From Desulfofustis limnaeus (GTDB taxonomy: Bacteria > Desulfobacterota > Desulfobulbia > Desulfobulbales > Desulfocapsaceae), in assembly GCF_023169885.1 (NCBI RefSeq), contig NZ_AP025516.1, positions 992,001 to 1,056,000 on the forward strand: a stretch of 64,000 nucleotides of DNA, written 5' to 3'. Below the pieces are notes generated by a model. It saw only the letters and a program-made list of their open reading frames with translations, was not told the origin of the DNA and made no database searches. This document shows, piece by piece, positions 1-64,000 of the stretch (the first letter of the stretch is position 1; each line of letters begins with the position of its first letter). The translations under genes were made by a program, and so were the position numbers.

Positions 1-1011
1 GAAAAACATACCATCGGCTGCGCCAATTGCCATGATACCGAGACGATGGATCTGGTGATCACCAGCGTTCCCCTGGATGAAGCGCTCAAGCGCCAGGGTA
101 AGGACTGGCGAGAGGCCTCGCAGCAGGAAATGCGTTCCCTGGTCTGCGCTCAATGTCATGTGGAATACCATTTCGAGACCAAGGACCATGGTGTGGCCGC
201 CAAGCCGCATCTGCCCTGGGACAACGGCATGAACCCGGAACAGATGTACGAATACTACGCCAGTGGCGAGCCGCAACCAGACGGTTTCCAGGGCCAGTTC
301 AAAGACTGGGTCCATGCCGTCTCCAAATCGCCGATGATCAAGACCCAGCATCCGGAATACGAGATGTTTCATGACAGCGTCCATGGGGCCGGCGGGGTCG
401 CCTGCGCCGACTGCCACATGCCGACGGTCGATTTCGGCGGGGAGTCCATCTCCTCGCATCACTGGACCTCGCCGCTGAAGACCGACGAAGGCATCGAAAA
501 TGCCTGTCTTGGATGCCATAGCGACAAGACGGCCGAGCACATGCGGGAGCGGGTCGAATATTATCAGGAAAAGGTGTGGCGACAGCTCAATATCGCCCAG
601 GAGAAATCGGTACGGGCCCACGAAGCGGTGCGCCGGGCCATGGAGACCGAAGGGGTAGACGAGGCGGTGCTGGCCGAGGCCCGGGAGATGGTGCGTAAGG
701 GCGCCTGGTTCTGGGATTACGTGTCGGCCGAGAACAGCGCCGGTTTCCACAATCCCACCAAGGCCCTGGATACGCTGGCTTCATCGCAGCAATACAGCGA
801 CCAGGCGGTGCAGTTGGCGATGCGGGCCAGCAAGTTCGCGATTGCCGAGGCCATGGACAAACCGATCGAAGAGCTGGTGCCGCCGATCATGGAGCACAGC
901 CGCAAGCTGCAGCAGAGCCAGGAGCATCTTGATTCCCATGTCTGGCTGCGCTATCTGGAGAAGCTGCCGGAGGCCGAACTGGTCTGGGACGGCTATAAGA
1001 AAGTGCAGTAA
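1..1011 (+). CDS. nrfA: Ammonia-forming cytochrome c nitrite reductase (NrfA), 3' part
   Basis: This is the C-terminal part of the periplasmic pentahaem enzyme that reduces nitrite to ammonium. The reading frame is open from base 1, so the start lies outside the window. Four CxxCH haem motifs are visible: CANCH (bases 19-33), CAQCH (145-159), CADCH and CLGCH. By order these are haems 2-5; the N-terminal catalytic CxxCK haem is missing only because of the window edge. The CAQCHVEYHF context and a TQHPEYE segment, which holds the conserved active-site His, are typical of NrfA. The long helical C-terminus matches the family. A strong terminator follows 50 bp downstream, so nrfA ends its transcript. 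Confidence 0.93.
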   Translation, partial: EKHTIGCANCHDTETMDLVITSVPLDEALKRQGKDWREASQQEMRSLVCAQCHVEYHFETKDHGVAAKPHLPWDNGMNPEQMYEYYASGEPQPDGFQGQFKDWVHAVSKSPMIKTQHPEYEMFHDSVHGAGGVACADCHMPTVDFGGESISSHHWTSPLKTDEGIENACLGCHSDKTAEHMRERVEYYQEKVWRQLNIAQEKSVRAHEAVRRAMETEGVDEAVLAEAREMVRKGAWFWDYVSAENSAGFHNPTKALDTLASSQQYSDQAVQLAMRASKFAIAEAMDKPIEELVPPIMEHSRKLQQSQEHLDSHVWLRYLEKLPEAELVWDGYKKVQ

Positions 1012-1060
1012 CAGCCGGCAGTGCCGGCAGGATCGCCGAATCGATCTCGCAGAGCGAGAA

Positions 1061-1093
1061 AAGGGATGGCCGCGGCGCGGCCATCCCTTTTTT
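1061..1093 (+). terminator. Rho-independent terminator after nrfA
   Basis: A 12-bp perfect stem, AAGGGATGGCCG with its complement, encloses a 5-nt loop and runs into six T residues. A short A-run on the left side means it could also stop transcripts of hutI arriving from the other direction. Confidence 0.85.
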
Positions 1094-1131
1094 GGGTTGT
1101 GCCGGATGGTGCGACGGCGGCGCCGGGTGGG

Positions 1132-2376
1132 CTAGACCACTCGGCGCCCTTTCTTGTAGACCTCCTGGACCGACGAGACGCCGGCATGATAGGGGAGAAT
1201 GGACGGGGATTCGCCGTCGAGCAGCAGAAAATCCGCCTGCTTGCCAACATCGAGGCTGCCCACCCGATCGGCGAGGCCGAGCGCATAGGCGCCATTGAGG
1301 GTAGCAGCGGTCAGGGCCTCGGCCGGGGTCAGGTCCATCAGCAGCACCGCCAGGCCAAAAGCGAAGACCATCGACTCGCAGTAACTCGATCCGGGGTTGC
1401 AGTCGGTGGCCAGCGCCACCGGTAAGCCCTGGTTGATCATCTGTCGAGCCTTGGCGAAGGGCTTTTTCAGGCTATAGGCGGTCACCGGCAGCAGGGTGGC
1501 CACAACGCCGGCTGCGGCCATTCGCTGCAGGTTGTCGGGATGGGCGGCGAGCAGGTGGTCGGCGGACAAGGCCCGCAGTTCAGCGGCCAATGCCGCTCCG
1601 CCCAGGTCGTGCACTTCGTCGGCGTGCAGTTTGACCCGGAAGCCAAGTCCCTGAGCGGCCCGCAAGAGCCGCCGGCCCTGCTCGATGGAGAAGACGCCTT
1701 CCTCGCAGAAGATGTCGCAGGCGTCGGCGAGTCCTTCCTCTTTGACCAGCGGCAGGACCTCGTGGATCAGCAAGGCGATGAAGTCGTCGGACCTGCCCCG
1801 ATAGACCTCGGGGATGGCGTGGGCGCCCAGGAAGGTGGCGACGATGTCCTGCGGCGATCGGGCGGCTGCCTGGCGGATGGCGCGCAGCATCTTCAGCTCG
1901 TTGTCCTGGTCCAGGCCGTAACCGCTCTTGATTTCCAGCGTTGTTGTACCGTGGCGCAGGGCGGTCAGGGCCCGCTCCAGGGTGACATCGGCCAGAAATT
2001 GTTCGCTGGCCCGGGCAACGGCCTGAACCGAAGAGAGGATGCCGCCGCCGCGTTTGAGGATTTCGAGATAGGGCGTGCCGGCCAGCCGCAGATCGAATTC
2101 GGCCTCTCTGGTCGCGGCGAAACACAGATGGGTGTGCGGATCGACGAAGCCGGGAACGAGGCATTTGTTCCCGCAGTCGATCTCTGCATCCGGCGGTTGT
2201 CCTGAACGGGCCCTGAGCACCGTTTCGTAGGGGCCGAGAGCGGCAACCGTGCCGTCCTCGACGAGCAGGGCGCCATCCGGGAAGCAAGCGAGTTGCCCCT
2301 GTTTCTTGCCGCCCCGGGCCCTGCCTTCATCCACCGGAGTATAGATCCGCGCCTTTTTGTAAAGCGTAGTCGTCAT
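1132..2376 (-). CDS. hutI: Imidazolonepropionase
   Basis: HutI opens the ring of 4-imidazolone-5-propionate to give N-formimino-L-glutamate, the third step of histidine breakdown. The 414-residue length fits the family. The amidohydrolase metal motif PGFVDPHTH lies at residues 75-83, followed by a KSGYG segment, a HADE segment and a late TDCNPGSS segment carrying the metal-binding Asp. The start is supported by GGAGGG nine bases upstream. It sits 28 bp downstream of hutU on the same strand, so the two form one transcript. Confidence 0.95.
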   Translation of the reverse strand: MTTTLYKKARIYTPVDEGRARGGKKQGQLACFPDGALLVEDGTVAALGPYETVLRARSGQPPDAEIDCGNKCLVPGFVDPHTHLCFAATREAEFDLRLAGTPYLEILKRGGGILSSVQAVARASEQFLADVTLERALTALRHGTTTLEIKSGYGLDQDNELKMLRAIRQAAARSPQDIVATFLGAHAIPEVYRGRSDDFIALLIHEVLPLVKEEGLADACDIFCEEGVFSIEQGRRLLRAAQGLGFRVKLHADEVHDLGGAALAAELRALSADHLLAAHPDNLQRMAAAGVVATLLPVTAYSLKKPFAKARQMINQGLPVALATDCNPGSSYCESMVFAFGLAVLLMDLTPAEALTAATLNGAYALGLADRVGSLDVGKQADFLLLDGESPSILPYHAGVSSVQEVYKKGRRVV

Positions 2377-2404
2377 GCCCTGCGCCCTCCGCTGATGGTT
2401 TGGT

Positions 2405-4429
2405 TCACCCTTGAAAGAGGGCCGCGACCGCCGTTTCGACGGCGTTCTCGTCGGCCCGGAAGGGGATGGTTATCTGGTCGTTGCTGTCGTTGCTCCGATT
2501 GTATGCCATCGCCACTTCCATGGCGTTGGGGTTGCGCGCCCAGTTACGCCGAGCCACTCCGCCCATGACGTCCCAGGACATGGCCGAGCGCAGGATTCGG
2601 CTGACCCGCTCCGAGCCGTCGAGCACCATGCCGAAGCCGCCGTTAATCGCCTTGCCGATGCCGGTGCCGCCGCCGTTGTGCAGCGCCACCAGCGACATGC
2701 CGCGGGCGGCGTTGCCGGCAAAGCAGTGGGTTGCCATGTCGGCGCAGACATTGGAGCCGTCGGTGATATTGGCGGTCTCCCGAAAGGGCGCATCGGTGCC
2801 GCCCGGGTCATGGTGGTCGCGGCCGAGGATGATCGGGCCGACCTCGCCGCGGGCCACCATCTCGTTGAACTTCAGGGCGATGGCGGTACGGCCGCCGGCG
2901 TCGGCGTAAAGGATTCTCGCCTTGCTGCCCACCACCAGCCGGTTTTTCTTGGCATCGCGGATCCAGGCGTGGTTGTCCCGGTCTTCGGCCCGGCGGGTCG
3001 GGTCGATGCAGGACATCGCGGCCCGGTCGGTGGCATCCAGGTCCTCATCGCGACCGGACAGGCAGACCCAGCGAAACGGCCCGTACCCGTAGTCGAAGAT
3101 CGGTCCCATGATATCCTCGAAATAGGACGGGTAGACGAAGCCGTCCTTGGCGTCGACGCCGTTTTTCGCCACCTCGGACACCCCGGCGTCGAACACCGCC
3201 TTGAGGAAGGCGTTACCGTAATCGAAGAAGTAGGCGCCTTGCTGGTCGAGCCGGCAGATGGCCCGGTAGTGGCGTTTGAGGCTGGCGTCGACCAGGGCCC
3301 GGAAACGGGGCCGATCGGTGGCGAGCAGGGCCGTCCGTTCGGCAAAGTCGACGCCCTGCGGGCAATAACCGCCGTCGTAGACCACGTGGCAGGAGGTCTG
3401 GTCGGACAGCAGGTCGACCGTCACCCGCCGGTCGGCAAGATACTCAAGCAGATCGACCACGTTGCCGTGATAGGCGATCGACGTGTTGTGCTGTTTGGCC
3501 ACTGCGTCCTGCGCCAGGGCGACGATCTCCGCCAGGTCGGCGGAGACCACGTCCACCCAGCCCTGGGAACAGCGGGTTTCGATGCGCGACCGGTCGACCT
3601 CCGCGGTGATCGAGACGGCCCCAGCGATCTTTGCGGCCTTGGGCTGGGCGCCGCTCATGCCGCCCAGGCCGGAGGAGACGAAGAGCAGGCCGGCCAGGTC
3701 GCCGTCGGGCGCCACTCCGCACCGCTTGCGACCGGCGTTGAGCAGGGTGTTGTAGGTGCCGTGGACGATCCCCTGCGGGCCGATATACATCCAGCCGCCG
3801 GCCGTCATCTGCCCATAGGAACTGACCCCCATCTGGGCGGCGATCTCCCAGTCGTCGGGATTGTCGTAGAGCCCGACCATCAGGCCGTTGGTGATGATCA
3901 CCCGGGGGTTGTCCGGGGCCGAGCGAAACAGGCCAAGCGGGTGACCGGACTGCATCACCAGAGTTTGTTCTTCGGTCAATTCCTGCAGATATTTTTTGAT
4001 CAGCCGAAACTGCATCCAGTTCTGGCAGACCGCCCCGGTCTCACCGTAGGTGACCAGTTCGTAGGGATAGAGGGCGACATCGAAATCCAGGTTGTTGTCG
4101 ATCATCAACTGGAAGGCCTTGCCCGCCAGACATTTTCCCTGATACTGATCGATCGGCAGGGCCTTGATCGGGCCGTGCGGCCGGAAGCGGTACCCGTAGA
4201 TTCGTCCGCGGGTTCGGAGTTCCTCGAGAAATTCCGGGATCAAGGTGGCATGGTGGTGCTCCGGCAGGTACCTGAGCGCATTTTTCAGCGCCGTGACGGT
4301 CTGGGCGCGGTTCAGCCGAAAGCCGCGATCCGGGGCCCGGCGGATGGTATCCTGGAAGGAACCGGGTTCGGGGAGCTGGTCGTCGAGCCGTATCCTCATG
4401 GCTGCCGCTATGGTTTCGCTGGTAAACAT
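2405..4429 (-). CDS. hutU: Urocanate hydratase, long form
   Basis: HutU adds water to urocanate using tightly bound NAD+ as electrophile, giving imidazolonepropionate. The NAD-binding GLGGMSGAQ motif is at residues 254-262 and the conserved Cys segment RWVCLSG follows later. At 674 residues it is clearly longer than the roughly 555-residue enzymes of Pseudomonas and Bacillus and close to the animal enzyme in length, with an extended N-terminus. AGGAG precedes the ATG. It is divergent from hutH, and the 214-bp spacer between them holds two HutC operators. Confidence 0.95.
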   Translation of the reverse strand: MFTSETIAAAMRIRLDDQLPEPGSFQDTIRRAPDRGFRLNRAQTVTALKNALRYLPEHHHATLIPEFLEELRTRGRIYGYRFRPHGPIKALPIDQYQGKCLAGKAFQLMIDNNLDFDVALYPYELVTYGETGAVCQNWMQFRLIKKYLQELTEEQTLVMQSGHPLGLFRSAPDNPRVIITNGLMVGLYDNPDDWEIAAQMGVSSYGQMTAGGWMYIGPQGIVHGTYNTLLNAGRKRCGVAPDGDLAGLLFVSSGLGGMSGAQPKAAKIAGAVSITAEVDRSRIETRCSQGWVDVVSADLAEIVALAQDAVAKQHNTSIAYHGNVVDLLEYLADRRVTVDLLSDQTSCHVVYDGGYCPQGVDFAERTALLATDRPRFRALVDASLKRHYRAICRLDQQGAYFFDYGNAFLKAVFDAGVSEVAKNGVDAKDGFVYPSYFEDIMGPIFDYGYGPFRWVCLSGRDEDLDATDRAAMSCIDPTRRAEDRDNHAWIRDAKKNRLVVGSKARILYADAGGRTAIALKFNEMVARGEVGPIILGRDHHDPGGTDAPFRETANITDGSNVCADMATHCFAGNAARGMSLVALHNGGGTGIGKAINGGFGMVLDGSERVSRILRSAMSWDVMGGVARRNWARNPNAMEVAMAYNRSNDSNDQITIPFRADENAVETAVAALFQG

Positions 4430-4504
4430 GGTCTACTCCTGTCAGGTCGTCGGAAGGGGTGATCTCACTATTCATTGACACCAAAGACTATACCATCAGA
4501 TAAA

Positions 4505-4514
4505 TGTATATACA
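4505..4514. promoter_or_regulatory. HutC operator 1 (TGTATATACA)
   Basis: A perfect palindrome in the hutU/hutH divergent region. HutC repressors are known to recognise TGTA-N2-TACA. The identical decamer recurs at 4558, 13126 and 13299. Confidence 0.8.
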
Positions 4515-4557
4515 AATTGATTGTCATTGCTCCTTTGCTGTTGCCCGCATCGCATTT

Positions 4558-4567
4558 TGTATATACA
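4558..4567. promoter_or_regulatory. HutC operator 2 (TGTATATACA)
   Basis: The second perfect copy, 53 bp (about five helical turns) from operator 1. It lies upstream of the chosen hutH start. The spacing would suit cooperative binding or separate control of the two divergent promoters. Confidence 0.8.
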
Positions 4568-4643
4568 TTACGCGCGTGTTCCGATCTGTCCGCCGTCGTT
4601 GTCACACACGCTCTGTTCGTGCCATTCAACCGCCACCTCCGCC

Positions 4644-6176
4644 ATGAACCGTCTCGAAATCGAACCAGGCCGATTGACCCTGGGCGCCCTGCGGGTAATC
4701 GCCCGCGAACCCGTCACGATATCCCTTGCCGCGACCAGCCGCGAAGCCATCCAGCGGTCGGTGGCGACGGTGAAGTCGCTCATCGACGGCGGCCGGGTCA
4801 TCTACGGGATCAACACCGGCTTCGGCCTGCTGGCCAACACCCTGATCCCCGACGACGAGTTGGAGCACCTGCAGCGCTCCATCGTGCTCAGTCATGCCGC
4901 CGGCATCGGCGGGCTGATGAAGGAGTCGACCGTGCGCCTGATGATGGTCCTCAAGATCAACAGCCTGGCCAGGGGCTACAGCGGCATTCGCCAGGAGGTG
5001 ATCGACGCCCTGGTGGCGCTGGTCAATGCCGAGGTCTATCCCTGTGTGCCGCAGAAGGGTTCGGTGGGCGCCTCCGGCGACTTGGCGCCGCTGGCGCACA
5101 TGAGCACGGTGCTGCTCGGCGAAGGGGAGGTAACCCATCGCGGCCGTCGTTTGAGCGGCCGGGAAGGTCTGCAGCTGGCTGGTCTGGCGCCGGTGACGCT
5201 GGGTCCCAAGGAGGGCCTGGCCCTGCTCAATGGCACCCAGGCCTCCACCGCTTTTGCCCTGCAGGGATTGTTCGCCGCCGAGGACCTGTTCGCCGCCGGC
5301 GTGGTTGCCGGCAGTCTCGCCGTCGACGCGGCACTCGGCAGCCGGCGGCCCTTTGAGGATATCATCCACCAGGTGCGCGGCCACCAGAGCCAGATAGATG
5401 CCGCCCGTGCCTATCGTCATCTGCTCGACCACAGCGAGATCGAGATCTCGCACCGGAACTGCGAAGCGGTGCAGGACCCCTATTCGCTGCGCTGTCAGCC
5501 GCAGGTCATGGGGGCCTGTCTGACCCAGATCCGCAACAGCGCCGAGGTCATCGGCATCGAGGCCAACGCCGTATCGGATAATCCGCTTGTCTTCAGCGAG
5601 TTGCAGGATATCTTCTCCGGCGGCAATTTTCATGCCGAGCCCATCGCCATGGCGGCCGACAACCTGGCCCTGGCCATCGCCGAGATCGGCGCCCTGTCCG
5701 AACGGCGGATCGCCCTGCTGATCGACACCCATATGAGCAAGCTGCCGCCTTTTCTGGTGGAGAAGGGCGGCCTCAATTCCGGCTTCATGATCGCCCAGGT
5801 GACCTCGGCGGCGCTGGCCAGCGAGAACAAGGCGCTGGCTCATCCGGCCTCGGTGGACAGCCTACCCACCTCGGCCAATCAGGAAGACCATGTGTCCATG
5901 GCCACCTTTGCCGCCCGGCGGCTCACCGAGATGGCTGAGAACACCGCCGGGGTGCTGGCGGTGGAGATGCTCGCCGCCTGCCAGGGGATTGATTTTCGGG
6001 CGCCGCTGAAGTCGTCGCCGCGGCTGGAAGAAGCCAAGGCGATGATCAGGGAGCGGGTCCCCTTTTACGAGCAGGATCGCTATTTCGCTCCTGATATCGC
6101 CAAGGCTCAGGAAGTGATCCAGGGCGGGGCCCTCAACGGGCTGCTGCCGGCGGGCATTCTGCCCAGCCTCGGGTGA
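4644..6176 (+). CDS. hutH: Histidine ammonia-lyase
   Basis: HutH deaminates L-histidine to urocanate, the entry step of the pathway. The Ala-Ser-Gly triplet that cyclises to the MIO electrophile is at residues 143-145 in [11 protein letters not shown]. The GGNFHAEP and QEDHVSM segments are also present. From this ATG the protein has 510 residues, the usual family length. The frame stays open to 4521, but a start there would place both operators inside the gene and add a non-family extension. No strong Shine-Dalgarno precedes the ATG. hutC follows after 7 bp. Confidence 0.94.
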
Positions 6177-6183
6177 GACGGCC

Positions 6184-6933
6184 ATGAACCTCAAAAAACG
6201 GCCCAAAAACGTCCCGCTCTATAAACAGATCAAGGCCCGGATCGTCGAGCGCATCGAACGGGGCGAACTGCGCCAGGGCATGCGTATCGAGTCCGAGGCG
6301 GAGCTGGTCGATCTGCTCGGCGTCTCCCGGATGACGGTCAACCGGGCCCTGCGCGAGTTGACCGCAGAAGGGCGGCTGATCCGGATCCAGGGGCGCGGCA
6401 CCTTCGTGGCCGACCGTAAGCCGCAGTCGGTATTGCTGGAGATCAAATCGGTGGCGGAGGTCATCAAGAAGCGCGGCGGCCGGCATTCTTGCACCGTACA
6501 CCTGCTCAAGGAGGAGAAGGCAAAACCGGTGGTGGCGGCGGAACTGGGGTTGCCGCCGTACAGCCCGGTCTTCCACTCGATCGTCGTCCATCGCGAGAAT
6601 AACATTCCGATTCAGCTGGGCTGCCGTTATGTCAATCCGGTCATCGCCCCGCACTTCCTGGAGCAGGATTTCACCAAAAAGACGGTGACCGAATACCTGC
6701 TGAGTCTGGCCCCGGCGTCGGCGGTGCAGCACGTGGTCGAGGCCCTGATACCCGACAACTGGATTCGGGAACTCCTGGAAATCGGCGATTTCGAGCCCTG
6801 CCTGGCGCTCTACCGCAAGACCTGGGTCGGCGAGACCATCGCCACCTACAGCATCTTTTATTACCCCGGATCCCGTTACACCCTGGCGGGGATGTTCACC
6901 CCGGCGCCCAACGACAAGATCGCCGTCTCCTGA
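6184..6933 (+). CDS. hutC: GntR-family histidine utilisation repressor
   Basis: A 249-residue transcription factor with an N-terminal GntR winged helix (about residues 10-75, ending in GRGTFVADRK) and a C-terminal UTRA ligand domain (about 85-240). HutC proteins bind TGTA-N2-TACA palindromes and are released by urocanate. Four such palindromes in this window fit that role. It lies 7 bp after hutH and so would be autoregulated with it. It converges on the HisC-like gene 32 bp away. Confidence 0.9.
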   Translation: MNLKKRPKNVPLYKQIKARIVERIERGELRQGMRIESEAELVDLLGVSRMTVNRALRELTAEGRLIRIQGRGTFVADRKPQSVLLEIKSVAEVIKKRGGRHSCTVHLLKEEKAKPVVAAELGLPPYSPVFHSIVVHRENNIPIQLGCRYVNPVIAPHFLEQDFTKKTVTEYLLSLAPASAVQHVVEALIPDNWIRELLEIGDFEPCLALYRKTWVGETIATYSIFYYPGSRYTLAGMFTPAPNDKIAVS

Positions 6934-6965
6934 CGCAGCCTGCCGGCACCGGCCGGATGCAGGAG

Positions 6966-8090
6966 TTAGAGCAGTTGTCCGAGACGGTTGAGAAAGTGCT
7001 GAAGGTCCTCGCTACTGCCTACCGTCACCCGCAGGCAGGTCTCGTAACCGGGACTGGTCCACGGCTTGACGATGATGCCGTGACGCAGCAGTCGTTCAGC
7101 GAGCACCGTACTGTTTTGCCGACAGTCGATAAAGAGGAAATTGGCCGCCGAAGGGGCGACACTCAGGCCCAGGCCCGTCACCCCCGCAGCCAGCAGTTCT
7201 CTGTTGCTGCGATTATGCGTCACGGTTGCCGTCAGGAAATCGGTGTCGCCGATGGCGGCGATGGCCGCCGCCTGGGCCAGGCAGTTGACGTTGAACGGCT
7301 GCCGAATCTTGTCCACGTGTTCAACCAGTGTCGCCTCGGACAGCAGGCCGTAGCCCACGCGCAGGCCGGCCATGCCGTAAGCCTTGGAGAAGGTGCGCAG
7401 CACCGCCCAGGGGTTGGGCAGATCGGCCAGCATCTCCAGGCTGTTTGGAAAACCGGGCAGGGCGACCGCATATTCGTAGTAGGCCTCGTCGAGCACCACC
7501 AGGGTGTCGGGGTCGGTGGCCGCCAGTACCCGGGCCAATGCCGCGTCGTCGAGAAAGCACCCCACCGGGTTGGAGGGGTTGCTGAACATCAGCAACCGGC
7601 AACCGTGCGAAACTGCGGTCACCAGGTCGTCAACGGCAAAGCGGTGGTCCCCGGTCAGGGCGACCCGCACCACCTCCGCTCCCTGTTCGAGCGCGTAGAT
7701 CTCGTGCAGCAGAAATGACGGGGTGACGGTCACCATTTGGTCGCCGGGACGGAGGCAGGCGCGGCAGAGCAGGGCGATCAACTCCTCTGAGCCGTTGCCG
7801 ACGACGATCCGGTCGGCGCTGATGGAGGTGTGGTCGGCCAAGGCCGCTTTCAGAGCGGCAGCCGTCGGATCGCTGTATTTCCAGCCGGAATCAAGGGCCA
7901 GGCGGGCGGCCTGGTGGGCCCGGGGTGACATGCCGAGCGGGTTCTCATTGCTGGCCAGTCGGCTGATGGTGGTCGCTCCGTACTTTCGACTGACGAAGTC
8001 TTCCGGTAATCCGGCGTTATAGAGCGGCAGGGCGGTAATCTGCGGTTTTATCAGGCGGGCCACTCGGTTGCCGCCACCAGGTATGCTCAT
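6966..8090 (-). CDS. HisC-like PLP aminotransferase in the hut operon
   Basis: A fold-type I aminotransferase of the histidinol-phosphate aminotransferase family, 374 residues. The PLP lysine is K236 in TFSKAYGMAGLR, with the NPSNPVG and DEAYYEY segments upstream. GAGG precedes the ATG and the gene starts 7 bp after dctM, so it is the last gene of the ftcD-dctPQM operon. Its place among catabolic genes, not his biosynthesis genes, suggests a histidine/imidazolepyruvate or related transaminase. That is inference; a true biosynthetic HisC cannot be excluded. Confidence 0.85.
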   Translation of the reverse strand: MSIPGGGNRVARLIKPQITALPLYNAGLPEDFVSRKYGATTISRLASNENPLGMSPRAHQAARLALDSGWKYSDPTAAALKAALADHTSISADRIVVGNGSEELIALLCRACLRPGDQMVTVTPSFLLHEIYALEQGAEVVRVALTGDHRFAVDDLVTAVSHGCRLLMFSNPSNPVGCFLDDAALARVLAATDPDTLVVLDEAYYEYAVALPGFPNSLEMLADLPNPWAVLRTFSKAYGMAGLRVGYGLLSEATLVEHVDKIRQPFNVNCLAQAAAIAAIGDTDFLTATVTHNRSNRELLAAGVTGLGLSVAPSAANFLFIDCRQNSTVLAERLLRHGIIVKPWTSPGYETCLRVTVGSSEDLQHFLNRLGQLL

Positions 8091-8097
8091 GGGAGCC

Positions 8098-9648
8098 TCA
8101 GAAAATCAGTTTCGGTAAAAATGTCGCCAAGGTGGGGAAGAACCAGAGGATGGCGACGCCAACCGCCTGGAGCAGGATGAACGGCATAACTCCCCGGTAG
8201 ATCTGCCCGGTGGAGATTTCAGGCGGGGCGGCGCCGCGCAGGTAGAACAGGGAAAAACCGAACGGCGGCGTCAAAAAAGAGGTCTGCAGGTTGATCGCGA
8301 ACAGAATCGACAACCAGACCGGGTCGTGACCCATGATAATGAGCAGCGGGGCGATGAGCGGCAGCAGGATGACGCTGATCTCCACGAAATCGAGAAAGAA
8401 GCCGAGCACAAACACCAGGAGCATGCAGAACAACAGCGCGCCGTTGGCCCCGCCGGGCATGGACTCGATGATCGTGGCCACCCGCTCCTCGCCCCCCAGG
8501 CCGATGAACACCAGGGAAAACATGGAGGCGGTGAGGATGGTGGCAAAGATCATCGAGGTGACCACCATGGTCGAGGTCAGGATGCCCCCGAGGAGTTTGT
8601 GCCGGTTGGTATGGTAGAGCGCTTTGCCGAGCGAATAGGAACCGATCAGGGCCAGCACGATGCAGACCATGCCGATTCCCCAGTCGGTCGAGGTCAGGTC
8701 GCTGCGTTGCAGCCTGACCGGCGAGACGCCGGCAACGATGGCCAGCCCGACAAACGCGGCCGTCCCGGCAAGCATCGTTTTCTTGGCGTTGCCGAGCCGC
8801 GCTCCGGCCAGCAGGATCGCTCCCACCGCTCCCACCGAGGCGGCCTCGCTGGGGGTGGCGATGCCGCCGAGGATCGAGCCGAGGACCGCCACGATCAGCA
8901 GGATGGGCGGAACAACGGCACCCATGACTTCGCTAAAGGTGGGCCGGCTCACCGCGTCTCCGGTCAGCGCCGGAGCCGATGCGGGAGACAGCCAGGCCCG
9001 CAGCAGCAGGTAGATGATATAGACGGCAACGAGCATCAGGCCCGGCACCAGCGCGGCGGCGAACATCTGGCCCACCGAGATGGTCTCGATGGTGAACACG
9101 CCTTTGGCGTATTGCGCCTGCTGGTAAGCGTTGGACATGATGTCGGTGAGGATGATGAGCAAGGTCGATGGGGGGATGATCTGCCCCAGCGTCCCCGAGG
9201 TGCAAACGATGCCGCAGGCCAGACTCGGCTGATAGCGGTTGCGCAGCATGGTCGGCAAGGCGATCAATCCCATGGCCACGACGGTGGCCCCGACAATGCC
9301 GGTGGAGGCCGCCAGTAAGGCGCCGACGATGACCACGGAGATGCCCAGCCCGCCCCGCATGCGCCCGAACAGGCGGCCCATGGTCTCCAGCAGATCCTCG
9401 GCGATCCGGCTTTTTTCAAGAACGACACCCATCAGGACGAACAGCGGGATGGCGATCAATACGTCGTTGGTGAGCAGGCCGAAGGCCCGCTGAGCCAGTG
9501 CCCCGAGCAAACCCATGTCGAAGACGCCGAAGGCATATCCGAGAAAGGCGAACAGTGCCGCTACACCGGTCAGGGTAAAGGAGACTGGATAGCCCATGAT
9601 GATGCCGGCGATGAGGCCGATGACCAGCAGAATATCGAGCGGGAGCAT
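8098..9648 (-). CDS. dctM: TRAP transporter large permease (DctM)
   Basis: The membrane subunit that carries the Na+-coupled transport path of a TRAP system. Roughly a dozen or more hydrophobic segments run through the 516 residues. This is longer than the usual 425-430; the extra length is an inserted stretch around residues 285-370 with two or more hydrophobic helices. I start at the ATG giving MLPLDILLV, 4 bp after dctQ; an upstream in-frame Met would overlap dctQ. Confidence 0.9.
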   Translation of the reverse strand: MLPLDILLVIGLIAGIIMGYPVSFTLTGVAALFAFLGYAFGVFDMGLLGALAQRAFGLLTNDVLIAIPLFVLMGVVLEKSRIAEDLLETMGRLFGRMRGGLGISVVIVGALLAASTGIVGATVVAMGLIALPTMLRNRYQPSLACGIVCTSGTLGQIIPPSTLLIILTDIMSNAYQQAQYAKGVFTIETISVGQMFAAALVPGLMLVAVYIIYLLLRAWLSPASAPALTGDAVSRPTFSEVMGAVVPPILLIVAVLGSILGGIATPSEAASVGAVGAILLAGARLGNAKKTMLAGTAAFVGLAIVAGVSPVRLQRSDLTSTDWGIGMVCIVLALIGSYSLGKALYHTNRHKLLGGILTSTMVVTSMIFATILTASMFSLVFIGLGGEERVATIIESMPGGANGALLFCMLLVFVLGFFLDFVEISVILLPLIAPLLIIMGHDPVWLSILFAINLQTSFLTPPFGFSLFYLRGAAPPEISTGQIYRGVMPFILLQAVGVAILWFFPTLATFLPKLIF

Positions 9649-9652
9649 GATC

Positions 9653-10174
9653 TTACTGAATCGGGCGTGGCGGGCCTTCGGCACCGCGCAGGGTGAGCAG
9701 GTCGCGCAGCAGGTTGGCCACGCACTGGACGATGATCAGCACGCAAAATGCGGGGATCAACGACTTGAGCAGGAAAGAGGCGGGAATGCCGCCCACCGAA
9801 ATGGGTCCCTCAAGGATTTGCCACGAGGCACGGACTGTCGGCCAGGAATAGATGAACAACACCACCATGGACGGCAGCAGAAAGGCGAGGTGGCCGGCCG
9901 TGTCGATCAGGGCCTTGCCTTGAGCCGAACGCTCTGCGTAAAAGATATCCACCCGCACATGTTTGTCGACCAGCAGGGTATACCCGCCGCCGATCATGAA
10001 CAGGGTGGCGTGCAGGTAGAGCACCCCTTCGTTGAGGAAAATATAGCTGATGCCGAAGACGTAGCGCAGCAAAACGATGCCGAACTGGAGCAGCAGCATG
10101 AGCAGCGCGCACCAGCGAACCGTCAGGCCGACGTACGCGTTGATGGCCTCCAGGATGACGATGACTTTCTTCAT
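9653..10174 (-). CDS. dctQ: TRAP transporter small permease (DctQ)
   Basis: A 173-residue protein with four hydrophobic segments, the pattern of DctQ, which partners the large permease. It stands between the binding protein and DctM as in most TRAP operons. The family is weakly conserved, so the call rests mainly on topology and position. Confidence 0.88.
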   Translation of the reverse strand: MKKVIVILEAINAYVGLTVRWCALLMLLLQFGIVLLRYVFGISYIFLNEGVLYLHATLFMIGGGYTLLVDKHVRVDIFYAERSAQGKALIDTAGHLAFLLPSMVVLFIYSWPTVRASWQILEGPISVGGIPASFLLKSLIPAFCVLIIVQCVANLLRDLLTLRGAEGPPRPIQ

Positions 10175-10229
10175 GGCGGCAGCTCGCGGCCCCGGCCGCC
10201 CCTGAGGGACGGCCGGGAACGGATCGAGG

Positions 10230-11330
10230 TTAGTATTTGTAGGTCAGAGCGCGGGCGTTCATCTGGCCGTTGTCGGCATAGATCATGTACTCGGAGATCG
10301 AGGCCCGATAGGCGAGATAACTCTCGACAATGCGGCGCACCAGTTCGTCCGAGTCGTTGCGCAGATCGTCGATGACCTGACCGGCGGCGTTGCCCATGGC
10401 GATCATCACATCTTCCGGCAGCTGCTTCAGCTGCACACCTTGTCCCTCGACCATCTGCTTGAGGGCCATGGCATGCTTGGTGGAGTATTCGGTCCAGACC
10501 GGATTGTAAAGGCTTTCACAGGCGAACGCCACTGCTTGCTGCAGATCCTTCGGCAGATTTTGGTAGGCCTTGAGGTTGACGCCGCATTCCTCGGCGGAGG
10601 ACGGTTCGCCGACACCCGGCCAGTAGTAGTTTTTGGCCACCTGATAGAAACCAAGCGCCGAATCGCTCCACGGGCCGATGAATTCGCCGGCGTCCAGGGC
10701 GCCGGACTGGAGAGCCTGGAACATGTCGCGACCGCCCATAGCCTGCACGGCCATGCCGAGTTTGGCGCACATCTCGGAGGCGAGGCCGGTGGTCCGGAAG
10801 CGCAACCCTTTGAAGTCTTCGATGCTCTTGATCTCGTTGCGGAACCAGCCGGCCCACTGGGCGCCGGAGTTGCCGCAGAGAAAGGGTTTGATGCCGAAAC
10901 GACCGTACATCTCGTCATAGAGGGTTTGGCCACCGCCGTGCATCATCCAGCCGAGTTGTTCGTCGGCCCGCAGGCCGAAGGGCTGGGAGCCGAACAGCAG
11001 GATGCCCTTGGATTTTGAGCCCCAGTAAGCGGGGACGGCATGATAGAGCTCGGCCGTGCCCTGCGAGACGGCATCGAAGACCCCGGGGCCGGGAACCAGC
11101 TCGCCGGCCGCGAAGAGCTTGACTTCCAGCTTACCGCCGGACAGTGCCGTGATCCGGTCGGCCAGCATCTGTGCGGCAACACCCGGGCCCGGCAGGTTCT
11201 TGGGCCAGGCGGTGACCATTTTCCACTGGATTTTGCCGCTGGCAATGGCCGGTGCGGCCAGCGGGCTGGCGATGGCGGCGGCGCTCAGGGCAGTCGCTCC
11301 GGCTGTCTTGATGAAATCCCTCCTGTCCAT
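10230..11330 (-). CDS. dctP: TRAP solute-binding protein, TakP-like
   Basis: The periplasmic receptor of the DctPQM system, 366 residues. It begins with a Tat-type signal (RRDFIK at residues 3-8, then a hydrophobic stretch ending at APAIA). The body has the GRDMFQALQSGALDAGEF region and a following GPWSDSALGFYQ stretch, the pattern of the TakP subgroup that binds 2-oxo acids. AAGGAGG precedes the start. Placement in a HutC-controlled operon suggests import of a histidine-derived 2-oxo acid, urocanate or a similar anion. The ligand itself is unproven. Confidence 0.88.
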   Translation of the reverse strand: MDRRDFIKTAGATALSAAAIASPLAAPAIASGKIQWKMVTAWPKNLPGPGVAAQMLADRITALSGGKLEVKLFAAGELVPGPGVFDAVSQGTAELYHAVPAYWGSKSKGILLFGSQPFGLRADEQLGWMMHGGGQTLYDEMYGRFGIKPFLCGNSGAQWAGWFRNEIKSIEDFKGLRFRTTGLASEMCAKLGMAVQAMGGRDMFQALQSGALDAGEFIGPWSDSALGFYQVAKNYYWPGVGEPSSAEECGVNLKAYQNLPKDLQQAVAFACESLYNPVWTEYSTKHAMALKQMVEGQGVQLKQLPEDVMIAMGNAAGQVIDDLRNDSDELVRRIVESYLAYRASISEYMIYADNGQMNARALTYKY

Positions 11331-11392
11331 GGTTTCCTCCTTGCTCTCTGAGAATGGTTGGATGCTTTATCGGCCGGGTGAGATCGGCCGGC

Positions 11393-13012
11393 TCAGCGTC
11401 GGGTGTCGACGATCGCCAGGACCTCCTGGCACTTGTGCTGGGCTCGTTGCAGGAGAACCCCGGCTTCGGCCAGGGTCTGCCGGCGATATTCCTCGTCTTT
11501 GATGCCTTCCATGTTGATCACGACGTTCTGATAGGCGCCCCAGATACCGGTCTCCAGGGCTCGAGCCCCCACTTGCACGTCGGAGCGGGAGGCCGGGTTG
11601 CCGAAACGGGCGACCTCGATCAGCATCTCCCAGGCAGCATCGCCGAGACGCATGGTGGTCAGCGGCACCCGGATCGCGGTTTTCAGGCCTTCTTCCAGCG
11701 CGGCCTGCCTGATCCGTCGCTCTTCGTCGGTGTTCTTCGGCAGGCGTAACCCGTCCATGTAGTCGTTGAAGGCCGAGGTGTCGGCATCGATCATCGGGAT
11801 CAGCCGGCCGGTCAGATCGTGCAGCACCGGGATGGCGCGTTTCATCTGGTCCTGCACCGCGTCGAACCTGCGGACGCCGTAGGTCAGCTTGGCCACCATC
11901 GCCCCGAGACCGACCCCCATGGCCGCCATGGCTGCCGAGGTCGAACCGCCGCCCGGAGCCGAACTGCGGGCCGCGATCTCCTCAATGAAGGACCGGACGG
12001 AAAGCGAGGCGAGCGGCTCCTCGGGCGGTTCGGCAACGATGTACTCGATGATTCGCTCCCGGGGTTTGAAGGGCGCCACCGCGTTGAGGCCGAGCCGTTC
12101 GACGGCCAGCCGGATCTTCTGCTCCTCCTCGTAAACAAAGAGGCCTTCCTGCTCGATGTAGTAGTTGGCGGCCAGCAACAGCGCCTCCAGCGGGACGATG
12201 CCCACCACCTCGCTGCCGGTGACGCCAACGCCGAGGAGCGCCGCCTCTTTTTTCACCTCTTCGAACAGCACATGGATCGGGGTGACCCGGTAATCGGTAA
12301 GGTTGACCGTCACCTGGGCCAGGTGGTATTCGTCGACGAACCAGCCCATGCCCTTGACCTTGGCCAGTCGGCCGGGTTGGCCTTCGCCACGGCCCGCCTC
12401 GCGGAGATTGAGGGCGATCCGGTGGGCCTGGTTGGCGGTACCGAGGATATTGACGTTGTAGGCGATGAGAAACATCCGCGCGCCGGTGGCGGTGATCCCC
12501 CAGCGGGGATCGAATTCAGCCGGGCCATAATCGGGTCGCCAGCGCGGGTCCCGGAGCCTTTCGGGAAGCCCTTCGTACTCGCCCTGGCGCAGGTCGGGCA
12601 GGGCTCGCCGGTAGTCCTGCCGGGCCGCGGCTTCATAGAGATAGAAGGGGACCTGCAACTCGGTGGCGGCCCGTTCGGCAAAACGCTCGGCGATGGTGAC
12701 GCATTCCTCCATGGTGACCCCGGTCACGGGAATGAAGGGGCAGACATCCAGGGCGCCAAAGCGGGGGTGTTCGCCGTGGTGGCGGCGCATGTCGATCAGC
12801 TCCCTGGCTACCCGCGCGGCGGCCAGCGCACCTTCGATCACCGTCTCCGGGTCGCCGACAAAGGTATAGACGGTACGGTTGGTGGACTTGCCGGCGTCCA
12901 CGTCCAGCAAACGGCAACCGGGGGTGTCTCTGATGGCCGCAGCGATGGCATCGATGGTGGCCTGGTTTCTTCCTTCGCTGAAATTTGGGACGCACTCGAC
13001 GATCTTTTTCAT
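11393..13012 (-). CDS. ftcD: Bifunctional formiminotransferase / formimino-THF cyclodeaminase
   Basis: A fusion enzyme, 539 residues from this ATG. The N-terminal glutamate formiminotransferase (about 1-330, beginning VPNFSEGR) moves the formimino group of FIGLU to tetrahydrofolate. The C-terminal cyclodeaminase (about 345-539, with SSAPGGGSTSA) releases ammonia to leave 5,10-methenyl-THF. The same fusion is the vertebrate FTCD; many bacteria have the halves apart or use HutF/HutG. TGGAG lies just upstream of the ATG; a GTG nine bases earlier is less likely. It heads the dct-hisC operon. Confidence 0.93.
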   Translation of the reverse strand: MKKIVECVPNFSEGRNQATIDAIAAAIRDTPGCRLLDVDAGKSTNRTVYTFVGDPETVIEGALAAARVARELIDMRRHHGEHPRFGALDVCPFIPVTGVTMEECVTIAERFAERAATELQVPFYLYEAAARQDYRRALPDLRQGEYEGLPERLRDPRWRPDYGPAEFDPRWGITATGARMFLIAYNVNILGTANQAHRIALNLREAGRGEGQPGRLAKVKGMGWFVDEYHLAQVTVNLTDYRVTPIHVLFEEVKKEAALLGVGVTGSEVVGIVPLEALLLAANYYIEQEGLFVYEEEQKIRLAVERLGLNAVAPFKPRERIIEYIVAEPPEEPLASLSVRSFIEEIAARSSAPGGGSTSAAMAAMGVGLGAMVAKLTYGVRRFDAVQDQMKRAIPVLHDLTGRLIPMIDADTSAFNDYMDGLRLPKNTDEERRIRQAALEEGLKTAIRVPLTTMRLGDAAWEMLIEVARFGNPASRSDVQVGARALETGIWGAYQNVVINMEGIKDEEYRRQTLAEAGVLLQRAQHKCQEVLAIVDTRR

Positions 13013-13125
13013 GGTCTCCACTGGCTGCTCAGGTTATGTCGCCGGCAAGCGATTGACAGAGCGCTCAACCGGTTGCGCACAAGCCTCTTTCGGGGAACCG
13101 TGCAAGATGAACGATAATTGGCAAA

Positions 13126-13135
13126 TGTATATACA
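13126..13135. promoter_or_regulatory. HutC operator 3 (TGTATATACA)
   Basis: A perfect copy of the operator decamer, 114 bp upstream of the ftcD start codon. It links the ftcD-dctPQM-hisC operon to HutC. Confidence 0.8.
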
Positions 13136-13298
13136 ATTGACGCCCCTTTTGTCCAGCATATTTTCGGCGCAGCGCCCGGTTTTCGTCGGACCGGTCGTGG
13201 GCTATTGTTTATAATCCATTGAAATAGTTCGCCCTTCTCTGGGGTGGTTGGGCGTGGTCTGCGGTCCGGTCGAGGGCCGGCATTCGGGGCGGTAATGT

Positions 13299-13308
13299 TG
13301 TATATACA
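13299..13308. promoter_or_regulatory. HutC operator 4 (TGTATATACA)
   Basis: The fourth perfect copy, inside a 14-bp palindrome GTTGTATATACAAC (13297-13310). It lies 173 bp from operator 3, which leaves room for looping or for a second promoter. Confidence 0.78.
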
Positions 13309-13653
13309 ACCGGCTGGGCACTGCTGCCGCCAGATCCGCAACGGGCTGATTTTTCGGATAAGAAGGGTTGGGTTCAGCTCGTATCAGCACATGCGACCGT
13401 TGTCGTGAAGAGCTTCAACGCATCCTGGTAAACCGGCGTCATCGGCCGCGCCGGGCCATCTGCCGGGGCCGGCGGGGCGGCAGCGGCTCGCTGACTTCGG
13501 AGACCGCGATGGTCATTGACTGCGACCGGGATATGAAGTATATCCAGGCCCACGTGTGACGCGGGATGAGCGAGATGACGGCGTCTGGCGGCCGGGAAAA
13601 ATGGTTTGGAGGTCGGTGGCTGCAGGCGGGCGGAAACAAGACGAGGGACCACG

Positions 13654-13691
13654 AAAAAAGGAGCTAACGCCTGTCTGGTCGCTAGCTCCTT
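13654..13691 (-). terminator. Rho-independent terminator of tRNA-Cys
   Basis: On the minus strand the stem GGAGCTAGCG pairs with CGTTAGCTCC and runs into six T residues, starting 9 bp past the tRNA 3' end. Confidence 0.85.
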
Positions 13692-13699
13692 GCTCTGTC

Positions 13700-13775
13700 T
13701 GGAGGCGGCGAGCGGATTCGAACCGCTGAATAATGGTTTTGCAGACCACTGCCTTAGCCACTTGGCTACGCCGCC
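13700..13775 (-). tRNA. tRNA-Cys (anticodon GCA)
   Basis: The 76-nt minus-strand sequence folds as a tRNA. The acceptor arm GGCGGCG pairs with CGCCGCC, the anticodon loop is CTGCAAA (anticodon GCA), and the T arm is GCGGTTCGAATCCGC. The discriminator is U, as expected for tRNA-Cys, and CCA is encoded. Confidence 0.96.
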
Positions 13776-13867
13776 GAATGTTCCCCGTGGCTGAAGAAGG
13801 TTCTTTATACCATAGTTCGTGCTTTTGACAAGAGGAAAGTCAAGATTACACAGAGGTGAGTGTCGGT

Positions 13868-14602
13868 ATGGGAATGGCTGGAGAGACACTGGTGCAGCAG
13901 AACAAGGAACTGCTCACCGAACTGGAGGCCGGGCTCGGCTATCGGTTTACCGATCTGCGTCTGCTGCAGAAAGCTCTGGTGCATGCTTCCTATGCATTCG
14001 AGCAGGCGCAGGGCGGTAACGACAATCAGATTCTTGAATTCATTGGCGACGCGGTGCTCGATCTGGTGATCGGTCACCGCCTCTGTCACTTGTTTCCCAC
14101 CATGCGGGAAGGTGAGTTGACCCGCTTCCGTTCGTCGTTGGTCAACGAGACACACCTGGCCGAGATGGCCCGGCGGCTCGAACTGGGCCGTTTTCTCTGC
14201 CTGGGTAAAGGAGAGGACGCCTCCAACGGTCGCAATAAATCGTCGATTCTGTCCTGTGCCTTCGAGGCGGTGATCGGTGCGGTGTTCGAGGATGGTGGTT
14301 ACGATACGGCCGTGGCGCTCGTGCATCGGTTGTTCAGCGAATCGATTGTCCGCAAGAAGGAGGAACTGCAACTGGCCGACGCCAAGAGCCGGCTCCAGGA
14401 AGTGCTGCAGGAGAAACACAACCAGGCCCCGATATACCGATTGGACGGCGAGGAAGGTCCGTCGCACCGCAAACGGTTCACGGTCTCGGTGCTGTTTCAC
14501 GACCGGGTGTTGGGCAGCGGCCAAGCCGGGTCGAAGAAGGAAGCTGAACAGCGGGCCGCCGCCGAGGCGCTGGCCGGCTTGGAGCGGCAGCAAGGTAGTT
14601 GA
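13868..14602 (+). CDS. rnc: Ribonuclease III
   Basis: A double-strand-specific endoribonuclease for rRNA and mRNA processing, 244 residues. The catalytic signature ILEFIGDAVL lies at residues 55-64, with a second acidic segment CAFEAVIGAVFEDGG. A double-stranded RNA binding domain fills about 172-240. The perfect Shine-Dalgarno AGAGGTGAG sits about eight bases before this ATG, which favours it over the in-frame GTG at 13856. The radical SAM gene follows almost immediately. Confidence 0.95.
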   Translation: MGMAGETLVQQNKELLTELEAGLGYRFTDLRLLQKALVHASYAFEQAQGGNDNQILEFIGDAVLDLVIGHRLCHLFPTMREGELTRFRSSLVNETHLAEMARRLELGRFLCLGKGEDASNGRNKSSILSCAFEAVIGAVFEDGGYDTAVALVHRLFSESIVRKKEELQLADAKSRLQEVLQEKHNQAPIYRLDGEEGPSHRKRFTVSVLFHDRVLGSGQAGSKKEAEQRAAAEALAGLERQQGS

Positions 14603-14607
14603 TCCCG

Positions 14608-15601
14608 ATGCTGGTGATCCCATTTTTTATCCAGCACCAGGGCTGTCCGCACCGCTGTCTGTTCTGCAACCAGTGGGCGATAGCCGGCGAAGGGGCGGCC
14701 GGCGGGGGCGATCCGGTGGACGATCTGCGCCGGACCATCGTCACCTGGCTGGGGTATCGTCGCGCCGGGGTGGCGGTAGAACTGGCCTTCTTCGGCGGCT
14801 CCTTTTCCTGTCTTGAAGAGCCCTTGCAGCAGCGACTGCTGGCAGCGGTACAACCCTATCTGCACGAGGGGACGATCGAATCGGTGCGTATTTCCACCCG
14901 GCCCGATTGTCTTGATCGGGAGCGGTTCGATTTTCTTCGTGCCTACGGGGTGCGCACCGTCGAGATCGGCGCCCAGTCGCTGCAAGACCCGGTACTGCGC
15001 CAGGCCCGTCGCGGCCATACAGTGGCCGATGTGGAGGCGGCGGTGGCGTTGGTGTCCGGGAGTGGTTGCCGGATCGGTCTGCAGCTGATGATAGGCTTGC
15101 CCGGCGAGACCACCGGTTCTTTTTTACGCGGTATCGAGCGGGTGATCGCGCTGCGGCCCCATTTTGTCAGGCTTTATCCGACCCTGGTCCTGCGCGGCAC
15201 CGGTCTGGCGGAACTCTATCGGCAGGGCTGGTGGCAGCCGCTCAGCCTCAGCCGGGCGGTGATCCTGGCCGGTCGGGCCCGGTCCCGGCTGCTTGCTGCC
15301 GGTATCGGCGTGGTACGCCTGGGGCTGCAGCCCAGCGTCGATCTGGAGTGCCATCTGGAGGCGGGCCCCCATCACCCGGCCTTCGGCGAACTGGTGCTGA
15401 GCCGTGAGTGGTACCGGCGCATCAGGCCGCTGCTCCGGGCGGCCGGCCCCGGGCGCCGGGTAGAAATAACCATATCCCCCCGGGACCGCTCCGCATGTGT
15501 CGGTCCCCGGCAGGGTAATTTACAACGTTTACGCGCCCTGCCATCGGCTGCCACATTAACGCTGCGCACCGATACCGGGCTCGACCGCGGACAGATTCAT
15601 C

Positions 15602-15615
<14 letters not shown>
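14608..15615 (+). CDS. Radical SAM protein, Elp3-like
   Basis: A 335-residue radical SAM enzyme. The 4Fe-4S motif CxxxCxxC is C13-C17-C20 in GCPHRCLFCNQ, followed by an FFGGSFS segment and an EIGAQSLQD strand typical of the Elp3/HemN-like branch. The substrate is not evident. It lies between rnc and an ABC-F gene and overlaps the latter by 14 bp, so coupled translation is likely. An in-frame TTG at 14599 that overlaps the rnc stop is a possible alternative start. Confidence 0.82.
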
Positions 15616-17581
<1,966 letters not shown>

Positions 17582-17715
17582 ACGATGATCCTGGATGACA
17601 CGATTAGCCCGTGACGTGGCCGCTGCCGGTGTGGTAGGATAAGACCGGTGTGCCATAGACACCGAAATGATGAAAGAATCAAGGCGACGACGGGTTAAAG
17701 AGAGGAGAGACTGCC

Positions 17716-18336
17716 ATGAAGAAGTGGGAATGCACCGTTTGCGGTTACATCCACGAAGGAGATTCGCCACCAGACACCTGTCCGGTCTGCGGGGCCGGGC
17801 CTGAATACTTCAAGGAGGTCGCCGGCCAGCCGGCCGCCGAGCCTGCTGCAGCTGCGGACACGGCGTCGGCAGGGATGACCGGCCCCGGCACTACCGCCGA
17901 GCCGGTTTCAGCCATCGCCAGACTCGTCGCCAAACTGCATCTGCATCCGATCAGTGTCCATACCCCGAACGGCGTGCTGCCGCTCGCGCTGGTGTTACTG
18001 CTGATCGCCTATCTGATTGAGTCCGCCGCCGTTTTTGAGCAGGCGGCATTCTTTAACCTGGTTTTCGTTCTGCTGAGTATGCCGGTGGTTCTGGCCACCG
18101 GCTATATCCAATGGAAAAATCGTTACAAAGGGGTGATGACCAAGATCTTCGGGACCAAGATCGTCGCCTCGGTGATCGTCTGCACCACCTTGCTCGCCAT
18201 GATCGTCTGGCGTCTGGTCGATCCGCAGGTGTTGACGTCGCCCGGTCGCTGGATCTATCTGCTACTCTGCTTGACCATGGTCGGAGCCGCTGGGCTCGCC
18301 GGGCACATGGGCGGCAAACTGGTGTTCAAGGACTGA
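17716..18336 (+). CDS. Rubredoxin-type domain fused to a DUF2231-like membrane domain
   Basis: A 206-residue protein. Residues 1-38 are a small rubredoxin-like iron site, CxxCG (C8, C11) and CPVCG (C23, C26), of the type ending rubrerythrins. An Ala/Pro-rich linker (about 40-68) follows. The rest has four hydrophobic helices with a conserved [12 protein letters not shown] motif resembling DUF2231. The layout suggests a membrane-tethered electron carrier. AGAGGAGAG precedes the ATG, and a terminator follows the stop, so it is probably monocistronic. Confidence 0.82.
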
Positions 18337-18358
18337 GGCGACCGTACAACGGACCGCC

Positions 18359-18389
18359 AGGGGAGCTGCTCAGCTCCCCTTTCTCTTGC
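18359..18389 (+). terminator. Rho-independent terminator
   Basis: The stem AGGGGAGCT / AGCTCCCCT with a 4-nt loop is followed by TTCTCTT, 22 bp after the rubredoxin-fusion stop. Confidence 0.75.
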
Positions 18390-18423
18390 TACGGATTGCG
18401 GTGACAGGGCCGACTGGCGCCGT

Positions 18424-19623
18424 TCAATCCTGCCGCAGCGCCTCCGCTATGGAATCGCAGACATAATCGATGTTGGCGCTGGTCAGGCCGGCCACGTTGA
18501 TCCGGCCGCCGCCCACCACGTAGATGGCTTTGCACTCTCGAAGCCAGGCAACGGTTTCGTCGGCAAGTCCGCTGAACGAGAACATGCCTTTTTGGCGTTT
18601 GATATACGAAAAATCCTGGTTGACCCCACGGGCGGCGAGCCCGTCCACCAGGGCCTGGCGCATGGCGACGATGCGTCCGCACATGGCGGCCAGTTCCTGG
18701 CGCCAGTGGGCCTCCAGGGTCGGTTCGGAGAGGATGGTCTTGACGATCAGGCCGCCGTGGGCCGGCGGGTTGGAATAGCAGACGCGCACCGTCGCTTTGA
18801 GGTGGCTCAGAGCGATGTTTTTTTCTTCTGCGGTTGGGGAAACGACGGTGATGGCCCCGGTCCGTTCGTTATACAGACCGAAATTCTTGGAAAAGGAGCT
18901 GGCCACGAAAAAGTCGACCCCGGTGGCGGCAAAGGCTGTGACTGCCGTCCGGTCGGCCTCGATGCCAACTCCCAGGCCCTGGTAGGCGAAATCCAGGAAC
19001 GGTAGCCAGCCGCGGTCGGCAGCGACGGCGGCAATCTTTTGCCACTGGTCTTCGTCCGGGTCGACGCCGCTCGGGTTGTGGCAGCACGCGTGGAGCAGCA
19101 CCACATCGCCCGCCGGGACCTGGTTCAGGGTTGCCAACAGATCCTCGAAACGAAGTCCTTTGCTGGCAGCATCATAGTAGGGGTATTCCTTGATGGGGAA
19201 GCCTGCGGCGGTGAAGATGCCGCGATGGTTGGCCCAGGTGGGGGAACTGATCCAGGTGGCGGCTTCCGGCCGAAACCGTTTGATCAGTTCCGCGCCGATA
19301 CGCAGGCCGCCGGTGCCTCCCGGTGAGTGGGCGGTGGCCGCCCGATCGTTGGTGATGATATCGCTGCCTTCGCCGAAAACTAGGCGCTGGATCTGACGGC
19401 CGAATTGGGGATCACCGGAGATGGGCAGATAGCTCTTGCTCTGCTCAACGCCGAGCAGTATCCGCTCGGCGTCCTTGACGCATTGTAGGATCGGCGTTGT
19501 CCCGGTATTGTCCATGTAAACACCGACACCGAGATTGACCTTGTGCGGGTTGGGATCGTTCTTATAGGCCTCGGTCAGCCCGAGAATCGAGTCGGCCGGA
19601 GCGGCCGCAACTGATTTCCACAT
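18424..19623 (-). CDS. Aspartate/aromatic aminotransferase (AspC/TyrB type)
   Basis: A class I PLP aminotransferase of 399 residues that closely follows the enteric AspC/TyrB pattern. The PLP lysine is K246 in SSFSKNFGLYNERTG, and HACCHNPSGVDP and PGGTGGLR are present. It could form oxaloacetate/aspartate and also arylpyruvates. The latter would feed the indolepyruvate oxidoreductase encoded at 34 kb; that link is inference. GAGG precedes the ATG. Confidence 0.92.
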   Translation of the reverse strand: MWKSVAAAPADSILGLTEAYKNDPNPHKVNLGVGVYMDNTGTTPILQCVKDAERILLGVEQSKSYLPISGDPQFGRQIQRLVFGEGSDIITNDRAATAHSPGGTGGLRIGAELIKRFRPEAATWISSPTWANHRGIFTAAGFPIKEYPYYDAASKGLRFEDLLATLNQVPAGDVVLLHACCHNPSGVDPDEDQWQKIAAVAADRGWLPFLDFAYQGLGVGIEADRTAVTAFAATGVDFFVASSFSKNFGLYNERTGAITVVSPTAEEKNIALSHLKATVRVCYSNPPAHGGLIVKTILSEPTLEAHWRQELAAMCGRIVAMRQALVDGLAARGVNQDFSYIKRQKGMFSFSGLADETVAWLRECKAIYVVGGGRINVAGLTSANIDYVCDSIAEALRQD

Positions 19624-20050
19624 GTGTTTCCTCGTTAAGGGTAAGTATCAAGGGGCGTTTGAAAAAACTCGACATTTCGTACAAGATCGAGGCGCGTAAG
19701 AACATTTCGTTTCACAGGCATATATTTGATATTCCGATGATAAAATGTGATAACGCAACGATGTCTTTGGGCGAAATAGCACTTTTCACGGGTTCCTTAA
19801 ATGATAATGAAGCGCAACCATAAATGGTTTGATGAATCGCTGTCAACAGCAATGAGAAGAGACCGCCGTTGAGTCCTCATTATTTGTCTTTCGAGCGAAT
19901 CGGCTTGTGCTTCTCGGGCCGTGTCTTACAGATATACCAGACCAATCGCCGGCTGGCCAGGCGGTCCTCCGGCATAGATGAATCGGTAGCCGGCGGCGTT
20001 GCCCTTCGGCCCGGAGCTACCGGCAGGATCAACGATAGGAGAATAAAATC
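19624..20050. other. Intergenic region holding repeat R2 copy 1
   Basis: Divergent spacer between aspC-type and aldo/keto reductase genes. Apart from the R2 repeat I see no gene in it. Confidence 0.6.
19651..19796 (+). repeat. Dispersed repeat R2, copy 1
   Basis: A 146-bp stretch, AT-richer than its surroundings, that aligns along its whole length with 56531-56675. Shared blocks are AGGGGCG, a TTTCGT-N-CAAGA block, GGCGCG-N-AAGAACATTT, TGATATTC, GATAA, GCAACGA and a terminal GGTTCC. It is non-coding here. Confidence 0.75.
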
Positions 20051-21055
20051 ATGAAATATCGAACTCTTGGCTGGTCCGGTATCGAAGCCTCGGTGGTCGG
20101 CTTCGGGGCCTGGGCGATCGGCGGCTGGATGTGGGGCGGTGCCGATGAGAAGGCAGCGATCGAAGCCATCCATGCGGCCATCGATTGCGGCATGAATCTG
20201 ATCGATACGGCACCCATGTATGGGTTTGGACGCAGCGAGGAACTGGTGGGTAAAGCAATCCGTGATCGGCGCGACCAGGTGGTGCTGGCCACCAAATGCG
20301 GGCTGATCTGGCACGAGAAACGCGGCGATTTCTTCTTCGCCTCCGACGAACACCACCCATCCGGCGACGGGCCCGAACAGATCTATCGCTGCCTGGCCCC
20401 GTCGGTTATCCGCTACGAGGTGGAACAGAGTCTGCGGCGGCTGCAGACTGATCATATCGATCTCTATCAGACGCACTGGCAGGAAACCACTACCCCTATC
20501 GCCGAGACTATGGAGACGCTGCTTGACCTGCAGAAAGAGGGCAAGATCCGGGCCATCGGTTGTTGTAACGCCGAGCCTGGACAGCTGGACGCTTATCGGG
20601 CCGCCGGCCACCTGGACAGCGACCAGGAATTGTTCTCTCTGCTGGATCGGCAGCGGGAGCAGAGTAATCTCGCCTATGCCGCCAGGCATGGCCTGGCTCT
20701 GCTCGCCTATTCGCCGTTGGCGCAAGGCCTGCTCAGCGGCAGGATCGACCCTCGGCACCACTTTGCCGCAGGTGACCAGCGATCCCGGAAACCCCGGTTC
20801 AGCAGCGAGAATCGGCAGCGGGTGAGCAATCTGCTCACCTGTTTTCAACCGATTGTCGAGCGCCACCGGATCACCTTGTCCCAACTCGCCATCGCCTGGA
20901 CGGTGAGCCGCCCGGGTTGCTCCCACGCTCTGGTCGGGGCCCGGACCGCCGAGCAGGTGCGGGAAAATGCAGTGGGCGGAGCGGTGACGTTGAGCGATGC
21001 GGACCTGGCGTTGATCGACAAGGCGCTGGCCGTGCATGGTGTGGATATCGTCTGA
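20051..21055 (+). CDS. Aldo/keto reductase
   Basis: An NAD(P)H-dependent oxidoreductase with a TIM-barrel, 334 residues. The catalytic tetrad reads as D52, Y57 (DTAPMYGFG), K82 (ATKCG) and His in YQTHW. The protein resembles the YajO/general-stress group, with the LAYSPLAQGLLSG segment. The physiological substrate is unknown. The HAD phosphatase gene begins 50 bp downstream on the same strand. Confidence 0.9.
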   Translation: MKYRTLGWSGIEASVVGFGAWAIGGWMWGGADEKAAIEAIHAAIDCGMNLIDTAPMYGFGRSEELVGKAIRDRRDQVVLATKCGLIWHEKRGDFFFASDEHHPSGDGPEQIYRCLAPSVIRYEVEQSLRRLQTDHIDLYQTHWQETTTPIAETMETLLDLQKEGKIRAIGCCNAEPGQLDAYRAAGHLDSDQELFSLLDRQREQSNLAYAARHGLALLAYSPLAQGLLSGRIDPRHHFAAGDQRSRKPRFSSENRQRVSNLLTCFQPIVERHRITLSQLAIAWTVSRPGCSHALVGARTAEQVRENAVGGAVTLSDADLALIDKALAVHGVDIV

Positions 21056-21105
21056 GGGAAGAGAGCTTCCGGGTCCCTGACCGGTTTTCAGGAAGGAGTG
21101 AAGGA

Positions 21106-21786
21106 ATGGCCATAGAAGCGCTGATCTTCGATATGGACGGCACCCTGGTCGACTCGGAGCCCCAGCACCACCAGGCCTGGGAGCAGACCTTGATCGACCA
21201 TGGCGTTGCTTCGTTCAGCTGGGAGAAGTTTACCGCGTATATCGGCACCAGTAACGAAAAGGTGGCTGCCGATTTTATCGAGTCCGCCGCTCTGGATCTC
21301 GAGGTGGCCGAACTGGTTCGCCGTAAACAGCAGCGCTATCTGCGCTTGATTCCGCAGATTCACCTGCTGCCGGGGGTGGCCGAACTGTTGAACCGCTTTG
21401 CCGGCAACTGCCGGCTGGCGGTCGCCTCCTCTTCACATCTGCTGGAACTCGAGCGGATCCTTGCGGTCCACGGCCTCGGACAGATTTTCGCCGTGGTCCT
21501 GGGTGGGGACATGGTGGCGCGGAAAAAGCCCTATCCGGACATCTATCTGGAGGCGTCCCGGCGGCTGGGGGTGGCGCCGCACCGGTGCACTGCCTTCGAG
21601 GACTCGGCTGCCGGCGTCCTGGCGGCGAAGCGCGCCGGCATGACCGTGGTGGCCGTTCCCAACAGCTGGTCGCAGGGGCATGATTTTTCCCCGGCCGACC
21701 TGGTGATCGCACGGATCGACCAGGTCGATGCGGGGGTGTTGGGTGAACTCATCGCTCCGTGTGCACCTGCTTCCGCTCCTCGTTGA
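21106..21786 (+). CDS. HAD-family hydrolase, beta-phosphoglucomutase-like
   Basis: A 226-residue haloacid-dehalogenase-type phosphatase. Motif I is DMDGTLVDSEP with D9 and D11, motif II is VASSS, motif III is KKPYPD, and motif IV is EDSAAG. The cap arrangement is that of subfamily IA. GGAAGGAG precedes the ATG. The frame is open further upstream into the reductase gene, but those residues are not family-like. Its 3' end overlaps by 38 bp the 3' end of a small membrane-protein gene on the other strand. Confidence 0.88.
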   Translation: MAIEALIFDMDGTLVDSEPQHHQAWEQTLIDHGVASFSWEKFTAYIGTSNEKVAADFIESAALDLEVAELVRRKQQRYLRLIPQIHLLPGVAELLNRFAGNCRLAVASSSHLLELERILAVHGLGQIFAVVLGGDMVARKKPYPDIYLEASRRLGVAPHRCTAFEDSAAGVLAAKRAGMTVVAVPNSWSQGHDFSPADLVIARIDQVDAGVLGELIAPCAPASAPR

Positions 21787-22048
21787 CATAGCGGTAGAAC
21801 AGCGGGAAGGCGACGAAAAAGGCGACACAGATCAGGTATTCCACCCCTTTGATGTGGCTGTAGAAGTCGACCAGGGTGTGAAAGGGCTGAATCATCCCGG
21901 TGGCGATCATGTATTGTCGCAGCAATTCGGAGACCTGCCAGCCGGTCTGGCGTAGACCGCCAATCAGCGCGGCACAGGCCCAGACTCCGATCAATCCGCC
22001 GAAAACCAGGGAAGTGCCCAGCATAAACCGTGATGCAATTGTTTTCAT
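21749..22048 (-). CDS. Small membrane protein (99 aa)
   Basis: Unrecognised family. The sequence begins MKTIASRF and has two hydrophobic helices (about 10-32 and 70-86). GAGGAGG precedes the ATG. It is 31 bp downstream of another small gene whose product also begins MKTI and shares a (V/I)WxxAxLxxG helix, so the two look like diverged paralogues. The -24/-12 promoter at 22330 probably serves both. Confidence 0.7.
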   Translation of the reverse strand: MKTIASRFMLGTSLVFGGLIGVWACAALIGGLRQTGWQVSELLRQYMIATGMIQPFHTLVDFYSHIKGVEYLICVAFFVAFPLFYRYVNEERKQVHTER

Positions 22049-22079
22049 GAGGGTGTTCCTCCTCTGAGGCAGGCTGAGG

Positions 22080-22277
22080 TTACATGCCGGTGATGGCGGT
22101 GACGTAGCCCCGGACCAGAGACATCAGGCCGCCGTTTAACAGGCCGCTGGCCAGACAGGCGATGCCCCAGATTCCAAGAATCAGGGCGGAGGCTGAGACA
22201 ATGGTAAACAGGAAACCGGAGACTTCGTGCTGGACATCGGTTTCGGTCCGACTCGTGGTGGTGGTGATGGTTTTCAT
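22080..22277 (-). CDS. Small membrane protein (65 aa)
   Basis: A 65-residue protein beginning MKTITTTT with a Thr-rich soluble N-terminus and one long hydrophobic segment (about 25-48, ALILGIWGIACLASG). GAGGAGG precedes this ATG; the frame is open further upstream but lacks a start signal there. It is the first gene after a sigma-54-like promoter 53 bp upstream. No function is recognisable. Confidence 0.7.
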   Translation of the reverse strand: MKTITTTTSRTETDVQHEVSGFLFTIVSASALILGIWGIACLASGLLNGGLMSLVRGYVTAITGM

Positions 22278-22329
22278 GGCGTCCTCCTCTGTGCGGGTGG
22301 TGGCTGATAAGCTCCTTTGCCTTGATAAT

Positions 22330-22345
22330 TGCACCAATGATGCCA
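22330..22345 (-). promoter_or_regulatory. Sigma-54 promoter for the small membrane-protein genes
   Basis: On the minus strand TGGCATCATTGGTGCA matches TGGCAC-N5-TTGCA at nine of eleven defined positions, with GG and GC at the required 12-bp spacing. It lies 53 bp before the 65-aa gene. Confidence 0.72.
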
Positions 22346-22593
22346 GAAGAGATTTTTTACGACTTTCTCTGTACCCTTTCAATATATTGAATTAACGAGA
22401 TAAATGAGGTTTTCTCGGGGGTTTTTTCCGGGACACCCCGGCAGCTGTCGCCGTTGCTACAGCACTGTGGCAGAACAGAGCTAAGGTGTGGCGTCGGATG
22501 CGACAAAACTGTCGGATACTCTGGTAGATAGACTCTGAGTGGAGTGCTCTCTACGGAGGTGATCGCCCGCTCAGGGCAGACCCTTGAACACGG

Positions 22594-22623
22594 GTGCCGG
22601 GACCGTGTCGACGGTCCCGGCAC
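22594..22623 (-). terminator. Stem-loop after the hybB-like gene
   Basis: A perfect 13-bp stem GTGCCGGGACCGT with a 4-nt loop lies 11 bp past the stop codon. No U-run follows, so it may be an mRNA 3' stabiliser or a weak terminator. Confidence 0.55.
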
Positions 22624-22633
22624 GGCACGGCGA

Positions 22634-23884
22634 TCAGGCCTGTTTCCAGCTGAAAACGACCGGCAGCCGGTAGAGGACAAAGCGGTAGACGATGAAGTAG
22701 AAGGCCAGCACGGTGAATACTATCCACGTTTCCTGCCAGGTGGGAATCTCCTGGTAGGTCTGCCAGTTGTACGTGACCAGCACCGTGTTGAGCCGGTTCC
22801 AGATGATGCCGGCCACGGCCACGGCGGCGCCGAAGCGGAGGATGGCCGGGCGCTGATGGTGTACCCCCCAGGCAAACAGGAGCATCGGCAGCACCACGCC
22901 GATCCCCAACTCGAGCAGGTAATAGGCGCCCCATCCGGTGATCAGGTACTGCCACTCCTGGTCATGGGCTACGGCCACCAGTTTGATCACCAGGTAGGTG
23001 ATCATGGCGTAGGCGGAGCCTTTGGCGAGCCCGATGGTGATCCGGTCCAGGTTGTCGAGAAAGCGCTGGTCGCAGCGCCAAACCATGAAGTGCTTGAGCA
23101 GGGTGGAGACGATGATGACCATGCACAGACCGGCGAAAATGGAAGAGCAGAAGAAGTGGATCCACTGGAACTCGGGGGAGATCCAGAGCGGATGGATCTT
23201 GGCCGGGGCGTAGCAGAACAGGGCCCCGAGCGCGCCCTGGTGCAGCGTCGAAAGAATGATGCCGGCGATCGTCAGGCCGAGGGCGATGCTTTTGATCCAG
23301 CGCTTCGCCGCCGGCCAGCCGATTCATTCGGAAAAGGCCGGGACCATCTCGGCGATCTGCACCGACAGGTAGGTCGCCACATGCCAGGCGACCAGGAAGA
23401 GCACCGCCGCCGGCCCGAAAGAGACCAGCATCGGGTAGGTGAGGCGCCAGGGCATACCCAGGTCGACGAGCAGGTAGATGACGGCGAAGAAATAACCGAG
23501 CAGCCCATTGAGCAGGGCGAGCCGCTCGATGGGCAGGAAATCTTTGCGGTGGAAGATCTCGACGGTGGTACTGAGCAGGAACCCCGACGCCGACAGGGGC
23601 ACCATACCGAACAGGCCGAAGCCGAGCAGGAGTCCCCAGGGGTAATCCTGCGAGCCGTGGGTGACCGCGGCCAGCCCGAAGAGATAGCGCTGGCCGAGCA
23701 GCGGCAGGCCGATCAGCAGGATGACGGCCAGCACCCAATTCATCGGGTTGCGAAGCAGTTGGGCCAGGTAGGCGGAACCGGACAGGCCGAGCAGCAGCTT
23801 CTCCTTGAGCGGCCATACTGAGCCGTGCTCTGCGCGGCTGCCGTCGATCGGCAGACCCGCTCTCTCATTGACCAGTGTTTTCAT
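22634..23884 (-). CDS. HybB/NrfD-family membrane subunit with in-frame TGA
   Basis: A polytopic quinone-interacting subunit of the HybB/NrfD family, about 416 codons and about ten hydrophobic segments. The frame is continuous except for a TGA at 23324-23326, about codon 187. Family-like sequence continues on both sides: EMVPAFSE before it, and IGWPAAKRW then STLHQGALGALF and KIHPLW after it. Relatives have Trp or Arg at this place, so a nonsense mutation or base-call error is likeliest; selenocysteine or readthrough is possible. GGGAGG precedes the ATG, which overlaps the HybA-like gene by 20 bp. Confidence 0.8.
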
Positions 23885-24815
23885 TGGGTTCCTCCCGGTC
23901 AGCTGGTTGTTCATCGGGGTTGTTCCGACCCCGGCCGGCAAGCAGGTGAAAACCGGCAAAGAGCGCGGGCCAGATGGTCAGGACCATCGGCACGATGGCG
24001 AGAAAATCCTTCACATAGGTGAGTATCGGCTGTTTCGGCACCCTCATGTCGAATCCGGCCTCTTCGTGCGGAACACTGGAGAGATAGAGCCAGGCGGTAC
24101 CTCCCGCCTCATGCTCACCATAGATGTGGTTGACGTAGCGGTCGGGTCGCTCCCTGATCCGCGTACGACCGACGCGCAGCAGCGTCTCCCGCTCGCCGAA
24201 GGTGAGGGCCTGGGTCGGGCAGGCCTCCACACAGGCCGGCGGTAATCCCTTCACCAGACGGGTGTCGTGGCAGAAGATGCACTTCATGATGCGCGGGTGA
24301 AAGGCGCTTGCATAGTGAAAAGCCGGTATGGAAAAGGGACAGGCGATCATGCAGGTCCGGCAGCCGACGCAGACATCGGCATCGTAGATGACCGCACCTT
24401 CCGGGGTCTTGGTGTAGGCGTTGACGAAGCAGGCGGTCAAGCAGGCCGGTTCCAGGCAATGGTTGCACTGGATCTTGCGAAACAGGGGGTGCTCGAGCTG
24501 CGGCAGCTCGTAGCGGTTGACCACGGTGTAGGCGGTGTCGTCGGGTCGCCGCCGCCGGCCGTGTTCGTCGAGATCGAAGACCGAAGGGTCGGTAAACGAG
24601 CGGTCCGGTTCCGGCAGGTGCTGCTCCTGGTTGCAGGCCTCCTCGCAGCTGCGGCAGCCGATGCACCGGGTCAGATCGACGAGAACGCCCTTGCTCTTTT
24701 CGTAGCCGCTGAAATCACGGGCCGGCGCCGTCTGGGCACGACCGGTGAGCAGCGCCGTGCCGAAGGCCGCCAGGCCGGTTCTCAGGAACCTTCTGCGGGA
24801 CAGCGTACCGTTCAT
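23865..24815 (-). CDS. HybA-like periplasmic 4Fe-4S ferredoxin subunit
   Basis: An electron-transfer subunit, 316 residues. A Tat signal (SRRRFLRT at residues 5-12) leads into four cysteine clusters: CIGCRSCEEAC, CNHCLEPAC, CVGCRTCMIAC and CIFCHDTR, enough for four 4Fe-4S centres. A single hydrophobic helix near 270-292 anchors the C-terminus, as in HybA/HmcB. AAGGAGGG precedes the ATG. It lies between a multihaem cytochrome and a HybB-like subunit, so together they look like a quinone/cytochrome-linked complex. Confidence 0.9.
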   Translation of the reverse strand: MNGTLSRRRFLRTGLAAFGTALLTGRAQTAPARDFSGYEKSKGVLVDLTRCIGCRSCEEACNQEQHLPEPDRSFTDPSVFDLDEHGRRRRPDDTAYTVVNRYELPQLEHPLFRKIQCNHCLEPACLTACFVNAYTKTPEGAVIYDADVCVGCRTCMIACPFSIPAFHYASAFHPRIMKCIFCHDTRLVKGLPPACVEACPTQALTFGERETLLRVGRTRIRERPDRYVNHIYGEHEAGGTAWLYLSSVPHEEAGFDMRVPKQPILTYVKDFLAIVPMVLTIWPALFAGFHLLAGRGRNNPDEQPADREEPNENTGQ

Positions 24816-24832
24816 GGCGGAATCCCTCCTTT

Positions 24833-25294
24833 TCAAGGTTGGCGTTGGTGGCAATCCAGGCAGCCGGTCGGGCCGCCGATCGCCTCGTGACAGGCAAGAC
24901 AGTTCAAGTGATAGGCACCCTGCAGCCCCGGCAGATCGATATGATAGCTGGTGTCGACCGCCTGGCGGGCGATTCGGTCTTCGCTGAAGGGCTGGGCCGG
25001 GTGGCAGCTAGCGCATGACACCGATCCCGCCTGAGAGCCCGCCGAGTGGCAGCGGCTGCAGGCCGGATCGGTCGCTGCGTCGCCGGTGGTGTGATGATGA
25101 CATGCACTGCAGGCAGCGTAAGCGGCGTGCAACCGGTGGTCGAAGGTGACGGTGGCGTAACGGTTGCTCAAGACGTCGATAACCACGGTTTCCGGCGGGT
25201 CGTCAGCGCCGGCGGCAGCAGTGCCGGGCCCCTGCAGGGCACCAGTTGCGGCGACGGTCAGGGTGCAAAGAAACGTCAGGGTTCGGGGGGTCAT
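24833..25294 (-). CDS. Pentahaem class III-type cytochrome c
   Basis: A secreted 153-residue cytochrome. A signal peptide (about 1-28) is followed by five CxxCH motifs: CSACH, CSRCH, CASCH, CLACH and CLDCH, in the c7/c3 style with extra His residues as distal ligands. It should pass electrons in the periplasm to or from the HybA-like subunit encoded 17 bp downstream. AAGGAG precedes the ATG, and the gene begins 15 bp after ftsH. Confidence 0.9.
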   Translation of the reverse strand: MTPRTLTFLCTLTVAATGALQGPGTAAAGADDPPETVVIDVLSNRYATVTFDHRLHAAYAACSACHHHTTGDAATDPACSRCHSAGSQAGSVSCASCHPAQPFSEDRIARQAVDTSYHIDLPGLQGAYHLNCLACHEAIGGPTGCLDCHQRQP

Positions 25295-25309
25295 GGCCTG
25301 CTCCTTTTT

Positions 25310-27121
25310 TTAGGTGGGGACGATAGCCCATTTCTTTTGTTCTTCCCGGTGATGGTTCAGATAGCAGCGGTGGATGATGTCCACCTCCTCATGATCCAAG
25401 GTCTCCTGCACCAGCAGCGCCTCGGCAAGCATATGGAGAAAGGTGCTGTTTTTTTCCAGCAGGTCCTTTGCCTCCTGATAGCAGGTCTGGACGATCGTCC
25501 GTATCTCCATGTCGACCTCACGCCTCGTTTGTTCGCTGCGTCGCCAGGTGAAGCCGTCGCCGTCGGGCTGGTCGGTCGCATCGGAACAGGCCAGCGGCCC
25601 GATCTGGCTGCTCATCCCGAAATGACAGACAAGGCGGTAGGCGATCCGGCTCACCGTCTGCAGGTCGTTGCTGGCGCCGGTACTCAGCTGGCCGAACACC
25701 AGTTCCTCGGCCAGTCGGCCGCCGAGCAGGATCTTGATGCGGTTGACCAGATAGGTGCGCGAATAGGTGAGCTGCTCGTCGAAGGGCAGTTGCTGGGTGA
25801 GCCCGAGGGCTTGGCCGCGGGGGATGATGGTGATCTTGTGCAGCGGGTCGGTCTCCGGCAGCATGATGGCCAGCACCGCGTGGCCGGCTTCATGATAGGC
25901 GGTCAACCGCCGGGCCTTTTCGCTGATCACCACACTCTTGCGCTCCAGGCCCATGATGATCTTGTCCTTGGCCTCTTCGAAATCGGTCAGATCGACCATG
26001 GTTTTGCCCTTGCGCGCCGCCAGCAGCGCCGCTTCGTTGACCAGGTTGGCCAATTCGGCGCCGCTGAACCCGGGGGTGCCTTTGGCGATCACCGAGAAAT
26101 CGACACTGCTGCCGATGGCCACATGGCCGCTATGCACCTCGAGGATCTTCTGCCGGCCCCTGATATCGGGCAGGGTCAGGGTGATCCTGCGGTCGAAGCG
26201 GCCTGGCCTGAGCAGGGCTGAATCGAGAATATCCGGGCGATTGGTGGCGGCGACGACGATCACCGTTTCATGCGAGGTGAAGCCGTCCATTTCCACCAGC
26301 AGCGCGTTGAGCGTCTGCTCCCGCTCGTCGTTGGAACCACTGCGGTACTGGGCGGCTCGCTTACCGCCGATGGCATCGATCTCGTCGATGAAGATGATGC
26401 AGGGCGCGTGCTTTTTCGCCTCGCCGAAGAGTTCCCGGACGCGGGAGGCGCCAAGCCCGGCGAACATCTCGACAAAATCGGACCCCCCAAGCGAATAGAA
26501 GGGGACCGACGCCTCCCCGGCGATCGCCTTGGCCAGCATGGTCTTGCCGGTTCCGGGCGGGCCCTGCAGCAGAACGCCTTTGGGGATGCGGCCGCCAAGG
26601 GCGCCGAATTTAGCCGGGTCTCTGAGAAAGGCGGTGATCTCTTGGAGTTCTTCACGCGCTTCGGAGATGCCGGCCACATCTTCGAACGAGACGCGGGGCA
26701 GGTTATGCCGGTTGCGCTGGTAGGTCTTGGTGCGGGCGAATTGTAGCGACTGGCGTGACTTTCTGGTGCCGAAGATCATCCAGCCGCCCAGGATCAGCAG
26801 GACCAGCAGCAGGTCACGGATGAAGCCACTGCTCTGGGATGACGGTTTGGTGATGATTTCGACCTCATGCCGGCGCAGCAGCGGCAACAGGGTGGACAGA
26901 TCGGGGGCGTAGGTGGTGAAGCGGCGGTCTTCGCTATCGGTGCCGGTGATGACGCCGTCCGTGATAATCACCTGGACGATGTCGCCGTCGGTCAGATCAT
27001 CGAGAAAGGTACTGTAGGATCGCTCCGGCAGACGGGAGCTGATCTGATACATGTTATAGCCGATGAACAGCAGGATGGCGCCGAGCCCTATCCAGAGAAG
27101 GCCGCGAAACGGTATGCTCAT
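25310..27121 (-). CDS. ftsH: ATP-dependent zinc metalloprotease FtsH
   Basis: A membrane AAA+ protease of 603 residues. Two membrane segments (about 7-25 and 102-118) flank a small periplasmic domain. Walker A is GPPGTGKT at 187-194, the pore segment is FVEMFAG, and the zinc motif HEAGH lies near 410 with the third ligand in SNDLQTV. The start ATG overlaps the stop of the upstream IS1595-like gene (ATGA). Being inside a cytochrome operon, it is probably a specialised paralogue of the housekeeping FtsH. Confidence 0.93.
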
Positions 27122-27981
27122 GACTGGCCTCCTGCCCGGCAGGCCTCGGGCGATCTTCTCCGCAAACCGCCGGGAGGAGGCAGCAGCAGGGCCTTGACCA
27201 GTTGCTCGAAGCGTGTGCCCCGGTCGCTCAAGCGAGCGTTGGACTGAAAGCAGAAGTCGTCGAGATGTTCCTGCAACCGCGCCGCTGTCATTTTTGGTCC
27301 CAGCCGGTTGGAAAATGACCCGAGACAGTCATCGATGGCCTCGTTCGCCCGCTCTTGCCGGAGACAGCGGGGCTCCTGCAGGTAGAGTCGGCCGGGACTT
27401 GAATTGAGAAGAAATTCCGGTCGGTCCGGGGTCAGGATGGTGCTGCCCGGTTCGCTGCACCGTTCGATGAAGCCAAGCAGCACGTCGGCGGCCAGGGTCG
27501 AGTGCTGAGCCATGCTCACCCGGCCGTGGAACCGGAGCTTCGGCTCCACTTCCACGGCCGCCAGCAGGTAGCGGCCGCTTGCTGGGGCGACTCCGAAACG
27601 GATAAAACGGCTATCGATTTCGATGGACCCGGCGCAGCGTTTCCGGTTGGTCCGTTTCATGGCCAGACGAAGGATCTTCAGCCACTTCCAGGCGCTCTGA
27701 TAGCTGTTGATATGAAATTGGTGCTGCAACCGTTTGGCGCTCAGAGCCTCCTGCGGACCAGGCCATCCGCAGCCACGTGGAGGGCGGTTTTTTGGTGCCG
27801 TGCAGCAGCGGCAGGTAATGGTGGCCTGGGGTTTTCTTCTCCCGCCGGAGAGGCCGCAATAGGGGCAGATGAAGTCGCTGGGCCAGCGTAGCTGAAAGAG
27901 ATAGCGGACACACCAGGTCTCGTCCCTTAACAGGGTGGCTGCCTGGTCGTCGTGATGCGGTAGGGGCATGGCTTCGTTCAT
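27118..27981 (-). CDS. Relict IS1595-type transposase-like protein
   Basis: A 287-residue protein resembling IS1595/ISXO2 transposases. It has the N-terminal zinc ribbon (RWPSDFICPYCG then CRCC), the ALSAKRLQ...SYQSAWKWL region and a C-terminal EHLDDFCFQSNAR stretch. The first catalytic segment reads IEIDS where active elements have VEVDE. Between CRCC and ALSAKRL the family sequence (LLHGTKKPPSTWLRMAW) appears in the +1 frame, so two compensating indels have occurred. No terminal repeats are seen. GGAGGGA precedes the ATG and the stop overlaps the ftsH start, so it is still translated as the first gene of this operon. Confidence 0.72.
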   Translation of the reverse strand: MNEAMPLPHHDDQAATLLRDETWCVRYLFQLRWPSDFICPYCGLSGGRRKPQATITCRCCTAPKNRPPRGCGWPGPQEALSAKRLQHQFHINSYQSAWKWLKILRLAMKRTNRKRCAGSIEIDSRFIRFGVAPASGRYLLAAVEVEPKLRFHGRVSMAQHSTLAADVLLGFIERCSEPGSTILTPDRPEFLLNSSPGRLYLQEPRCLRQERANEAIDDCLGSFSNRLGPKMTAARLQEHLDDFCFQSNARLSDRGTRFEQLVKALLLPPPGGLRRRSPEACRAGGQS

Positions 27982-28034
27982 CTGTTTCCCTCCGTGCTGT
28001 CGGGCGCTGCGAACGACGGTAGTACTGGGAGCTG

Positions 28035-28050
28035 TGCATATACAATGCCC
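28035..28050 (-). promoter_or_regulatory. Sigma-54 promoter of the ftsH-cytochrome-hybAB operon
   Basis: On the minus strand GGGCATTGTATATGCA has GGCA at -24 and TGCA at -12 with correct spacing. It lies 53 bp before the first gene and about 160-200 bp downstream of the dyad cluster, the usual arrangement for an NtrC-type activator. Confidence 0.65.
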
Positions 28051-28204
28051 ATGTGGTTGTTTTGCAGGCTCTTTCCTCGGCGCCGCAGAGCAGGGGATAA
28101 TTGCTCGGATTATCCATGAAAATGGGGAGCGGTGGGGGCGTCTTCGGAAAACCTGCCCCGGTCGTGACGAGCAACGGCAACGCCGTCGCGGCCGACGGAC
28201 GGGC

Positions 28205-28260
28205 TGTCGCCACACTTGTGTGGCAGGCATGCGACACAAGTGTGGCGACACAGGTGTGTC
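28205..28260. promoter_or_regulatory. Activator binding cluster (three ACAC-N2-GTGT dyads)
   Basis: Three dyads adjoin: CCACACTTGTGTGG (28210-28223), ACACAAGTGT (28234-28243) and GACACAGGTGTGTC (28247-28260). The first two also form a 17-bp perfect inverted repeat (arms TGTCGCCACACTTGTGT) with a 12-bp spacer. Such clustered dyads are typical enhancer sites for Fis-type sigma-54 activators; the gene for one ends 13 bp away. Confidence 0.75.
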
Positions 28261-28272
28261 TGGGTGGAAACC

Positions 28273-30099
28273 TTATTCGAGGGAAATGACCGATAGATCG
28301 ATGTGGTATTCCTTGATCTTCCGGTACAGGGTCGAGCGATCGATACCCAGCAGGCGGGCCGCTTTCGCCTTGTTGCCGCCGCATTTACCGAGAACGCTGA
28401 GGATGTGCGAAGCAGCGACAGGGGTGTCGGCCTCGGCCTCGGCATCGGCGCTGGCGCCTCCGGTCGGTACCGCGGCCGGAGGCGGTGGCTGCACCAGGTG
28501 CAGCTCGGGCGCCGGCTCCGGAGATGCGTCAGAGCGAGCCAGTTCCGGGGGCAGATCGTTGGAGGTGATGGTGACGCCCGGGCAGAGGACGACGGCCCGT
28601 TCCATGACGTGCTCCAATTCCCTGACGTTGCCCGGCCAGTCGTGACTGAGCAGCAGTTTGATGGCGTTGTCGGACAGCCCGTTAATCGGTTTTTTCAGGT
28701 CTTGCGAGAATTTCCTGACAAAATGATTCGCCAGCAGCACGATATCGCTGTTGCGCCTACGCAGCGGCGGCAGCGAGATATCGATGACCCGCAGCCGGAA
28801 ATAGAGGTCTTCCCGGAAGGTACCCTGTTGTACCTTTTCCTTGAGATTGACGTTGGTCGCGGTGATCACCCGGGTGTCCACGACCATCGGCGTGTCGCTG
28901 CCGACCGGGTAGAAGGTTCTCTCTTGCAGGAAGCGCAACAGCCGTAGCTGCGTCATGGCGGAGATCTCACCGATCTCATCGAGAAACAGGGTGCCGCCGT
29001 CGGCCTGCATGATCAGGCCGCGGCGATCTTTGTCGGCCCCGGTGAAGGCGCCTTTTTTGTGGCCGAACAATTCGCTTTCCAGCAGATTTTCCGGGATGGC
29101 GGTGCAATCCAGCTTCACCAGCGGCATCCGGTTGCGGCTCGATTCCCGGTGCAGCGCTTCGGCGGCAAGCTCTTTGCCGGTTCCCGACTCGCCGGTGATC
29201 AACACGGTGGTATCGACGCGGCCGACATTTTCGATCATGGTGTAGACCGCCTGCATCACATCGCTGGAGCCGATGAACCGGTGAAAGCTGGAGCACCGGC
29301 TGCGCTGCTGCAGACAGCGTACCGACATGTCGCGGATGACCAGGACGGCCCCGTGCCGGTTGTCTCCCCCCTCGCAAAACGGTGAGGTGCAGATGCTCAG
29401 GATCTTCGGCTTGTTGTCGATGGTGTTGCACTCGAAGCGGTGCTCAACCACCTCTTCACCGGTCTGCAGCACGCGCAGCAGGTCGGTTCGCAGGGTGGAG
29501 AATTCGGCGGAACAGAAGGTGGCGCTGAGATTGGTGCCCTCGGTACAGCCGGGAAGCAGATCGGCAAAGAGTTGGCGGGCGGCGGCGTTGAGATTGATAA
29601 TGTTCAACTCGTCGTCGACGATGATGATGGCGTCGGTGACGCTTTTGAAGACGGTGTCGAGGAGCAGCCGGTATCGTTCCCGCTCCTCCTCCGCCTGACT
29701 CTTGAGACGTTCCAGCTGTCGTTGGCGCAGCACCAGCCGGACTGAGCGCAACAGGGCATCCTTGTCCACCGGCTTGACGATATAGTCAAACGCCCCGTAA
29801 CGGAGGGCGTCGGCGGCGGTTTTCACCTCCGGGTAACCGGTGATGATGATGAACGGGCTGTCGATGCCGTTCTGCCGTGTCCGGCGCAGCAATTCGATAC
29901 CGGATGCTTCGTGCAGAACGATGTCCGAGATCACCAGATCGACCGGCCCGGAAGAGAGGATCGAGAAGGCCTCGTCGAAGGTGGCGGCGGTCAGGACGGG
30001 ATCATATCCCTCCCGGGAGAGAAAGAACTGAAAGGTCTCCCGCAGGCTGGCCTCGTCGTCGACCACCAGGATCGAGCCGGTTTTTGGTGCGCTGTTCAT
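28273..30099 (-). CDS. NtrC-type sigma-54 response regulator (REC-PAS-AAA-HTH)
   Basis: A 608-residue activator. The receiver domain (about 8-125) has the phospho-acceptor D59 in VISDI. A PAS domain (about 150-265) follows. The AAA+ domain has GESGTGKE and the GAFTGA loop that contacts sigma-54. The C-terminal Fis-type helix-turn-helix (about 560-600) ends the protein. GGGAGG lies six bases before this ATG; another ATG six bases earlier has no room for it. It likely activates the adjacent ftsH-cytochrome operon through the dyad cluster. Confidence 0.93.
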   Translation of the reverse strand: MNSAPKTGSILVVDDEASLRETFQFFLSREGYDPVLTAATFDEAFSILSSGPVDLVISDIVLHEASGIELLRRTRQNGIDSPFIIITGYPEVKTAADALRYGAFDYIVKPVDKDALLRSVRLVLRQRQLERLKSQAEEERERYRLLLDTVFKSVTDAIIIVDDELNIINLNAAARQLFADLLPGCTEGTNLSATFCSAEFSTLRTDLLRVLQTGEEVVEHRFECNTIDNKPKILSICTSPFCEGGDNRHGAVLVIRDMSVRCLQQRSRCSSFHRFIGSSDVMQAVYTMIENVGRVDTTVLITGESGTGKELAAEALHRESSRNRMPLVKLDCTAIPENLLESELFGHKKGAFTGADKDRRGLIMQADGGTLFLDEIGEISAMTQLRLLRFLQERTFYPVGSDTPMVVDTRVITATNVNLKEKVQQGTFREDLYFRLRVIDISLPPLRRRNSDIVLLANHFVRKFSQDLKKPINGLSDNAIKLLLSHDWPGNVRELEHVMERAVVLCPGVTITSNDLPPELARSDASPEPAPELHLVQPPPPAAVPTGGASADAEAEADTPVAASHILSVLGKCGGNKAKAARLLGIDRSTLYRKIKEYHIDLSVISLE

Positions 30100-30139
30100 G
30101 GACATCCTCCCGTGCGTTCGCGGTTGTCGAGCTGCTCGA

Positions 30140-30880
30140 TCAGGAAAAAGTGCTCTGGTCGCGGAAAACGACCACGGCGCCGGTGATGACCGAATTGTCG
30201 ATGATCGGCGTACTCACATATTCCACCGGAAACCTGGTGCCGTCCCTGGCCCAGAAGACATCGTCGGAGCTGGCATGGACGATGCCGTCCCGATAGGCCT
30301 GGCGAATCGGGCAATCGTTCGGATCGTGGACGCTGCCGTCGGCATAGTGATGGTGCACCAGGTCGTGGTGGCTCCGACCGATCAATTCTTCCCGGGACCA
30401 GCCGAGCATCACCGTTGCAGCAGAATTGACGAAGGTGACGTTACCGTCGGTGTCGAGGCCGAAAATCCCTTCGCCGGCCGAGTTGAGGATTAGCTCCATC
30501 TGCTTTTGCAATTCCTTGCTCTTGGTTTCCGCCTGCAGCCGCTCCGCGATCTCCCGGTTCAGTGAGGCGTTGACCACGCCGATCTCGAAGGTCCGTTTGT
30601 CGATGGCCTGTTCCAGATGATAGCGGCTGTCGGTGAGTTCTTTGTCCCGCTCATCCAAGCTCTTTTGTATTGCATCGATACGCTTGCGCTGCGCCGAGAC
30701 GACGGCAACCATCAGGTACAGGGCCACGCAGAAGAGGGCGACGATGCCGGCGACCGGCCCGATGATGGTGTCTGGTGCTTCGGTTCGGCCCTGGGCGACA
30801 AACGCCGGGACTATCAACAGCAAGGTGTAGATTGCCAGGATGATGCCCAGCAGGGTGGTGTTGCGCGGTGCACTAAGCAT
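30140..30880 (-). CDS. Membrane PAS-domain protein without kinase domain
   Basis: A 246-residue protein. Two hydrophobic helices (about 8-30 and 40-63) precede a coiled coil (about 65-125) and a PAS domain (about 125-240). No HisKA, HATPase, GGDEF or other output follows. It starts with GGAGG upstream, overlaps the end of the kinase gene by 8 bp and precedes the response-regulator gene by 40 bp. It is therefore probably an accessory sensor of that two-component system; this is inferred from position. Confidence 0.8.
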   Translation of the reverse strand: MLSAPRNTTLLGIILAIYTLLLIVPAFVAQGRTEAPDTIIGPVAGIVALFCVALYLMVAVVSAQRKRIDAIQKSLDERDKELTDSRYHLEQAIDKRTFEIGVVNASLNREIAERLQAETKSKELQKQMELILNSAGEGIFGLDTDGNVTFVNSAATVMLGWSREELIGRSHHDLVHHHYADGSVHDPNDCPIRQAYRDGIVHASSDDVFWARDGTRFPVEYVSTPIIDNSVITGAVVVFRDQSTFS

Positions 30881-32921
30881 GGGTGCCTCCTTCGCCGGCG
30901 ACCACCGGCAGATCGAGCTGGACCGTGGTATAGGAGCCGTAGCGGCTCTTTATCCGCAGATAGCCGCCGTTATCCCGGATCAGACCGTAACTGATGCTCA
31001 GACCGAGTCCGGTTCCCTGGCCGTCCGGTTTGGTGGAGAAGAATGGCTCGAAGACCCGTTCGATGAGGCGGTGTTCCAAGCCGGTGCCGTAATCGGTGAC
31101 GCTGATGCGGACGTAGGGAGTTCTGCCGTGGTGGATCAGGGAACCATGGAAGAAAATTTTTTTGTTCGGGTGCGGTTTTGCGTACCGCTCATTGAGCGCG
31201 TACCGGCTGTTGCTGATAACGTTGAGCAACACCTGCTGCACCTGGGAGGCGTTGCAGTAGATGAGCGGCAGGGGTTTGTCGAACTCGAATTCCAGCTTGA
31301 TATCGTCTTTGGTCAGCTGGTGTCTGACCAACTCGATGCAGTCCTGCAGCAGCGACGGACATTTGACCGGTTCCGCTTCTTCGATCCGCGGCCGGGAAAA
31401 ATCGAGCAGATTTTTGACGATGCCGGCGATCCGCTGGCTCTGGTCGATGATCCGGGAGGCGATTTTCTCGCCCTGTTCGTTGGGGGACAGGTCGCGCAGC
31501 ATCTGCGCATAATTGAGGATGCCGTTGATCGGATTGTTGATCTCGTGCGCCACTCCGGCGGCCAATTCACCAATGGAGGCCAATTGCGCGGCCCGGATTG
31601 CTTCCGCCCGGTGCCGTTCCTCCTCGGTCATGTCGCGAGCGACGAGCAGGGTCATATCGTCGTTTACCGAGGCCCGCGGGCAGGGGCTGATGGTGAGCAG
31701 ATAATCGCCGTGCAGGCCGTTGAGTTCGGTATGCAGAATTCGGCTCTTGCCGCTCTGGACAATGGTTTCCAGGGGGCAGGCGGTTTCCCGCTGGCGGCCG
31801 CCGTGGAGGATGACGCAGAGCGATTTGCCGATGACCTCCTCCCGGTTCTTCCGGGAAGCGGTGAGGGTGGCATGGTTGGCGTCGAGGATGGTGCCGGAGC
31901 GGTTGACGATCAGGGCCGGATCTTGGATGGTGGAAAAGATGTTTTCCCATTTGGCGACGGCACTGTCGTAGCGGCGATCAGCGGCCAGTCGATCGGTGAT
32001 GTCGAGGCCGAACAATACCATGCCAACCGTACCTTTTTCCACGTCGGGTTTGATCGAGCTATGCCAGTCGATGGTGCGCTGGCCGCCGTCACGGGTCGAC
32101 AGTGGGGCGCGGAAGCTGAGATGGTGGGGCTCGCTCTTCAACAGGTCGGAGATGAGGTTCTGGTAATGTGGTCGGCTTTCCGGGGCAAGCAGCACGTCGA
32201 CCCAGTAACGCTGCAGAACCTCCTGCTGCAGGAAACCGGTGACCCGTTCCGCCTCCTGGTTGAACCGGATGATCTTGCCGCAGGGGGTTACCGAGACCAT
32301 CAGGGCCTGGATGGAGTCGATGATCTCGTTGTTGAAGTCGCGTTCTGACTGGAGTAGAAGCGAGACGTTGTGGGCGAACAGAGCCAGGGACAGATCGGTG
32401 ATGGTGCCGTCGAGAAAATCCAGTTCGGATTTGGGAAACGAACTGCTTTCGATGGAATAGACGGCGACCACCCCGTAGACCTGATCGCGGTGGGCCAGCG
32501 GCCAATAGCTGGCTGACCGAAACGAGAACTCTCCGGGCAGCAGGGGGATGTGCAGCGGCGGGTTGATCTGTTTCTGCACGATCCGTTTGCGTTTTTCGAT
32601 GGCCCGCCGCGCCGGTTCAATGATCGGTTCGGCGAGCAGTACCTGTTTGCGGAACAACTCCTTGGTGCCGTCATGCCGCTGCACCGGAAGAAAGAAGGCG
32701 AGCGGCAGCAGATGGTTGTCTTCGGGGTTCCAGCGGCCCACCCAGCCGCCGCAGAAATCACTGTTGTCCAGCATGATTTCGCCACACCTGGTTAGGATCT
32801 CGTTGCGGCTGAGCCGGGACAGATCGGCGTTGCTCAGACGGTTGATGGCGCGCAACACTTTGGTTCGACGGAGCAGGACCTTGGTGCCGAAGGCGGCCGG
32901 GGGCGATGTCGACGCTGCCAT
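30873..32921 (-). CDS. Sensor histidine kinase (GAF-PAS-PAS-HisKA-HATPase)
   Basis: A cytoplasmic-looking kinase of 682 residues with no clear membrane segment. A GAF-like region (about 30-190) and two PAS domains (about 200-440) precede the dimerisation box ASIGELAAGVAHEINNP, in which the phosphorylated His follows VA. The ATPase domain shows NVISNSRYAL, DYGTGL and GTGLGLSISYGL. It should phosphorylate the downstream NtrC-type regulator. A start 90 bases further upstream is open but would add a non-family extension. Confidence 0.93.
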   Translation of the reverse strand: MAASTSPPAAFGTKVLLRRTKVLRAINRLSNADLSRLSRNEILTRCGEIMLDNSDFCGGWVGRWNPEDNHLLPLAFFLPVQRHDGTKELFRKQVLLAEPIIEPARRAIEKRKRIVQKQINPPLHIPLLPGEFSFRSASYWPLAHRDQVYGVVAVYSIESSSFPKSELDFLDGTITDLSLALFAHNVSLLLQSERDFNNEIIDSIQALMVSVTPCGKIIRFNQEAERVTGFLQQEVLQRYWVDVLLAPESRPHYQNLISDLLKSEPHHLSFRAPLSTRDGGQRTIDWHSSIKPDVEKGTVGMVLFGLDITDRLAADRRYDSAVAKWENIFSTIQDPALIVNRSGTILDANHATLTASRKNREEVIGKSLCVILHGGRQRETACPLETIVQSGKSRILHTELNGLHGDYLLTISPCPRASVNDDMTLLVARDMTEEERHRAEAIRAAQLASIGELAAGVAHEINNPINGILNYAQMLRDLSPNEQGEKIASRIIDQSQRIAGIVKNLLDFSRPRIEEAEPVKCPSLLQDCIELVRHQLTKDDIKLEFEFDKPLPLIYCNASQVQQVLLNVISNSRYALNERYAKPHPNKKIFFHGSLIHHGRTPYVRISVTDYGTGLEHRLIERVFEPFFSTKPDGQGTGLGLSISYGLIRDNGGYLRIKSRYGSYTTVQLDLPVVAGEGGTHA

Positions 32922-33084
32922 GTGACCTGGTCTCCCTGGAAGCACTTTTTCGAAGTGGTTCAACAACCGTGTTGCAAGTAACAACCGGTGGAACCGACAC
33001 CAGTATACCACATAATTGTGGCATCACCGGGCGGCGGGGTCCTATGTTGTCGTTTTATGCAACTTTCACACCCGAAAACAGCTT

Positions 33085-33115
33085 CGCCGCCTCCGGGAGT
33101 TGTCCGGAGGCGGCG
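33085..33115 (-). terminator. Terminator-like stem-loop after the CBS-ACT gene
   Basis: A 12-bp stem CGCCGCCTCCGG with a 7-nt loop begins 28 bp past the stop; a short T-containing tail (GCTGTTTTC) follows on the minus strand. Confidence 0.6.
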
Positions 33116-33143
33116 AGGTCTGGCGTGTCGGCGGAAAATCGGA

Positions 33144-33824
33144 TCAGGCAGCCGTAGAAGGGAGGTAGGGGGTGACGTCCTTGACGTAGTGGGTCATCAC
33201 CTTGTAGTTGCTGCGGTTCAGGGCGGCAACAGCACGGGCCCCGTCATCGCCGGGAATGCGCAGAATGACCTGATAGATGCCGGGGTGATGGCGCAGCGGC
33301 CAGGTGACCATACTCTTGATGTTGATGGCATGATCGCGCAGGAGGGCGCTTATCTCGGCCAGGGTGCCGATGCGGTCCTCAACCAACACGCTGATGCGCA
33401 CCGATTCCTCGCTCATGCCGATGGCCTCGAGCAGCACATGCATGACATCGGTGCTGGTGACGATACCGACCAGGTCGTCGCCTTCGATGACCGGCAGCGA
33501 ATTGATATTGTTGGTCTGCATGATATAGGCGGCCCGTTCGATGGTCGTCTCCGGGGTGACGGTGACCACGGTCTTGACCATGATCATCTTGACCGTGATC
33601 TTGTCCAGCAGGTACCCCAGTTCGTGGGCGCTCAGGGTGGTTGCCGGCGAGGCCCAGTATTGTCTCAGGTCACGATCCGACAAGAGTCCGATCAGCTTTC
33701 CCTTGTCGTTGACCACCAGCAGGTGATCGATCCGTTTCTCTTCGATGAGTTTCCGCGCTTCCACAAGCGTCGCTTCGGGTGGAACGGTGATCAGGTCGGT
33801 GTGCATGATCCGGCCGATATACAT
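33144..33824 (-). CDS. CBS-CBS-ACT protein, AcuB-like
   Basis: A 226-residue cytoplasmic sensor-type protein. Two CBS domains (about 7-60 and 78-135) would bind an adenine nucleotide, and an ACT domain (about 143-215) would bind an amino acid or related ligand. AGGAGGG precedes the ATG (MYIGRIM). The same domain order occurs in AcuB. It is divergent from the iorAB operon, with repeat R1 copy A between, so a regulatory tie to amino-acid oxidation is plausible but not shown. Confidence 0.88.
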   Translation of the reverse strand: MYIGRIMHTDLITVPPEATLVEARKLIEEKRIDHLLVVNDKGKLIGLLSDRDLRQYWASPATTLSAHELGYLLDKITVKMIMVKTVVTVTPETTIERAAYIMQTNNINSLPVIEGDDLVGIVTSTDVMHVLLEAIGMSEESVRISVLVEDRIGTLAEISALLRDHAINIKSMVTWPLRHHPGIYQVILRIPGDDGARAVAALNRSNYKVMTHYVKDVTPYLPSTAA

Positions 33825-34060
33825 GATAGCCCTCCTGGTAGTGGCGAACGGGATAAAAGTGTTGTTTCTCCCCCTTGTCTCTGCATTATACGGTATCGGC
33901 GCGGGAAAACAACTACATTCGCCGGATAACAGACGGCAATAAATGAAGATTTTGTCCGGTTCGAGGACGGGTTGCCAGGGCTGGAGAGGTCGACGGTCGA
34001 CGCTTCTGCCCCAGATAAAAAGGTTCATCCAACGTAGGGTACATATCTGCGATCGGGGAG

Positions 34061-34239
34061 GTGAAGGGCATCGCTGGAAAACGCCTCGCGGAGGCCCGCT
34101 GGCGCGCCACAATAGGCCCCGTAGGGTTGCGGACAGGACGTCCGCAACTGACAGCAGGCCATGGATGGCCTGTCTGTCAGCCGTGGTGTGACAGCGATCA
34201 GGCCGAAGAGCAGCGTTTGGAAGCGATGTCCTTCGCCGG
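34061..34239 (+). repeat. Structured repeat R1, copy A
   Basis: A non-coding element of about 175-180 nt, also at 52735-52910 (inverted) and 61091-61270. The ends pair: a 15-bp helix with CATCGCT in its left arm, a GGA/GGA internal loop, then AAACGC/GCGTTT. Inside are the hairpin GTTGCGGAC/GTCCGCAAC and a CTGACAG/CTGTCAG stem. It lies in the 590-bp spacer between the CBS-ACT gene and iorA; I see no gene in that spacer. Confidence 0.8.
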
Positions 34240-34413
34240 TTCTTCTACCCGTCACGGCAAAAAGGAGGCTTGAGCCGGATCAACCAAAAAAAACTTGCTC
34301 GATTTCCTGATTTCAGAGTAGTTTTCCCAATTACCTCGAAACTCGGCTCGGTCCGGGCCGACGTGCCAGCGATCATTGGAATTCAATACAAGGAGTGAAA
34401 CACATCGTTTCTC

Positions 34414-36231
34414 ATGACTGAACGCACAGCAGATACCATACGATGGCTCTCCGGAAACGAGGCGATTGCCCTCGGCGCCTGGGAAGCAGGGGTCCGGGTC
34501 GCCTCCGGCTATCCGGGAACGCCGTCCACCGAAATCATGGAACACCTCTCCGGCTACGAGGGGGTGTACACCGAGTGGGCACCCAATGAAAAAGTCGCGC
34601 TTGAGGTGGCCATCGGGGCGTCTTTCGCCGGCGGTCGGGCCCTGGCGACCATGAAGCATGTGGGGCTCAACGTGGCCGCCGATCCGCTGTTCACCGCCGC
34701 CTACACCGGCGGCCGGGGCGGGTTGGTGATCCTCACCGCCGACGATCCTGACATGCATTCCTCGCAAAACGAACAGGATAACCGCAATTACGCGCTGGCG
34801 GCCAAGCTGCCCATGCTCGAGCCGAGCGATCCGGCCGAGTCCCGTGAATTCGTCAAGATCGCCTTCGCCCTGAGCGAGGAGTTGGATACCCCGGTGTTGC
34901 TGCGGATCACCACCCGGATCGCCCATGTCAAAGGGGTGGTCGGGACCGGTGAGCGTGTTGAATCGCCGCTGCAGCCACGCATCGAAAAGCATCCCGAGAA
35001 GTTCGTCATGTTGCCGGCTATGGCGCGTCGACGCCGGCTTCATGTGGAAGAGCGGATGCAACGCAGCCGGGCACTGGCCGAGACGGTACCGTACAACCGG
35101 GTTGAAGCGGGTGATCGGAAGCGCGGCTTCATCACCTCGAGTGTGTCCTATCTCTACGTCAAGGAGGCCTTCCCTGAGGCGACCGTGCTCAAACTCGGCA
35201 TGTGCTGGCCGTTACCCGAGAAGAAGATCAGAGACTTTGCGGCTAGCGTCGACGAACTCTTCATCGTCGAGGAACTGGATCCGTTTCTGGAGACCCAGAT
35301 CAAGGCCATGGGCATCCCGTGCCGGGGCAAGGAACTGATTCCGGCCATCGGCGAATTGAACACGGCCATTGTCCGCAAGGCCATCGATCCCGGGCGGCAA
35401 CCGGTCGAACTGTTCGAATCGGTGCCGCTGCCGCCGCGGCCGCCGAACATGTGTCCGGGCTGCCCGCACCGGGGCATCTTCTTCAATTTGTCGCGGATGA
35501 AACTGTTTGTTTCCGGCGATATCGGCTGTTACACCCTGGGCTTTTTACCACCGCTCAACGCGCTCGATACCACGGTCTGCATGGGGGCTTCGATTCCCAT
35601 GGCCCATGGCATGGTCAAGGCCATCGGGCCGGAGGCAAACCAGCAGGTGGTGTCGGTGATCGGCGATTCGACCTTTGTCCATTCCGGCATCACCGGCCTG
35701 ATCAATTCAGTCTACAACGGTTCGGCCGCCACGCTGATCATTCTCGATAACCGGATTACCGCCATGACCGGGCAGCAGCCGAACCCGGCATCGGGGACCT
35801 CGATCAAAGGCGAGCCGGCCCAGTCTCTGGATCTGGAGGCGTTGTGCCGGGCGGTCGGTGTCAAGCACGTACGGGTGGTCAACCCCCACGAAGTGCCGGA
35901 GTGCCGTAAGATCATCAAGGAAGAAGTGGAACGGGACGAAATGTCGGTGATCATCGCCCGTGCCCCCTGTGTGTTGCTGCCCGAGTTGAAGCTGCGCAAA
36001 CCGGTCAGTTATTATACCAATATTGACAATTGTGTCGGCTGTACTTCCTGCATCCGGCTCGGTTGTCCGGCCATCAGCTGGCATCCGTTGGCCGAGGGGG
36101 AAGCCGAGGCGCGGGGATACAAGAAGAGCCAGAAAGGGTACTCCCAGATCGACGAGGTGCTGTGCAATGATTGCGGCCAGTGCGCTTCTCTGTGTAAATT
36201 CAATGCCATTACCAGGGGGGAGCCGAAATGA
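34414..36231 (+). CDS. iorA: Indolepyruvate:ferredoxin oxidoreductase, alpha subunit
   Basis: The large TPP- and Fe-S-containing subunit that oxidatively decarboxylates arylpyruvates to aryl-acetyl-CoA with reduction of ferredoxin; 605 residues. The TPP region contains GDIGCYTLG and GDSTFVHSGITGL. The C-terminus carries two Fe-S clusters of ferredoxin type, CVGCTSCIRLGC and CNDCGQCASLC. Its stop overlaps the iorB start (ATGA). The neighbouring paaK and liv genes fit degradation of Phe, Tyr and Trp. Confidence 0.95.
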   Translation: MTERTADTIRWLSGNEAIALGAWEAGVRVASGYPGTPSTEIMEHLSGYEGVYTEWAPNEKVALEVAIGASFAGGRALATMKHVGLNVAADPLFTAAYTGGRGGLVILTADDPDMHSSQNEQDNRNYALAAKLPMLEPSDPAESREFVKIAFALSEELDTPVLLRITTRIAHVKGVVGTGERVESPLQPRIEKHPEKFVMLPAMARRRRLHVEERMQRSRALAETVPYNRVEAGDRKRGFITSSVSYLYVKEAFPEATVLKLGMCWPLPEKKIRDFAASVDELFIVEELDPFLETQIKAMGIPCRGKELIPAIGELNTAIVRKAIDPGRQPVELFESVPLPPRPPNMCPGCPHRGIFFNLSRMKLFVSGDIGCYTLGFLPPLNALDTTVCMGASIPMAHGMVKAIGPEANQQVVSVIGDSTFVHSGITGLINSVYNGSAATLIILDNRITAMTGQQPNPASGTSIKGEPAQSLDLEALCRAVGVKHVRVVNPHEVPECRKIIKEEVERDEMSVIIARAPCVLLPELKLRKPVSYYTNIDNCVGCTSCIRLGCPAISWHPLAEGEAEARGYKKSQKGYSQIDEVLCNDCGQCASLCKFNAITRGEPK

Positions 36232-36815
36232 TGAGCGATAATAAGAATATTCTTTTTTCCGGAGTCGGCGGCCAGGGGATCCTGCTGGCCAGCGAGTTGA
36301 CGGCGTATGCCTTGCTGGCTGCCGGATTTGACGTGAAAAAGAGCGAGGTCCACGGCATGGCCCAGCGTGGCGGTTCGGTGACCGCGCAACTGCGTTACGG
36401 GGCCAAGGTCTATTCGCCGCTCATCGATCCCGGTTGCGCCGATGTGCAGATGGCTTTCGAGATGATGGAGGCGGTCCGCTATCTCCCCTATCTGCATCGG
36501 GGCAGCAAGGTCATCGTCAACACCCAGCAGATCCTGCCGCCGTCGGTGGCCACCGGTCAGGCGGAGTATCCGCGCGATGTGCTGCAGGAATTGACCCGGC
36601 GCGGCATCGAGGTGATCGCCGTCGATGCCTTTGCCATCGCCCGTGAGGCCGGCGAGGTGCGTACTGCCAACGTGGCGCTGGTGGGGGCCCTGTCGGTGCA
36701 GTTGCCAGTGGACGAGGGGGTGTTTCATCGAATCATCGAGGAGCATGTACCGGAGCGCTTCCGTACCGAGAACATGAAGGCCTTCGCAGCCGGCCGTCAG
36801 GCCGGGCTGCGTTGA
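36228..36815 (+). CDS. iorB: Indolepyruvate:ferredoxin oxidoreductase, beta subunit
   Basis: The small subunit of the arylpyruvate oxidoreductase, 195 residues, of the pyruvate:ferredoxin oxidoreductase gamma-type fold. The [11 protein letters not shown] motif lies near residues 11-21, followed by [12 protein letters not shown]. It starts inside the iorA stop codon; a second in-frame ATG follows immediately. A paaK gene follows after about 20 bp. Confidence 0.95.
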
Positions 36816-36837
36816 GACAGCACAGGAGAAAGTGGTC

Positions 36838-38148
36838 ATGTCGACAATCTACTGGGAAGAAGAGGTGGAGACCCTGCCCCGGGCCGGCCTTGAATCGATT
36901 CAGCTGAAACGGCTGCAACGTCTGGTGGCCCGGGTCTATGGCAAGGTGGCACCGTATCGGCAGAAGATGGATGCCGTCGGCATCAAACCCCAGGACATCC
37001 GCTGCCTGGCCGATCTCAGCAAGCTCCCCTTTACGGTGAAAGAGGATCTGCGGGCCAATTACCCATTCGGCCTGTTCACCGTACCGCTCGACGAGGTGGT
37101 ACGGGTCCACGCCTCTTCCGGTACCACCGGGAAACCGACGGTTGTCGGCTACACCAAAAAGGACATCGATACCTGGGCCTCGCTGATGGCCCGGGCACTG
37201 GCCTGTGCCGGCGCTACCAGTGGTGACATGGTACACAACGCCTACGGCTACGGTCTGTTCACCGGCGGTCTGGGGGCCCATTACGGCGCCGAGAAACTGG
37301 GGGCCACCGTTATTCCGGTGTCCGGCGGCAACACCAAACGCCAGATCACCATCATGAAGGATTTCGGCTCCACGGTCCTACTCTCCACCCCGTCCTACGC
37401 CCTGAACCTGGCCGAGACGATGGACGAGATGGGGATCGATCCACAGGAATTGTCGCTGCGGGTCGGCATCTTCGGCGCCGAACCGTGGAGCGAAAACATG
37501 CGCGAAGAGGTGGAGCGCAAGCTGAACCTGAAGGCGGTCGATATCTACGGGCTGTCCGAGGTCATCGGTCCGGGCGTGGCCATGGAGTGTCTGCAGACTA
37601 CCAAAGGCATGCATATCTTCGAGGACCACTTTCTCCCTGAAATCATCGATCCGGCCACCGGCGAGGTGCTGCCCCCCGGCCAGCAGGGCGAACTGGTCTT
37701 CACCACGCTGACCAAGGAGGCCTTCCCGATCATCCGCTACCGCACCAAGGATATCTCCAGCCTCTGTTATGACACCTGCGAGTGCGGCCGGACCCTGGTG
37801 CGGATGGGCAAGGTGACCGGGCGCACCGACGACATGTTGATCATCAGGGGAGTCAACGTCTTCCCGTCCCAGGTCGAGCATGTCCTGGTCGGTATCGAAG
37901 GCGTCGAGCCGCATTACCAGATCGTCGTCGAACGGGAAGGGTCGATGGATACCATGACGGTCGAGGTGGAGATCAGCGACCGGATCTTCAGTGACGAGGT
38001 CAAGCAGATCGAGCAGCTGACACACCGGATCACTGCCGACATCAAGGATATCCTCGGCGTCACCTGTCGGGTCAAGTTGGTCAACCCGCGGGCCATCCAG
38101 CGGAGCGAAGGCAAGGCGCAGCGGGTCATCGACAAGCGGAAAATCTGA
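36838..38148 (+). CDS. paaK: Phenylacetate-CoA ligase, copy 1
   Basis: An AMP-forming aryl-acetate CoA ligase, 436 residues, the usual PaaK length. The adenylate motif [14 protein letters not shown] is near residue 95, then [21 protein letters not shown] and [18 protein letters not shown]. In an iorAB operon it can activate aryl-acetates or act on aryl-acetyl-CoA produced by Ior. AGGAG is suitably placed for this ATG; a GTG six bases upstream is less likely. The ACT-domain gene follows after 17 bp. Confidence 0.93.
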
Positions 38149-38165
38149 TTTCGGGAGAAACAGCC

Positions 38166-38597
38166 ATGCGGGTACAGCAGATAGCGGTCTTTTTGGAAAA
38201 CAAATCGGGACGGTTGGCTGAGATCACCTCGATTCTGGCGGAAAACGGCATCAACATCCGGGCACTCTCGGTTGCCGATACCGCTGATTTCGGCATTCTG
38301 CGTCTCATTGTCGACAAGGTGGACCTGGCCGAACAAGCCCTTCGGGCCGGCGGCTTCACCGTTGGTAAAACCAACGTCATCGCGGTCGAAGTGCCGGATC
38401 GGACGGGTGGCCTGGCATCGGTGCTGAAGAGCATCAAAGAGGCCAGCCTCAACGTTGAGTATATGTACGCCTTTGTCAACAAGACCGGGGAGAATGCCGT
38501 ACTGATCTTCCGTTTTGAAGAGATGGATCGAGCCATCGAGACCTTGCTCAAGGATGGCTTCACCATCCTCGAGAGTCAGCAGATCTATAATTTGTAG
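38166..38597 (+). CDS. Tandem ACT-domain protein
   Basis: A 143-residue protein made of two ACT domains (about 1-68 and 70-140); the first has the NKSGRLAEITSILAENGINIRAL pattern in part. No catalytic domain is attached. Proteins of this kind commonly accompany paaK in anaerobes and probably sense an aromatic amino acid or its product. It is in the same transcript as iorAB and paaK; 210 bp separate it from livK. Confidence 0.9.
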   Translation: MRVQQIAVFLENKSGRLAEITSILAENGINIRALSVADTADFGILRLIVDKVDLAEQALRAGGFTVGKTNVIAVEVPDRTGGLASVLKSIKEASLNVEYMYAFVNKTGENAVLIFRFEEMDRAIETLLKDGFTILESQQIYNL

Positions 38598-38807
38598 GAA
38601 CTGGTTGCGACCGGCGTCAGCCGGTTTGGCCGGGACCCCGTCGGACACCGGTGCCGGCCGGCAACAGCGATCGGGCTGTCGACACGATGGTCCGGTTGAT
38701 ACTCCCGGCGTCCGACTGGCAGTGAGGGCCCTGCCGGTCATCAGCAACGAACGGCAGGCAGCGTCCGGGCTGTGCGTGCTGCCGTTCAACAGCAGGAGGG
38801 GAATGAG

Positions 38808-39953
38808 ATGAAAGGGTATCGTTTGATCTGGGTCGTTGTGATCCTGGGCTTGCTTGGTGCTCCGGCGGTTATGGCCGAAACCTTGAAGGTCGGGGCCATC
38901 CTCGCCGTTACCGGGCCGGCTGCCTTTCTCGGCGGGCCGGAAGCGCGGACCATCGAGATGCTGGCCGATGAGGTCAACCAGGCCGGCGGCATCAACGGCC
39001 ACAAGCTGGAGTTGATCATCAAGGACTCCGGGGGCAGCCCGGAAAAGGCCATCTCGTTTGCCAAGCAACTGATCGAGGAAGAGCGGGTAGTGGCGGTACT
39101 CGGCCCGTCCACCTCCGGTGAGTCGATGGCGGTGAAGAAAATCTTCGAAGAGAGTCAGACACCGCTGCTCTCCTGCGCCGCTGCCGAAGTGATCGTCAAC
39201 CCGGTGGGTCGCTACGTGTTCAAGACCCCGCAGAGCGACTCGTTTGCCGTCAAGCGCATCTTCATGACCATGCAGGACCTGGGAATCAGCAAGATTGCGG
39301 TCTTGGCCGGAAATACCGGCTTCGGCAAAGCGGGCAAGGAACAACTGCTGGCCATTGCCCCGACCATGGGCGTCGAGGTGGTGGAAGAGGAAGTCTACGA
39401 CAAAGATGCCAACGACTTGTCGGCAGTGATCGCAAAACTCAAGGCCAACAAGGATGTACAGGCAGTGGTCAACTGGTCGATCGTGCCGGCCCAGGCCATT
39501 GTGGCCAAGAATATGCGCCAGGCCGGATGGGATGTGCCGCTCTTCCAGAGCCACGGTTTCGGCAATATCAAGTACGTGGAAGCAGCCGGTGCCGCCGCCG
39601 AGGGGATTATCTTCCCGGCCGGCCGATTGCTGATCGCCGATAAGCTGCCGGCCGATCACCCGCAAAAAGAGCTGTTGACCACCTACAAGGCTGATTATGA
39701 AAGCCGTTACCAGGAGCAGGCCTCGACCTTCGGTGGTCACGCCTACGATGCCTTTATCATTCTCAAAGCGGCCATCGTCAACGGCGGCACCGACCAGGAG
39801 TCGATTCGCGACGAGATCGAGAAACTCACCGGTCTGCCGGGTACCGCCGGTATCTTCAACTTTTCACCGGAAGATCACAACGGTCTCGATCTGGACTCGT
39901 TCGAGATGGTGACCGTCAAGGACGGGGCCTTCGTGCCGTACGAGAAACCGTGA
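38808..39953 (+). CDS. livK: Branched-chain/aromatic amino-acid ABC transporter, binding protein
   Basis: A periplasmic solute-binding protein of the Leu/Ile/Val type, 381 residues. The signal peptide ends at VMAE (about residue 23). The mature part begins LKVGAILAVTGPAAFLGG, and GPSTSGE and AFIILKAA segments follow. AGGAGGG precedes the ATG. It heads the livKHMGF set placed between two paaK genes, so an aromatic amino acid or aryl-acid ligand is likely; the ligand is inferred from context. Confidence 0.93.
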   Translation: MKGYRLIWVVVILGLLGAPAVMAETLKVGAILAVTGPAAFLGGPEARTIEMLADEVNQAGGINGHKLELIIKDSGGSPEKAISFAKQLIEEERVVAVLGPSTSGESMAVKKIFEESQTPLLSCAAAEVIVNPVGRYVFKTPQSDSFAVKRIFMTMQDLGISKIAVLAGNTGFGKAGKEQLLAIAPTMGVEVVEEEVYDKDANDLSAVIAKLKANKDVQAVVNWSIVPAQAIVAKNMRQAGWDVPLFQSHGFGNIKYVEAAGAAAEGIIFPAGRLLIADKLPADHPQKELLTTYKADYESRYQEQASTFGGHAYDAFIILKAAIVNGGTDQESIRDEIEKLTGLPGTAGIFNFSPEDHNGLDLDSFEMVTVKDGAFVPYEKP

Positions 39954-40063
39954 TGAACGGTAGGCGCGACGGAGCCCTCGTTTCTCAATCGCCCGTGTCG
40001 TGTGGGGTCGGCTGCTCTCAGTCTCACGCCTTGCCCGGGTGCGAGGCCGGGTCGGATTGATCG

Positions 40064-40954
40064 ATGACGCTCGAACTTTTCATCCAATACCTGTTTGCCG
40101 GAATCACCTACGGCTCGATCTATGCGATCGTTGCCATCGGCTTTAACATCATCTACAACACCACCGGTATCATCAATTTCGCCCAGGGCGAATTTGTCAT
40201 GCTCGGCGGCATGATCTCCATCTCCCTGCTGCCGCTCGTGCCGTTACCGCTCGCCGTTGCGATTGCGGTGCTCGTTACCATGGTCTACGGGGCCTTGTTG
40301 GAAATGTGTTTCATTCGCTGGCTGGACAGCCCCGGCGTCCTGCGGATGATCATCATCACCATCGGCTTGTCCATCCTCACCCGCGAAATCGCCCTGCATA
40401 TCTGGGGAGAGTCGGTCCGGTCGCTGCCTTACTTCGTCGGCAACGAGATCAGCACCGTCAGCGTCCTGGGGGCGCGAGTCTCGCCGCAGGTGTTCTGGGT
40501 CATTGGGGCTTGTGCCCTGATGGTGCTGTTTCTCAGCGTTTTTTTTCAGTCCACCTCGGTCGGCCGGCAGATGCGTGCCTGTGCCGCCAACCGCAAGGCG
40601 GCGATCCTCTGCGGTATCTCCACCCGCAATATGGTCACCCTCTCCTTTGTTCTGAGCGCCGGCATCGGTGCCTTGGCCGGTTGCGTCATGTCGCCGATCA
40701 CCTCCACCGCCTACGATAACGGCACCGGGCTGGCCATCAAGGGATTTACCGTGGCCATCCTCGGCGGCCTGGGCAACTCGGCGGCGGCGGTAGCCGCCGG
40801 CCTGCTGCTCGGGATCATCGAGGCCTTTTCGGTATCGGTGGTGCCGCTGGCCTTTCAGGACGCGATCGCTATCACTATCCTGTTGCTGATCATGTTCGTC
40901 CGTCCGCATGGCCTCTTCGGTTCTGGTGCGGCGGCCGGGTTGAAGGAGTTCTAG
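40064..40954 (+). CDS. livH: ABC transporter permease LivH
   Basis: An inner-membrane permease of the branched-chain amino-acid transporter family, 296 residues with about eight hydrophobic segments. The family hallmarks GSIYAIVAIGFNIIY and NFAQGEFVMLGG are near the N-terminus, and GLGNSAAAVAAGLLLG is near the end. It lies 110 bp after livK and 1 bp before livM. Confidence 0.93.
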   Translation: MTLELFIQYLFAGITYGSIYAIVAIGFNIIYNTTGIINFAQGEFVMLGGMISISLLPLVPLPLAVAIAVLVTMVYGALLEMCFIRWLDSPGVLRMIIITIGLSILTREIALHIWGESVRSLPYFVGNEISTVSVLGARVSPQVFWVIGACALMVLFLSVFFQSTSVGRQMRACAANRKAAILCGISTRNMVTLSFVLSAGIGALAGCVMSPITSTAYDNGTGLAIKGFTVAILGGLGNSAAAVAAGLLLGIIEAFSVSVVPLAFQDAIAITILLLIMFVRPHGLFGSGAAAGLKEF

Positions 40955-40955
40955 T

Positions 40956-42035
40956 ATGAAGCGGTTCCTCAACCTGGTGCCCCTGATCGCGCTGGTGGTC
41001 GTCGTGCCGTGGCTCACCGAACTGACCGACACCAAGTACTACCTGACCCAGTTGACCATGGCAGCGTATTATTCGCTGCTCATCATCGGTCTGTGCGTAT
41101 TGATGGGCTATACCGGCCAGATCTCAATGGGCCACGCCGGGTTTTTCGCCATCGGCGGCTATCTGTCGGCAGCGCTGACCACCAGGAACCTGGCTGATTT
41201 TCAGGAGCGGTTTTGGTTCCAGCTTATCGACGGTGCCGGCCTGTTGGTCAGCGGGCAGGATATCTACGGCGGCGAATTGGTGACGGTGGCGCCCTGGGCC
41301 GCCTGTCTGGCGGCGGTGGCAACCGCCGCCCTGATCGCCTGGCTGCTGGGGATCCCGGTGCTCAAGTTGAAAGGCCATTATCTGGCCATGGCGACGCTGG
41401 GGTTCGGCATCATCATCTACCGGATCGCTCTGGCCAGCGAGTATTTCGGGGAGGCGGACGGGATCTCCGAGGTTCCCGCCTTCCTACTGCCTTTCGGACT
41501 GGAGGTAAGCGGCGGGTTCGGCGTGCGGGTGGAGAACTATTACATCGCCTGGGGCATGCTGCTGCTCGGGATGATCTTGCTGAAGAACCTGATCGACAGC
41601 CGGGTCGGCCGGGCCCTGCGCTCCATTCACGGTTCCCCGGAAGCGGCCGAGTCGATGGGTGTCGATACGGCCCGCAGCAAATTGCAGGTCTTCGTCCTCA
41701 GTGCGGTTTTTGCCGCCGTGGCGGGGGTTTTCTTGACCCACTACAACGGTGGCATCGGCCCATCCGAGGCGGGGGTGATGAAATCGGTGCGTTACGTGGC
41801 CATCGTCGCCGTCGGCGGCATGGCCAATCTCTGGGGTGCCCTGATCATGGGCATCGTCCTCAACTTCCTGTCGCTGCGCGGGGTCTTCGGATCCTATGAT
41901 GACGCGGTGTTCGGCCTCATCCTTATCGGCATCATGCTCTTTGCCCCCAATGGGATTCTCAGCCTCCAGTGGAGGGCCATGCTGGCGCCGCTGCGGCGGC
42001 GCCGCACCGATCCGGCCGAGGGGGGGCGCACCTGA
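40956..42035 (+). CDS. livM: ABC transporter permease LivM
   Basis: The second permease, 359 residues with about ten hydrophobic segments. GYTGQISMGHAGFFAIGGY and GGMANLWGALIMG are the family signatures. The stop overlaps the livG start (TGATG). Confidence 0.93.
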   Translation: MKRFLNLVPLIALVVVVPWLTELTDTKYYLTQLTMAAYYSLLIIGLCVLMGYTGQISMGHAGFFAIGGYLSAALTTRNLADFQERFWFQLIDGAGLLVSGQDIYGGELVTVAPWAACLAAVATAALIAWLLGIPVLKLKGHYLAMATLGFGIIIYRIALASEYFGEADGISEVPAFLLPFGLEVSGGFGVRVENYYIAWGMLLLGMILLKNLIDSRVGRALRSIHGSPEAAESMGVDTARSKLQVFVLSAVFAAVAGVFLTHYNGGIGPSEAGVMKSVRYVAIVAVGGMANLWGALIMGIVLNFLSLRGVFGSYDDAVFGLILIGIMLFAPNGILSLQWRAMLAPLRRRRTDPAEGGRT

Positions 42036-42793
42036 TGGCTCTGCTCGATGTGGCCCATTTGGGCAAGACCTTCGGCGGCCTGCAGGCGGTCAGCGATGTC
42101 TCGTTCACGGTGGATTCGAAAAAAATCAAGGCGGTCATCGGACCCAACGGGGCCGGCAAGACGACGCTGTTCAACCTGATCACCGGAACCTTGGCACCGT
42201 CGGCCGGATCGGTGCAGTTCAACGGCCGTGACATCACCGGCTGGAAGCCGCACCGGATAGCGGCCCGAGGGGTGGCCCGAACCTTCCAGAACATCAAGTT
42301 GTTCGCCGGCATGAGCGTGTTGGAAAACGTCATGGTCGGCCGTCATGTTCGCAGCCATGGCGGCTTCCTCGCTTCGATGCTGCGCCTGCCTTGGATCGGT
42401 GCCGAGGAACGGACCATTCGCCGAGACGCCATGGAACGGCTGGAACTCCTGGGTATCGACCATCTGGCCGAGGCTGATGCCACCAGCCTGGCCTTCGGCC
42501 AGCAACGGGCCGTGGAATTGGCCCGGGCGCTGGCCCTGGAGCCGGAACTGCTGCTGCTCGACGAACCGGCGGCCGGACTGAACATTTATGAAACAGCGGA
42601 AATCGGCCGCCTGATCGCCTCGATTCGAGCCGAACTCGGGATCACCGTGCTGCTGGTCGAACACGATATGTCGTTGGTCATGGATATCTCTGACGAGATT
42701 GTCGTGCTCAGTTTCGGCAAAAAGATCGCCGAAGATGTGCCGGAGGCCATCCAGCGCAACGACGAGGTGATCAAGGTGTATCTCGGGGAATAG
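42035..42793 (+). CDS. livG: ABC transporter ATPase LivG
   Basis: A cytoplasmic ATPase of 252 residues. Walker A is GPNGAGKTT, Walker B is LLLLDEPAAGLN, and the switch His lies in LLVEHD. A long insertion between Walker A and the signature is typical of LivG. The frame is open upstream inside livM, but the ATG overlapping the livM stop gives the family start. Confidence 0.93.
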   Translation: MALLDVAHLGKTFGGLQAVSDVSFTVDSKKIKAVIGPNGAGKTTLFNLITGTLAPSAGSVQFNGRDITGWKPHRIAARGVARTFQNIKLFAGMSVLENVMVGRHVRSHGGFLASMLRLPWIGAEERTIRRDAMERLELLGIDHLAEADATSLAFGQQRAVELARALALEPELLLLDEPAAGLNIYETAEIGRLIASIRAELGITVLLVEHDMSLVMDISDEIVVLSFGKKIAEDVPEAIQRNDEVIKVYLGE

Positions 42794-42802
42794 GGGGCCG
42801 CC

Positions 42803-43525
42803 ATGCTGAAAATTCGCAACCTCGTTGCCGGTTATGGCAAACTCAAGGTCCTCAAGCAGATCTCCATGCATGTCAAGGCCGGGGAGATCGTCACTATCAT
42901 CGGGGCCAACGGGGCCGGCAAGACGACGCTGCTGACCACCGTTGCCGGGCTGATTCGGGCCGCCTCCGGCGATATCGAGTTTCGCGACCAGCCCATCACC
43001 TCGCTGCCGGCCCAGAAGATCCCGGCACTTGGTTGTGTCATGGTGCCAGAGGGGCGACAGGTCTTCGCCCCCTTGTCGGTCGAGGAAAACCTGATTCTCG
43101 GCGGCCATGTGCTGCGCCGGGAAGGGCGACAGGCGCTGACCGAGCAGCTGGCTCATCAATATGAGCTGTTTCCGATTCTCAAACAGCGGCGCAGCCAATA
43201 TGCCGGAACGCTTTCCGGCGGCGAGCAACAGATGCTGGCCATGGCCCGGGCTTTGATGTCGCGCCCGTCGCTGATCATGATGGATGAACCGTCGACCGGC
43301 CTGGCGCCGCTGATCGTGCAGGAGATCTTTCGGGTTATCGTGCGCTTGCGCGAGGAAGGCAAGACGGTGTTACTGGTTGAACAAAATGCCAAGGCGGCCC
43401 TGGGGATCGCCGACCGGGGCTATGTCCTGGAGACCGGTAAGGTTATCCTCCAAGGCTCAGCCCAGGATCTGCTGGCCAATCGTGACGTGCAGCGGGCCTA
43501 CCTCGGCCGGGAACGAATTGGTTGA
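42803..43525 (+). CDS. livF: ABC transporter ATPase LivF
   Basis: The partner ATPase, 240 residues. Walker A is GANGAGKTT, the signature is [16 protein letters not shown], Walker B is [13 protein letters not shown] and the switch segment is LLVEQN. The gene is 9 bp after livG. A second paaK follows. Confidence 0.93.
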
Positions 43526-43575
43526 CGCCCGGCGCCGGCATGATGCCCGGGCCGGAACATGATAGATGGAGTGAG

Positions 43576-44877
43576 ATGATGTACTGGGAAGAAGAAAGAG
43601 AATGCATGAGCCGGGAAGACCTGGAGCAGTTGCAGTTGGAGCGGTTGCAGGCGACCCTCTATCGGGTGGGGACCCATGTTCCGTTCTATCGGAACAAGTT
43701 TTTCGAGATGAAGCTCGATTACGAGTCCTTCGGCTCACTCGACGATCTGCGCCGCTTGCCGTTTACCACCAAACAGGACTTGCGGGACAATTATCCCTAC
43801 GGCCTGTTTGCCGTGCCGCTGCGCGATGTGGTCCGAATTCACTCGTCGTCGGGAACCACCGGCATGGCGACGGTGGTCGGCTACACCGGCAACGATATCC
43901 GCACCTGGTCCAACCTGGTGGCGCGGATCTTGACCGCGGCCGGGGTGACCAAGGACGACGTGATCCAGATTGCCTTCGGCTACGGGCTGTTCACCGGTGG
44001 ATTCGGCCTGCACTACGGCGCCGAGCGGATCGGTGCCTCGGTGATCCCGATTTCGGCCGGCAATACCCGGCGGCAGATCCAGATCATGCAGGATTTCAAG
44101 ACCACGGCTCTGGTCTGCACGCCGTCCTATGCTTTGAAGATGGCCGATGTGATGATGGACATGGGCATCAACCCCAGCGGCTTGTCCCTGAAATACGGAC
44201 TGTTCGGCGCCGAGCCGTGGTCCGAACGGATGCGGCGGCAGATCAACGAACGACTCAACATCATCGCCACCGACAACTACGGGCTCTCCGAGGTGATGGG
44301 TCCCGGTGTGGCCGGAGAATGTTTGGAGTGCAACGGCCTGCACGTCAACGAGGACCATTTTCTCGTGGAGATCCTCGATCCCAAAACCTTGGAGCCGGTG
44401 GCGCCCGGCGAGACCGGCGAACTGGTGATCACCACGTTGACCAAGGAGGCCTTTCCGGTGATCCGTTACCGGACCCGGGATTTGACCCGGTTTCTGCTCG
44501 AGCCGTGTCCCTGCGGTCGCACCATGCGGCGCATTCAGCGCATCACCGGGCGGACCGATGATATGCTGATCATCAAGGGGGTCAACGTCTTCCCCACCCA
44601 GATCGAATCCATCCTCTTCGATATCGAAGGGACCCAGCCACACTACAACCTGGTGATCGATCGGGTCCAGAACGAAGACCGCCTGACGGTCCTGGTCGAA
44701 GTGGTGGAATCGCTGTTTTTCGATGAAATGAAAAAACAGCGGCTGGTGATCGAACAGATCAAGAAACGGCTGGCTTCGGAACTGGGGGTGGGCGTCGAGG
44801 TCAAACTGGTCGAGGAGCGCAGCCTGGAACGGTTCAACGGCAAGGGCAATCGGATTTTCGATAAACGGCGGTTGTGA
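43576..44877 (+). CDS. paaK: Phenylacetate-CoA ligase, copy 2
   Basis: A second PaaK-type ligase, 433 residues. It shares nearly every block with copy 1: [34 protein letters not shown], and [22 protein letters not shown] precedes the ATG pair; either ATG could be used. The two copies bracket the liv transporter, which points to different aryl-acid preferences or an old duplication. Confidence 0.93.
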
Positions 44878-44890
44878 TGGGTTGCTGGTG

Positions 44891-45619
44891 ATGAAGCGCA
44901 CACGCAGTTACGACCGGCCGGCCGATGGGTTGCGTCCGTTTCGGGTGCAGTCGGACATTCAACCGCAGGCTTACGCCTCGCTGCTCATCAGTACCGGAAA
45001 GACGCAGGTGATCTGCGCGGTCAGCCTGGAGGAGAAGGTTCCACCATTTCTTGAAGCGGCTGGCAAGGGATGGATCACCGCCGAATACGGCATGCTGCCC
45101 GGCGCCACCTCGTCGCGCAATCGGCGGGAGGATGGCGGCCGTTCCGGCCGGAGTATGGAGATCCAGCGGTTGATCGGCCGCAGTCTGCGGCAGATGGTGG
45201 ATTTGCCTGCGATTGATGGGTACACGCTCCGAGTGGATTGCGATGTGCTCAACGCCGACGGGGGCACCCGTACCGCCGCCATCACCGGGGCGGCCCTGGC
45301 GGTTCGGGCGGCACTGCTACGGATGGTGGGTGAGCAGCGGTTGCCGGTGCTGCCGCCGCTCCGTCCGGTGGCAGCGGTCTCGGTCGGCCTGGTCGACGCG
45401 GTGGTGCTGCTCGATCTTGATTATGCCGAGGACTCGCAAGCCGAAGCGGATGGAAACTTTGTCATGGCCGACGGGGCTTGGGTTGAACTGCAGGTATCGG
45501 CCGAAGGCCGCCCGGTGGGAGACGACGAACTGCTGTTGATGAAGGATTATGCCAAGAAGGGGATAGCATCGTTACTCAGCCTGTGGCGCGCTGCCACCGA
45601 TCCGGCGCCCGGGTACTGA
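44891..45619 (+). CDS. rph: Ribonuclease PH
   Basis: A phosphorolytic 3'-5' exoribonuclease that trims tRNA 3' ends, 242 residues. [14 protein letters not shown] at the start, then [21 protein letters not shown] and [22 protein letters not shown], are family signatures. I start at ATG, which gives the family N-terminus; a TTG nine bases upstream is possible. It is 13 bp after paaK copy 2 and begins a group of housekeeping genes. Confidence 0.93.
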
Positions 45620-45632
45620 TGAAGGGAGAAGC

Positions 45633-46229
45633 ATGAGACGAAAGCAATGTGAAATCAGCGAACGAGCCGTTATCGATCGTATTCTGGAGCGGGCGACCAT
45701 CGGTCGCCTGGCCACGGTCGGGGCTGACGGATATCCCTACATCACCCCGGTCAATTATGTCTATCTGGACGGGGCGATTTATTTCCATTGTGCCCGGGCC
45801 GGGGAGAAATTGGCAAACATCGAGCGCGATCCCCGGGTCTGTTTTACCGTCGATATTCCCCTTGCCTATCTCGATCTCGACTATTATGGTGATGACCCTC
45901 AGCCATGCTTGGTGCATCAGTTTTACCATTGTGTCATCATCCGCGGCCAGGCTGAATGTGTCCAGCAGATGGATGAAAAGGTGCGGGCATTGAATCGCCT
46001 GGTCGCCGCCCACGAGCCGGCCGGCCGGCAGTTCCCGCTGATCACCGAGGCGACCCCAGCCGTCTCCCAGTGTCAGGTGGTGGCCATTCGAATCGAGTCG
46101 ATCAGCGGCAAGAGTGATCTGGCGCAGAAAAAAGATGAGGCGACGCGGCAGCGGTTGAGCCGCTATCTGCACCAACGAAACCACCCCGGCGATGCGGAGG
46201 CCGCCCGATTGCTCGCCGGTGCAGAGTGA
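45633..46229 (+). CDS. Flavin-binding pyridoxamine oxidase-like protein (NimA type)
   Basis: A 198-residue split-barrel flavoprotein-like protein. RATIGRLATVGADGYPYITPVNYVY at the N-terminus (given here in part) and the AGEKLANIERDPRVCFTVD segment match the NimA/HugZ-like group. Family members bind FMN or haem; some reduce nitroimidazoles. AAGGGAG precedes the ATG. The stop overlaps the glyA start region. Confidence 0.85.
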   Translation: MRRKQCEISERAVIDRILERATIGRLATVGADGYPYITPVNYVYLDGAIYFHCARAGEKLANIERDPRVCFTVDIPLAYLDLDYYGDDPQPCLVHQFYHCVIIRGQAECVQQMDEKVRALNRLVAAHEPAGRQFPLITEATPAVSQCQVVAIRIESISGKSDLAQKKDEATRQRLSRYLHQRNHPGDAEAARLLAGAE

Positions 46230-47518
46230 TGAACGAGGCCGATTTCAACGTGGAAGAGATGATGGTAGCGACTATGGACGCAGTAAAGGATACCGATCCG
46301 GAAATCTATGAATTGATCAAGCAGGAAGAACGCCGGCAGCGTGACAAGATTCGCCTGATTGCCTCGGAAAATTACGTGTCTGCTGCGGTCTTGCAGGCCA
46401 CCGGGTCGGTGTTGACCAACAAATACTCGGAAGGATATCCCGGTCGTCGCTACTATGAAGGGCAGCAGGTGATCGACCAGGTGGAGGCGCTGGCCGTCGA
46501 GCGAGCCATGGAGTTGTTCGGTGCCGAGCATGTGAACGTCCAACCCTATTCCGGCTCACCGGCAAATCTTGCCGTCTACCTGGCCTTTCTCAGTCCCGGT
46601 GATGTGATCCTCGGTATGGCTCTGCCCCATGGGGGGCACCTGACCCATGGCGCCCCGGTCAGCATCTCCGGCAAATATTTCCGAGCGCAGAGTTACACCC
46701 TCAACCGCGAGACCGGTTTGATCGATTATCAGCAGATCCTGGAAAAGGCCCGCCAGTACCGGCCCAAGATCATCATCGCCGGTCATTCAGCGTATCCGAG
46801 GATTATCGACTTCGAGCAATTCCGTCGCATCGCCGATGAGGTCGGGGCCCTGTTCATGGTGGACATGGCCCATTTCGCCGGGTTGGTTGCGGGGGGCGCG
46901 CATCCCTCTCCGCTGCCGTGGGCCGACGTGGTGACCACCACCACCCATAAATCACTGCGCGGTCCGCGTGGAGCGATCATCATGTGTCGCCGCGAGTATG
47001 CAGCTGCCATCGACAAAGCCGTCTTCCCCGGCTTGCAGGGAGGCCCGCATAATAATACCACAGCGGCCATGGCCGTGGCCTTCAAGGAAGCCGCGACCCC
47101 GGAATTTGCCGACTATGCACGGCAGATCGTGAACAATTCGAGAGCCCTGGCCGAAGTCCTGGCAAAGCGCGATTTTCAGTTGATCACCGGCGGGTCCGAC
47201 AACCACCTGCTGCTCATCGACCTGACCAACAAAGAGATTACCGGCAAGACCGCGGCCAAGGCTCTTGACCGGGCGGGAATCGTGGTCAACTACAATGCGG
47301 TGCCCTTCGATACCAGAAAACCGGGCAATCCGAGCGGTATTCGTGTCGGCACTGCGGCGCTCACCAGTCGCGGGTTTAAGGAGCGTGAGATGTTCCAGGT
47401 CGGCGAGTGGATCAACGCCGTTGTGGCAGAGCCTGAAAATGAACGGCTCATTGAAGAGATCGCCGCCGATGTCGCCTCCTTCTGCCGAGATTTCCCACCG
47501 CCGGGGATCGATTGCTGA
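46229..47518 (+). CDS. glyA: Serine hydroxymethyltransferase
   Basis: GlyA interconverts serine and glycine with transfer of a one-carbon unit to tetrahydrofolate. The protein has 429 residues with IRLIASENYVS near the start, the PLP lysine in TTTHKSLRGPRG, and the SGIRVGT segment near the end. The ATG follows the stop of the upstream gene with overlap. An in-frame ATG 45 bases later would also give a family-like N-terminus. It shares the one-carbon pool with the FTCD product. Confidence 0.94.
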   Translation: MNEADFNVEEMMVATMDAVKDTDPEIYELIKQEERRQRDKIRLIASENYVSAAVLQATGSVLTNKYSEGYPGRRYYEGQQVIDQVEALAVERAMELFGAEHVNVQPYSGSPANLAVYLAFLSPGDVILGMALPHGGHLTHGAPVSISGKYFRAQSYTLNRETGLIDYQQILEKARQYRPKIIIAGHSAYPRIIDFEQFRRIADEVGALFMVDMAHFAGLVAGGAHPSPLPWADVVTTTTHKSLRGPRGAIIMCRREYAAAIDKAVFPGLQGGPHNNTTAAMAVAFKEAATPEFADYARQIVNNSRALAEVLAKRDFQLITGGSDNHLLLIDLTNKEITGKTAAKALDRAGIVVNYNAVPFDTRKPGNPSGIRVGTAALTSRGFKEREMFQVGEWINAVVAEPENERLIEEIAADVASFCRDFPPPGIDC

Positions 47519-47530
47519 CCGCCTTAACGC

Positions 47531-47749
47531 TCAACGCTGCGGGTCGTCCTTGAGGCGCTGGATGAGGATGAAGGCAAGAGCGGCCCGCTCGTTTCTGCTC
47601 AACGTTTCCTCCAGGCGCCCCAGCCACTGCTGAATGACCGGGGCCGATGTCTCGTCCTTTTCTCCCAAGCGTAACGCCTCGGCCATCTGCGCTTCGGTTA
47701 TGCAGTGGACTGATGTGCCGCCCAGCAGCGGAATTGGCTCAGTGGCCAC
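47531..47749 (-). CDS. Small conserved-looking protein (72 aa)
   Basis: Unrecognised 72-residue protein. The proposed GTG start overlaps the stop of the Fe-S carrier gene by 11 bp, and GGGAGGG lies eight bases before it. The C-terminal half (GRLEETLSRNERAALAFILIQRLKDD) is predicted helical and amphipathic. The overlap suggests translational coupling to the A-type Fe-S protein. Moderate confidence. Confidence 0.55.
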   Translation of the reverse strand: MATEPIPLLGGTSVHCITEAQMAEALRLGEKDETSAPVIQQWLGRLEETLSRNERAALAFILIQRLKDDPQR

Positions 47750-48101
47750 AGCCGTGCCCTCCCGCGTTTGCCAGGATGGTCGTCCCGTCGGCGGCAAAAC
47801 TGGCACCACAACCGCATGACGAGGCGCTGCTGCCGTTGCGGAAACGAAAGCCGGCGGTTATCAGGTCGTCTGAATAATCGATCTGCAGGCCGATCAGGTA
47901 GGGCAGGCTGTCGTCGTCGGTAATGACGGTGAGCTGATCGCTGCGCCAGACAATCTTCTCATCAGTTCCTTTTTCCGGTACGATCTCGGCATGGTAGGTC
48001 ATACCGGCACAGCCGCCGGACTGGACGACGATACGAACAAATGCATCGTTGCCGCCGCGTTTGATCAATTCCTGCCGTGCCCTGTCACTGACGGTGATCA
48101 T
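47739..48101 (-). CDS. A-type iron-sulfur protein (IscA/ErpA-like)
   Basis: A 120-residue Fe-S biogenesis protein. The family pattern begins MITVSDRARQEL, with the first Cys in QSGGCAGM and a second Cys pair in SSCGCGASF, where the family has CGCG. A His/Gly/Cys tail (GGHGCGH) adds possible metal ligands. CGGAGAA precedes the ATG. The frame runs open far upstream but without family sequence. Confidence 0.88.
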   Translation of the reverse strand: MITVSDRARQELIKRGGNDAFVRIVVQSGGCAGMTYHAEIVPEKGTDEKIVWRSDQLTVITDDDSLPYLIGLQIDYSDDLITAGFRFRNGSSASSCGCGASFAADGTTILANAGGHGCGH

Positions 48102-48380
48102 AGTCTTTTTCTCCGTGGTAAGGTAGAAGCTGCTGCGCACGCGCAGCGGCGTTGCCGTCGGTCTCACGTCTCGGGTTGTTTCTACCAGTACTATAGGTTC
48201 GATGGACGCGGGAGGGAAGGTGGGAGGGCTGTAACCGATGTTTCCCGTTGTTTCATGTCGTGCTTCGTGCTTGCCGACGTGAACCTTTACGGGTAAAAAT
48301 GGTGGAAAAGGCGATTGCACCCTGCCGTCCCGATAGACAACGAACAGGCGGAGCAAAAGGGGGTTAACCAAGGAGAAAAA

Positions 48381-48578
48381 ATGCGAGACAGATTGGCGGA
48401 ATTGCGTGAAGAGTGGTACAGCGAGCCGGATACCCAACCAGAGACCGACGAAGAGGTCGTCGACGACGAACTCCTGGCGCTGGAAGTGTTGTTTCGGTCC
48501 CGCGGCGTGACCGTGGCCGAATCGCACAATGTCACGGTTACCGACCAGAACGACGAAGACACGGAGCAAGATTCCTGA
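48381..48578 (+). CDS. Small acidic protein (65 aa)
   Basis: A 65-residue protein with a very acidic composition (many Glu and Asp, ending NDEDTEQDS). AAGGAG lies six bases before the ATG, a strong start signal. No membrane segment, cysteine or known motif is visible. It is divergent from the A-type Fe-S gene. Function unknown. Confidence 0.65.
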   Translation: MRDRLAELREEWYSEPDTQPETDEEVVDDELLALEVLFRSRGVTVAESHNVTVTDQNDEDTEQDS

Positions 48579-48748
48579 GCTGTCGCACCGACGATCCCAA
48601 TGTGGGTCAGCTTGTTTACCTCGCTTCAGTAGCGTGGGTTCCTGACCGATGGTATCGTTTCAGACGACTCCCCAACGGCAGTCTTGGAGGCTTTACCTTT
48701 CACCCCTTCGGTTGCAGACACCTAGGTTTGCGGCGGATGAACGAAAAG

Positions 48749-48789
48749 AAAGACCCGGAATCGGCTTCTGGCCGGCTCCGGGTCTTTTT
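48749..48789 (+). terminator. Rho-independent terminator
   Basis: The 11-bp stem AAAGACCCGGA / TCCGGGTCTTT with a 17-nt loop ends in five T residues. It is the first strong stop after the acidic 65-aa gene. Confidence 0.8.
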
Positions 48790-48800
48790 CGTGTGGGGGT

Positions 48801-48924
48801 GGGGATGTGGAGTGGAATCAGATACAGGTGATATTCATGGATCGGCGATGGATGATCCAGCAACAGGTGCTTCCAGACGGCGTACAATCACTGACAGCTG
48901 ATGAACCAACCACTCCACATCCCC
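48801..48924. repeat. 15-bp inverted repeat flanking 94 bp
   Basis: GGGGATGTGGAGTGG (48801-48815) is repeated as its exact complement at 48910-48924. The enclosed 94 bp has no gene. Confidence 0.6.
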
Positions 48925-49029
48925 AGGGGGGCTTATCGCAGATCGGATCGAGACGATCCGATTGCATCTGAACGGCCAGGCGGGGATTCAACCCGGTCCA
49001 GGCCAATCATCGTTGAGAAAGATCTACGG

Positions 49030-49218
49030 TTAGTCGACAGCGAGGTAACCGTGTTGATCGGTGAGCACTTCCAGCTCGCCGTTTACTTCTACGTAGGTAC
49101 GTTTGTCCTGGCCTTTATAGATCTTTGCCAGCCTTCTCCCCATCAAGACACCATGATTGCAGATGATGAACCCTCGTCCAATCTGCTGCATGTCGCTTCT
49201 TTTCCGACTCTCGCTCAT
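49030..49218 (-). CDS. Possible small protein (62 aa)
   Basis: A 62-codon frame whose product is rich in Lys/Arg and beta-like (KIYKGQDKRTYVEVNGELEV), which looks protein-like. No Shine-Dalgarno is evident before the ATG, and no family is recognised. It could be spurious. Confidence 0.3.
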   Translation of the reverse strand: MSESRKRSDMQQIGRGFIICNHGVLMGRRLAKIYKGQDKRTYVEVNGELEVLTDQHGYLAVD

Positions 49219-49705
49219 ACTGGTGTGCTGGATAATTTAGGAGCTATTTCGTGTACCTGTTACCGTTTGCTGGTTGCACAGTCCGTGCCAGTATGGGAAA
49301 TTTTACCGAAGGTATTTTGATTTCTTTCCGTGGATGTGATTATCATAAAGAAAGATCGAAGTTTTTCGTCGCGTTGTCAGTTCGGTTGTCATGGGTGATG
49401 GAAACAACGGTGCTGGTATGCGAGCAGAGTCGTAGCCGATAGTGAAAACAACGTTTACGATTTTGGGGTTGGGCGATACTTTGGTTTCCTCTTTGTCAGG
49501 TTTTGGCCTTTCTCTGTGCGTCCTTCACGCTATCCGAGCGGCAGAAAGGGGGTGTTTTCTTCTGCGCTATCTCAAACATCTTGGAACAATTGACAAATTG
49601 TATTGAGCTCGGTAATGTGAAGGAATGCGGACCAGGTTGAGAGGGTCGGTGGTGGAGCAATATCCGGGGGTGGATTCAGAATTGGTGTAAATAGCGTTTA
49701 CGTTT

Positions 49706-51253
49706 ATGGAAAAGTCATCCGTACCAAACACGCATGAGCAACTCGTCACCTTGCGCAGCCGATTGGCTCAGGTCACCAACGCCTGGACCTTTGACGATTA
49801 TCGCACGTTCATCACCTTCTATTCGCGGATCATTCCTGAATTTATGGGAGCTGAACGCTGCTCAATTTTCATCATGGAGCGCGGCAGCAACCGGATCTGT
49901 TCGATTTTCGGCACCGGGTTGGAAGAGCAGCAGATCGAGCCGCCGCTGGAAGGGAGCATCGTCGGACAAGTCATCAAGACCGGCAAGAGCGTGTTGGAAA
50001 ACAATCTCAGCAAACACCGCGGTTTTCATTCCAGCAGCGATGAGCAAACCGGTTTCGTCAGTCGCAACTTGATTTGCTCGCCCATCCGCAGCATTACCGG
50101 AGAAAGCGTCTCGGGAGCGATTCAGCTGCTCAACAAGAAGGGCGGCGGCATCTTCTCCGGGGACGATCTGCGCAAGCTCGATGAGATCGCGCACTTCCTG
50201 TCGATCTCCATCGAATCGGTGATGCTCAATCAGGAGATCCTCACCATCGCCTCCCGCTTCGGCAAGGAGATGGAACGGCTCGAGCAGGCCACCATTCACG
50301 GAACCAAGATCATTGCCGAAAGTCCGGCGATGATCGATGTGCTCAACCTGGTACGGATCATCAGCAAGACCCCGGTCAACGTTCTGATCCTCGGTGAAAA
50401 CGGTACCGGCAAAGAACTGATCGCCAGGATGATCCACGCGCTTGGCGATCGATCCGAGAAACCGTTTGTGCCAGTGAACTGCGCCTGCATCCCCGAGAAT
50501 CTGGTGGAGAGTGAATTCTTCGGCCATGAGAAGGGTGCTTTCACCGGAGCCGAACAGGCGCGGCGCGGCTTGTTTGAAGAAGCCAGCGGCGGCACGTTGT
50601 TTCTCGACGAGATCGGCGAAATGCCGCTGATCATCCAGCCCAAGTTTCTCCGGGTCATCCAGGAGGGTGAAGGGCACCGGCTCGGCAGCAATAGGATGAT
50701 CTCCTATGATCTGCGGCTGGTGAGTGCCTCCAACCGGGATCTAGCCGCCGAGATAAAGAAAGAGCGGTTTCGCGAAGATCTGTTTTTCCGCCTCTTCTCG
50801 GTGGAAATCGTTATCCCGCCGCTGCGTGAGCGGCGGGAGGATATCCTGCCGCTCGCCCAGCATTTTCTTAGTTTGACCAACGAGCGTTTCGGCAAACAGG
50901 TGGCCGGCTTTTCGCCGGAGGTCATTGATCTATTCGAGCGCTTTTCCTGGCCGGGAAATGTACGTCAGCTGCTCAAGGAGGTGGAGCGGTTGGTGGCCCT
51001 GACCGACAGCGGCCAGGTGATTCAACCGGATCGCTGTTCGCGTGATTTGCTCCATTTCTTCAACAGTCATAAGAAGCGGCGACGTGAGACCGACATTAAC
51101 GACCTGGCGTTGCCAGCCCAGATCCGGCGGCTCGAGGTGGGGATGATCAAGGAAGCGCTGCTGCGCGCCAACGGTAACAAAACCCAGGCAGCCGCGCTGC
51201 TCGACATCACCAGGCAGGGGCTGTTGAAAAAGCTCAAGCGCTATCACCTGTAG
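49706..51253 (+). CDS. GAF-domain sigma-54 activator
   Basis: A 515-residue NtrC-type activator without a receiver domain. A GAF domain (about 25-180) would bind a small ligand. The AAA+ domain (about 205-430) has GENGTGKE as Walker A, the GAFTGA sigma-54 loop and FLDEIGE. A Fis-type helix-turn-helix (about 470-513) ends the protein. The start lacks a good Shine-Dalgarno. No obvious target operon adjoins; the MarR gene lies 166 bp downstream. Confidence 0.92.
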   Translation: MEKSSVPNTHEQLVTLRSRLAQVTNAWTFDDYRTFITFYSRIIPEFMGAERCSIFIMERGSNRICSIFGTGLEEQQIEPPLEGSIVGQVIKTGKSVLENNLSKHRGFHSSSDEQTGFVSRNLICSPIRSITGESVSGAIQLLNKKGGGIFSGDDLRKLDEIAHFLSISIESVMLNQEILTIASRFGKEMERLEQATIHGTKIIAESPAMIDVLNLVRIISKTPVNVLILGENGTGKELIARMIHALGDRSEKPFVPVNCACIPENLVESEFFGHEKGAFTGAEQARRGLFEEASGGTLFLDEIGEMPLIIQPKFLRVIQEGEGHRLGSNRMISYDLRLVSASNRDLAAEIKKERFREDLFFRLFSVEIVIPPLRERREDILPLAQHFLSLTNERFGKQVAGFSPEVIDLFERFSWPGNVRQLLKEVERLVALTDSGQVIQPDRCSRDLLHFFNSHKKRRRETDINDLALPAQIRRLEVGMIKEALLRANGNKTQAAALLDITRQGLLKKLKRYHL

Positions 51254-51375
51254 CGGTTCCTATCGACTGCCCCTGGGACCGGCCGCAGTGGCCTGGCTCC
51301 GGGCCACTTTTCTCAAGGATCGGCAGCGTGCTTGATTCTTCCAGCAGACCTTGACAATAGCTTGTTGGTGAATAA

Positions 51376-51387
51376 TTTAATATTAAA
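51376..51387. promoter_or_regulatory. Palindromic operator candidate for the MarR gene
   Basis: TTTAATATTAAA, a perfect 12-bp AT palindrome in an otherwise GC-rich region, lies 32 bp before the MarR start codon. This is the usual place for an autoregulatory MarR site. Confidence 0.5.
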
Positions 51388-51419
51388 CTACTTAGCAAGA
51401 AGATCATTTTTGGGTAGCT

Positions 51420-51944
51420 ATGGTAACACCAAAACAGAAACAGGCTTTGACGGTCTTCGTCAAAATGATGCGGGCAGCGGAGTCGCTCTCGGTCTCGGTG
51501 CATCGATCGCTGGCCGACGAGGATCTGACCGTCAGTCAGTTTGGCGTGCTCGAGGCATTGTTCCACAAGGGACCGATGTGCCAGAAGGACCTGGCCGGCA
51601 AGATCCTGAAGAGCACCGGCAATATCACCATGGTGATCGATAACCTGGAAAAGCGGGGTCTGGTGGAAAGACGAAGGAGCGAGACGGATCGCCGCTTTAT
51701 CCAGGTGCTGTTGACCGCGGCCGGCCGCGCGTTGATTGCACGGATTTTCCCCGAGCACGCAGCCCGCATCGAGGCGCGGCTGGGCGTGCTCAATCGTAAG
51801 GAACTCGACGATTTGGGAGTGTTGTTAAAAAGAGTGGGCCATGCCGCCGCCGCATCATCGACAACGATTCAGGACGACACAAACCGGAGAACGTCCGGGC
51901 GTGCCCGCCTTAATGACCATGAGGGAGCGGCGGAGCGAAGCTGA
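51420..51944 (+). CDS. MarR-family regulator
   Basis: A 174-residue winged-helix repressor. The DNA-binding region reads LTVSQFGVLEAL, KDLAGKILKSTGNITMVIDNL and RRRSETDRRFIQV, the standard MarR recognition helix and wing. It precedes a flavodoxin-like gene by 30 bp on the same strand and probably controls it. The last 30 residues are a polar tail of no known function. Confidence 0.88.
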   Translation: MVTPKQKQALTVFVKMMRAAESLSVSVHRSLADEDLTVSQFGVLEALFHKGPMCQKDLAGKILKSTGNITMVIDNLEKRGLVERRRSETDRRFIQVLLTAAGRALIARIFPEHAARIEARLGVLNRKELDDLGVLLKRVGHAAAASSTTIQDDTNRRTSGRARLNDHEGAAERS

Positions 51945-51974
51945 GCGGTCTCACGAAAAGAAAAGGAGAAGAAC

Positions 51975-52535
51975 ATGGCACAGGTATTGGTAGTGTATGC
52001 AAGTGATTACGGAAACACCGAAAAGATGGCTAAGGCGGCTGTCGCCGGAATCGAATCGGTGGCCGGGGTGTCGGCCGTATTGAAAAAAGCTGAGGACGTG
52101 ACTGCCGACGATTTGTTGGGAAGCGACGGGGTCATGGTCGGTACCCCCGTACATATGGGCAGCATGGATTGGCGGTTGAAAAAGATGATAGATACCGTCT
52201 GCTCGGGGTTGTGGATGCAGGACAAGCTGAACGGCAAGGTGGCCGGGGTGTTCGTCTCCGGCAGCGGTTATGGCGGGGCCGGCAGCGGTGCGGAATTAAC
52301 CTTCCTGTCGGTGCTCAACAACTTTGCCGAATTGGGCATGATTATCGTGCCGCTGCCGAAAAATACCGAAGGGTATAAAAAGGGCGGCCTGCAATGGGGG
52401 CCATACGGTCGTTCGGCTGATGAAGACCTCAAGCCAATCGGTGTCTCCGACGATGCCGTCGCCGTCGCCCGTCGCCACGGTGTGCATGTGGCGCGGGTGG
52501 CGTCGGCCCTGGCCGGTAAAGGCATTTTCTCCTGA
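51975..52535 (+). CDS. Flavodoxin/WrbA-like flavoprotein
   Basis: A 186-residue flavodoxin-fold protein. The FMN phosphate loop is YASDYGNTEKMA at residues 8-19, and GTPVHMGSMDWRLK and SGSGYGGAGSGAEL match the NAD(P)H:quinone oxidoreductase WrbA pattern. AAAGGAG precedes the ATG. Coupling to a MarR regulator suggests a response to quinones, phenolics or redox stress. Confidence 0.88.
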   Translation: MAQVLVVYASDYGNTEKMAKAAVAGIESVAGVSAVLKKAEDVTADDLLGSDGVMVGTPVHMGSMDWRLKKMIDTVCSGLWMQDKLNGKVAGVFVSGSGYGGAGSGAELTFLSVLNNFAELGMIIVPLPKNTEGYKKGGLQWGPYGRSADEDLKPIGVSDDAVAVARRHGVHVARVASALAGKGIFS

Positions 52536-52547
52536 TGCTCTTCCCCC

Positions 52548-52578
52548 GCCGATCACCGGTCTCAGACCGGTGATCGGC
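52548..52578. terminator. Long stem-loop after the flavodoxin gene
   Basis: GCCGATCACCGGTCT and its complement are separated by one base, a near-perfect hairpin 12 bp past the stop. No U-run follows. Confidence 0.5.
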
Positions 52579-52734
52579 TCGTGCTGGTGGTTCCTCCGGC
52601 TCATGCGGACCAATCCTCGATCGAAGAGGCGACGGGGATGGGTGGGATACGGTTCGAATAAAGCCGACCAGCCATTCTGTCCGCGTCTCTCATTTTGATT
52701 CATCAAACTCGCGCATATGTGTTATCGACAGAGA

Positions 52735-52910
52735 AGGCGACGAGCATCGCTGCCAAACGCTGCTCTTCGGCCTCATCGCCGTTATACCACGGCTGACAGA
52801 CAGGCCGTCCCTGGCCTGCTGTCAGTTGAGGACCTCCTGTCCACAACCCTGCGGGCCTGATGTGGTTTCACGGCGGGCCTACGCGAGGCGTTTTGCAGCG
52901 ATGCTCGTAG
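52735..52910 (-). repeat. Structured repeat R1, copy B
   Basis: The inverted copy of R1. Its ends pair through a 14-bp helix (left arm ACGAGCATCGCTGC on the minus strand), followed by AAACGC/GCGTTT. It lies 93 bp beyond the 3' end of the CBS gene, in a 467-bp spacer with no other gene. Confidence 0.8.
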
Positions 52911-53002
52911 CCGGGTTCGTTGCCGGTACCTCAGAAAAGTACGCTCAATCCGGAGATCCTCATTATTTTCGGTATAACTGCCAGATACGGGGGTAAAGAG
53001 GT

Positions 53003-53620
53003 TTACGCCCAGAGGGTGATGGCCGGGTAGTGTGATACGGCGAAAACGATATCGGTTCTGGTGATGATGCCGATGATGTCGTCGGCACTGTTGGTTACCG
53101 GGATACAGTTGAGATCGCATTCATACATCACCCGGGCGACCCGCCTGATATCGGCAACCGGGTCGGCGGAGATGAGCGGTCGGGAGACCAGGGGCGCGAT
53201 GCTGCCCTGCTCCGCGTGGCGCAACGTCTTGTCCTCGATCAGCAACACCTTGAGCAGGCTGTCCTTGGTGATCAGGCCGAGGGGCCGATGGGCGTCGTTG
53301 AGCACGGGGAGCTGTTTAATCTTTTTTTCTTCCAGCAACTCATAGCACTCGACGATGGGAGTGGAGTCGGCCACGGTGATCACCGGCCGCTTCATGATCT
53401 GGGAGGCATGATAGATGGCCCCCTCCCGCTGCGACCCGATCATCTTCTTGTAGGCGTTGATCGCTTCGCTGGTGAACGGCAAAGCTGATCCCATCTCCTC
53501 CTGCTGTTCTTCAGAAACCAGCGGTTTGACGCGTTTGGTCGGAGAGATCCCGGCCACCCGATACAGCTCCTCCAAACTGCTGCGAAAGCCCAGTCCCTGG
53601 TCGTTGTAGACGGCAAACAT
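53003..53620 (-). CDS. CBS-domain pair protein
   Basis: A 205-residue protein whose C-terminal two-thirds are two CBS domains (about 78-130 and 145-200: MKRPVITVADSTPIVECYELL, split here at its end, and RRVARVMYECDLNCIPV). The N-terminal 70 residues have no recognised fold. CBS pairs usually sense adenine nucleotides. GGGAGA precedes the ATG. Like the CBS-ACT gene at 33 kb, it neighbours an R1 copy. Confidence 0.85.
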   Translation of the reverse strand: MFAVYNDQGLGFRSSLEELYRVAGISPTKRVKPLVSEEQQEEMGSALPFTSEAINAYKKMIGSQREGAIYHASQIMKRPVITVADSTPIVECYELLEEKKIKQLPVLNDAHRPLGLITKDSLLKVLLIEDKTLRHAEQGSIAPLVSRPLISADPVADIRRVARVMYECDLNCIPVTNSADDIIGIITRTDIVFAVSHYPAITLWA

Positions 53621-53824
53621 AAGATCTCCCGTGAGGCGCATCCCGATAGGCAGAGAAACGTTGTCCGGCTATCACCATAATCAACGATTCGGTAAAGAGC
53701 ATCGTTGATTGTCAGAAAAATGTCAGAATTGTTGGTTAGCCTCAGTCCAGTCCTCGTTTCGGCCGACGAGCATGGTTCACAAACCTTCACCAACGAAAAG
53801 CTACATCAGACCGGGAGGTATGTT

Positions 53825-54145
53825 ATGAAAACGCGCAAGACGCTGGTCATGCTGCTGTGCTCACTCTTTCTGCTGATGGCCTTCTCCGGCGTGGCCACCG
53901 TCCAGGCGGCTGATGCCAAGGCCTCGACGGCTGCCGGACAAGCCGTTGCGGACGTCATCAACATCAATCAGGCCGATATCGAGACGCTGGCGACCTTGCC
54001 GGGTATAGGGCCGAAAATTGCCGAGCGCATCACTGCCTATCGGGAGTCGAACGGACCGTTCCAATCGGTGGACGATCTCCTCAACGTGAAAGGCATCGGG
54101 GAGAAGATGCTGGAGAAGATCAAACCGTTAATCACCGTATCCTGA
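53825..54145 (+). CDS. Secreted helix-hairpin-helix protein, ComEA-like
   Basis: A 106-residue protein with a signal peptide (about 1-28, ending VQAAD) and a C-terminal double helix-hairpin-helix: ININQADIETLATLPGIG and KIAERITAYRES, then VDDLLNVKGIGEKMLEKI. This is the DNA-binding part of ComEA, here as a stand-alone periplasmic form. GGGAGG precedes the ATG. A strong terminator follows, so it is monocistronic. Confidence 0.88.
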   Translation: MKTRKTLVMLLCSLFLLMAFSGVATVQAADAKASTAAGQAVADVININQADIETLATLPGIGPKIAERITAYRESNGPFQSVDDLLNVKGIGEKMLEKIKPLITVS

Positions 54146-54159
54146 TCCCGCCCCTCCGG

Positions 54160-54204
54160 CCGCCGTCGAACCTCATGTGCAGGAAGAGGTTCGACGGCGG
54201 TTTT
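54160..54204 (+). terminator. Rho-independent terminator
   Basis: A 15-bp perfect stem CCGCCGTCGAACCTC with an 11-nt loop and TTTT lies 15 bp after the ComEA-like stop. Confidence 0.85.
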
Positions 54205-54214
54205 CGTCGACAGG

Positions 54215-55393
54215 CTAGCCGATCTCCAGGCGTGGTTCTCCGGGGAAATAGCGGTCAATATCGCCGATACAAAAGCATTGGCTCAAACGCGCCAAGGCCT
54301 TGCTGTTTGTCGCCAGTTCATGAGCAGCACGATCGTTGAGAGGCTGTTCGGGCAGGGGCAGCACGAGAATCGGCCGGGCTCCCCAGACGGTGGTGATCAG
54401 ATCGATCAACTGGCTACCTGCGATCTGCATCAGCTCCGGTGCCAGTAACGCCTCCGGTGGGACTTCTCGGTTCGCTGCGTCGTGAAAGGTCAGGGTGAGC
54501 CGGGACTGCTGCCATGCTGCGGTGAGGCGCGGGGAGCAGCCGTTTTCCCAGCAGGTTCGGTTACCACTGGCAAATATCTGACGACGGACGGTTTCGCTTT
54601 TGCTCTCGAGCCTCTCCCCCAAGGTAGTCTCCAGTCGGGTCAGCACGGCCTGAAGTGGTGTTCCCGCCTCGGTCTGGTACGACGCAGCGGTCGGTGTCGA
54701 TGAGGGCTCAACAGAGAGCACGATCGATAACGGCAGCCGCCGTCGCACCAGCTGCCTGGCGGCGGAGAACGATTCGGCCCGGCGGATCAAGTGCTGCAGT
54801 TCGTCCAACGACCCCCGATCACCCGGTTGTCTGGCGCCTTGTTGTTCAACCCAGGCAGACAGATCGCGCATGAGTGCGCCCTTGATCCGATCGGTGGGCT
54901 GCAGGTCGCCGAGTTGCCGGAACAGCGCCTGCTCGCCGTCGATCGCATCCTCCGCAGCCGCTCTGAGGGTGTTTACCTGCTCGGCTATCTCGCTCCATCT
55001 GGTGGACGACGCCAGTTCGATGAAGTTGATCCAGCGGGAGTGATCGAGCCGCCGCCCCACCTCGATCAGATCCGTCTCGAAGAGCAGCGGACTGATGGTG
55101 GCCAGCTCCGCCACCAGATCGGGGTCACTGTCGTAAACCCCCAGCATGATAGTTCGTTTGTGCAGCTTGACGGTGCGCAGGTGGCCGCTCTGCCTGATGA
55201 GCCGGGGCAGATCCCTGAATGGTTGCACGTCCCGGCAGCGGTACGGGGGGTTGAGACTCTCCAGGGCGGTGGCGATTGCTTCCCGCCTGGGGCCTTCGGG
55301 CGCGTGAATCAGGTTCAGGTCGCCCTGGACCTTGAGCCAGTCGGTCTCCGGGATGGGGCCGAGGCCACGGAATTTCACTTTAACCAATTTCAT
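54215..55393 (-). CDS. ABC/RecF-like protein with degraded P-loop
   Basis: A 392-residue protein of unknown function. The N-terminus (KVKFRGLGPIPETD, then LNLIHAPEG) follows the opening of SMC/RecF-type ATPases, where LNLI is followed by a Walker A loop. Here the loop reads APEGPRREAIATAL and lacks the Gly-Lys-Ser/Thr, so ATP binding is doubtful. The middle is helical and charged. No Walker B is clear. The relation is a pattern judgement and could be wrong. Confidence 0.6.
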   Translation of the reverse strand: MKLVKVKFRGLGPIPETDWLKVQGDLNLIHAPEGPRREAIATALESLNPPYRCRDVQPFRDLPRLIRQSGHLRTVKLHKRTIMLGVYDSDPDLVAELATISPLLFETDLIEVGRRLDHSRWINFIELASSTRWSEIAEQVNTLRAAAEDAIDGEQALFRQLGDLQPTDRIKGALMRDLSAWVEQQGARQPGDRGSLDELQHLIRRAESFSAARQLVRRRLPLSIVLSVEPSSTPTAASYQTEAGTPLQAVLTRLETTLGERLESKSETVRRQIFASGNRTCWENGCSPRLTAAWQQSRLTLTFHDAANREVPPEALLAPELMQIAGSQLIDLITTVWGARPILVLPLPEQPLNDRAAHELATNSKALARLSQCFCIGDIDRYFPGEPRLEIG

Positions 55394-55552
55394 GGGCAGC
55401 CTGGATGGGGGTTAACGCTGGCTTAACCATAAGGCCTCAATGACGTATTTCAATGATTCCTTGTGTAAGCATTGTTTTTCTAGTATGAAAGCAAGGGCCT
55501 CGGCACGTGCCGAAGAGCGGTTTAACAGGAGCACCTACGCGGCGGGTAGCTT

Positions 55553-56392
55553 ATGGAAATGGTGGCAAAAGTATCGGTGCATGGCGGACACAGCGGGCAG
55601 TTCTGCAATCACGCAACCGATTCGTTGGAAGAGGTGGTCAAGGCTTATATCGATCAGGGGTTCTCCTGGGTGGGCATTACCGAACACGCCCCGGGGGTCA
55701 GCGAGGAATTGCTCTACACCGACCAACGGCAGGCCGGGCTGACGCCGGCGCTGCTCTACCAGCGCTTCGGCACCTATGTCACCGAGTGTCGCCGCTTGCA
55801 GGCCCTCTACGCCGACCGGATCCGCCTCTATACGGCCATGGAAATCGAGACCTACAGCGGCTATCGCCAGTTCGTTCCAGACCTGGTCGCGGTCTTCAAA
55901 CCCGATTATATCGTCGGCTCCGTGCATTTCGTGGACGATATCAATTTCGATTACTCACCAGAGATGTATGAGCGGGCGGCAGCTCACGCCGGCGGGGTCG
56001 ATCGACTGTATCACCGTTATTTCGACCTGCAGTATGAGATGATCGAATTTCTGCGGCCGGCGGTGGTCGGTCACTTCGATCTGGTCAGGATCTTTGACGC
56101 TGATTACCGCCGTCGACTTGAACAGCCGGACATCCTGGCCAGGATCGAACGGAACCTGCAGGCGGTGAAAAAGCATGATCTCATTCTCGATTTCAATCTG
56201 CGCGCCTTGGCCAAAGGCGCGTCCGAGCCTTATCTTGCCGAACCGATCCTGCACCTGGCCAGATCGTACGACATCGCCGTCGTTCCCGGCGACGATTCCC
56301 ACGGTAGTGGCGACGTCGGCAATTTTTTCGACAGAGGAGTCGCGATCCTCCAGCACCACGGTTTTTCCACCCAGTGGCGCCGACCAGTTTGA
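55553..56392 (+). CDS. PHP-domain phosphatase, histidinol-phosphatase-like
   Basis: A 279-residue metal-dependent phosphoesterase of the PHP superfamily, HisK-type. Metal-ligand segments are VHGGHSG, GITEHAPG, MEIETY, VGSVHFVDD, VGHFDLV and GDDSHG. The first motif has HGGHS in place of the usual DxHxH order. It may hydrolyse histidinol phosphate; other phosphate esters are possible. The start is weakly supported and an ATG two codons later is an alternative. Confidence 0.85.
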   Translation: MEMVAKVSVHGGHSGQFCNHATDSLEEVVKAYIDQGFSWVGITEHAPGVSEELLYTDQRQAGLTPALLYQRFGTYVTECRRLQALYADRIRLYTAMEIETYSGYRQFVPDLVAVFKPDYIVGSVHFVDDINFDYSPEMYERAAAHAGGVDRLYHRYFDLQYEMIEFLRPAVVGHFDLVRIFDADYRRRLEQPDILARIERNLQAVKKHDLILDFNLRALAKGASEPYLAEPILHLARSYDIAVVPGDDSHGSGDVGNFFDRGVAILQHHGFSTQWRRPV

Positions 56393-56530
56393 ACAGCGGT
56401 GCCGGGCCGCATGGCGACAGCCGGTTCGTTTCCGATCGTCCATGGCACCGGGCTCGGTGATGGTTACCGTATCGATAGACGACGCTGTGGCCGGAAAATG
56501 CGGCGCCTATCAGAACCATCGTGTGCGATA

Positions 56531-56675
56531 AGGGGCGCGTGAAAGTTTCGAAATTTCGTTCAAGAATCAGGCGCGAAAGAACATTTTGCCGCAGCCATAT
56601 ATATATGATATTCAGAGGATAACGTGTGATCGTGCAACGAAGAGATGGAGCGAAGCGACACGGTTTCAAGGTTCC
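56531..56675 (+). repeat. Dispersed repeat R2, copy 2
   Basis: A 145-bp stretch matching 19651-19796 in the same orientation, ending 20 bp before the frnE-like start codon. It is non-coding. Confidence 0.75.
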
Positions 56676-56695
56676 CACAAAAATGAGCTGAACCA

Positions 56696-57310
56696 ATGAC
56701 CACCAATATGGAGTTGTTTTCCGATTACGTCTGCCCGTGGTGTTACTTCATGACCGGGCGCATCGAGCGCCTGCTTACGGAGTTCGATGTGTCCATCACC
56801 TGGCGGGTGTTCCCGCTGCATCCCGATACCCCGGATGAAGGACGTGATCTTGACGAGATTTATCAACGTTATCCCTATCCAAAAGAAGACCTGATCGAGC
56901 ACCTGAAACGCAACGCCCGAGCGTTGAACATGCCTTATTGCGAGCGATCGAAAACCTATAATACCAGGCTGGCGCAAGAACTCGGGTTATGGGCGGAAGC
57001 GAAAGGGGCCGGGCCCCGTTTCCACCAGCAGGCTTTTACCGCTTACTTCGTTCACCACGACAATCTGGCCCGCAAGGATGTGCTCTTCTGTCTCGTCGAG
57101 CGAGCTGGCCTCGAGGTGGCTGAAGCCGAACGAGTGCTGGCCGACCGATCGTTTGCCGCCGCTGTCGATAAGGATTGGCAGCGGGCCGACGATCTGGGCA
57201 TCACGGCGGTGCCGACCTTCGTTATCGGAGATAAGAAGCTGGTGGGTGCCCAGGAATACCGGTCCCTGTCGAAATTCGTCAACGAATGCGGAGTGGCCCG
57301 CCGGTCGTGA
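56696..57310 (+). CDS. DsbA-family oxidoreductase, FrnE-like
   Basis: A 204-residue cytoplasmic thioredoxin-fold protein. The active site CPWC is at about residues 13-16 in DYVCPWCYF. An inserted helical domain and the late cis-Pro segment TAVPTFVIGDKKLVGAQ match FrnE/2-hydroxychromene-isomerase-type DsbA. No signal peptide is present. Repeat R2 occupies its upstream region. Confidence 0.9.
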   Translation: MTTNMELFSDYVCPWCYFMTGRIERLLTEFDVSITWRVFPLHPDTPDEGRDLDEIYQRYPYPKEDLIEHLKRNARALNMPYCERSKTYNTRLAQELGLWAEAKGAGPRFHQQAFTAYFVHHDNLARKDVLFCLVERAGLEVAEAERVLADRSFAAAVDKDWQRADDLGITAVPTFVIGDKKLVGAQEYRSLSKFVNECGVARRS

Positions 57311-57372
57311 GGTCAGGGGCGGGCCGCTGGTCCGTCTCCACGAAGTGCCTGCCATGCAGTCGGTCGCGCCGG

Positions 57373-57723
57373 CTAGAAATTGAAGACCTTCGCCTCGGCG
57401 GCCATGTCGATCAGGTGTGGTCCACCGTCGAGCGCCATGTTGGCGTGGAATTTCGACTCGTCCAGGTGGCGGTTTTTGGCACAAGGCGTACAGACCCCGA
57501 CGTGCACCTCGTGTTCCACCAAGTAGGGCAGGTAGTCGTTCACGCAGTCGCCGGTATCTGTCTTGCGGCTGCCGTCGCGATCTTTCGTCGCCCAGTCGAC
57601 GCCGCTGTCGATAAAAAAGAGATCGACGTGATGACCCTTCCCGTGGGCGATCTTGGCAAACTGGAAACAGCGGGTGGCTTTCTCGAAATCGTTGTCGCGC
57701 AGCACAAACAAAAAGTTGGCCAT
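57373..57723 (-). CDS. DsrE-family protein
   Basis: A 116-residue protein of the DsrE/DsrF-like fold. MANFLFVLRDNDFEKATRC starts it, and GVCTPCAKNR carries two cysteines where sulfur-carrier members have the reactive Cys. GGGAG precedes the ATG; the frame is open upstream without a signal. It is 47 bp downstream of the 110-aa gene on the same strand. Sulfur transfer is a family-based guess. Confidence 0.82.
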   Translation of the reverse strand: MANFLFVLRDNDFEKATRCFQFAKIAHGKGHHVDLFFIDSGVDWATKDRDGSRKTDTGDCVNDYLPYLVEHEVHVGVCTPCAKNRHLDESKFHANMALDGGPHLIDMAAEAKVFNF

Positions 57724-57770
57724 GAGTGGTCTCCCGGCATAAATGGTGATTATGGTACGGTCCAAACACC

Positions 57771-58103
57771 TTATCGACAATCGGGATCGGATAATACCTG
57801 GTCCCGGATCTTTTCCCAGACGGCTGCCACCCCGGCAACAAAGCCTTGGGCATACTCGTCATAGCTGAAGCCTTCAGGAACTTGCTCGGCACAGCGGTGT
57901 GCCGCGGCCTGGAGGTCGGGCCACAGAGCCGAATCGCAGGCAACGACGGTTTCCTGTAGGCCCTGGAAGGTGACGGGGACGGTTTTGCGGACCAGATGCA
58001 GGTCGCTGAGGGCGACAAACGGTTCGTAATCGATACGTTCGTTGCCGATGAAGGTCTGGGCGTCTTGTTTGCCGAGATCGGATGAGCGGCTGGTGTGTTT
58101 CAT
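57771..58103 (-). CDS. Hypothetical protein (110 aa)
   Basis: A 110-residue soluble protein with no family that I recognise. It contains three cysteines and a helical C-terminus (YDEYAQGFVAGVAAVWEKIRD). GGAGG precedes the ATG. It precedes the DsrE gene in what looks like a two-gene operon, so a sulfur- or redox-related role is possible but not shown. Confidence 0.7.
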   Translation of the reverse strand: MKHTSRSSDLGKQDAQTFIGNERIDYEPFVALSDLHLVRKTVPVTFQGLQETVVACDSALWPDLQAAAHRCAEQVPEGFSYDEYAQGFVAGVAAVWEKIRDQVLSDPDCR

Positions 58104-58198
58104 GTGCGAGCCTCCGGAAAATGGGTCGGTTCCGGCTTAATAGACCGTTCCCGGGCCGTGCTGTCAAGAGGATCGAACGAGGCGGTGCGGGGGGAGAA

Positions 58199-58240
58199 CG
58201 AAACGGGGGTGACGGCTGTTCAGCCGGCACCCCCGTTTCG
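58199..58240 (-). terminator. Terminator-like stem-loop after csp
   Basis: The stem CGAAACGGGGGTG / CACCCCCGTTTCG with an inner GGCT/AGCC extension lies 28 bp past the csp stop. A short T-containing tail follows on the minus strand. Confidence 0.65.
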
Positions 58241-58268
58241 CTTACAAGGCTACAATGTTCTTTACTGC

Positions 58269-58469
58269 TTATTGCTGAACGACGTTGGCCGCCGCCGGTC
58301 CCTTGGGTCCGTCGACAACGTCGAAAGTGACGGAAGCTCCCTCATCGAGGGATTTGAAGCCGTCGGCCCGGATGGCGCTGTGGTGGACGAAGACATCTCC
58401 GCCTCCCTGTTGAGCGATGAATCCGAAACCTTTCGCGTCGTTAAACCATTTTACTGTGCCTTTTGCCAT
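58269..58469 (-). CDS. Cold-shock domain protein
   Basis: A 66-residue single CSD protein that binds single-stranded RNA/DNA. The RNA-binding motifs KGFGFI (residues 13-18) and DVFVHHSAI (25-33) are intact. AAGGAG precedes the ATG. It lies 124 bp downstream of rhlE with a 20-bp palindrome between them. Together with rhlE and the RRM gene it forms an RNA-remodelling neighbourhood. Confidence 0.95.
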
Positions 58470-58518
58470 GGGTACTACTCCTTTGTGTGTGGCCCTCTTC
58501 GGGACCGTTGTGATACAT

Positions 58519-58538
58519 CGGATCGAACGTTCGATCCG
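58519..58538. promoter_or_regulatory. 20-bp palindrome between rhlE and csp
   Basis: CGGATCGAACGTTCGATCCG is a perfect palindrome 50 bp upstream of csp. It may be a protein binding site or a hairpin in the csp leader. Confidence 0.45.
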
Positions 58539-58593
58539 TGCTGCTGCACGCGTTGGTGCATTGTTCAAGATCTGCGCAGGATAGCCCGCCAGA

Positions 58594-59850
58594 TCAGATG
58601 CCAAAATCAAATGATGCCGCGCGGCTTCGTCGCGAGGCGCTCTTGCCGCGCTGTCGCGGCGCACTTTTCTGCGGCCGCTTTGCCTGCCGGGGTGTCTGCT
58701 CCGCTGGTCCGGCCGGTTTGGTCGTCGCCGTCTCATACGAGTGGTGCCGGTAGGACAGATGGGCCCCGAGGCTTCGTTCCAACCGTGCGGCCAAGTGCCC
58801 GTTGTCCTCGGCGATGAAGCTGATGGCCTCGCCGTTATGCTGTGCCCGCCCGGTCCGGCCGGTGCGATGGGTGTAAGTTTCGGCGGTCTCCGGCATGTCG
58901 AAGTTGATGATATGCGAGATCTCCGAGACGTCGATACCGCGGGAAGCGATATCGGTGGCCACTAGAATGGTATAGGAACCGTCTTTAAAGCCGTTCAACG
59001 CCTGCTGCCGTTTCTGCTGGGAGAGGTTGCCCTGCAATGAGGTCGCCCGAAGGCCGGAGGTTTCCAGTTGGCGAGCCAGGTTCTTGGCTTTGTGCTTGGT
59101 TCGGGTGAAGACAATGGCCGATCGTACCCCTTCGTTGTTGAGCACGTCCCGCAGCAGCGCCACCTTGTCCTGCTGCGCCACCCGCATGAACACATGGGAG
59201 ATGGTGGCAATGGCCTTGGTGTGGTCGATCTGGACGGTCACCGGCGCAGAGAGGATGGCCTCCACCAGAGCGCGGATTTCGGCCGGCATGGTGGCGGAAA
59301 AGACCAGGTTCTGTCGCTGTTTTGGCAGCAGTTTGATGATCCGCCGGATATCCGGCAGGAAACCGCGATCAAACATATGATCCGCTTCGTCAAGGACAAG
59401 GGTGCGGATGTTGGTCAGGGTGAGCGCCCCTTCCTGAACGAGGTCGAGCAGTCGGCCGGGACAGGCCACGACACTGTCGATGCCGCTTCTGATGCGGGCA
59501 ATTTGCCCTGCCTTGCCGACGCCACCATAAAAGACAGCACTGCGCAAGCCGGTGCGAGCTGCCAGTTTGTTGATATAGTCGTTGGTCTGCTCGGCCAGTT
59601 CCCTGGTCGGAGAGATGATCAATGCCCGTGGTCCGGGTGTTGGCTTGCCCGTCCGCTCCAGCAGTCTTTGTAAGATCGGCAGGACGAAAGCGGCAGTCTT
59701 GCCGGTACCGGTCTGGGCCAGGCCCAGCAGGTCGCGGCCGTCAAGAACAGGGCCGATGGCCGCCTCTTGGATGGGGGTTGGCACGGTGTAACCACAGGCT
59801 TGTAAATTGGCCTGCAGTTGATGATGCAAGGGGAATGCGGTGAAACTCAT
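58594..59850 (-). CDS. rhlE: DEAD-box RNA helicase, RhlE-like
   Basis: A 418-residue ATP-dependent RNA helicase. All core motifs are present: Q motif, [43 protein letters not shown] and HRTGRTGR. The last 55 residues are a basic Lys/Arg/Pro tail as in RhlE proteins. AGGAG precedes the ATG. An RRM-protein gene lies 205 bp upstream and csp follows. Confidence 0.93.
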
Positions 59851-60055
59851 GAAAGCTCCTGATGATGCTGGGTGAAATCCGGGTCGGTAGTCCCACCCGT
59901 ATCGTGTTGTAAGGGAATGCCCTGAGGGCAAGATGTCTCGTAACCGTTTGGAATAAAAGTATCTGCTGCCGTTCTGGCGGGAATTCCGGGTCAGCGCAGT
60001 CGGCCGCAGTCGGCCGTGCGTCTAGCTCGTTTCTGTGTCAGGGAATGGCGGAGAA

Positions 60056-60319
60056 TTATCTTCTGCCCCGCGTCTTCTTTTTCGGCTTTGCCTCGTTGCA
60101 GACCAACTGACGGCTCTTGTAGACCCGTTTATTGAGGTCTTCCATCGCCTGCTGGCCGCCGGACCGGTCTGCCATCTCTACGAAAGCAAACCCCTTGGGC
60201 CGGCCGGTAAACTGGTCCAGGACCAGGTTCATCTCAACGACTTCACCGTGCGGGGTGAGCATACCGCGCAAATCAGTCTCGTTAATATCATACGGCAGAT
60301 TGCCGATAAAGAGTTTCAT
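60056..60319 (-). CDS. RRM-type RNA-binding protein
   Basis: An 87-residue protein consisting of one RNA recognition motif (residues 1-75) and a short basic tail (KPKKKTRGRR). RNP-2 is LFIGNL and RNP-1 is KGFAFVEM. Such proteins in bacteria are often cold-induced RNA chaperones. A purine-rich GAGAAAAGGG precedes the ATG. Confidence 0.93.
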   Translation of the reverse strand: MKLFIGNLPYDINETDLRGMLTPHGEVVEMNLVLDQFTGRPKGFAFVEMADRSGGQQAMEDLNKRVYKSRQLVCNEAKPKKKTRGRR

Positions 60320-60487
60320 CCCTTTTCTCCAGGGGCTGCGATCAGCAAGAATCTCTATCGGCAACAAAAAAGAAGGCTACAAGATAGATGGCATCAGACG
60401 CTGTGCGTGATCCGTGGGTGAAATGTCATCACTGAGACGACACCATAACCGCTTTCGTGAGAAATACAAGAAGAAAATGAAATAATA

Positions 60488-60518
60488 AACCGGGGCCCCG
60501 TCGATCGGGGCCCCGGTT
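60488..60518 (-). terminator. Rho-independent terminator of the twin small genes
   Basis: A 13-bp perfect stem AACCGGGGCCCCG with a 5-nt loop is followed on the minus strand by TTATTATTTC, 28 bp past the stop of the downstream twin. Confidence 0.8.
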
Positions 60519-60545
60519 GGGGAAGGCTATGCCAGCGCGGGTTCT

Positions 60546-60716
60546 TTACCAGCGCTCGGTTCCGACGATATCACTGACGTCGAGGCAGTTGGCCTTTTCC
60601 TCTGCGGTCAGGTCTTCCTTGGCCTTGATCTTGCCTTTCAGGTCGTCGGCGTAGCAAGCGTATTCCTTGCCGTTTTTGTCCCTGATCCAGACCAGCGATT
60701 CATATCCACCTTTCAT
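60546..60716 (-). CDS. Small protein, twin 2 (56 aa)
   Basis: A 56-residue protein beginning MKGGYESLVWIRDKNGKEY and ending CLDVSDIVGTERW. It shares about two-thirds of its residues with the protein encoded just upstream, including the N- and C-terminal blocks and two cysteines (residues 21 and 44); the middle differs. AAGGAG precedes the ATG. No known family is recognised. The strict conservation of both ends in the duplicate supports a real gene. Confidence 0.8.
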   Translation of the reverse strand: MKGGYESLVWIRDKNGKEYACYADDLKGKIKAKEDLTAEEKANCLDVSDIVGTERW

Positions 60717-60772
60717 GGCTTTTCTCCTTGTGCGTGTTTTGTATGTGGCTCATGGCCATCTCTACATTTTAT

Positions 60773-60943
60773 TTACCACCGTTCGGTGCCGACGATCTCG
60801 CTGACATCCAAGCAGCGGGATCTATCTGTTTCGTTCAGCAATCCCTTGACTGCATCGTTGCTTTTTATATCGTCTGCATAGCAGGCGTACTCTTTACCGT
60901 TGTTATCTTTGATCCAGACGATCGATTCGTAACCACCTTTCAT
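60773..60943 (-). CDS. Small protein, twin 1 (56 aa)
   Basis: The first of two tandem paralogues, also 56 residues: MKGGYESIVWIKDNNGKEY at the start and CLDVSEIVGTERW at the end. TGGAGGG precedes the ATG. The 56-bp spacer to twin 2 and the shared terminator suggest one transcript. The frame is open far upstream, but only from this ATG does it match the twin. Confidence 0.8.
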   Translation of the reverse strand: MKGGYESIVWIKDNNGKEYACYADDIKSNDAVKGLLNETDRSRCLDVSEIVGTERW

Positions 60944-61090
60944 GATACCCTCCATTTTGGTGTTGGTTGGTGTTAGGTCAAAGGTAAGGCTCGATTGAGC
61001 GTGCATCAATAGATGAATAAGGGTAGTATAGTGGTAGTTAATACTATTATAATCGTTCAACCGCTCACGCCGGATATCCGCGACCAGGGA

Positions 61091-61270
61091 GGCGAAGGGT
61101 AGTGCTGGAAAACGCCTCGCGAAGGCCCGCCGCCACGCCACAGCAGGCCCGCAGGGTTGCGGGCAGGACGTCCACAACTGACGGCAGGCCACGGATAGCC
61201 TGGCTGCCAGCCGTGACGTGACGGCGATGGGGACGAAGTGCAGTGTTTGGAAGCACTACCCTTTGCCGGT
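61091..61270 (+). repeat. Structured repeat R1, copy C
   Basis: The third R1 copy. Its closing helix is GGCGAAGGGTAGTGCT paired to its complement with one G-U, then a GGA/GGA loop and AAACGC/GTGTTT. Several stem positions differ from copy A on both arms at once. It lies upstream of the PAS-LuxR gene in a 393-bp spacer without other genes. Confidence 0.8.
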
Positions 61271-61336
61271 TTCTTCGCCGGTAACTCGGAGAGGTACGCT
61301 TCCGGATAAACCACCCTTATGTACCGATGGTGTCCC

Positions 61337-62218
61337 ATGAACTCAGCAGCACTTACGGTCTGGCAGGTTGCTCTCGACTCCATTTCCGCCCATGTGGCGA
61401 TTCTCGATCATAACGGGCTGATCCTGGAGACGAACCGGGCCTGGAGGGAGTTCGGCACCCAGAACGGCATCACCATCGAACCCTCCTGTATCGGCCTTAA
61501 TTACCTGGAAACCTGCGATCGGGCGAGCCGTGAGCCGTTCGACGAATCAACGGTCATTGCCGCTGGAATTCGGCAGGTGATTCGCGGTGAGATCCAGGAA
61601 TTCTTCATCAATTACCCTTGCCATTCACCCGATGAAGAGCGCTGGTTCGCCCTGCGTGTGGTGCGTTTTCGCGAACCCAACGCCAACAAGGTGATCATGT
61701 CGCACGAGAACATCACGCCGCTGATGAAGGCACAGCGCACGCTGGCCGAGCGCGAACAGGCCATCCGTGAACAGGCGGAGAAGCTAGAAGAGACCAATAT
61801 CGCCCTGAGAGTGTTGTTGGACCATCGCCAGAAGGATCGGATACGGCTCGAGGAGGACATGCTGGCCAACATCCGCACCTTGATCCTGCCCTATGTCCAG
61901 GAGTTGATGGAGCGGCCGCTGCCAAAGCGGGAGCGAACGGTGGTGGAGATCATCGAGGAGCGGCTCAACGAGATCACCGCCCCCTTCCTCAACCGCCTGA
62001 CCTCGTTACACCAGCAGTTGACGCCCCAGGAGATAAAGGTGGCGACCATGGTGCGGGAGGGGCGTAGCAGTGAAGAGATGGCCGATGTACTGTTGATCAG
62101 TAAGGCTGCCGTGGATTTTCACCGCAAACAGATCCGCAAGAAACTCGGGATGACCGGTACCGGTAGAAACTTGCGGTCATATCTGTTATCTCTGCAAACA
62201 CAGGAGGAGGTATCATGA
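61337..62218 (+). CDS. PAS-LuxR transcriptional regulator
   Basis: A 293-residue regulator. A PAS domain (about 10-120), a coiled coil (about 120-165) and a C-terminal LuxR-type helix-turn-helix (about 225-280: LTPQEIKVATMVREGRSSEEMA) follow in order. The HTH recognition segment SKAAVDFHRKQIRKKLG is typical. No strong Shine-Dalgarno precedes either this ATG or one six codons upstream. A glutaredoxin-like gene follows after 21 bp, so it probably regulates or is co-expressed with that redox pair. Confidence 0.88.
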   Translation: MNSAALTVWQVALDSISAHVAILDHNGLILETNRAWREFGTQNGITIEPSCIGLNYLETCDRASREPFDESTVIAAGIRQVIRGEIQEFFINYPCHSPDEERWFALRVVRFREPNANKVIMSHENITPLMKAQRTLAEREQAIREQAEKLEETNIALRVLLDHRQKDRIRLEEDMLANIRTLILPYVQELMERPLPKRERTVVEIIEERLNEITAPFLNRLTSLHQQLTPQEIKVATMVREGRSSEEMADVLLISKAAVDFHRKQIRKKLGMTGTGRNLRSYLLSLQTQEEVS

Positions 62219-62239
62219 TCCGGACACGGAGGGTCCCCC

Positions 62240-62497
62240 ATGGCTGAACCGAGGGTACGTTTGCTGGTTTTGTCGACCTGCCTGCAGTGCAAGGCGCTGC
62301 AGGAGCTGCTCAAGGCGAACGACATCGCCTACGAGACCACGGTAGTCGACCTGATGCTCAAGGATGAACGCGAGGAATTATTCCGCCAGATGGCTCCCTA
62401 TAATGAAAAGAAGGCCTTTCCGGTGACCTTTATCGGGGATAAGGCCATCATCGGGTTTCAGAGACAATTGATCATGGAAGAGCTGGGGTTGAACTGA
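62240..62497 (+). CDS. Glutaredoxin-like protein
   Basis: An 85-residue thioredoxin-fold protein with the redox motif CLQC (about residues 14-17) and the cis-Pro segment FPVTFIG. GGAGGG precedes the ATG. Its stop overlaps the start of the reductase-like gene (TGATG), so both are made together and probably act as carrier and reductase. Confidence 0.88.
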   Translation: MAEPRVRLLVLSTCLQCKALQELLKANDIAYETTVVDLMLKDEREELFRQMAPYNEKKAFPVTFIGDKAIIGFQRQLIMEELGLN

Positions 62498-62823
62498 TGG
62501 ACGTTGAGCAGCTGTATGAGCAACTGAGAAAAATCAACGAGCCCAAGGGCTATTTCTTCAATCGCGACCGGGAGCAGACGTTCTTTCTGCTGCAGGGGCT
62601 GTTGACCAACCGAAAGCGTTACGGCTACATGTGCTGCCCGTGTCGCCTGGCCAAAGAGGATCGTCAGGCGGATAGCGACATCATCTGTCCCTGCGCCTAT
62701 CGGGAAGCCGATGTCAAGGAGTACGGCAGCTGTTATTGCGGACTCTACGTCTCCCAGGCCTTCAACGACGGGACCATCGAGCCTGTCTACGTGCCGGAAC
62801 GGCGTCCGGCCGAGCGCTGCTAG
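62497..62823 (+). CDS. Ferredoxin:thioredoxin reductase catalytic-subunit-like protein
   Basis: A 108-residue protein with the cysteine array of FTR-beta: CCPCR, then CPC fourteen residues on, then CYC twelve residues later. These would hold a 4Fe-4S cluster beside a redox disulfide. FTR passes ferredoxin electrons to thioredoxin-type proteins; here the likely partner is the glutaredoxin-like protein encoded immediately upstream. The stop overlaps the 3' end of the hydrolase gene on the other strand. Confidence 0.88.
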   Translation: MDVEQLYEQLRKINEPKGYFFNRDREQTFFLLQGLLTNRKRYGYMCCPCRLAKEDRQADSDIICPCAYREADVKEYGSCYCGLYVSQAFNDGTIEPVYVPERRPAERC

Positions 62824-63818
62824 TCCGGCGGCCGATTCTCGCCCACCTGCTCGTCGAGAAAGGCCGCGGTTCGCTGTTCCGACCAGTAGGCCGTCTCTCG
62901 CCATTTTCCCATGAAACCCACATGGCCCCCGTATGGGGGGATTTCCAGAAAAAGGGTGGCGCTGGCCCGAGCCAGTGCGACCGGGTAACAGGAGACGGCC
63001 AGGAAGGGATCGTCCAGGGCCTGGACGAGCAAGGTCGGCACGTCGATAAACGGCAGGAACTGCAGACTGGCGCATCGCTCATAATAGTCGGCAGCATCCC
63101 GGAAACCGTGGAGCGGCGCCGTATAGCGATCGTCGAAGGGGGCGAAGGTGGTCATCTGGTCGAGGCCCTGGAGGTCGATCAGCTCCGGGAACCGGAGCGC
63201 CTTTTCGCGAATCTTCTCTTTCAGGCTGCGCATGAAGTAGCGCATGTAGATGCGGTTCTGCGGGCCGTTCATCACCGCCGCCGCATCCGCCAGGTGACAG
63301 GGGACGGAAAACACCACCGCTGCCCGGACCTGGGCAGGGACGAGTCCGGGGGCCTCGCCCAGGTACTTCAAGGTCTGGTTGCCGCCCATGCTGAAGCCGA
63401 CCAGCACCGCGGTCCGGTAGCCCCCAGCCTGCAGACCATGAGTGAGGACGGTGTGCAGATCGTCGGTAACGCCCGAATGATAGAGGCGTGGCAGGCGGTT
63501 CGGTTCACCTGAGCAGCCGCGAAAGCTCCAGCACAGGACATCCCAGCCCCGTCCACTCAGACAGCGCGCCATCCCCAGCGGGTATTTTTTGCGGGCATGG
63601 CCTTCCAGGCCGTGGCTGACAATGGCAAGTCCCCGGGGAAGCCGCCCGACGCACCGGTGCCAGTCGAGATCGAGGAAATCGCCGTCCAGGGTGTCGATCC
63701 TTTCGCTGAGCGGCTGCACCTGCGGGGAGCGGCGAAAAAGGGTGGGGTAGATGGTCTGCAGGTGGCCGCTGGTGAAAGGAAACGGCGGCCGATAGTCGGG
63801 CGGGGGAAGCAGCGGCAT
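62820..63818 (-). CDS. Alpha/beta hydrolase, YheT-like
   Basis: A 332-residue hydrolase of the YheT/EMB8 group. FTSGHLQTIYPTLFRR is the family N-terminus, the nucleophile Ser lies in GFSMGGN, the acid in ALDDPF, and the His in GGHVGF. The substrate is unknown, probably an ester. It starts 3 bp after an incomplete gene on the same strand. Confidence 0.9.
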   Translation of the reverse strand: MPLLPPPDYRPPFPFTSGHLQTIYPTLFRRSPQVQPLSERIDTLDGDFLDLDWHRCVGRLPRGLAIVSHGLEGHARKKYPLGMARCLSGRGWDVLCWSFRGCSGEPNRLPRLYHSGVTDDLHTVLTHGLQAGGYRTAVLVGFSMGGNQTLKYLGEAPGLVPAQVRAAVVFSVPCHLADAAAVMNGPQNRIYMRYFMRSLKEKIREKALRFPELIDLQGLDQMTTFAPFDDRYTAPLHGFRDAADYYERCASLQFLPFIDVPTLLVQALDDPFLAVSCYPVALARASATLFLEIPPYGGHVGFMGKWRETAYWSEQRTAAFLDEQVGENRPPD

Positions 63819-63821
63819 GGT

Positions 63822-64000
63822 TCAGGTGCCGGTGCCGGCAATCCGGGCTGCCCCGGGCCCGGCCAGGGGCAGCAAGCGGTGCGGCAACTCCTCGGCCGAG
63901 AATGGCAGAAACGAGAACAGGTGCCGTTCTAGTTCCTGGCATCTCCTGAAATTCTCCCTGATCCGCTGCTCGACGGCCGGCAGGTTGCCGGAGTAGCGGT
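63822..64000 (-). CDS. C-terminal fragment of an unidentified protein
   Basis: The last 58 codons of a gene that enters from the right edge. The visible peptide (RYSGNLPAVEQRIRENFRRC, later LFSFLPFSAEELPHRL) is charged and helical. The stop is 3 bp before the hydrolase ATG. The family cannot be told from this fragment. Confidence 0.6.
   Translation of the reverse strand, partial: RYSGNLPAVEQRIRENFRRCQELERHLFSFLPFSAEELPHRLLPLAGPGAARIAGTGT

Follow-up and report, generated by a model that had tools for sequence, protein, structure and literature searches.

In-frame TGA at an otherwise invariant tryptophan codon of an HmcC/NrfD-like gene in Desulfofustis limnaeus

The locus described here lies in a 64,000-nucleotide stretch (hereafter, the window) of the genome of the sulfate reducer Desulfofustis limnaeus. 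The genome is 4.23 Mb in one contig, and Desulfofustis glycolicus DSM 9705 is the sole relative of the same genus in the comparisons. An HmcC/NrfD-like integral membrane subunit gene is found on the minus strand at 22634–23884. Upstream of it in the operon is an intact gene for an HmcB/HybA-like periplasmic iron–sulfur subunit (23865–24854, minus strand), and an intact gene for a class III multiheme cytochrome c of 153 amino acids is located at 24833–25294 on the same strand. Two further minus-strand open frames lie downstream of the HmcC-like gene, a small one at 22080–22382 (62% identity to D. glycolicus) with no family match, and one at 21752–22048 (86% identity to D. glycolicus) that is weakly HmcD-like, scoring 23.3 bits against a cut-off of 34. 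The gene order around the HmcC-like gene is intact.

The arrangement resembles the HmcC, NhcC, and HybB systems, in which a multi-helix, quinone-interacting membrane subunit of the NrfD type is encoded beside a four-cluster iron–sulfur subunit and a multiheme cytochrome (PMC8076601). It differs from them in that the cytochrome partner has only 153 residues, all matches fall below the NCBIfam equivalog cut-offs, and the membrane subunit gene is interrupted. The HmcB model gives 381.7 bits for the HmcB/HybA-like gene (cut-off, 420). The HmcC model aligns with residues 46–412 of the read-through product of the HmcC-like gene at 325.8 bits (equivalog cut-off, 550), and the short cytochrome stands where a hexadecaheme HmcA would be in a true Hmc complex. 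The locus is an Hmc/Nhc-like module and not a true Hmc complex. The read-through product also matches the HybB-type family PRK10881 (158.3 bits, under the curated cut-off), and its match to NrfD/HmcC-like membrane subunits extends over the full length.

The interruption is an in-frame TGA at codon 187 (23324–23326, minus strand; TCA on the plus strand). The frame consists of an ATG start, 186 codons up to the TGA, 229 codons after it, and a TGA terminator as codon 417, giving 416 sense codons on read-through. The initial annotation had placed the TGA at this position in a HybB/NrfD-like gene free of frameshifts within an intact operon, and this description holds in full, as a single continuous tblastn alignment to D. 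glycolicus covers residues 1–415 at 88% identity. Both halves are collinear with more than 40 orthologs, which excludes a chance open frame. By hydropathy, the read-through product has about 10 membrane segments, and the TGA falls after the fourth of them. Subunits of the NrfD type contain 8 to 10 helices, which form two bundles of four, and the quinone site belongs to the first bundle (PMC8076601). The HmcC/NrfD-like gene is present in a single copy in the source genome.

Codon 187 is TGG (Trp) in all 46 orthologs from other species and genera, including that of D. glycolicus. The set comprises 29 orthologs of the same family and 17 further ones, among them Desulfuromonadales relatives at 61–65% identity. 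Four distant paralogs (29–37% identity) carry TGG in two cases, CGC (Arg) in one, and AAG (Lys) in one. The initial annotation had given Trp or Arg for relatives and proposed TGG or CGA as the ancestral codon. Trp and TGG stand in every ortholog, while Arg is confined to the one paralog and is encoded there by CGC, leaving CGA without a counterpart. It had also named a TGA conserved in relatives as the observation that would support recoding, and this comparison turned out negative. On this alignment, the TGA is private to the source genome and no family trait, and would have arisen from TGG by a single G-to-A transition, which supports the point change preferred in the initial annotation and narrows it to TGG.

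The regions on the two sides of the TGA are similarly constrained. The dN/dS values against D. glycolicus are 0.090 before the TGA (186 codons) and 0.083 after it (229 codons), and those of the neighboring genes are higher (0.134 for the HybA-like gene and 0.164 for the cytochrome gene). The lack of decay in the second half implies that the change is recent, that it is a sequence error, or that the codon is read through. Meanwhile, 40 of the 93 genomes of the family give no match to the HmcC-like gene. The ortholog in a further genome, G069 (G069:C1:483400-485400), is broken: a TAG stands at alignment position 235, and its two alignments overlap in different frames. The absence from 40 genomes together with this broken copy suggests that loss of the gene is tolerated in the family.

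Functional readthrough of the UGA as Trp, either regulated or constitutive, would leave the gene in effect intact. Insertion by tRNA-Trp would restore the ancestral residue, the constraint kept on both sides would be explained, and the base following the stop is A; UGA-A is a leaky stop context. Decoding of UGA at a Trp position is known from tRNA-Trp variants, and a tRNA-Trp with a 4-bp anticodon stem reads UGA (PMC13092985). Contrarily, the single tRNA-Trp of the source genome has anticodon CCA and G24, with the usual 5 bp in its anticodon stem, and is neither of the 4-bp-stem type (PMC13092985) nor a Hirsh-type suppressor. No suppressor tRNA is found among the 42 tRNA genes detected, in which the sole tRNA with a UCA anticodon is tRNA-Sec. 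RF2 is present, and UGA serves as a regular terminator, including that of the gene itself. The source genome thus shows no tRNA-Trp suited to UGA (anticodon UCA, or CCA on a 4-bp stem) and has given up neither RF2 nor TGA as a terminator. All 18 other Trp codons in the gene are TGG, and relatives do not share the TGA. These observations make functional readthrough improbable.

A division of the gene into two proteins, the second starting past the TGA, would agree with the conservation of both halves. However, the first in-frame ATG, GTG, or TTG past the TGA is codon 255, which is 68 codons on and inside a membrane helix. The ATG overlapping the TGA (ATGA) opens a different frame without family coding, and no relative is split at this position. 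We regard such a split as next to impossible.

Selenocysteine is the remaining way in which the UGA could be decoded, and the source genome encodes the machinery for it. A tRNA-Sec (72.5 bits, anticodon TCA), selB, and selD are found, along with several formate-dehydrogenase-like genes with in-frame TGA. Sec decoding is therefore possible in the source cell. Two selD genes, themselves with in-frame TGA, are located at G000:C1:281600-282523 and 929270-930196 of the source genome, and a TusA/YedF-like gene comes after the second. The check for selA–selD and tRNA-Sec proposed in the initial annotation thus gives all of these except selA, which is not found in searches that are blind to its expected place. 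This place, judged from synteny with D. glycolicus, is exactly a 5-kb block of N (G000:C1:1947501-1952500) next to a gene at 1945498-1947495. A true lack of selA, or an unusual Sec pathway, is accordingly rejected, the absence being a masking artifact. A weak SelA match at G000:924341 belongs instead to a cystathionine gamma-synthase-like enzyme. Another genome, G023 (two contigs, approximately 100% complete), likewise yields no selA despite having selB, selD, and formate dehydrogenase genes with in-frame TGA, and selA may be masked there as well.

A GC-rich hairpin of approximately 14 pairs with an 8-nt apical loop lies downstream of the TGA (23275–23316, minus strand). The small hairpin mentioned in the initial annotation is therefore real in the source sequence; it is neither conserved in relatives nor discriminating. 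It has a folding energy of −24.8 kcal/mol (z −2.05). The hairpin formally satisfies loose bSECIS rules, but so do 190 of 637 ordinary TGG sites (30%) in the same genome, though just 2.5% of these have folds as stable. The D. glycolicus ortholog has no counterpart. Non-conservation and the control sites together reject it as a SECIS, and Rfam gives no match at the TGA site. The hairpins compared at the Sec codons of one selD copy and of two FdhN-type formate dehydrogenases all carry a GGN loop of 3 nt above a strong stem, unlike the 8-nt apical loop and 3-bp top stem seen here.

Recoding of the UGA as Sec through SelB and this hairpin would be in keeping with the machinery and with the formal fit of the fold. 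Nevertheless, every ortholog has Trp at codon 187, including those of relatives possessing Sec machinery, and neither a TGA nor an alternation with Cys is seen among the 46. The codon specifies neither a cysteine nor a redox residue, and no conserved SECIS structure follows it. The formate dehydrogenase and SelD selenoproteins of the source genome share with the HmcC-like gene an in-frame TGA in a genome with SelB, SelD, and tRNA-Sec, but their TGA recurs in relatives or replaces a catalytic Cys, whereas that at codon 187 occurs in a single genome, where the orthologs invariably have Trp. A text search of the literature gave nothing relevant linking NrfD or HybB to selenoproteins. The view in the initial annotation that Sec is not expected here is borne out, and we consider Sec insertion very improbable. 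Taking Trp and Sec together, strain-specific decoding of the UGA often enough to keep the subunit working is hardly to be expected.

A practical caution follows from this case. An automatic screen for in-frame TGA in a Sec-using genome would list the HmcC-like gene as a selenoprotein candidate, which comparison with relatives rejects. A codon-usage scan for interrupted genes over approximately 400 kb of the source genome recovers several known Sec sites together with the TGA at codon 187; most of its other matches look like adjacent genes sharing a frame, while a few are ambiguous.

We favor a recent and real nonsense mutation, TGG to TGA, at the Trp187 codon, with a probability of roughly 0.6. 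The sole difference from TGG is one base, and a transition. The dispensability of the gene in the family, as seen in the genomes without a match and the broken G069 copy, counts for this reading. The main competitor is a consensus error in sequencing or polishing, with TGG as the true codon and an intact gene, and it predicts the same picture, the absence of decay included. It would account for a TGA in one genome only, for two halves without decay, and for an otherwise intact operon whose membrane subunit gene has no second copy in the genome. Moreover, with TGG the site reads GGATC, overlapping the GATC methylation motif, at which some long-read base callers may err. On the other side, the assembly looks accurate, being one contig in which approximately 45 syntenic genes run uninterrupted over 64 kb, and the lack of other broken genes in the window argues against poor assembly. 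No homopolymer runs through the site, and one base is replaced with none gained or lost, whereas long-read errors are typically indels. A consensus error is thus a serious though clearly less probable explanation. Readthrough, for its part, would likewise give the low dN/dS downstream, which is a point against the nonsense mutation.

If the nonsense mutation is real, a single G-to-A transition would have converted the Trp187 codon of the HmcC/NrfD-like gene in this strain, and RF2 would terminate translation at codon 187. The resulting 186-residue fragment would hold about four of the ten membrane helices and lack the second bundle. Such a truncated product is expected to be non-functional, and the subunit of the complex would be lost or greatly reduced. 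At most, ordinary tRNA-Trp might misread the UGA at a low level to give traces of the normal protein. We infer both the reality of the base and this phenotype. One periplasmic electron-entry complex of the strain would then be absent or diminished, a matter for the metabolism of this strain and of no wider bearing. The case shares with nonsense mutations and recent pseudogenes in bacteria a one-base stop in a constrained gene, private to one genome, and a gene often absent in relatives, and no difference from them is seen. Most simply, the TGA at codon 187 reflects a recent single-base change or an error in the sequence, without any novel use of the genetic code.

Across the approximately 45 genes aligned with the syntenic D. 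glycolicus contig, the TGA is the sole stop to interrupt a clear coding region. The remaining stops listed fall in leader extensions, at the ends of weak alignments, and, in one instance, in a conserved non-coding element. Two other features of the window should be mentioned. An open frame at 27118–28251 adjoins an FtsH gene, and a frame with 47% identity occupies the syntenic place in D. glycolicus; judged by its sequence alone, the open frame resembles a zinc-ribbon transposase of the IS1595 type. An intergenic element at 48795–48946 has perfect inverted ends of approximately 15 bp (GGGGATGTGGAGTGG / CCACTCCACATCCCC) and gives no Rfam match at the gathering threshold. Over 171 bp it shares 94% identity with D. 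glycolicus (G026:C50:45095-45264), above the identity of the flanking proteins, and it folds to −55.7 kcal/mol. The element is possibly an uncatalogued structured RNA or a mobile element.
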